Part shown: piece after piece, positions 1 to 28,880 of the stretch
Layout: each line of letters opens with the position of its first letter
How positions within the stretch are numbered: position 1 is the stretch's first letter
DNA from: a virus
IMG/VR virus record: IMGVR_UViG_3300042939_000293
Location: 1 to 28,880 of that record
Direction: 5' to 3' (one strand)
Length of the DNA: 28,880 bases
Notes under the pieces: generated by a model
Seen by the model: only the letters and a program-made list of their open reading frames with translations
What the model was told of the DNA's origin: nothing
Databases searched by the model: none
Position numbers and translations under genes: made by a program

Positions 1-1
1 T

Positions 2-286
2 GACCGAATCATTGAGCGGCTTGATTACATTGAGAGCCGCCTCGCCGAAATTGGTGATGATGTCGAAACCATCAAGAGCCATAAGCCCGGGCGTAAGGGC
101 AAGCCAATCCTTACCTCAGAGGTAGGAGTCTGCGGTCTCGACCCTACGTGTGACTCATCGAAGTGTGATGACGCCACTATCTACCGGTACCAGAAGGGTT
201 GCCGAGGTACTCGCTGTGTCGAGATCAACCGTGACTACTACAGCGATTACCGGGCGAAGAACCGCAACAAGACCTCCGACGAGTGA
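2..286 (+). CDS. Cys-rich small protein upstream of terminase (5' end missing)
   Basis: An open frame enters from the left edge and stops at TGA 284-286, leaving 94 residues. The visible N-terminal part is predicted helical and charged (IIERLDYIESRLAEIGDDVE, coiled-coil-like). The C-terminal half holds five cysteines in the order C-x5-C-x4-C, then C-x4-C (around VCGLDPTCDSSKC and GCRGTRC), followed by a Tyr/Arg/Lys-rich tail. This spacing suggests a small metal-binding or nucleic-acid-binding fold. The stop overlaps the terminase GTG start by 4 nt, so the two are probably translationally coupled. A gene in this position is often the small terminase subunit or another packaging factor, but I do not recognise a small-terminase fold and the start is outside the window. 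The function is therefore only suggested by position. Confidence 0.7.
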   Translation, partial: DRIIERLDYIESRLAEIGDDVETIKSHKPGRKGKPILTSEVGVCGLDPTCDSSKCDDATIYRYQKGCRGTRCVEINRDYYSDYRAKNRNKTSDE

Positions 287-1878
287 GTAGCCCACTCTAT
301 GAGGACCTAGGTCCTCCTGCTGACGACTACGTTCCAACGCAGGAGGACCTAGAGGAACTCAGCCCAGAGCGAGAAGAGACTCCAGAAGACTTCTTGTCGC
401 AAGAGGACAAAGACTTCATCGAGCAGATTGTTCTGAGGACAATCGTCTTCTGCGAGGAACTCGCTGACATGGACCTGCGTCCCTACCAGCGACAGCTCGC
501 TTACCGAATCATCGAGAGCGTGATCATTGGAGACGGTGAGGAAGTCACTGCGCTCTGGTCTCGGCAGAGTGGTAAGAGTCAGACGCTCGCTATCGTGGTA
601 GCGGGGATGTTGGTTCTGTTCCCAAAACTCGCCAAGAGCTTCGAAGAGTTCGACCGATTCAAGCGTGGTCTTTGGGTCGGTATGTTCGCTCCTGTCGACG
701 GACAGAGTGAGTTCATCTACCAAAAGGTGATGGATATCCTCACCAACGATCACGCCAAGGGCATCCTCGATGACCCCGAGATTGACGAGAAGATCTCCAC
801 CGGGTCCAAGCTGCTGAAGCTCCGGTCTGGTTCCATGCTTCGACGCCAGACGGCTAACCCCAAGGCGAAGATCGAAGGTGCTTCCTACCACCTTGTCGTG
901 GTAGATGAGGCACAGGACGCCGACGACACTGTGGTTCGTAAGTCGATTCACCCGATGCTCGCTGCCTACGCAGGCTCCATCGTGAAGATCGGTACGCCCT
1001 CGTTTCACAAGGGGGACTTCTACAAGGCCATTCAGCTCAATAAGCGGCGCTCCACTAAGCGAGGCGCCAAGGTCTGCCACTTCGAATATGACTGGAAGAC
1101 GGTCGCCAAATACAACGAGTACTACGGGAAGTTCATCAAGAAGGAGAAGCTCCGTCTCGGGGAGGACTCCGACGAGTTCCAGATGTCTTACGCACTTCGG
1201 TGGATGCTTGACCGAGGCATGCTCATCACTGATGACGCTTTGGACTACCTATCTGACCCGTCCATGCAGATGGTCAAGGCATGGCACCGCAGCCCGGTTG
1301 TGGTCGGCATCGACCCAGCGAGACTCAATGACTCCACCGTTGTGACGGTCTGCTGGGTGGACTGGGACCATCCCGATGCGGCTGGCTACCGTGAGCACCG
1401 GGTGCTCAATTGGTTGGAGATTCAGAACACCGAGTACGAAGAGCAGTACTACCAGATTGTCGAATTCCTCGATAACTACGATGTCGCTTATCTAGGGGTG
1501 GACGCTCAGGGTATGGGCGGTCCATTCGCCGACCGTTTGAAGCGGCTCATGGGTCATCGCACAGAAGTTATTGAGGTTACTTCTGACCTCAAGAATCAGT
1601 CAGAGCGATGGAAGCACCTGATTCAGTTGCTACAGAGAAACATGGTCATCTATCCGGGCCACTCCAAGGCCCGGAGAACTCGTGTTTGGAAGCGCTTTCG
1701 TCAGCAGATGGAAGACGCTGAGAAGGTCATGAAGAACAGCTATCTGCTTGTTCAGGCCCCGGACGACACCCGTGACGCCCACGACGACTACGTCGATAGT
1801 CTGGCGATTGCGTGTATGATGACGCAGCAGGACAGCGTTCCTGAGGTAGAGATTTCCACGGCACCTTGGTTCCGGTAA
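283..1878 (+). CDS. terL: Terminase large subunit (DNA-packaging ATPase/nuclease)
   Basis: This protein of 531 residues is the motor that pumps phage DNA into the prohead and cuts the concatemer. The N-terminal ATPase domain shows a Walker A-type loop SRQSGKS at about 93-99, a Walker B strand LVVVDEAQDA at about 204-213, and a coupling-motif-like KIGTPS at 235-240. The C-terminal RNase H-like nuclease domain shows the acidic positions expected for two-metal catalysis: GIDPAR (D344), GVDAQG (D407) and HDDYVDSLA (D501/D502/D505). The length is normal for the family. The GTG start overlaps the stop of the upstream gene by 4 nt (GTGA), which supports this start through coupling. It acts at the portal vertex, and the portal gene lies 3.2 kb downstream, separated by unknown genes. 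Family assignment is secure from the motifs; the packaging type (cos, pac or other) cannot be told. Confidence 0.96.
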   Translation: MSSPLYEDLGPPADDYVPTQEDLEELSPEREETPEDFLSQEDKDFIEQIVLRTIVFCEELADMDLRPYQRQLAYRIIESVIIGDGEEVTALWSRQSGKSQTLAIVVAGMLVLFPKLAKSFEEFDRFKRGLWVGMFAPVDGQSEFIYQKVMDILTNDHAKGILDDPEIDEKISTGSKLLKLRSGSMLRRQTANPKAKIEGASYHLVVVDEAQDADDTVVRKSIHPMLAAYAGSIVKIGTPSFHKGDFYKAIQLNKRRSTKRGAKVCHFEYDWKTVAKYNEYYGKFIKKEKLRLGEDSDEFQMSYALRWMLDRGMLITDDALDYLSDPSMQMVKAWHRSPVVVGIDPARLNDSTVVTVCWVDWDHPDAAGYREHRVLNWLEIQNTEYEEQYYQIVEFLDNYDVAYLGVDAQGMGGPFADRLKRLMGHRTEVIEVTSDLKNQSERWKHLIQLLQRNMVIYPGHSKARRTRVWKRFRQQMEDAEKVMKNSYLLVQAPDDTRDAHDDYVDSLAIACMMTQQDSVPEVEISTAPWFR

Positions 1879-1906
1879 TTAACGTGTCACCGGACCAGTA
1901 AAGCTG

Positions 1907-1915
1907 TGAGATAAT
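1907..1915 (+). promoter_or_regulatory. Candidate extended -10 promoter
   Basis: The 69-nt gap after the terminase gene contains TGaGATAAT, an extended -10 element (TG-n plus a near-consensus hexamer). No convincing -35 hexamer lies at the usual distance; TGTCAC about 19 nt upstream is a poor match. It would drive the unknown genes that start at 1948. This rests on sequence resemblance only. Confidence 0.3.
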
Positions 1916-1947
1916 CTCTGATATCGCTCTATCAAGGAGACCACGGC

Positions 1948-2298
1948 ATGTCATACGCTCCCGAGACCGGTTACGAGGCCGCTTACGCCCCGAGCATTCC
2001 CGGTAACAAGGGTCCTCTTCGCTTTGAAGAGGGCGTTGCTACCGACACAGACGTTCCATTTGAGTTCGGTCGTGGTGCCTACGAGGACACCGTTGGTTCT
2101 GTCAACCTCGGTTGGCCGATCAAGGACCCGATGGAGACCATGCGTGAGCGTGCTCACGTTGGGTCAGCCACTTGGATCGAGGCCCCGATGCAGCTTTCCG
2201 AGTTCGTTCAGGGCGCAGGCATGGACCACCCGAACTTTGAGCGGGTAGCTGGTTCGGAGATGCGGATCCAGCGCTGGAATCCGACCCGAGTCGGCTGA
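1948..2298 (+). CDS. Hypothetical protein, 116 aa
   Basis: A small acidic protein that I do not recognise. It begins at ATG with a good Shine-Dalgarno sequence (AAGGAG, 11 nt upstream). No signal peptide, membrane segment or known motif is visible; the sequence is Gly/Pro/Glu-rich with little obvious secondary structure in the first 50 residues. It is the first of five unknown genes between terminase and portal, and a candidate promoter precedes it. A role as a minor virion or packaging accessory protein would fit the position, but nothing in the sequence shows it. Confidence 0.82.
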   Translation: MSYAPETGYEAAYAPSIPGNKGPLRFEEGVATDTDVPFEFGRGAYEDTVGSVNLGWPIKDPMETMRERAHVGSATWIEAPMQLSEFVQGAGMDHPNFERVAGSEMRIQRWNPTRVG

Positions 2299-2339
2299 TT
2301 AATCTAGACGGCATCTAATTAGAACTGGGAGATTTACAC

Positions 2340-3260
2340 ATGGCCGAGTACGATCCTTCGCAGCCCCGTACTGTCTACATCCATGGAGATGATGATGAGC
2401 CCATGGAGCGGATGCTGCCGCCAGAGCGGATTCCACCGGAGATGGTGGCAAATGCTCCTCGGCTATCTCCCGAGGAGATTGAGGCCACTCGCTCTCGGTT
2501 GAACCAAGGCTTCAGCGAGCGGCAGCGAGCAGACTCCCGAACTGTTGATCGAGACGCTCATATCGATCGTGTTGCAGCAAACCTTGCATCATTTGACGGG
2601 TATAGAGGTGACATGTACTCCGCTGCAAGAGGTAGAAATGCAGGACCTGATGCTGAGTACGCCTACCTTCCGGACTTCAACCCCCGAGCACACAGCGCTG
2701 ACGAGTTGGCTGCGGACTATATCCACTCGGCTCATGCCCTAGGCGAGGGCGGTGGGCCGCTAGGGAAGCGTAGGAAACTTAGCGAGCAGGCTTTCAGCAA
2801 TAACATGGGTCACGAGGTTCTTTTTGGGCCGTCAATTGAGGACCCTTACGATGAAGCTCCAAATACTCCCAAGGAGTGGGCCAACTACGAGAATGTTGTA
2901 GCAGGTGCTCTTCCCACGGACGGTATCGAGGAGACCGATCACGCCTACCCCGGTGGGGCCTACAACCCTCAGTACACATTCTCGCTGTACAACCCGTCTG
3001 GTGACCTAATGGGTCAGTACTCAGACCCGGTGGGCATCGAGGATCAGGTTTGGGACGAGGCATACGACCGAGCCAGCAGAACTGCTGGGGCCACGTTTGA
3101 TGCAGACACTCGTCTGGAACGGATGATGCGCCAGAGGGGTCCCAATAACATTGGGATGCCCCAAGCTGGTCGTAACAATGAGATTCACATCGATGCTGGC
3201 GACATTCTTGAGAGTAATATCTCACAGCCTCGGCGGTCGGGTCGCCGCAATCTCTTCTGA
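2340..3260 (+). CDS. Hypothetical protein, 306 aa, C-terminus RRNLF
   Basis: ATG start with GGGAG 11 nt upstream. The protein is strongly hydrophilic, rich in Asp, Glu, Arg, Pro and Tyr, without membrane segments or a recognised domain. A helical, charged stretch (about residues 42-85, LSPEEIEATRSRLNQGFSER and onward) is followed by Tyr/Pro/Gly-rich sequence. The last residues are basic and end in NLF, which resembles the NLF end of the 445-aa protein encoded at 3746, although the glutamine of a clamp-binding motif is absent here. Only 41 nt separate it from the upstream gene, so they are probably co-transcribed. Function unknown. Confidence 0.82.
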   Translation: MAEYDPSQPRTVYIHGDDDEPMERMLPPERIPPEMVANAPRLSPEEIEATRSRLNQGFSERQRADSRTVDRDAHIDRVAANLASFDGYRGDMYSAARGRNAGPDAEYAYLPDFNPRAHSADELAADYIHSAHALGEGGGPLGKRRKLSEQAFSNNMGHEVLFGPSIEDPYDEAPNTPKEWANYENVVAGALPTDGIEETDHAYPGGAYNPQYTFSLYNPSGDLMGQYSDPVGIEDQVWDEAYDRASRTAGATFDADTRLERMMRQRGPNNIGMPQAGRNNEIHIDAGDILESNISQPRRSGRRNLF

Positions 3261-3288
3261 TCTCTGAGAAGTTGTAGAAGACCGGCAG

Positions 3289-3465
3289 ATGGACTCGATG
3301 ATCGGAGGCCCCTCCGCTTCCTCCGCATGTTGTGGGTGGGGGGACCCTTGCGGCTGCCGGGAGAAGACAATCCTCGCCAACTTCTTCTTCCGGGGTGACT
3401 ACGATCAGGATGATGTGCCCGGGAGCACCTTCAACGATCAGGACCAAGACAACGGGATGTACTGA
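3289..3465 (+). CDS. Small Cys-rich ORF, 58 aa
   Basis: An ATG-initiated frame of 58 codons fills most of the 207-nt gap between the neighbouring genes and stops (TGA) only 2 nt before the ATG of the next gene, an arrangement typical of real phage operon genes. The N-terminal third has four cysteines as CC-x5-C-x-C (around residues 14-23, SACCGWGDPCGC). The C-terminal half is acidic and Asp/Asn/Gln-rich. The Shine-Dalgarno sequence is weak (AGAAG). An ATG three codons downstream is an alternative start. The Cys cluster suggests metal binding or disulphides. I do not recognise the protein, and a chance open frame cannot be excluded at this length. Confidence 0.55.
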   Translation: MDSMIGGPSASSACCGWGDPCGCREKTILANFFFRGDYDQDDVPGSTFNDQDQDNGMY

Positions 3466-3467
3466 CC

Positions 3468-3746
3468 ATGAGCTTTCCCACCAACTTTGGTACATCAGGG
3501 AAAGCCGGTCGCCCCGCCAAGGCCAAGCCAGTTGTCCTGCGTGCTCCCGAAGAGCAGTCAGGATTTGAGTGGGCGTCTGCGTCGATGAACCCTGAAGCTA
3601 TCCAGAGGGTTCAGGACAACTACATCAAGACCCAGCAGATGCCCCCGGGTCTGGCACCGAAGGGGATTACGTTGCCGAATCCTCTGGAAGCACGTCGCCA
3701 GCGCTCCATCTCGGCGGGCTGGCGTAATCCAAGAGGAGCAGCGTAA
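3468..3746 (+). CDS. Hypothetical protein, 92 aa
   Basis: A small basic protein with many Pro, Lys and Arg residues (about GKAGRPAKAKPVVLRAPEEQ near residues 11-30) and no recognisable domain. The ATG lies 2 nt after the stop of the preceding small ORF, and its TAA overlaps the ATG of the next gene by 1 nt, so it belongs to a translationally coupled run. The basic composition would be compatible with binding DNA or an acidic partner, but that is inference from composition only. Confidence 0.75.
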   Translation: MSFPTNFGTSGKAGRPAKAKPVVLRAPEEQSGFEWASASMNPEAIQRVQDNYIKTQQMPPGLAPKGITLPNPLEARRQRSISAGWRNPRGAA

Positions 3747-5083
3747 TGGCTAGGAGAAGATCAGAGCACGAGCGTCTACCCACACATGAGGTGGAGACAT
3801 CTCGACTTCTTCCCCCCGGGCGGGCTGGGGGTGGCTTACCAAAGAACCGTTCTAAATTCGTTAAAGAACCGAAGCCCCTCACCACAGAGGAAATCAATAG
3901 TGCTCGTAGAGCACGATCCGCTCGCCGTAGGTGGGAACAAACTCCAGAAGGTCAGGCGAGGACTTCTGACGCCCGAACATTGCTACAGACTGGGATGTCG
4001 AACAGCCAGATTTACCGGGGATCCGAGTGGGACGAGCAGACCGGCGTTGGCCCTAGGCATTACGACAGGCAGCTACCCGGTCTTGAGGACCCTAATGCAG
4101 CTCCCAGACCTCCAAAGTGGGAAGAGCTTGATCCCAATACTCGTGCCCACATCGAAAGAGGTCTTGCTCAACATGGAACAAGCATTGACCAGATGTCGTC
4201 GGACTGGGGCGCACAGCTAGATCAAGCGTACCTCCGGATGGAGAGCTACGGACATACCAACCCCGCAGGAATGGATTTCTACGAAGGCGGTTTGCCTCGG
4301 AGAGTAATCGACAGTTCTGCACGGGAACTAGGTGTTCCGCAGAGCGTTCACGCTGCACTTAATGCCATCACTTCTCCCAATACCACATTCATGGTTACCC
4401 CAAAGAGTGGCCCTCGTGTGGGGGAAACATACTTCCCGAATAATGAAGCAGCAGAGCATGCTATCCGACACATCCAGCAGGGCGGTACTTCAGAGAACAT
4501 CAGCAATGTGCGTAGTTCTGTACAACTACCGGAGGGTGTTAGTACAGCAGGAAGGCTGACGGCCAGACCCGCAAACCTAGTAAAGGCAGCAAGAGCCTAT
4601 GAACAGTACCTTGCGGGTAAGTCTATTAAGGATTGGCGAGGGGAGCCCAGTGAGAGTAATCCGGAAGGGACCCCTATGCTTTCTTCCAAAACTGGGCCAT
4701 ACGCCAATTCTTGGTCGGATACCCACCCTCAGTTCTTCGTAGCTGACGTTCATTCAGGCGGGGCAATGCTGCCTCACTTGTCAACTGACAAGCCTGTCAT
4801 GGTGGACAGTAAAGGTAATCCGCTCTTGTCTGAGACCGGACAGATTCGTCGTCATAAATCAGAGCGGGAGCGCGCTATCGAAAAGATTCCGTACTTTCAT
4901 ACAGCGGCCGATTACGCAGCCCGTCTTGCTATGAATGCTCGGGGTCTCGGATCTATTAGAGACTCTCAAGCCACACAGTGGCACGAGGAGCAGGTCCAAC
5001 GTGGTCTTGTTGACCCCGACGAGGCTTACGGACATACAGCTAGCGCACCAGTGGAAGATCCAAACCAGCTCAACTTGTTTTAA
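3746..5083 (+). CDS. Putative DNA-transaction protein with C-terminal clamp-binding-like motif (QLNLF)
   Basis: 445 residues. The first 70 are basic and look disordered. The part from about 170 to 420 is mostly helical: GMDFYEGGLP..., then HAALNAITSPNTTF (about 202-215), KAARAYEQYLAGKS (280-293), a His/Asp segment FVADVHSGG (331-339), and a final helix pair ending RDSQATQWHEEQ (405-416). This order resembles a phage family of unknown function that I remember as DUF7178-like, with an A-x-SP-N turn, an invariant D-x-H and a terminal QA-x2-W; this is a memory-based match, not a search. The last five residues, QLNLF, fit the bacterial beta-sliding-clamp binding consensus QL(S/D)LF closely and sit at an exposed C-terminus. 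An inferred role is a replication- or repair-linked DNA enzyme recruited to the host clamp. The start overlaps the preceding stop by 1 nt. Confidence 0.8.
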   Translation: MARRRSEHERLPTHEVETSRLLPPGRAGGGLPKNRSKFVKEPKPLTTEEINSARRARSARRRWEQTPEGQARTSDARTLLQTGMSNSQIYRGSEWDEQTGVGPRHYDRQLPGLEDPNAAPRPPKWEELDPNTRAHIERGLAQHGTSIDQMSSDWGAQLDQAYLRMESYGHTNPAGMDFYEGGLPRRVIDSSARELGVPQSVHAALNAITSPNTTFMVTPKSGPRVGETYFPNNEAAEHAIRHIQQGGTSENISNVRSSVQLPEGVSTAGRLTARPANLVKAARAYEQYLAGKSIKDWRGEPSESNPEGTPMLSSKTGPYANSWSDTHPQFFVADVHSGGAMLPHLSTDKPVMVDSKGNPLLSETGQIRRHKSERERAIEKIPYFHTAADYAARLAMNARGLGSIRDSQATQWHEEQVQRGLVDPDEAYGHTASAPVEDPNQLNLF

Positions 5084-5097
5084 GTTAGACTCGGATC

Positions 5098-6756
5098 GTG
5101 ATCAACTTCCACCCACCGTCGTACCGAGCTGCCGCCAGCGACCTCACGGTAGCCATTTCTCCCCTCGGGCTAGTAGAGCTTGCAGACGAGGAGTTTGAGG
5201 TACACGGCCCACGGATGAATCGCTACGCCAGCAACTGGGCGTGGTACCTCGGACACCACTGGGCATACAAGCGGGAGATTGGTGACCCGCAGATCACCGT
5301 CAACTACGTCAAGGCGCTTCAGGACTACCTGATCAACTTCACCTTTGGGAAGAGCGTCCACTTCGGATCGCCTGAGGCGACGGCGTCCATCGTCCCGCAC
5401 ATCCTGAAGCGGGTATGGGATAACGACAACGACCGGGAATCCCTCATCTGGGAGATCGGACAGCTCGGTGGCGTGGGCGGCGACGCATTCGTGAAGGTGG
5501 CCTATGAGCCGCCGTTCCAGAACTCTCTCGGAGAGAACATCCCGGGCAAGTGCCGCATCCTCCCGCTGAACCCGGCATTCTGCTTCCCAGAGTTTCACCC
5601 CCACGACCGGTCCCGCTTCATCAAGTTCAAGCTGAAGTACAAGTTCTGGGGAACCGCTACCGACGGAACTCGTCAGATTCACACCTACACCGAGCTGATG
5701 ACGGACGAGATGATTGAGGAGTACATCAACGATGAACTCATCGATCAGCGGCCCAACCCACTTGGACGGATCCCGATTGCTTTCGTTCCCAACCTGCCTG
5801 TCGCTTCCAGTCCATGGGGACTCTCGGACATCAACGACATCATTTCGCTGAATCGTGAGTACAACGAGAAGGCGACCGAGATCTCGGACATCATCAACTA
5901 CCACTCGGCCCCTGTAACAGTTATCACTGGGGCCAAGGCGTCCACACTGGAGCGTGGCCCCAAGAAAGTGTGGGGTATCCCCAACAAGGATGCTCGGATC
6001 ACCAACCTCCAATTGGAGGGGAACCTCTCCGGGCCGCTTGGTTATCTGGAGATGATCAAGACCTCGATGCACGAATTGATGGGCGTTCCCATGGGTGCGC
6101 TGGGCCAGATGAACCCCATCTCCAACACGTCCGGTGTAGCTCTGCACATGCAGTACCTGCCTCTGATGCAGCGCTACCAACACAAGAAGATCCAGTACAG
6201 CAAGCTGTTCAAGCAGATCAACGAGTTCGTCATCCGGTACATCGCTATCTATGAGCCGGATTGGATGAAGTACAACCCGTTTATCGCTGCGGCGCCCCCG
6301 AAGAAGAACCAGTACATGGAACTGGATCCCACCGATCCAGCATCATTCAGATCCACAATTGAGTGGCCCACTCCGCTCCCAATGGACACGCTTCTCAAGC
6401 TCAACGAAGAACAGGCGAAGATCTCCATGGGCCTCAGCTCCAAGCGGTCTGCACTCAAGGGACTTGGAGAAGCGTTCCCGGACCAGAAGATGCAGGAAAT
6501 CTTCGAAGAGGCTGTCGAGGACACGAAGCAGCAGGGATCTCTCCAGCTCGTTCAGGCGCAGACATCCCAGTTCATCATTCAGGCAACCGGCATGACTCCC
6601 GACGGTCAGCCGCTCGTACTACCGGGTATGGATCAGGTAGACGAGAACGGAAACCCTGTCGGAATGGCTCCCGCCGTAGACCCGATGCTGGCGCAGGAAA
6701 TCATCGCTGGGGCGTATGACATGTACCCCGCAGCCCGTGATGATTTTGAAGAATAA
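5098..6756 (+). CDS. Portal protein (SPP1 gp6-like)
   Basis: 552 residues. It forms the ring at the unique capsid vertex through which the terminase packages DNA and to which the neck attaches. The family is recognised from the central segment NPLGRIPIAFVPNLP (about 220-234) followed by a proline-rich turn and SDINDIISLNREYNEKATEI (243-262), then the strand PVTVITGAK (272-280), and from helices around MHELMGVPMGALG (324-336) that match the SPP1-type portal clip/stem/wing order. The C-terminal about 100 residues are Gln/Glu-rich and Pro/Gly-rich, as is common for portal tails. It starts at GTG with no strong Shine-Dalgarno sequence, 14 nt after the previous gene. Length is typical. Scaffold and capsid genes follow directly, as in most tailed phages. 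Confidence 0.92.
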   Translation: MINFHPPSYRAAASDLTVAISPLGLVELADEEFEVHGPRMNRYASNWAWYLGHHWAYKREIGDPQITVNYVKALQDYLINFTFGKSVHFGSPEATASIVPHILKRVWDNDNDRESLIWEIGQLGGVGGDAFVKVAYEPPFQNSLGENIPGKCRILPLNPAFCFPEFHPHDRSRFIKFKLKYKFWGTATDGTRQIHTYTELMTDEMIEEYINDELIDQRPNPLGRIPIAFVPNLPVASSPWGLSDINDIISLNREYNEKATEISDIINYHSAPVTVITGAKASTLERGPKKVWGIPNKDARITNLQLEGNLSGPLGYLEMIKTSMHELMGVPMGALGQMNPISNTSGVALHMQYLPLMQRYQHKKIQYSKLFKQINEFVIRYIAIYEPDWMKYNPFIAAAPPKKNQYMELDPTDPASFRSTIEWPTPLPMDTLLKLNEEQAKISMGLSSKRSALKGLGEAFPDQKMQEIFEEAVEDTKQQGSLQLVQAQTSQFIIQATGMTPDGQPLVLPGMDQVDENGNPVGMAPAVDPMLAQEIIAGAYDMYPAARDDFEE

Positions 6757-6763
6757 ACCCTGC

Positions 6764-6794
6764 TTGCATCTTTGCCTGCTACCTACGCTAATAT
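6764..6794 (+). promoter_or_regulatory. Candidate promoter before the scaffold gene
   Basis: The 76-nt gap between portal and scaffold contains TTGCAT and TAATAT with a 19-nt spacer. Both hexamers resemble sigma-70 elements, but the spacer is longer than the usual 17 nt. It would give the scaffold and capsid genes, which need high expression, their own transcript. Resemblance only. Confidence 0.3.
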
Positions 6795-6832
6795 CTGACT
6801 CAGTTTCGGACCACTAACACCGAGGTATTCAC

Positions 6833-7681
6833 ATGTCCAATGACCCTGTAAGTCAGTTTGACGACTCTGTTTCTGACACCAACGACGGATTTATCGTCGG
6901 TGCAGATCCCCGGCAGCAGCCAATGACTGCCGCTGAGGTTGGTCAAATTGAGACCGAAGTAAGCGCATCTCAGCAGCCACTTCAGGTCGTAGAGCAGATG
7001 GCACCACAGCAGCCGTCTGAGCAGGGGAAGTTCTTCTCCGAGGACGATGTTCTCCGGATCCGTCAGGAAGAGAAGGACAAGCTGTACTCCCGTCTCAACA
7101 ACTACGAGACCCAGCTCTCTGAGCTTCAGGCTGAGCGTGACGCTCGCCTAGAGGAGGAGCGCATCGCCCGGGAGGCAGCAGAGGCTGAGCAGCGGCGTAA
7201 GGAAGAGGAGACCATGGAGGTCCGTGACCTTCTTCAGCGCCGTGAGGAAGAGTTCAACTCTCGATTTGCCGAGATGGAATCCCGCATGGAGCAGGAGCGA
7301 GCCATCTACGAGCAAGAGAAGCAGTTCAACGAATTGCAGAGCTACCGGCAGGCTGCTTTGGAGCAGAACGCTGAGTACATCATGCCTGAACTGCGAGATC
7401 TGGTTACCGGAAATAGCGTCGAAGAGATCGAAATGTCTATCGATGCAATGAAGACCAGAACTTCTGCTATTATGCAGTCAATGCAGGACGCTGTTCAGTC
7501 ACAGCGTCAAGCCATGAGGGGAACGACTCCGACCGCTCCCCCCGTGGGGCCAATGGAACAAGAACCGGCGCTAGAAACGATGACTCCTGATCAGATCAGG
7601 AATATGGATCCCGGAACGTACGCCAAATACCGAGCGAGGCTCCTTCAGGCCGCATCGCAGTCCTACCGGGCTGGCGGCTAA
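6833..7681 (+). CDS. Capsid scaffolding protein (coiled coil)
   Basis: 282 residues, placed between portal and major capsid protein as scaffolds usually are. The middle (about residues 70-175) is a long, highly charged helix rich in Glu, Arg, Gln and Leu, such as EEERIAREAAEAEQRRKEEE at about 102-121, which predicts an extended coiled coil. The N-terminus is acidic and disordered; the C-terminus (about 240-282) is short, Pro-rich and then helical (PDQIRNMDPGTYAKYRARLL), similar to the C-terminal capsid-binding helix-turn-helix of scaffolds. ATG start with GAGG upstream. Scaffolds guide prohead assembly and then leave or are degraded; no separate prohead protease gene is seen in the window. 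The function is inferred from architecture and position, since scaffold sequences diverge strongly. Confidence 0.8.
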   Translation: MSNDPVSQFDDSVSDTNDGFIVGADPRQQPMTAAEVGQIETEVSASQQPLQVVEQMAPQQPSEQGKFFSEDDVLRIRQEEKDKLYSRLNNYETQLSELQAERDARLEEERIAREAAEAEQRRKEEETMEVRDLLQRREEEFNSRFAEMESRMEQERAIYEQEKQFNELQSYRQAALEQNAEYIMPELRDLVTGNSVEEIEMSIDAMKTRTSAIMQSMQDAVQSQRQAMRGTTPTAPPVGPMEQEPALETMTPDQIRNMDPGTYAKYRARLLQAASQSYRAGG

Positions 7682-7726
7682 CCCAAGCTCAGTTCCTAAC
7701 TACATCCCTACGGAGGGCAATTTCCA

Positions 7727-9046
7727 ATGGCTTTTCAGCTACCCGACAGCTCGGGCGTAACCGGTACTGGGAGAATCGCTTCCGGTGTCACTGGTTCTGC
7801 CTACGCTGACCCGGCTTCAGTAACCGCTCCTGCTGGCGTAAACGTCGCTGGTTACGGTGCGTCACCGGCTACCGGTACGACGCTCCTTTCCCCGGCGATT
7901 CAGACCATCTGGTCGAAGGAGATTCTCTTTCAGGCCATGCCGGTCCTGCGCTTTGAGCAGTTCGCCGTAAAGAAGACGGAGCTGGGTGTCATGCCCGGTC
8001 TCACCGTCAACTTCATGCGCTACAACAACCTGCCGATCCCCTCGGGTCCGCTGGTTGAGGGCATCCGCATGAAGACCCATGGCATCTCGGCCCAGCAGTA
8101 CCGCATCACGGTTGCTGAGCAGGGCTTCGCCGTCGCTGTATCCGAGCTGCTCCTGAATGCCTCGTTCGATGACGTAATGGCCTCGGCCTCACGTCTTCTG
8201 GGCCGCAACATGGCCCTGTACATGGACGTACAGGCTCGTGAGACGCTCACCAGCGCATCCTCGGTTGTCTACGGGTACACCGGACCAACTGACCTGACGA
8301 CCAACTACGGCATCTACAACAAGGGCACGCAGGGCGACGCCATCACCGGTGGCACCAACAACCTCTCTGCTGGCGGGTACTTCTTCACCCCGCACGCCGT
8401 CAAGGATGCTGTTCTTGAGCTGTCCACGAAGAACATCCCCCGGCTGGGCGAGACCTACGTCTGCTTCATCCACCCGTCGCAGAGCCGTCAGCTCCGTGAC
8501 ACCCCGGAGTTCATCGAGGTCACCAAGTACGCCGCTCCCGGTAACTTCATGCTGGGCGAGATCGGCCGTCTCTACGATGTGGTCTTCATCGAGACCACGC
8601 AGGTAGGCACGGTCGCTCAGTCCGGTGCGAACACCTACCCGGCGCTTGAGACCTACGACAACGGCACCGCTCTTGACTGGCGCTCCTCGACCGAGCTTGA
8701 TGTCAACAAGGGCGACTCGACCGCTACTCTGGACGACAGCCCCTCGGCGTCGACCTCAGCGGAGCCAGACGAGGCTCCGGGTGAGACGGCGGTTCCGGGC
8801 TGGGACCAGAAGTGGCCGAACCCGTACCCGGACAAGGTCCCGACCTCAGGTTCCGAGACCGCTGATGTCTTTGAGGCCATCATGCTCGGTGACAACGCCT
8901 TCGGGCACGCCATCTCCCTGCCGGTCGAGCTTCGTGACGGTGGTGTTCTTGACTTCGGTCGTGAGCACGCTCTCGCTTGGTACTCGATCTGGGGCTTTGG
9001 TCTCGTCACCGACAGCGCTGTCGTCAAGATCCGCACCAACGCCTGA
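7727..9046 (+). CDS. Major capsid protein (N4 gp56-like, HK97 fold)
   Basis: 439 residues that assemble the icosahedral shell. Recognition rests on the N4-gp56-type pattern: an N-terminal arm, LSPAIQTIWSKEILFQAMPVL (about 54-74), the glycine-rich TVNFMRYNNLP stretch (93-103), VAVSELLLNAS (136-146), HPSQSRQLRDTPEFI (249-263) and the LGEIGRLYDVVFIETTQV strand (276-293). An unusual low-complexity segment, rich in Asp, Ser, Pro and Thr, occupies about residues 293-376 before the fold resumes with DVFEAIMLGDNAFG. The Shine-Dalgarno sequence is GGAGGG. The codon choice is GC-richer than in many neighbours, as expected of a highly expressed gene. A strong hairpin follows the stop codon. Confidence 0.9.
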   Translation: MAFQLPDSSGVTGTGRIASGVTGSAYADPASVTAPAGVNVAGYGASPATGTTLLSPAIQTIWSKEILFQAMPVLRFEQFAVKKTELGVMPGLTVNFMRYNNLPIPSGPLVEGIRMKTHGISAQQYRITVAEQGFAVAVSELLLNASFDDVMASASRLLGRNMALYMDVQARETLTSASSVVYGYTGPTDLTTNYGIYNKGTQGDAITGGTNNLSAGGYFFTPHAVKDAVLELSTKNIPRLGETYVCFIHPSQSRQLRDTPEFIEVTKYAAPGNFMLGEIGRLYDVVFIETTQVGTVAQSGANTYPALETYDNGTALDWRSSTELDVNKGDSTATLDDSPSASTSAEPDEAPGETAVPGWDQKWPNPYPDKVPTSGSETADVFEAIMLGDNAFGHAISLPVELRDGGVLDFGREHALAWYSIWGFGLVTDSAVVKIRTNA

Positions 9047-9073
9047 TCTACCGCCCCCTGAGGGCACTTATTG

Positions 9074-9105
9074 GGGGAGGGGGTCTCTTTCGGGGCCTCC
9101 TCCCC
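9074..9105 (+). terminator. Hairpin after the capsid gene, probable transcription terminator
   Basis: GGGGAGGGGG pairs with CCTCCTCCCC over 10 bp (one G-T wobble) around a 12-nt loop, 27 nt after the capsid stop codon. No long T-run follows (TAGTAGATT), so termination may be partial or factor-assisted. A terminator or attenuator directly after the capsid gene is common in phages and sets the excess of capsid protein over downstream products. Confidence 0.6.
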
Positions 9106-9143
9106 TAGTAGATTCGTACAACTTTTACCGGAGGTAACTCATC

Positions 9144-9449
9144 ATGGCGAGCAAGGTAGAAACCGTTGAGGTTCAGGAGGAAGCCACTCCTGAGGACGCT
9201 GAGAGGATCGGCACACTCAACTCGGTTCTTTCAGAACCGGAGGTCGTAGTCGGCGAACCTGAAGAGGTTGTGGTCCCCCGCAACCGTGGCATCGCCACCT
9301 ACGTAGTCCGGGTTAACTCAGACATCGAGGACATGTCGTACGTAGCCTCCGGAAAGGTGGAGCGCTACAATTTCAAGGCAGGGCACGAGTACCGGGTTCC
9401 TTGGTACATCGCTCAGGAACTTGAGAACAACGGCAGAATCTGGCACTAA
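9144..9449 (+). CDS. Hypothetical structural protein, 101 aa
   Basis: ATG start with a strong GGAGG. The first 45 residues are acidic and low-complexity (Glu/Val/Pro); the C-terminal half is a compact beta-type domain ending NFKAGHEYRVPWYIAQELEN before a final GRIWH. The C-terminal pattern (G-x-EYRVP followed by A-x-ELE-x-NG) is of a kind seen in small proteins downstream of capsid genes in several phages; I do not have a named family for it. A head decoration or head-completion role is possible from its place directly after the capsid gene and terminator. Confidence 0.78.
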   Translation: MASKVETVEVQEEATPEDAERIGTLNSVLSEPEVVVGEPEEVVVPRNRGIATYVVRVNSDIEDMSYVASGKVERYNFKAGHEYRVPWYIAQELENNGRIWH

Positions 9450-9458
9450 GGAGCCATC

Positions 9459-9959
9459 ATGAGTATCGCTACAGTTCACGGCTACAGCATGTTCTACGTG
9501 ACTCAGCGTCAGATTAAGGACACCCCTGCTGGTGTTCTTGCTAACACGGTCACCGCTGTAAACAACAGCCCGGGAACTTTCAGCACGGGTGTTGTTCCTA
9601 ACACCCTCAAGGAGCTGAACGAGCGATACACCGTTGCTAACGACTTCGGTAGTGGATCCACCACGGCGTGGACGGCTATCCAGTGGGTCACCATCGGCTC
9701 TGGTCGTCACTACCGCTGGGACGGCACCACCAATAAGTGGGTTGCCGCTACCCTCGCTACCGGGGTCGCTTCTGGCGTTACTGAGCGCAAGTTCACTGGG
9801 GGCCGTTACCCCCAGACTGTTGAGGAGCTTGAGTCCAGCGATTTCGGGCAGACCGATGCGTGGGCCGAGGGCGAGTTTGTTTATCTCGTAAAGACCGGTG
9901 GTACGGATAAGTACTACTGGGACGGTACGGAGTGGCAGGCTGGCGAAGCTCCCGCCTGA
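9459..9959 (+). CDS. Virion-associated protein with paired W-D-G-W motifs, 166 aa
   Basis: ATG start with AAGGAG, 9 nt after the previous stop. Two copies of a short aromatic motif occur, HYRWDGTTNKWV at about 84-95 and KYYWDGTEWQAG at about 151-162. This Y-x-W-D-G-x-W pattern is widespread in phage fibre and decoration proteins and forms small beta-hairpins. The rest is Thr/Gly/Ser-rich and beta-like. The position suggests a head or neck fibre component. I cannot assign a specific function. Confidence 0.78.
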   Translation: MSIATVHGYSMFYVTQRQIKDTPAGVLANTVTAVNNSPGTFSTGVVPNTLKELNERYTVANDFGSGSTTAWTAIQWVTIGSGRHYRWDGTTNKWVAATLATGVASGVTERKFTGGRYPQTVEELESSDFGQTDAWAEGEFVYLVKTGGTDKYYWDGTEWQAGEAPA

Positions 9960-9974
9960 TCGGAGTAAAACTAC

Positions 9975-10646
9975 ATGCCCCTCGATCCGTCTTGGTGGGC
10001 CGTTGGTGGCCCATTCGCCGACAATACGACTGGCGATATCACTGCACAGGACCTCCGCTCGTTCGCCCAAGAAGTTGGGACCGAGGGAAGTTCAGCGGAC
10101 TGGTTCAACTACGAGCCTGACCTGTACTACGACGCCATTGAGTACAAGACAGTTGATCTGGCGCAGACGATCTGGTTCAACCTGCCAGCGTCCCCGACGT
10201 TCTATGAGCAGTCGATCAACTGGAGTTCTTCTACCGACGCTGGCTCCCGGACGGTCTGGAACTACGTCTCTGACGAGGAGATGTTTCTCTACGTCTCTCT
10301 AGTTCCCGGAAGCCTCACCCTGACGAATATCGGCGAGGACGTGAGCATCACTCCGATTGTTGTCATTTCTGAAGACGACGCAGAAAGCCCGGTATACGTA
10401 GGGGCTACCAAAAACGTCTGGCCCATTGATAAGACCCAGACCACCTCATCCGCAGGAACGGTGTCTGTTGATCTCAACCTGACCAAGTTCCTCAGGTTCC
10501 CATCGGCTCACCGATCCGTACGAGTAGGTGTGTTGCTCACCCCTCCCAGCGGTGAGCCGATTTCACCTATCGCAGAAGGAACCTTTGTAGCCGCTGCTGA
10601 CATGCGGGTTCTCGTTATGACGAGACTTGCATCTGTCATCGATTGA
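9975..10646 (+). CDS. Hypothetical structural protein, 223 aa
   Basis: ATG start with GGAG about 10 nt upstream and a 15-nt gap from the preceding gene. The sequence is beta-rich (alternating hydrophobic residues, many Thr, Ser, Val), with Trp-rich N-terminal residues (PSWWAVGG) and no cysteine, signal peptide or membrane helix. The composition is that of phage beta-sandwich structural proteins. I do not recognise the family. Its place before a tail-collar fibre gene suggests a fibre partner or attachment protein. Confidence 0.75.
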   Translation: MPLDPSWWAVGGPFADNTTGDITAQDLRSFAQEVGTEGSSADWFNYEPDLYYDAIEYKTVDLAQTIWFNLPASPTFYEQSINWSSSTDAGSRTVWNYVSDEEMFLYVSLVPGSLTLTNIGEDVSITPIVVISEDDAESPVYVGATKNVWPIDKTQTTSSAGTVSVDLNLTKFLRFPSAHRSVRVGVLLTPPSGEPISPIAEGTFVAAADMRVLVMTRLASVID

Positions 10647-10658
10647 TAGGATCCGTCC

Positions 10659-12281
10659 ATGGCTAACCGGGCAGGCTTCTACGTACCCAATGCTGGGTAC
10701 GAGATCAACGGCACCAAGATCGCATCCAATCGTCAGGCCGAGCCCGATGCCGGTGACTTCTCAATCCTTGGCAACCCCCGCTACGGGGTACTACAGGGAT
10801 TCGATTACTCCATCAGTACCGGTAGCTTCTCTCTATCCAGCTCAACGAACATCGGTATTGTCGACGGGGCATTCTTTTCGCTGGTCTCTGGTAGCAATGT
10901 TTCGCTGACGGCGGGCGGGGATGCAGACCGGTTCGATCTCGTTGTCGCCGACAGTTCCGGTCTTTCTTTGATTACTGGGGTACCCGCCAGTAAGCCAGTA
11001 TTTCCGGAGATTCCGGACGGAAAGCTGGTTGTTGCCGCTGTATTTGTTCCGGCAACCGTGGCAGCTAGTGCGCTAGCAGCGCAGAACGTCATCGATAAGC
11101 GCTATCTGATCCCACAGGGATCTCGTGGCTCGGTGTCTGGGTCGTCTGTGTTCCTAGAGAACAAGGCTGCTGGAACAACCACCACATTCAAGGTCACTGG
11201 AGACGGGTCGACATCGATTGGCGACGTTACGTTCTCTCCGAACATCAATGACGGTGTGACAGTTTCCGGTGGCGAACTGACCCTTGATGAGACACTCTCG
11301 GTCAACGGGGATGTATTTGTCACTGGGAAGGTAGAGGCCGACGGTCGGGTACTTGGCTCCAACCTGCTCTATGGGTCAGGGACGCCTCTTTCAGGCGATG
11401 GCGCTACCGGATCGCTCTATCTGGATGAGCAGTACGGCCGAGCGTTCATCAAGCGCTCCACAGGGGGCTGGGCCGAGATTTACGCAGATGAGTACCCGCC
11501 GGGGACCATCATCTCCACAGTCCTGAAAGGTTCTACGGCCACAGACTACCTAGACGGATCGTGGCTGTTGTGTAACGGTCAACAGGTAGTGGCTTCTGAG
11601 TACCCTCGTCTTCAAGAGATCTTTGAGGCCGAGTACCCGTCGCTGGTTACGACGATCAGCGGAATCACTTACCTGATCATGCCGAATCTACAGGGCCGCA
11701 CCACCCTCGGGGCCAGCAGCACCTATTCGGCGGGTTCTTCTGGCGGGTCGGAGACAACGGTTCTGACCACTGCGAACATGCCAGCCCACAAGCACTTCAC
11801 GGAAAATACCACCAACCCCGGCGGTAGCCACGATCACAACATCAACGGATTTCCTCAGACCACAGAGTTCTCTGGTCGACACAGCCACACAATCGCTGAG
11901 GGCGGGGAGCACGTTCACGAGATCAACGACCCGGGGCACTTCCACGGTGGGGCTGACCACGGAATCAACACCCCTACGTTCTTCATTGCAGCAATGTGGG
12001 GCGGTCAGAACAAGATCGACGGACTCTTCAACGATTCGTCTCACACTTGGTCAGTGGACATTTCTTGGCAGACAGTCTCTGCCTACACGGGGGTTTCGGT
12101 TAAGCGTGGGGGCAGGCACACACACAGTGTTAGTGAGCACTTTGATCACTATCACGACGTGTACATCCAGTCCCAGCCTGCACACACCCACACGCTACCA
12201 ACAGAGTCCACGGTGGGTAATGGGCAGTCCTTCTCTCGGTTGCAGCCGTACTTCGCTGTCAACTACTACATCAAGGCGTAG
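10659..12281 (+). CDS. Fibre protein with phage tail collar domain and His-rich HxH tip
   Basis: 540 residues. The N-terminal 150 residues look like a fibre-base domain (VVAAVFVPATVA and DKRYLIP at about 125-151). Residues about 160-285 are beta-repeat-like (SPNINDGVTVSGGELTLDET). Residues about 282-350 are a tail collar domain, PPGTIISTVLKG...GSWLLCNGQ...MPNLQGRTTLG, as in T4 short-tail-fibre-type tips. After it come nine HxH motifs between about 377 and 511 (HKH, HDH, HSH, HVH, HFH, HTH, HYH, HTH and neighbours), the pattern that coordinates metal ions along trimeric fibre needles such as the T4 gp37 tip. The protein is likely a trimeric receptor-binding fibre. Shine-Dalgarno AGGAT. Its position after capsid genes rather than after the baseplate is unusual. 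Confidence 0.88.
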   Translation: MANRAGFYVPNAGYEINGTKIASNRQAEPDAGDFSILGNPRYGVLQGFDYSISTGSFSLSSSTNIGIVDGAFFSLVSGSNVSLTAGGDADRFDLVVADSSGLSLITGVPASKPVFPEIPDGKLVVAAVFVPATVAASALAAQNVIDKRYLIPQGSRGSVSGSSVFLENKAAGTTTTFKVTGDGSTSIGDVTFSPNINDGVTVSGGELTLDETLSVNGDVFVTGKVEADGRVLGSNLLYGSGTPLSGDGATGSLYLDEQYGRAFIKRSTGGWAEIYADEYPPGTIISTVLKGSTATDYLDGSWLLCNGQQVVASEYPRLQEIFEAEYPSLVTTISGITYLIMPNLQGRTTLGASSTYSAGSSGGSETTVLTTANMPAHKHFTENTTNPGGSHDHNINGFPQTTEFSGRHSHTIAEGGEHVHEINDPGHFHGGADHGINTPTFFIAAMWGGQNKIDGLFNDSSHTWSVDISWQTVSAYTGVSVKRGGRHTHSVSEHFDHYHDVYIQSQPAHTHTLPTESTVGNGQSFSRLQPYFAVNYYIKA

Positions 12282-12283
12282 TC

Positions 12284-12586
12284 GTGGGTAGCTTTCCGCT
12301 CACTGAAGACGGATTCGGCCCTCTGCTCGACAACGCTCAGGTTGGGTACAGCTCAGAGCTGTTTAAGTACAGCACTGACGCCGGTACTAACTACACGCCT
12401 GATTTCTCCGGACCCATGTGGACCGAGGTCTCCTTGGGCCTTTCCAGTGTTACCAACATTGGTATGAACGAGTACGGTCTCGTATTTGACGATGTCTTCT
12501 CCGGCATCATCAACGTGGACGACACCGTAGACAGTGATTCAGACTTCCGAGCGGTTACCGATCTCTCTGACGAAACGATTGTTTGA
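12284..12586 (+). CDS. Hypothetical protein, 100 aa
   Basis: A GTG start 2 nt after the fibre stop, with AAGG inside the end of the fibre gene as a possible ribosome binding site; the close spacing suggests coupling to the fibre gene. The protein is acidic (a run of Asp near the C-terminus, VDDTVDSDSDF) with beta-type hydrophobic spacing and no recognised motif. It may be a small fibre-associated protein or chaperone, which is inferred from the neighbourhood only. Confidence 0.68.
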   Translation: MGSFPLTEDGFGPLLDNAQVGYSSELFKYSTDAGTNYTPDFSGPMWTEVSLGLSSVTNIGMNEYGLVFDDVFSGIINVDDTVDSDSDFRAVTDLSDETIV

Positions 12587-13035
12587 TGTCGATCACACCA
12601 GAGTTCTCTGCCGACCTGCTGAAAGCGCTCGTAGGGTACAAGACCATCTCTCCTGCTACTACGACAAGGTACTTGGCGCTTTCTACTTCACTGTTCGCAG
12701 ACCAACCCGGCACGCCGTCTGTAGTGAGCGCACCTGATGGCGAGCTGACGGACCCCGGTTACGAGCGGCGTATCATTTCTGATACGGGCATCTGGACAGC
12801 ACCGGACAGCTCGGAGTCTGGCCTGTTTATCGAGAATGCGGAGTCGATCTCATTTGGTCCCTTTACCGCTAACGGCGACGACATTCAGTCGTGGTTCATC
12901 ACCAGCGCTCCCCCGGGAACGACCCCAACGGATGCCAGCATCAAGGCGTGGGGAGTCCTGAGCGAGCCGAAGCAGGTAGTAGAATCTCTACAGGTAGTGT
13001 GGCTCCCCAACTCCTTTCGAATCACTGCATCCTGA
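12586..13035 (+). CDS. Fibre-associated beta-sandwich protein, 149 aa
   Basis: The ATG at 12586 overlaps the preceding stop by 1 nt (TGATG), so I chose it over an in-frame TTG just upstream. The sequence has the layout of a phage structural domain often found beside fibre genes: an N-terminal helix (LLKALVGYK), a strand YLALSTSLF (about 29-37), then GYERRIIS, ISFGPFTANGDDIQSWFITS, and a Trp-containing closing strand. I know this pattern from uncharacterised fibre-proximal proteins and cannot give a named function. Confidence 0.75.
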   Translation: MSITPEFSADLLKALVGYKTISPATTTRYLALSTSLFADQPGTPSVVSAPDGELTDPGYERRIISDTGIWTAPDSSESGLFIENAESISFGPFTANGDDIQSWFITSAPPGTTPTDASIKAWGVLSEPKQVVESLQVVWLPNSFRITAS

Positions 13036-13088
13036 GAAACGAACCGTAACCTCCGCTTCAGGAGAGTCACTCCCTCAGGACCGGTATC

Positions 13089-13739
13089 GTGGACGAGCTA
13101 AATTTCTCAGTGGAGACAGCCGTGGAGGCACCCTACTCAAGGCACATCAATGCCACCCTGCTATCTCCGTCTCAGGCGGTGCCATTGCGGGACGATCTGG
13201 AGATCGTTCGTGGTGATCAGGTCGATCTCTACTACCTCTGGAACAACGTCGTCTACACCCCAGAGAGGCCGCTGGACGCTGACGACCTACCGATGTATGC
13301 GGCATCGGAGACTGTTCCCGAAGAGGTAACCGCCAGCCCTACCCCGCTCATCGCTCCTTGGAAGCAGCTCTACTGGCACGCCGAAGTACGTAATACCTAC
13401 TTGTCATCGATTCGTACGTTCAACGGCTGGGTCCCTTGGTACGGCAGGCGCCCGGACTGGTCATGGTGGCAGGGCTACTCCCTCGTGGGGATCTTTGAGG
13501 TTGAAGCGGTCTACGACGCTGACAAGGGCGGGACAGTTACTCATCTCATTCTTCCCTCTCTCAGTTCCTCCAAGATCAAGCCCGGGGGTCACTACTTCTG
13601 GGACCTTGAGTCCGCTGTCCCGGCAGAGTGGAACGAGGAGGATCCTCCGGAACCGATCAAGTACACCGGTCTCAAGACCAGAGTTTCTGGTCGCTGCGTG
13701 GTTCACGCAGACTGGACCCTGAGCACCCCCATCGCTTGA
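13089..13739 (+). CDS. Hypothetical structural protein, 216 aa
   Basis: GTG start with CAGGA about 8 nt upstream, after a 53-nt gap. The middle is rich in Trp and Tyr (about residues 91-130, including WVPWYGRRPDWSWWQGYS), which is a striking aromatic patch; the C-terminal part has alternating beta-strand character. No signal peptide or membrane helix. The stop lies 1 nt before the next gene. The aromatic patch could mark a carbohydrate- or protein-binding face, but I do not recognise the family. Confidence 0.75.
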   Translation: MDELNFSVETAVEAPYSRHINATLLSPSQAVPLRDDLEIVRGDQVDLYYLWNNVVYTPERPLDADDLPMYAASETVPEEVTASPTPLIAPWKQLYWHAEVRNTYLSSIRTFNGWVPWYGRRPDWSWWQGYSLVGIFEVEAVYDADKGGTVTHLILPSLSSSKIKPGGHYFWDLESAVPAEWNEEDPPEPIKYTGLKTRVSGRCVVHADWTLSTPIA

Positions 13740-13740
13740 T

Positions 13741-14538
13741 ATGGCTGCAAACTCAATCCCCGAACTTGGTCAGGCTGCCCGGAATCACCTTCGTGACTTC
13801 CCGGTGTTCTTTGAGGACACGTACCAGCCGCTTCAGTCGGCAACGGTCAAACTCAGCCACCCTCTAATTGCATCACTTGAACTACGTTCAGTAGCTGACG
13901 GTACCGAAGTTACTGACTTCCACATCGATTACCGCAACGGAGTTATCAAGCTGAACGATCCCGAGGCACTACAGGCTGGGGTCTACGCCGTTGGATACCA
14001 CTACGAATGGTTCCTAGACGAGGACCTGACGTACTTCGCTGAACTCGTGGTCAACGAACATCTGTACGACCGGACGGACGTTACTGAGCTATCTCAGATG
14101 AGCGGCCCTGAGCAGCACACGATTGCCATCGGCACTCTGGTCTATGCCCTGTGGTCTCTGGTAACCGAGTTCTCCACAGAGATCGACGTGTCGACCCCTG
14201 AGGGCATGATGATTCCGGCCCACATGCGGTTCCAGCAGACGCTTCAGCTCTTCCAGTACTGGAGGCAGAAGTACGAGGAGATGGCGGCATCGCTCAACGT
14301 GGGCCTGATGAAGATCTCCGTGAAGGAACTTCGCCGTGTTTCTCGTCTCACAAACCGTTACGTTCCGACCTTCCGGGGACGAGAGGTGGACGACCCACGT
14401 CCACCCATTCGTGTGTTCCCCCAGATCGATCCGATAGTTCCCTCTCCCGAAGAGGGCGGCAGCGAGGGCGGGTCTCTGAACATGGACTACGGAATTGCTG
14501 GTGAGGGGTGGACCACCCTCGGAACCAGCGGGGGATAA
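13741..14538 (+). CDS. Probable head-tail connector (neck) protein
   Basis: 265 residues, ATG start 1 nt after the previous stop. The N-terminal 90 residues are beta-type; about residues 95-200 are helical (YFAELVVNEHLYDR, TIAIGTLVYALWSLVTEFST, MRFQQTLQLFQYWRQKYEEM), matching the helical bundle of head-tail adaptor proteins that sit below the portal. The C-terminal tail is Pro/Gly-rich. It precedes a second probable neck protein. The connector role is inferred from helix arrangement, size and order; the N-terminal beta domain is not typical of the shortest adaptors. Confidence 0.6.
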   Translation: MAANSIPELGQAARNHLRDFPVFFEDTYQPLQSATVKLSHPLIASLELRSVADGTEVTDFHIDYRNGVIKLNDPEALQAGVYAVGYHYEWFLDEDLTYFAELVVNEHLYDRTDVTELSQMSGPEQHTIAIGTLVYALWSLVTEFSTEIDVSTPEGMMIPAHMRFQQTLQLFQYWRQKYEEMAASLNVGLMKISVKELRRVSRLTNRYVPTFRGREVDDPRPPIRVFPQIDPIVPSPEEGGSEGGSLNMDYGIAGEGWTTLGTSGG

Positions 14539-14544
14539 CTACTG

Positions 14545-15420
14545 ATGGCAGTTGATGTTCGCCGGGAGATGAAGTACATCTGGAAGGAGTACGACAAGTA
14601 CTTCTCCACCATTGGTGAAGAGATCATCTGGTTCCGGTTCGATTCCCAAGAGTCCCGGTGGGATGACGTGTACGACGAGGGCGGTCTGACTTACCAGACT
14701 GGTATTCGTATCCCTGTACTGTGGATCGACCAGATTGAAGACCCGGAGCAGTACTCCGGTGAGGGCCGACGCCCCACACAGAGGGTTCGATTCGCATGCT
14801 CATCCCGGTCTCTTCGTGCCCGAGGAATCGGCACAGATGAGGCCCACGGTGCTGGTCCGTTTCCCTCTCCTACGTATGCGCCTGATCCTTCTCAGATCGG
14901 CAGAGACTCCGCAGCATGGCTGGATGACCGTCTTAACGACATCATCTTCTACGACGGCCGTTTCTACTCGGTCTCCAACTTCCAGATCCGTGGTAGGACC
15001 CCACAGGGAGACATCATCATCGGTATCGCTGGTCTGGAGATGCAGATGGATGAGTTCCCGCATGACCTGTTCCCGTGGAACACCCCATTCGTCACCCCTG
15101 ACCCCGATACAGATGATGTATCTACCCTCGACCTCTCGGTCGAGCTTGGGTCGGACGCCACGTTCCTCATTGAATTCGATTCAACCGATCTCACCGGGTC
15201 AACGTGGCTAGCCGAGGTATTCAGCGGCACCGAGGTTGTTGCCTCGTTTGAGGTTGATTCTTCCGAACAGAATCAAGGCGCAGTTCGGATCACCTTGCTC
15301 TCTGAGGACATCGCTGATCTGTCCATCGATGGGCGTTATTCTTGGAAGATGACTCAGTTCTTTGACGACGTAGACAACGTCATCTACAGGGGAACGCTTG
15401 AGGTAGTAGAAGACCGATGA
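14545..15420 (+). CDS. Probable head-closure (stopper) protein fused to a fibre-type beta domain
   Basis: 291 residues. The N-terminal part (about 1-180) has the look of a head-closure protein: an N-terminal helix, then strands such as [14 protein letters not shown] and [11 protein letters not shown], and [20 protein letters not shown] at 136-155. The C-terminal part (about 193-291), after a Pro/Asp linker, resembles the beta-sandwich seen at the base of phage fibres (BppU N-terminal-like): [50 protein letters not shown] and a final GTLEVVED. The stop overlaps the ATG of the large fibre gene by 4 nt (ATGA), so the two are translationally coupled. The fusion suggests a neck protein that also holds a fibre. 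Both domain calls are resemblance-based. Confidence 0.6.
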
Positions 15421-18359
15421 CATCCGTATGGAGTTCAGAAGGAAAGAAGAGCGTCAGCGTCAAGGTTTACGCTGGTGACTTCTCAGATGAACCATCTTCG
15501 GTATCCGTTGACGCCGCAGATGTAACATTTGAGGGAGCTAAGGAGGCGTTTGGAGTTGCGAACAGTTCTGTAGAAGATGCTCTTAACTCACTAGCTAGGT
15601 GGGTAGTTAATGATGCAATCTTCTATCCCGTAGAAGAGATCGGTTGGGATCTCGAAAACGATCCCAGTCCAATCGCGGTTGCACTAAACGAAGAAGCGGG
15701 ACAGCCCGGAGCATTAGATGGTCAATACGCTCTAATTCTCGGGCAGTCGACTTATGCAGACGGCATCTACCTGTATCCAGAAGATTCTCACATCAACCCC
15801 CTCGTCTTTGTAGAAGACCCAATTATCTTGGACAACCTAGGGATGATGATCCAGTCGGTTGGGCTCTTCAGCAATACCCCGTTTAACGGAATTGTTCGAA
15901 TCAACCCTTTAACCGGTGATCCCCAGCTTTTCTTCCTACCACCATTCTCTCCTCTAAGAGTAGCTACGGTCTTTACTTCAGACGTAGACATTACAGATAT
16001 TGACCCTAATCCGTCTGTAGAGCTTGGTGGTACGTCAGTACCTGTACTACTGAGTAATCAAGACGACGGAAGTGAAAACGGATTCTACTGGGTGGTCCCG
16101 TCAGGGACTTGCTACCCATTTGACCAGTACAACTCTCAGATTTCTGCATATGGGTTCGGAACGAGCGTTATTGCTCTTACAGAAGACGATGACCCGTCTG
16201 TTTTCGCTGGTAGACAGTGGGTAGTTGGACCTGACGGGGCTACGAGATTGGAGGATCTCCTAGAGATTTCAGGAGACCCCGGTCCACAAGGAGACCCCGG
16301 TCCTCCCGGTCCACAAGGAGATCCCGGTCTTAATTTCTTAGGGGCTTACAACAGCGAGGCATCCTATGCAGTAGGCGATGTAGTTACCTATGACGGATCA
16401 CTGTGGTATCGCATTGACGCTCACGGTGGGAATGCAGGCGATACCCCAAGTGAAGGCCCTTATTGGTCTGAACTCCTCGCCCAAGGTGAGCCCGGGCCTC
16501 AGGGTGAGCAGGGTGATCCCGGCCCGCAGGGTGATCCCGGCCCGCAGGGTGATCCGGGTCCGCAGGGTGATCCGGGACCGCAGGGTGATCCGGGACCGCA
16601 GGGCGACCCCGGTAGCCCGGGCGCAGATGCTCTGTGGAACTTCACGGGGGCATATAGCGGAGGTGCTGCATACGCAGTTGGCGACGTGGCGACTTACAAC
16701 GGTGAAACTTGGTATCGCATCAATTCCAACGGCGGCAACGTTGGTGATACTCCAAGTGAAGGCCCGTACTGGACTGAGATCGCTTCAAAAGGTGATCCGG
16801 GAACTACCGATCACTCAGCACTTACAAATCTCGTTGCAGACGACCATCCGCAATACCAGCGGGCCGACTCGGTGTTCACGACGACGAGTCCCTACACGGT
16901 CACCGACGAGTCACTTGTGATTACAACTGGGGCCGCGGTCACGCTGCCCGATGCCGCCACAAATGTTGGACGGATGGTGTCGATTGGCTCCGCTGCACAG
17001 TTCGTTACGATCAGCCCCGCAGGCACCGACGTGCTACATGGAGTGTCTGGCGATTACATTCTGCCGACTGGTTCCGGCGTGTCGCTCATCTCTGTGAACA
17101 TCGGCGGTTGGGGCTGGGGGCTCAACAACGAGCAGGGGGCTGTAGCCAACCTCCCCACTTGGTATGACGTGACCACCGGGCTGAGTCTCGGTGCAGAAGG
17201 AAATGTTCTCCGTCTTGAACCAACCGGCGGTGGGCTGATTATTCCAACGTGGACGAACGGCACCCGCACTCAGTACGACTTTCTGTCGGGCACCGGCTGG
17301 ACCTACGACGTGCCAGTCCTCGTCCCGGTCAAGAACACGACGGGCTCAACCATCGCCAAGGGCACTCCGGTCTACGCCACCGGGACCGTCGGCAGCACCA
17401 GCACCATTGAGATCGCACCCGCAGACGCCAACGTGACAGCGGCAATGCCAGCGATTGGCCTCACCGAAACGTCGCTGAACGCCAACGCCACCGGCTTCGT
17501 CATCGTGATGGGGACGCTGCGTGGCGTCAACACGCACGCCTACTCGATCAACCAGCCGCTCTACGTCAGCACAACGGCAGGCCAGTTGACCGGCACGAAG
17601 CCGACCGGGACCTCCGATGCGGTACAGATGGTCGGCTTGGTCACTCGGGTCAACACGAACAATGGCGAGATCCTCGTGTTGGCGCAGGGCGCGGACGAGG
17701 CTCCGAACGCCATTGACGCCGGGAAGATCACGTCCGGGACGCTGGCGACCGCGCGCTTGGGCAGCGGCACCGCCACCTCTGGCACGTTTCTGCGTGGCGA
17801 TCAGACCTACGGGGAACCGGTTGTGGACGCCTACTACGTCACGGGGCGCTACTACTACACCCCAAATGTCACCAGCGGTGGCACGCGTTCGCTGGCGTCG
17901 GGTGCTGCCACGGCGACACCGTTCCCGATCTATCAGCCGGTGAGTGTTGACGGCCTGCAAATCGACCTGTCTGCTGCGAACGGCTCCGGCCAGTCGATTG
18001 ACCTGCACGTGATGACGGCCAACGCCAGCGGCGACCCGGACACCTCGGTGTTCTCGGTCAACGTCACCACGACCGGCAGCGGCACGCAGGTGCTGTCGGC
18101 GACAACGACCGCCGTAGCGCTCACACCGGGCCTCTACTACGTCGTGGCGCACAACCGGTCAGCGAACGCTGTCACCGCCCGAGGGGCATCATCGGGATCA
18201 CACATCGCTCCGATGCCAGCCGGAACCAGTTCTTCAGCCAACCAGTATTCCGGCTGGCTCAAGACACCGGGCACCGGGGCCATCACGTCCTACCCGGCAG
18301 TCACAGCGGTGACCGACAACATCAACACGTCGCCTCTTGTTGCGATGAGATTCGCATGA
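15417..18359 (+). CDS. Large receptor-binding fibre with collagen-like repeats and duplicated carbohydrate-binding-like modules
   Basis: 980 residues. Domains in order: a fibre-base domain (1-285); a collagen-like run of Gly-X-Y triplets (286-304); a CBM5/12-like module (about 306-352, with [18 protein letters not shown] and LWYRI); a longer Gly-X-Y run (357-404, mostly GDPGPQ); a second, closely similar module (about 406-453); the common fibre motif LVADDHPQY (472-480); a beta-rich shaft with [16 protein letters not shown]; a domain of the [17 protein letters not shown] type (637-757); a linker [20 protein letters not shown] (771-790); and a C-terminal beta domain. Trimerisation through the collagen-like helix and sugar binding are known for such parts. 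Base composition changes sharply near residue 480: hand counts of 60-base samples give 28/60 GC before it and 38-40/60 after. Confidence 0.92.
16512..16601 (+). repeat. Tandem 18-bp repeat encoding GDPGPQ
   Basis: Five head-to-tail copies of an 18-bp unit (first copy GGTGATCCCGGCCCGCAG), two pairs of which are identical in DNA. They encode the core of the second collagen-like run of the fibre and are followed by a diverged sixth unit. Near-identity of the copies points to recent expansion and predicts length variation between relatives. Confidence 0.9.
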
Positions 18360-18433
18360 GTGGGAGCTGGCACTACGTAAACGGCGTTCTCGGCGGGTAG
18401 AATTGAAAGACCAGAGTCGACCAGAGGAATACC

Positions 18434-19345
18434 ATGGCTAACCCAGATCTCAGTAGTGCCTATGGAACCATTGACTGGGTTAACGGTGAAAATAACTGGC
18501 GGGCAGAGGACGCCGAACACCTCCAGAAGCGTGGTATCAACCGTTACGAGGAACAGGGCGACTTTGAGTCGACTACTCCTGAAATCGGGTCGGTCGCCTT
18601 CATCGATGATGATAACTATCTCGTAGCCAAGACGGCTGGCTCCGAGTTCAGAAGAGTTATGTTCTCAAACTACTTGAGAGCTGATACAGAATCGTCTACC
18701 AGCGTTTCTCTTCAACTCGCTGGCGGTACCGCAAAGGTACAGCTCCAGTCGAGCACCATCTCCATTACTGATGGAACATTCACAGCCCACCGACTCTCGT
18801 CCAACTCAGACGGAACCGTCACAGTCGCTGCATCTGACGGCCAGACAACTTCCATTACCAGAGCTACAGGGGCCGATGGAAAGCTGGCATTCAGCAAGGG
18901 TCTGAAGATTGATGCTGGCGGTATCGAAGTAACGGCCGGTGGGGCATCGATCACTGGTGCTGTATCCATCACCGGAAGCCTGAACATGGGTACCGGAAAC
19001 ATCACCACTAGCGGGACCCTCGCAGTCAACTCTCCGGGGACCATTACAGGAAACTTGACCGGCAACGTGACAGGGACAGTCACTGCTATTTCAGGGGTTA
19101 GTCGGCTTGGGAACTTTTCATTCCAGAACTTCCAGCTAACTAAGGACAGTCATGCCGACAATGGAATTGAGTTCAAGACTGGCACTGAGGATGGAATTAG
19201 ACTCTTTTCAGGCACCAGCGGCACGTTGAAGATCAATGACGGGTCAACAAACGATGCTCTGATTGCCGGGATCGTCATCTCGGACTCCGCAACACCCCCT
19301 ACGGGTAGCTACCCAGAGGGAACACTCTGGGTGCAGACGGCATGA
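18434..19345 (+). CDS. Fibre-type beta-repeat structural protein, 303 aa
   Basis: ATG start with AGAGGAA upstream, after a 74-nt gap. The N-terminal 80 residues are unique (TIDWVNGENNWRAEDAEHLQ; GSVAFIDDDNYLVAK). From about 85 to 225 the sequence is a Thr/Ser/Gly-rich series of short strands (SITGAVSITGSLNMGTGNIT, TITGNLTGNVTGTVT) typical of beta-helical or triple-stranded fibre shafts. The C-terminal PPTGSYPEGTLWVQTA is a common fibre end. GC is lower than in the end of the preceding fibre gene (27/60 in a hand-counted sample at 18661-18720). The stop overlaps the next ATG by 4 nt (ATGA). A fibre shaft or adaptor is likely. Confidence 0.8.
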   Translation: MANPDLSSAYGTIDWVNGENNWRAEDAEHLQKRGINRYEEQGDFESTTPEIGSVAFIDDDNYLVAKTAGSEFRRVMFSNYLRADTESSTSVSLQLAGGTAKVQLQSSTISITDGTFTAHRLSSNSDGTVTVAASDGQTTSITRATGADGKLAFSKGLKIDAGGIEVTAGGASITGAVSITGSLNMGTGNITTSGTLAVNSPGTITGNLTGNVTGTVTAISGVSRLGNFSFQNFQLTKDSHADNGIEFKTGTEDGIRLFSGTSGTLKINDGSTNDALIAGIVISDSATPPTGSYPEGTLWVQTA

Positions 19346-20829
19346 CATTCCCTCAGTTCAAGGTTTTCACTGATGGCTCTTGGGAGACCGTAGAGCAGGT
19401 CTTCGTCAGGAATTCGGGTGAATGGTTACCGGCCACTGGCATGAGCGTGGTAGCTACGGTCACCCCGTACCGCTACTCCAACTACAACTGGTACAAGCAT
19501 CCGGGCGCCAGTTATGAGCTGATTGAAGGTCACGACCCGGTTGACCCTACGGATCCATCGGATACGGCTTATCGTGGTTGGGGCTCGTTCTGGAGATTTC
19601 CGCTAGAAACTGCTCCGGAGCTAGACATCCTACCGGCACCAGCGGCGCCGGATCCTGTGGCTTACCAGCCGTCTAATTACCAGAGTGTCAAGTTATTTTG
19701 GACGGGGTTTCTGCCCCCTTACGCAGACGGTAACGCCACTCGTGAATACGTAATTGAGATTTACAGGTGGAACGACTCAGGAACTTCCAAACTGAATAGT
19801 GGAAATCCAGTTGCTCGGGTCTACACCGATGGCGATACCCCACTGGCTGAAGATCTGGATATGCCAGCTTACGAAGTGCCATTGTCCATTGTTCCAGCGG
19901 AGTTCAGATTCGCTACCGGGTCCACTACAAACTCCTACGGGACTAAGTGGTCCTTCACAGTTAGAAAGCTCTCTGGTGCCACGTCGTATCCCCCGGTAGA
20001 GCCAAACACTCTTAGTGACGGTGGATTCACCGACCCATCCAGCGAGGTCAAATGGCAGATTGGTAATCCCGGCACCATTGTGGTTACCAATAACTATGCT
20101 TGGGCATCCAATAGCACGATCAGGAGACCTCTTGGTTGGACCGCTATTTCAACCTTCCCACCTACAGCCAGCGGAACTGTTGCCAAGGTCATTGATGGAT
20201 CCGATGCTCCCGGTACCGGAACCGAGTGGATTCATTCGACTACGTCTACCACGGTGTACAACTCAACCTTCAACCGAATGTTCGCCAATAATCCAACTCC
20301 CGTGTGGGTTGATCTGAAACCTCCCGTTTCTGAGATCGTTAGTGGGGTTTCCCGAGCCATTTCAAAGGTGCGAGTTCGTCAGGTAAAGGTGACCCAGTAC
20401 GGGCTAATTGGGAGAAATGCTTTTGGCATCCAGTCGTGGGGAGAACAGGTAATGTCCATTGAGAGGGCCGGTGGGGGAACCATTGGTTTCATCAGTGGTA
20501 CTGGTAACTTGGGTTCAACAGGTAACCAGTGGTCTGAGGTAAGGGCCTCGGACACTGATATCTACAATTACTTTGTTTCTACTACCCCCTTTGTAAAGCA
20601 GGAATACCGCTTGGGGTCAAAGACGTGGACCCGGACTACTCCTTTGGAAGTAGTGTCAGAAAGCCAAGTAATTCGTGTAGTAGTCCAAAGATTTGCTCCT
20701 AACGATCTCAATAATCCGGGCACCTCTCGGGCGAGTATCGCTGAGATCAGTATGGAATACGACGTTTACCGGGAAGACGGCACGACCACTTCGTCGTACG
20801 TAGGGCAGGTCAATAGCAACGTCTGGTGA
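19342..20829 (+). CDS. Fibre-type structural protein, 495 aa
   Basis: The ATG overlaps the previous stop (ATGA), so expression is coupled. The N-terminus has the paired-Trp motif FTDGSWETVEQVFVRNSGEW (about 9-28), a small domain seen at the ends of phage fibre proteins. The rest is beta-rich with no cysteine clusters; residues about 110-205 (SVKLFWTGFLPP, YVIEIYRW, WSFTVRKL) resemble a fibronectin/Ig-like sandwich. The gene is AT-richer than the head genes (25/60 GC in a hand-counted sample at 20641-20700 against 35/60 in the capsid gene). I cannot name a family. It is probably part of the fibre apparatus. Confidence 0.75.
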   Translation: MTFPQFKVFTDGSWETVEQVFVRNSGEWLPATGMSVVATVTPYRYSNYNWYKHPGASYELIEGHDPVDPTDPSDTAYRGWGSFWRFPLETAPELDILPAPAAPDPVAYQPSNYQSVKLFWTGFLPPYADGNATREYVIEIYRWNDSGTSKLNSGNPVARVYTDGDTPLAEDLDMPAYEVPLSIVPAEFRFATGSTTNSYGTKWSFTVRKLSGATSYPPVEPNTLSDGGFTDPSSEVKWQIGNPGTIVVTNNYAWASNSTIRRPLGWTAISTFPPTASGTVAKVIDGSDAPGTGTEWIHSTTSTTVYNSTFNRMFANNPTPVWVDLKPPVSEIVSGVSRAISKVRVRQVKVTQYGLIGRNAFGIQSWGEQVMSIERAGGGTIGFISGTGNLGSTGNQWSEVRASDTDIYNYFVSTTPFVKQEYRLGSKTWTRTTPLEVVSESQVIRVVVQRFAPNDLNNPGTSRASIAEISMEYDVYREDGTTTSSYVGQVNSNVW

Positions 20830-20843
20830 TGGTAAGATAAGGG

Positions 20844-20867
20844 GGTCTGTAACGTGCGTTACGGACC
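20844..20867 (+). terminator. Strong inverted repeat after the fibre block
   Basis: GGTC-T-GTAACG-TG-CGTTAC-G-GACC is a near-perfect inverted repeat: 11 possible pairs, one of them a T-G wobble, with only TG between the arms. In RNA it would form a stable hairpin of about 10 bp with a GUGC loop. No T-run follows. It lies in the 68-nt gap before the tail-completion genes, 30 nt upstream of the GTG start. It could be a terminator, an RNA processing site or an operator; the two-fold symmetry of the DNA also fits a protein-binding site. Confidence 0.5.
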
Positions 20868-20897
20868 TACAACTGCCTATCACTTCGGAGAAACAGG

Positions 20898-21266
20898 GTG
20901 CCTGAGGGCTTTGAAATCCCTGCGGACCTCGTCCGTTCGCTTGACCAGCGTCTACAGACCTACATGGACTCTGCCACGGACGCTTACGGAGAGGTCAAGG
21001 ACGTTGTCTACACCGAGGTGATGCGACGGGCAGAGGCTTCACCCCGCTGGGTGAAAGTTGCCGACTTCATCGATGCTTGGGACGACGAGGACCGTTTCTG
21101 GATTGGTGTGCGTTCGCCCGACTTTGTTTCTGAAGCATTTGCCTCTGAGTACGGAACAGACGAGTACCCGCCGGATCCGATCCTCCGCACCCTTGACGAT
21201 GTGAGCCGCATGGCGTCAGCTCGGGCCGACGGCTTTCTGAACTCCAAGTTCGGTATGCAGACATGA
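20898..21266 (+). CDS. Probable tail-completion/neck protein (HK97 gp10-like)
   Basis: 122 residues from a GTG start with CGGAG about 10 nt upstream. The segment FWIGVRSPDFVSEAFASEYG (about 72-91) and the following TDEYPPDPILRTLDD match the typical C-terminal pattern of HK97 gp10-like neck proteins: a strand, then EFGT-like, then PP-x-P-x-LR, then a helix. The N-terminal helix precedes a Val-rich strand. These proteins join head and tail or finish the tail. The stop overlaps the next ATG by 4 nt. The call is moderate, from the motif and position. Confidence 0.65.
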   Translation: MPEGFEIPADLVRSLDQRLQTYMDSATDAYGEVKDVVYTEVMRRAEASPRWVKVADFIDAWDDEDRFWIGVRSPDFVSEAFASEYGTDEYPPDPILRTLDDVSRMASARADGFLNSKFGMQT

Positions 21267-22033
21267 GCGACTACGGCCTGATCTCTGACCCGGACCTCGC
21301 TGAGCACACCGGGTTTCTGATCGCAGAAGAGTTGGCACTCAAGAACTACCTTTCCGGTATTGAAATTCCTGTCAAGGGAACCATGACACCGGTACCGGTG
21401 TACTTCCGCTGGCCCACATCAGAGCGCCTCATCAAGTACCCGTTCATCACCATCGACCTGCTGTCGATCAGCCCAGCCTACGAACGCTGGCACAGCTACT
21501 TCGATGAGATGAGGACACCCGCTGTCTATGAGAGCAGTACCGGGGCCGTGGACGAGCGGTTCTACTGGCCCGGGTACTCGGATGATGTCTCACCGGAGGA
21601 CCCTGATACCAAGAATCTCTGGGCCAGCAACTTTCTGCCTTACGACATCAAGTTTCAGATCTCGACCTTTTGTAGGTCAGCTTCTGATGACCGATTTTTG
21701 ATCAGCCGGATGATCACCGACTTCCTCGGCCCCAGATCGTTCTTCATTTCCACCTTTGCGGACAAGGTTTGGCACCGTTGCGAGCTGCTAGAGTGGGTAT
21801 CAGCGGATTCGCTGGAAACCATTGAGGCTACAAAGCGGCAGTTCCGCAAGATCTACACCGTTAATATGGAAAGTGAGATCCCGTCATCTCGCCTTCTGGA
21901 ACTCGAAAAAGTACGGGCCATTCACGTCGATATCTACGACTTGGATTCCGATCCATTGGCGCCCGAGCATCCGACTGACTCTGAGGACCATTCTCAGATT
22001 CTTGATTCGTTTACCACTGAACCACCGCCATAA
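21263..22033 (+). CDS. Probable tail terminator/completion protein, 256 aa
   Basis: The ATG overlaps the preceding stop (ATGA). The core has the alternating pattern of tail terminator proteins: an N-terminal helix (TGFLIAEELALKNYL), strand VPVYFRWP, YPFITIDLLSIS (about 65-76), then YDIKFQISTFC (about 127-137) followed by the helix SDDRFLISRMITDFLGP. The C-terminus is acidic and Pro-rich and looks disordered. It comes immediately before the sheath gene, where tail terminator or sheath-terminator proteins are normally encoded in contractile-tailed phages. Assigned by pattern and position. Confidence 0.6.
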   Translation: MSDYGLISDPDLAEHTGFLIAEELALKNYLSGIEIPVKGTMTPVPVYFRWPTSERLIKYPFITIDLLSISPAYERWHSYFDEMRTPAVYESSTGAVDERFYWPGYSDDVSPEDPDTKNLWASNFLPYDIKFQISTFCRSASDDRFLISRMITDFLGPRSFFISTFADKVWHRCELLEWVSADSLETIEATKRQFRKIYTVNMESEIPSSRLLELEKVRAIHVDIYDLDSDPLAPEHPTDSEDHSQILDSFTTEPPP

Positions 22034-22100
22034 GGCTCGTTTGAACACTGTGGAACTTTCCGTCGGTAACTACCACACATCTCCCAAGGAGCTTTGAGCT

Positions 22101-23669
22101 ATGCCTTCCAACTACCGCAGACCGGGTGTCTACCTTGAAGAGGCGGTCCTACGTGGACCGGGTGAGGTCGGGTTCGCCTCGGCAGTCACCCTCTTCGCTG
22201 GCTACGCCGCTCAGGGGCCTACCAACGTCCCTGTTCGTCTCTCTTCGTGGTCCGAGTACACCGCCGCTTTCGGTGGCTTCGACCAGCCCGCTGACGTACA
22301 GAAGGCATTCCTTCCGTACGCACTGTTCAGCTACTTCCAGAACGGTGGCCGTAACGCCTACGTCATCAAGGCAGTAAACGGCGATGACGGAGCGGCAGCG
22401 GAGGTAGAGGTAGGCGACGGGGATACCCCAACCCCGGGCGTAGCCTTCACGGTGACAGCAAAGTCAGACGGCGTATGGGGCAACACCCTGAAGGTAGGCA
22501 TCTCCTACCAACAGAGCAGCCCGCTTGTTTACACCATTCTCGTGTACATGACGATTGGGTCTATCGACGTAGAGGTCGAGCGGTTCAATAACCTCTCTCT
22601 GGACGGGACTGTTCCGGGTACCAAGCGTGCTGATGCTGCCGTGAACGATCAGATCTATGGTTCGAAGTACATTCGAATCGAGGGCATTGATGCTGAGATT
22701 TCACCTGAAGACACAGGCACCAGCCCTCTCTCACTCAGTGGTGGAGTCAACGGCGGGGTTCCCACCTCGGCTGACCTGAGTTCCGCTGTAAACACAGCTC
22801 TGGACGAAATCACGGGTCCGGTCGTCGTCAACATCGTCGGTCACCTCGATTCCACAGGAGATTGGGTGTCCAACTCGATCAACCCGGCAGGGTTGGACCG
22901 GGGCGACGTATTTGTCATCAATGACAACTTCGATGCCCGCCCGTACACGCAGACTTCCGCTGCTTACGGTGAGAGCATCAAGTCCAGCTCCGGGTCAATC
23001 ACCGCCCACTCGGGCAGCAGTTACGTTGCGGCGTATACCCCGTGGATTGTGGTTCCTGATCCTGCCGTCAACGGTGGAACGATCACCATCCCGCCGGGAG
23101 GGGCGGTAGCCGGTGTATTCGCCCGTACCGATGCCACGTCGGGCGTCTACCAGTCACCCGCTGGTGTTACCGCATCAGTATCTAATGCGCTGAATGTTGA
23201 TGCCAAGTTCAGCGATGCCCTTCTCGGGGACCTCAACTCGATCAACATCAATGTTCTCCGACCGGTAGCCGGTCAGGGGATCTGCATCATGGGCGGTCGT
23301 ACCCGAAAGAACTTCGGTGTTGACCGGTACATCAACGCACGACGGACCTTGATCTACGTCAAGGAGACCCTCCGTAACTCAACCCAGTTCGCACTGTTCC
23401 AGAACAACAATGAGGCTCTGTGGGCCGATCTGTACGCTACGGCAGATCGTGTTCTTCGGCCGATTTGGAACTCCGGGGGGCTGCGAGGAACGTCTACCAA
23501 TGAGGCTTACTTCATCGTGTGTGACGAGACCATCAACACTCCTGACGTAATCGCTTCTGGCGAGGTCCGGATGGAGATCGGTCTTGCTCTGGAGTACCCC
23601 GCAGAATTCATCGTCATCCGTGTTTCTCAGTTCGATGGTGGTCGTTCGACCGCTGAGATCATCTCCTAA
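22101..23669 (+). CDS. Tail sheath protein
   Basis: 522 residues forming the contractile outer tube. The N-terminal segment YRRPGVYLEEAV (5-16) is the classic sheath start, followed by TLFAGYAAQGPTNVPVRL (30-47) and YFQNGGRNAYVIKAV. The conserved C-terminal domain is complete: INARRTLIYVKETLRNSTQF, then an N-x-ALW helix, then a W-x-G-GLRG turn, FIVCDETINTP, and the final ALEYPAEFIVIRVSQF strand. The variable middle domain (about 110-320) is surface-exposed in known sheaths. ATG start with AAGGAG. Presence of this gene shows that the virion has a contractile tail. Confidence 0.96.
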   Translation: MPSNYRRPGVYLEEAVLRGPGEVGFASAVTLFAGYAAQGPTNVPVRLSSWSEYTAAFGGFDQPADVQKAFLPYALFSYFQNGGRNAYVIKAVNGDDGAAAEVEVGDGDTPTPGVAFTVTAKSDGVWGNTLKVGISYQQSSPLVYTILVYMTIGSIDVEVERFNNLSLDGTVPGTKRADAAVNDQIYGSKYIRIEGIDAEISPEDTGTSPLSLSGGVNGGVPTSADLSSAVNTALDEITGPVVVNIVGHLDSTGDWVSNSINPAGLDRGDVFVINDNFDARPYTQTSAAYGESIKSSSGSITAHSGSSYVAAYTPWIVVPDPAVNGGTITIPPGGAVAGVFARTDATSGVYQSPAGVTASVSNALNVDAKFSDALLGDLNSININVLRPVAGQGICIMGGRTRKNFGVDRYINARRTLIYVKETLRNSTQFALFQNNNEALWADLYATADRVLRPIWNSGGLRGTSTNEAYFIVCDETINTPDVIASGEVRMEIGLALEYPAEFIVIRVSQFDGGRSTAEIIS

Positions 23670-23681
23670 GGAGCAAAGTAG

Positions 23682-24278
23682 ATGCCTCTTACGCCTCCGG
23701 GTGAAAGAACCCGTGCAAAGTCAGATCCGGTCAGGAACTTTAAGTTCCAAGTCCAGATGTACGACAACGACTCCGCTCTCACCAATGAGATCGGCAAGAT
23801 GGGGTTCACCTCTGTTGAGGGCCTGTCCATGTCGACGGATGTCGTTGCGTACCGTGAGGGCGGCTGGAACACCAACCCACACAAGCTACCGGGGCAGACG
23901 GACTTCGCTCCGCTAACCCTCACATCTGGCGTGTTCATGAACAAGCCGGGTATGTGGAACGCAGGGCGCCGCATGTTCGCCGCCCAGTGGGGTAACGGCA
24001 GCCTTGGAATGGATCAGGAGTTCCGCTTCGACATGGTCATCCGGGTGCTCGATCACCCCGTGACCAAGGGGCCAGAGTCCGGTATCAACGGCAACCCGAA
24101 CGGTACGGTTCTTGCCTTTCAGGTGTACAACGCTTGGGTAGCGAACGTAGCCTTCGGCGGGCTCAATGCTGCCGATAATGGTGTCCTCATCCACAACATG
24201 ACCATTCACCACGAGGGACTCTCAGTGTTCTTCAAGGTGGCGGGGAGCAACCCAGTGAGCGCCAGCGGCGTCGGCTGA
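23682..24278 (+). CDS. Tail tube protein (T4 gp19-like)
   Basis: 198 residues, directly after the sheath gene (12-nt gap, AAGGAG). The family pattern is visible: an N-terminal RNFKFQVQMYDND strand (18-30), GFTSVEGLSMSTDVVAYREG (41-60), KLPGQTDFAPLTLTSGVF (68-85), a middle Trp-rich stretch, and the C-terminal WVANVAFGGLNAADNGVLIHNMTIHHEGLS region (about 151-180). These subunits stack into hexameric rings to form the inner tube through which DNA passes. The length is standard for the family. Confidence 0.93.
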   Translation: MPLTPPGERTRAKSDPVRNFKFQVQMYDNDSALTNEIGKMGFTSVEGLSMSTDVVAYREGGWNTNPHKLPGQTDFAPLTLTSGVFMNKPGMWNAGRRMFAAQWGNGSLGMDQEFRFDMVIRVLDHPVTKGPESGINGNPNGTVLAFQVYNAWVANVAFGGLNAADNGVLIHNMTIHHEGLSVFFKVAGSNPVSASGVG

Positions 24279-24307
24279 CATAACTCATCAAACCTACGGA
24301 GCACACA

Positions 24308-25099
24308 TTGTCTGATAACACAAGTCCGATTGACGAAGAGACCATCAAGTCTGCTGTTGCTGGTGATGAGCCAGAGATCAGAGAACCCGAGGACCCGAAG
24401 TTCCAGCTTCCCCGAGGGATCTTTGCCGAAGGCACATGGCAACGTGATGTTGAGGTACGAGAGCTGACCGGCTCCGACGAGGAACGGTTGGCTAAGTACC
24501 AAAACGAGGTCGAGCTTTACAACGGGATCCTCGCCATGGGGACGGAAAGCATCGGATCACTGGACTTCTCCAAGATGTCCATCGCCGAGAAGGAGGGGGC
24601 TGTTGCCGAACTGCTTCTCGGAGAGAGGGACATTTTGATGCTGGAGGTCACGAAGGTGACTTTCGGTAATGAACGCACTATTGGGTGGAAGTGTTCGTTT
24701 TGTGATGACGAGAACGAGACCGATCTGGTTATCTCAGAGGACTTCCAAGCAAAGGTTCCGGACGATGTGACAGGGCCGTTCAGTTTCAAGGACTCCAAGG
24801 GACAAACCATCGAGTTCCGAGGGGTAACTGGAAAGGACATCCTGCACCTCAACCAGAGCTTGAGCGGCCCAGCGAAGAACTCAGCGGTTCTCAGCAAGGT
24901 GATCACTCGGATTGATAATGACCCACCTATCGATGCCGACGGCTTTGTCCACAACATGGGGATGAAGGACCGTAGGGAGCTTCTGGATGCAGTGAATAAG
25001 GTTCAGCCAGTGCTCGACCTCTCGGTCAAGGTTCCGTGCCACGCTTGTGGAAAGGAGAACACACTGGCCCTGACTTGGGTCGAGTTGTTTCTCAGTTGA
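24308..25099 (+). CDS. Tail assembly chaperone with zinc-ribbon-like CxxC pairs (short form)
   Basis: 263 residues from a TTG start with ACGGAG about 8 nt upstream. The N-terminus is acidic. VEVRELTGSDEERL (48-61) is typical of tail assembly/baseplate chaperones of contractile phages. Two CxxC pairs (C129/C132 in WKCSFC and C244/C247 in VPCHAC) form a likely zinc ribbon, as in T4 gp26-like proteins. The location between tube and tape measure is the standard place for tail assembly chaperones. Its 3' end overlaps a second frame that has no start codon of its own, so a longer frameshifted form is likely. Confidence 0.82.
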   Translation: MSDNTSPIDEETIKSAVAGDEPEIREPEDPKFQLPRGIFAEGTWQRDVEVRELTGSDEERLAKYQNEVELYNGILAMGTESIGSLDFSKMSIAEKEGAVAELLLGERDILMLEVTKVTFGNERTIGWKCSFCDDENETDLVISEDFQAKVPDDVTGPFSFKDSKGQTIEFRGVTGKDILHLNQSLSGPAKNSAVLSKVITRIDNDPPIDADGFVHNMGMKDRRELLDAVNKVQPVLDLSVKVPCHACGKENTLALTWVELFLS

Positions 25100-25244
25100 T
25101 ACGAAGAGTCTCTACAAGCAGTTCCAGCTACTGACATCGTTCTACCCAAGCTGGTCGCTGACAGAGATCAAGAAGATGCCACAGAGAGAACGCCTGTACT
25201 GGTTCAACGTGGCACAGTGGAGAATTAGGAGCAGCCGTGGCTGA
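25074..25244 (+). CDS. Tail assembly chaperone frameshift extension (+1 frame)
   Basis: A second frame, shifted +1 relative to the chaperone, is open from just after a stop at 25071-25073 to TGA 25242-25244. It encodes a chaperone-type helical sequence (SLYKQFQLLTSFYPSWSLTE, then IKKMPQRERLYWFNVAQW), the kind of second product made by frameshifting in tail assembly chaperone pairs. It has no plausible start: the only ATG is far inside. A shift at TTT C (25088-25091) would join residue 261 of the short form to 50 new residues, giving about 311. Phe-tRNA on UUU can re-pair with UUC one base ahead. The extension overlaps the tape measure GTG by 8 nt. Shift site and direction (+1 rather than -2) are inferred. 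Confidence 0.7.
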   Translation, partial: LGSSCFSVDTKSLYKQFQLLTSFYPSWSLTEIKKMPQRERLYWFNVAQWRIRSSRG

Positions 25245-28242
25245 GCCAGACGTAACTGGAGGAGCAGGCTCGGAGCGAGCTTCTACCCCCATCACGTCCA
25301 GCTTCAAGTTCAATGTCCCCGGCCTCTCCCAGACCACCGGGGAAGTCCGGGCACTCAACAGCAGCCTTACGGACCTGAAGTCAACGCTAAAAGAACTGGG
25401 TACCCAAAACGCCCAGATCATGCAGGGCTTCAACCAGATGATGTCCGACCTCAAGAACGGGGCCGGATCAGCCCAGCAGATGATGCAGGGAACTGGGTCG
25501 ATGGGCTCGGGCGGTGCCGTTAGCTATAGCACCACTAATGCTTACGGGGGCGGCGGCATCGGTGGATCTGCCACTACCTCAGCTCTTTCCATGGGTGGTG
25601 GGGGCGGTGGTGGCTCCTTCGGCGACATGATCGGCCGAATGATCGCCACGCCGATGAAGTATGTCTACGAGCGCATCGAGGAGAACCGGGCTGTCACACA
25701 GGGCATGGCTCAGGCTCTTAGTTCTGTAGCGACTCTCAGCGGCGGCAACATCGAGCAGATCATCTCTGGGTTCAACTCAAAGATTCCTGTTGGTGGCAAC
25801 ATCAACGACATCATGATGGCTACCAACATTGGTGCCCAGACCGGTTACGGAGATTTCTCTTCGCCCAGATCGGGGGCCTACTTCACGGCCATCAGACAGA
25901 TGCAGAAGCTGACACCAGCTATTGGGGCTGGGCAGCTCGCCAACCAGTACAGCAGCTTCCTCGGAAACACGCAGTCGCAGCAGCGGTCTCTCCTGATGAC
26001 CGGCGGGGCCATGAGTGCCTTTGGGGCCGGTGGCGTTCCGAAGACCTTGGCAGAGTGGGCCGAGAGCACCCTGAAGTTCTTTGAGGGACAACGTCCCGGA
26101 AAGGACCGGGGTAAGCAATTCACCAAGGAGCAGCTCCAGACTCAGATGTTCCCGGGGTCCAACATGGATGCTTGGTTCTCGGTCAACGGTGTTCCCGATT
26201 ACATGCGCCAGTACTTCTGGCAGTACGTCATCGGTAAAGCAGCCTCTGGGGCTACCGGTGGCGGCGATGAGATCATCAACAAGATCGTGGAGGCCCGAGG
26301 CCCAGATCTTGCGTACAAGATGCTGGAAACAGCCACAGCGGCGTCTCGCCGTGATTTCGCTCTGGCAACTGCCAAGATGCCCGGTGTCGGGAAGAGCTTG
26401 TACCAGCAATACGGCACCCGTGAAGACGCAGATCAGGCATTTCTTGAAGCTCTTCGACTGACCGATGTCGGTCTAGGCGTTGCGGGCAGCACACTTGGTC
26501 GGCTGTTCTCGGCGGTACCTACACCTATCGCAGCAGCGATGGCTCAGGGTGCTATCGATGTGACATCCGGGGGAGTGGGAGCATTCGCTGACAAACTAAT
26601 GGGCACGGGTGACCCTGAGGCTGTCGATATCGGCGACTACGGTCCCTACGGGGGAACGGGAACGGCGGGTATGGACCCCGGCTTGGCTAGCCGTGTCGGG
26701 GCCATGATGAAAGCCAACCCACGACTAAGAATCGTTTCGGGATTCCGTGACGGCGCCCTTCAGGGCCGTCTCCATGCTGCCGGTGTTGGTATGACTGCTC
26801 CAGCCGGTAAGTCTTCTCACGGGAGAGGCTGGGCCGCAGACCTCGGTCCTCGTAGTGAGTACGGGTGGATCGTAGCCAACGCCCACAAGTTTGGCCTGTC
26901 CAACGCCAACCACGTTGGGGAACCTTGGCACGTAGGGCTTCCCGGTACCGTTCCGATGCGGGCACGACGACGCCGTGGTCGAGGAGTTGGAGACGTAGAC
27001 ATCGGCGACGACACAGCAATGTCAGCGGGTGCTTCAACCGGAGTAGCTCCTGCGGCACCCGCAGCCCCGAAGCTCAGTGGTGTTGCCAAAGAGAAGACCT
27101 TCTTGAGGAGCATCTTTGACGTAGGCGAGGGAGCCCTGAAGTCCGGACAAGGGTTCCTGTCCTCACTTTCGGGGAATCTGTTCGGTACTAACGATGAGTT
27201 CGGTCAGCTTCAGCGACAGGTACTGGCATCTCTCATTGGTGGTGACTTATCGCCACTATTCGGCAAAGGTGGCATGCTCGATACCACCAACCTCATGAAC
27301 AACACGCTTGGAGGAATCTTCGACCTGTTCGGCATTCCTTCCGTAATGAACCCGTTTGCTGAGTCGAAGAATTTCAACCTGAACAACCTATTGGGTGCGT
27401 TCACTTCCCTCCTGACAAGGGGACCAACTCTCAAGCCGGTACTGTCTTCGTCTCTCGACTTCACCGCCATGGAGGGGGCTCTAGCTGCTGCATCTGCGGC
27501 AGGAGGAGCAACCGCCGCTGGTATCTCAGCTATCGCTGGAGCGGCTGCTGGTGTCAAAGCTCCCTCTAGTGGGGTAGCCAATATTCTGAGTAAGTACGGC
27601 GGTGGATGGTCCGGGGCAGCGGCAAGTGTCGCTGGTAGCGAGCAGAGGATTCTTGCCGCACTTCAGGCAGCTAACCGTGCCGGATTCTCAGGTGACTCAC
27701 TCGTTGTTGCCGGGGCATTGGCCGGTAGAGAGTCCACATGGAACCCGCAGCTCTTGAATGCGAATGCAGGTACTGGAGACAAGTCTTATGGACTGTGGCA
27801 GATCAATATGCTCGGGTCTTTAGGACCAGCGAGGCGAGCAGAGTACGGACTCTCCAAGGACGAAGACCTCTTCAACCCCGATGTCAACGCCTCTGCTGCG
27901 TTCAAGTTGTCAAAGCAAGGTACAGACTTTTATCACTGGGGTCCATACAAGGGTAAGCCGCCTCTTTACTCGGCTCAGAAGTGGGTGCAGCCCGTTCACG
28001 ACATCGCTAAAAGTGCTGGTCTCATCGGAGATCCGTTCTTCGAAGGTGGAGCAGAGCCCATGGCGGTGAACACCACTTACGCACCTAATGTGCGTAATAG
28101 CAGTGTCTCTGCTCCTACCGTGATTGAGAACACCTTTCATATCAACTCCAATGGAACTCTGGCTGATGCTCGTAGACTTACTGCGTTCATTGCTGACAAT
28201 CTTGAGTCAGAAATGACCGACCGATTCTCTAGGAGAAACTGA
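25237..28242 (+). CDS. Tape measure protein with M15 peptidase and lytic transglycosylase domains
   Basis: 1001 residues from a GTG start with TTAGGAG 8 nt upstream. The N-terminus is helical (VRALNSSLTDLKSTLKELGT), then Gly-rich (about 88-127), then long helical segments typical of tape measure proteins, which set tail length and sit in the tube. Residues about 478-568 are a VanY/M15-type peptidase: SGFR (501-504), SSHGRGWAADL (H528, D535) and GEPWHV (E562, H565), which hold the zinc ligands and catalytic Glu. Residues about 795-925 are a lysozyme-like transglycosylase: GRESTW (E832), then YGLWQINM and NPDVNASAAFKL. Both would open peptidoglycan during DNA entry. Hydrophobic Ala/Gly stretches (about 743-773) may insert in the membrane. 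Gene order after the chaperone supports the tape measure call. Confidence 0.93.
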   Translation: MAEPDVTGGAGSERASTPITSSFKFNVPGLSQTTGEVRALNSSLTDLKSTLKELGTQNAQIMQGFNQMMSDLKNGAGSAQQMMQGTGSMGSGGAVSYSTTNAYGGGGIGGSATTSALSMGGGGGGGSFGDMIGRMIATPMKYVYERIEENRAVTQGMAQALSSVATLSGGNIEQIISGFNSKIPVGGNINDIMMATNIGAQTGYGDFSSPRSGAYFTAIRQMQKLTPAIGAGQLANQYSSFLGNTQSQQRSLLMTGGAMSAFGAGGVPKTLAEWAESTLKFFEGQRPGKDRGKQFTKEQLQTQMFPGSNMDAWFSVNGVPDYMRQYFWQYVIGKAASGATGGGDEIINKIVEARGPDLAYKMLETATAASRRDFALATAKMPGVGKSLYQQYGTREDADQAFLEALRLTDVGLGVAGSTLGRLFSAVPTPIAAAMAQGAIDVTSGGVGAFADKLMGTGDPEAVDIGDYGPYGGTGTAGMDPGLASRVGAMMKANPRLRIVSGFRDGALQGRLHAAGVGMTAPAGKSSHGRGWAADLGPRSEYGWIVANAHKFGLSNANHVGEPWHVGLPGTVPMRARRRRGRGVGDVDIGDDTAMSAGASTGVAPAAPAAPKLSGVAKEKTFLRSIFDVGEGALKSGQGFLSSLSGNLFGTNDEFGQLQRQVLASLIGGDLSPLFGKGGMLDTTNLMNNTLGGIFDLFGIPSVMNPFAESKNFNLNNLLGAFTSLLTRGPTLKPVLSSSLDFTAMEGALAAASAAGGATAAGISAIAGAAAGVKAPSSGVANILSKYGGGWSGAAASVAGSEQRILAALQAANRAGFSGDSLVVAGALAGRESTWNPQLLNANAGTGDKSYGLWQINMLGSLGPARRAEYGLSKDEDLFNPDVNASAAFKLSKQGTDFYHWGPYKGKPPLYSAQKWVQPVHDIAKSAGLIGDPFFEGGAEPMAVNTTYAPNVRNSSVSAPTVIENTFHINSNGTLADARRLTAFIADNLESEMTDRFSRRN

Positions 28243-28880
28243 TGTCAGTTATCACTAATCGGTTCTCTCCTTACCGTGTTTCAGAAACTGATCAAGACAC
28301 TAGGCCCACTTGGTCTAAGTCAGTAAGAGACGGAGAAACTAGCCGTGTCTCACAGCGAGTAATTGATGAGTTTCTCCAAACAAACAATGGATCCAATCCT
28401 CCGTTTGATACTTCTACCTCAGGTGTCCTAACTCCCAATCATCAGGGAAAGATCACCCGTGGGTACATTCGTCGTGCTGATCCCAGCTCTGGTGACTCTA
28501 AGTCCAAAGCCGTTCTGTACTTCATGTACAACCCTGAGCAGATTCAGCGTGATTATGTCTCGTACCTAGATCAGGCGGCACTGGATCCATTCAATACGGT
28601 TTACGAGTCGGGGAACCTGATCGCTCCCCCGTCATTTGTCGACTTCACGTTCTCCCTGCTGTTCGACAGGCAGATCGAGGAAGCCAACGGGAAGGTGCCG
28701 AGGGGAGTCCTTGCCGATTACGACTTCTTCGACATCGTCGTTAGGAATGCCCAGCCCGGAGAAGCCAACCCGACCGTTCCCGACAACGGCATCTTGATGG
28801 TCAACCCTCAGGACATCACTGTGGTATTCAGCCGGGAATTGACGGTCCAAGGGCGTCCAATCAATGCCCGAGTGACCTTC
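28242..28880 (+). CDS. Contractile-tail baseplate/tube adaptor protein (CIS tube/LysM-type), 3' end missing
   Basis: The ATG overlaps the tape measure stop by 1 nt and the frame stays open to the window edge (213 residues). After a hydrophilic N-terminus, the segment KAVLYFMYNPEQIQRDYVSY is the known opening of contractile-injection-system tube/adaptor proteins (strand, then F-x-YNP), followed by FVDFTFSLLFDRQIEEANGK and the later strand DITVVFSRELTVQGRPI. Such proteins (XkdP/Afp7-like) usually carry a C-terminal LysM domain, which would lie outside the window, and link the tube to the baseplate hub. The first 300 nt are AT-richer than the rest. Family call is by pattern. Confidence 0.72.
   Translation, partial: MSVITNRFSPYRVSETDQDTRPTWSKSVRDGETSRVSQRVIDEFLQTNNGSNPPFDTSTSGVLTPNHQGKITRGYIRRADPSSGDSKSKAVLYFMYNPEQIQRDYVSYLDQAALDPFNTVYESGNLIAPPSFVDFTFSLLFDRQIEEANGKVPRGVLADYDFFDIVVRNAQPGEANPTVPDNGILMVNPQDITVVFSRELTVQGRPINARVTF

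Follow-up and report, generated by a model that had tools for sequence, protein, structure and literature searches.

The gene and its slot between terminase and portal

The window, by which we mean the whole 28,880-base stretch of a virus record that was analysed, carries on its plus strand an uninterrupted open reading frame (positions 3746–5083, with the TAA stop codon at 5081–5083) that encodes a 445-amino-acid protein, P0001, for which homologues were found. As an earlier note on this DNA had stated, the gene lies between the genes for the terminase large subunit (283–1878, plus strand) and the portal protein (5098–6756, plus strand). A ribosome-binding site, AAGAGGAG (3731–3738, plus strand), is located 7 bases upstream of the ATG at 3746, and this ATG overlaps, as TAATG, the stop codon of a 92-amino-acid gene (3468–3746, plus strand) that is conserved at this place in many relatives; the small gene that follows the terminase (1948–2298, plus strand) is conserved in relatives too. 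The portal protein of the window is 54% identical to those of the Streptomyces phages BRock and GiJojo, whose genomes measure ~112–115 kb and of which BRock is a virulent myovirus (PMC7453282). The major capsid protein of the window (7727–9046, 439 amino acids) matches that of GiJojo and BRock (340 amino acids) in two pieces, which suggests an inserted domain of ~100 residues.

Relatives were drawn from 77 related viral loci, metagenomic and Borockvirus-like, that were obtained by a scan with the portal protein, and from one further scan. The usual gene order in these loci is terminase, a conserved gene of ~120 amino acids, usually a gene of ~100 amino acids, the gene in the position of P0001 (henceforth referred to as the slot) and the portal gene, sometimes with further genes between. 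Wherever the slot stretch was resolved, it usually held a member of one of three families. The first, FamA, consists of P0001 and six other distinct homologues (from loci L013, L046, L078, L082, L085 and L086; 33–52% identity), to which an additional one-protein scan added no further members; the second, FamB, with 25 distinct C-termini, occupies this position in many other loci; and the third is DUF7178 (PF23802). FamB and DUF7178 aligned as profiles at E 1.5e-5, and the matches of FamB proteins to PF23802 (best 8e-5) fall below the Pfam cut-off. A DUF7178-like domain also occurs inside a giant protein of ~2,039 amino acids (L135:171-6290, gene 173 of Rctr197k). P0001 itself had no match in Pfam, PHROGs, NCBIfam or PADLOC, and tblastn with P0001 against 50,697 phages returned no match at E 1e-5 nor at E 10; no defence-system match was found for P0001, and no FamA member was found in GTDB genomes.

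In the two loci with the closest portal proteins (L003 and L004, 75%) the slot is taken by a different gene, which indicates that slot genes are exchangeable. The product of that gene (L003:100-903; L004:1319-2122) reads as having a peptidoglycan-binding-type domain. Since the isolates BRock and GiJojo also lack a gene of the P0001 type, we regard P0001 as the product of an accessory gene and not as an essential part of the packaging apparatus. The same two observations weigh against the suggestion, raised by the location between terminase and portal, that P0001 has a minor structural or packaging role, such as head completion or a MuF-like function, and that its LF end is incidental. We give this little credence, as P0001 matches no structural family and its predicted fold, described below, is glycosylase-like and not the virion-structural one that the earlier note had held against its own proposal. 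The GC content at third codon positions (GC3) is 0.49 in the P0001 gene and 0.70–0.77 in the genes for terminase, portal and capsid. The slot gene also had a lower GC3 than the portal gene in 12 of the 13 other loci for which this was measured; the pattern is suggestive of, but not decisive for, a cargo origin.

Clamp-type motifs at the C-termini of slot proteins

P0001 ends exactly in QLNLF (residues 441–445; 5066–5080, plus strand), which is followed directly by the TAA stop codon. The reading of this end as a match to the clamp-binding consensus at a free C-terminus was borne out: the C-terminal tail (residues 420–445; 5003–5080, plus strand) is probably flexible, given a pLDDT below 50 for residues 419–445, and motifs of this type recur above chance. 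All five residues are those of the clamp motif of E. coli UmuC (357-QLNLF-361), which has been crystallised as a peptide with the clamp (PMC3716654), and Streptomyces NucS carries KLRLF (PMC11109965). Alignment of the C-termini of homologues, which the earlier note had advised, revealed variants of the motif in FamA (QLNLF, QGKLF, QESLF, QESLF, HPTLF and QFDFG, with one loss, in L078). FamB ends include QQELF, QGSLFD, QGTLF, QLDLGF, QMSFGF, QMDFGF, QGELFG, QGALF, QLGLGL, QLTLPGID and QLGLF, among others. QLxLF, QLGLGL and QLTLPG are known classes of clamp motif, and the variants seen at these ends fall in classes that bacterial clamps accept.

A strict clamp pattern was matched by 20 of the 32 distinct FamA and FamB C-termini, compared to 0.03–0.04 expected from shuffles. 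Taken separately, four of seven FamA ends were strict matches (five under a relaxed pattern; 0.004–0.0075 strict matches expected from shuffles of the last 60 residues), as were 16 of 25 FamB ends (20 relaxed; 0.03 strict matches expected on average from the same kind of shuffle). Among 596 control open reading frames, four matched the strict pattern; all four lie in the same loci and three come from one family. None of nine DUF7178 slot members has a clamp-type tail. Between the last Trp of the core and the terminal motif the sequence of FamA and FamB proteins varies freely, which is the behaviour of a linear motif, and this motif is common to both families although the two are only remotely related. 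Five of the 25 FamB tails (L031, L044, L094, L099 and L103) contain two clamp-type motifs ~30–35 residues apart, where 0.01 would be expected. As the sliding clamp is a dimer with two binding sites, such tails may allow a two-point attachment.

Clamp-type ends were also seen elsewhere in the region. Proteins of the phrog_3170 type form another family with such a C-terminus (L094:769-1788, QQLRLF; L103:3231-3974, QQMRLF; L073:4825-5589, EQLSLF). A protein that looks ADP-ribosyltransferase-like, with no library match (L060:2585-3559, also in L062), has DPNQGTLF as its last eight residues, an end that it shares with the FamB protein of L036. In the window, the 306-amino-acid product of the gene two upstream of P0001 (2340–3260, plus strand) ends in RRNLF, as does its close homologue in L001; this end lacks the Gln of the clamp motif.

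In three relatives of ~117 kb (124–135 open reading frames each) exactly one gene per genome has a clamp-type end, and it always lies in or beside the slot and not among the replication genes: a FamA gene in the first, a FamB gene in the second and, in the third, a gene from this region whose product is ADP-ribosyltransferase-like. This restriction fits a virion-targeting signal as well as a clamp ligand and so counts against our preferred reading. The chief rival is that the C-terminal peptide is a cargo-loading signal that binds scaffold, portal or capsid, with the slot proteins being packed into the head and injected, and their cores acting early in the next host. In its favour, only genes of the packaging slot carry the motif, their products have several folds (FamA and FamB, the phrog_3170-type proteins of L073, L094 and L103 and the ADP-ribosyltransferase-like protein of L060) and the slot is variable, like injected-effector slots. 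We nevertheless consider cargo loading unlikely, since the variants (QLxLF, QLGLGL, QLDLGF, QMSFGF, QLTLPG) follow known classes of clamp motif, the binding of QLNLF to the clamp is established (PMC3716654) and DUF7178 proteins occupy the same slot without the signal.

The relatives contain no clamp (DnaN) detectable with PF02768, so the partner of the tail would be the DnaN of the host. No match to the alpha subunit of polymerase III was found in them either, and they encode their own PolA-type polymerase, which counts against assuming that the host clamp is used on phage DNA. A PolA-type polymerase of their own and no detectable clamp, together with a terminal clamp motif that is sometimes present twice per protein, would suit a clamp poison, that is, a tail that occupies the host clamp and stops host replication or repair, attached to a catalytically dead binding module. 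This we judge quite unlikely, as the invariant Lys, Asp and Trp of the large core suggest catalysis and the position of the gene suggests late expression.

The predicted core

The body of P0001 comprises a variable N-terminal part (residues 1–121; 3746–4108, plus strand), modelled with low confidence, and a core (residues 122–419; 4109–5002, plus strand) that was modelled by AlphaFold2 on a trimmed alignment of FamA and DUF7178 with a pLDDT of 82.1 and a pTM of 0.72. A first full-length AlphaFold model, from FamA alone, was poor (pLDDT 53), and even so the HhH-GPD superfamily occupied ranks 1–11 of its structural matches. With the core model, VIA-align placed members of the HhH-GPD superfamily in 48, or nearly so, of the best 50 PDB entries, Nab2 being the clear exception. 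The best match was DUF2419 (Z 7.6, rmsd 5.2 over 219 residues, ~9% identity), followed by D. radiodurans EndoIII (Z 6.9, rmsd 4.6, 181 residues), MagIII (Z 6.8, rmsd 4.1, 172 residues), MutYX (Z 6.8, rmsd 3.9, 171 residues), MutY (Z 6.4) and hOGG1 (Z 6.1, rmsd 3.7, 161 residues); as all Z values are below 8, the fold match is no proof by Z alone. The best Foldseek E for the core was only 0.049, and its nearest match in BFVD was a protein of Synechococcus phage S-CBP42 (E 1.3e-3). The core is thus predicted to fold like a base-excising HhH-GPD glycosylase, in keeping with the glycosylase-like enzyme that the earlier note had envisaged. Weak Foldseek matches to Slt, MltF and MltE hint at a lysozyme- or lytic-transglycosylase-like protein, but their TM-scores of 0.13–0.2 and probabilities of ~0.1 or less lie below those of the DUF2419 matches (TM 0.34–0.38) and none is among the best 50 PDB entries of the core search, so that we find this assignment scarcely credible.

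Six blocks line up between FamA and DUF7178, with K315, D334 and W412 invariant. The first motif, S210-P211-N212 (4373–4381, plus strand), shares S-P with DUF7178 and FamB (AxxSPN/Q); it had been described as an A-x-SP-N turn, of which S-P-N is present and the spacing is really A-x-x-S-P-N (AITSPN, residues 207–212). NLVKAA (residues 277–282; 4574–4591, plus strand) aligns with RNLHKAAQ of MutY. K315 (4688–4690, plus strand) is kept in FamA, FamB and DUF7178 and aligns with K120 of EndoIII and S120 of MutY. The D-x-H pair and the terminal QA-x2-W that had been picked out by eye correspond to D334-V-H336 (4745–4753, plus strand), in which D334 is invariant in FamA and DUF7178 and aligns with the catalytic Asp (EndoIII D138), and to Q408-A-T-Q-W412 (4967–4981, plus strand), in which the Gln is near-invariant and the Trp invariant in all three slot families. 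FamB keeps a Lys and an Asp in the corresponding blocks. In FamA an invariant D-[VI]-H ... P-H-L pattern surrounds a mostly glycine-rich loop (residues 334–345; 4745–4780), which sits where glycosylases have a helix and is a possible metal or phosphate site.

A profile of FamA and DUF7178 aligned by hhalign to one of MutY and EndoIII, built from 31 bacterial sequences, at E 2.8e-4 (score 33.8), a value that, being the best of 18 query–target pairs tried, corrects to nearer 0.005. The best of ten unrelated slices reached E 0.042 (score 19.5), and reversed profiles 0.076 or worse. FamA alone against MutY or MutY and EndoIII gave only 0.09–0.18, and DUF7178 alone had no significant match to the EndoIII or MutY profiles. 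The joint alignment pairs K315-T with the Lys/Ser-Thr of the hairpin and D334 with the catalytic Asp, so that K315 and D334 probably stand in register with the catalytic Lys and Asp positions, at the level of a remote alignment. They are 19 residues apart, the same spacing as between K249 and D268 of human OGG1. Neither P0001 (E≤0.1) nor its core (E≤1) matched PF00730, P0001 had no match to the DUF7178 HMM (PF23802) at E≤1, and hmmsearch of the family profiles against PDB sequences gave no match. The LPG[VI]G (LPGVG) hairpin is absent, its place in the alignments being taken by SSKT or [NA][ST]PKT-type sequences. Because of the missing hairpin and the missing PF00730 match we do not file P0001 as an HhH-GPD family member; the FamA/DUF7178 core would instead represent a remote, new glycosylase-like family of predicted activity.

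A possible role and its parallels

The combination of a clamp-type tail and a glycosylase-like core suggests a phage enzyme that is brought to replicating DNA. In our best explanation, to which we assign a probability of about 0.52, P0001 is a DNA-acting enzyme with a remote HhH-GPD-like core (residues ~122–419) and a flexible 26-residue clamp-binding tail, and acts on DNA while tethered to the clamp; clamp binding and glycosylase activity are both properties that we infer. Judging from gene order and overlap, P0001 would be made together with the terminase–portal gene block. Its tail would then dock QLNLF in the hydrophobic cleft of host DnaN, as expected for relatives without a detectable clamp, and the tethered core would scan clamp-loaded, newly made DNA and, at one particular base, cleave or exchange the glycosidic bond; its Lys/Asp pair would be K315 and D334, as the profile alignment suggests. 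Such an activity might benefit phage DNA ahead of packaging, be it by modifying bases, by quality control or by taking out a restriction-sensitive base, or it might damage the DNA of the host at replication forks. A reading as thymine hypermodification or as 7-deazaguanine chemistry is without support, since thymidylate synthase, QueC and TGT/DpdA are all absent from the relatives. Only tentatively do we extend the preferred reading to a class of phages with an exchangeable terminase–portal slot for DNA enzymes that ride the host clamp, including a new glycosylase-like superfamily (FamA, FamB and DUF7178) that would edit or mark newly replicated DNA before packaging. If true, this would provide a fold and a likely chemistry for DUF7178, identify phage proteins that reach the bacterial clamp via a linear motif, and tie base excision or exchange to replicating phage DNA through a gene that belongs to the packaging block.

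Several known systems offer parallels. DUF7178 proteins (PF23802; phrog_3842), a phage family without assigned function, occupy the same pre-portal slot in related phages and share with FamA the blocks S-P, N..KA, KT..[FY], V.D..[HR] and Q...W; core to core, the two aligned by hhalign at 0.009, compared to 0.15–0.67 for reversed controls, which supports the remote relationship that had been guessed earlier. FamA differs from DUF7178 in its longer N-terminus, in the mostly Gly-rich loop after D334 and in the clamp-type tail. The HhH-GPD glycosylases (EndoIII, MutY, OGG1 and MagIII; PF00730) are the best structural matches of the predicted core but have the hairpin and the PF00730 match that P0001 lacks. 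DUF2419, a queuosine-salvage glycosylase, gave the highest Z for the core, whereas the relatives of P0001 are without QueC or TGT/DpdA genes. A precedent for a phage DNA-modifying enzyme on a clamp is the alpha-glucosyltransferase of T4, which co-purifies with the T4 clamp gp45 (PMC13216743); this enzyme uses the phage's own clamp and its fold is unrelated to that of P0001. UmuC, finally, carries QLNLF internally in a polymerase, whereas P0001 carries the same five residues at the C-terminus of a protein predicted to be glycosylase-like.
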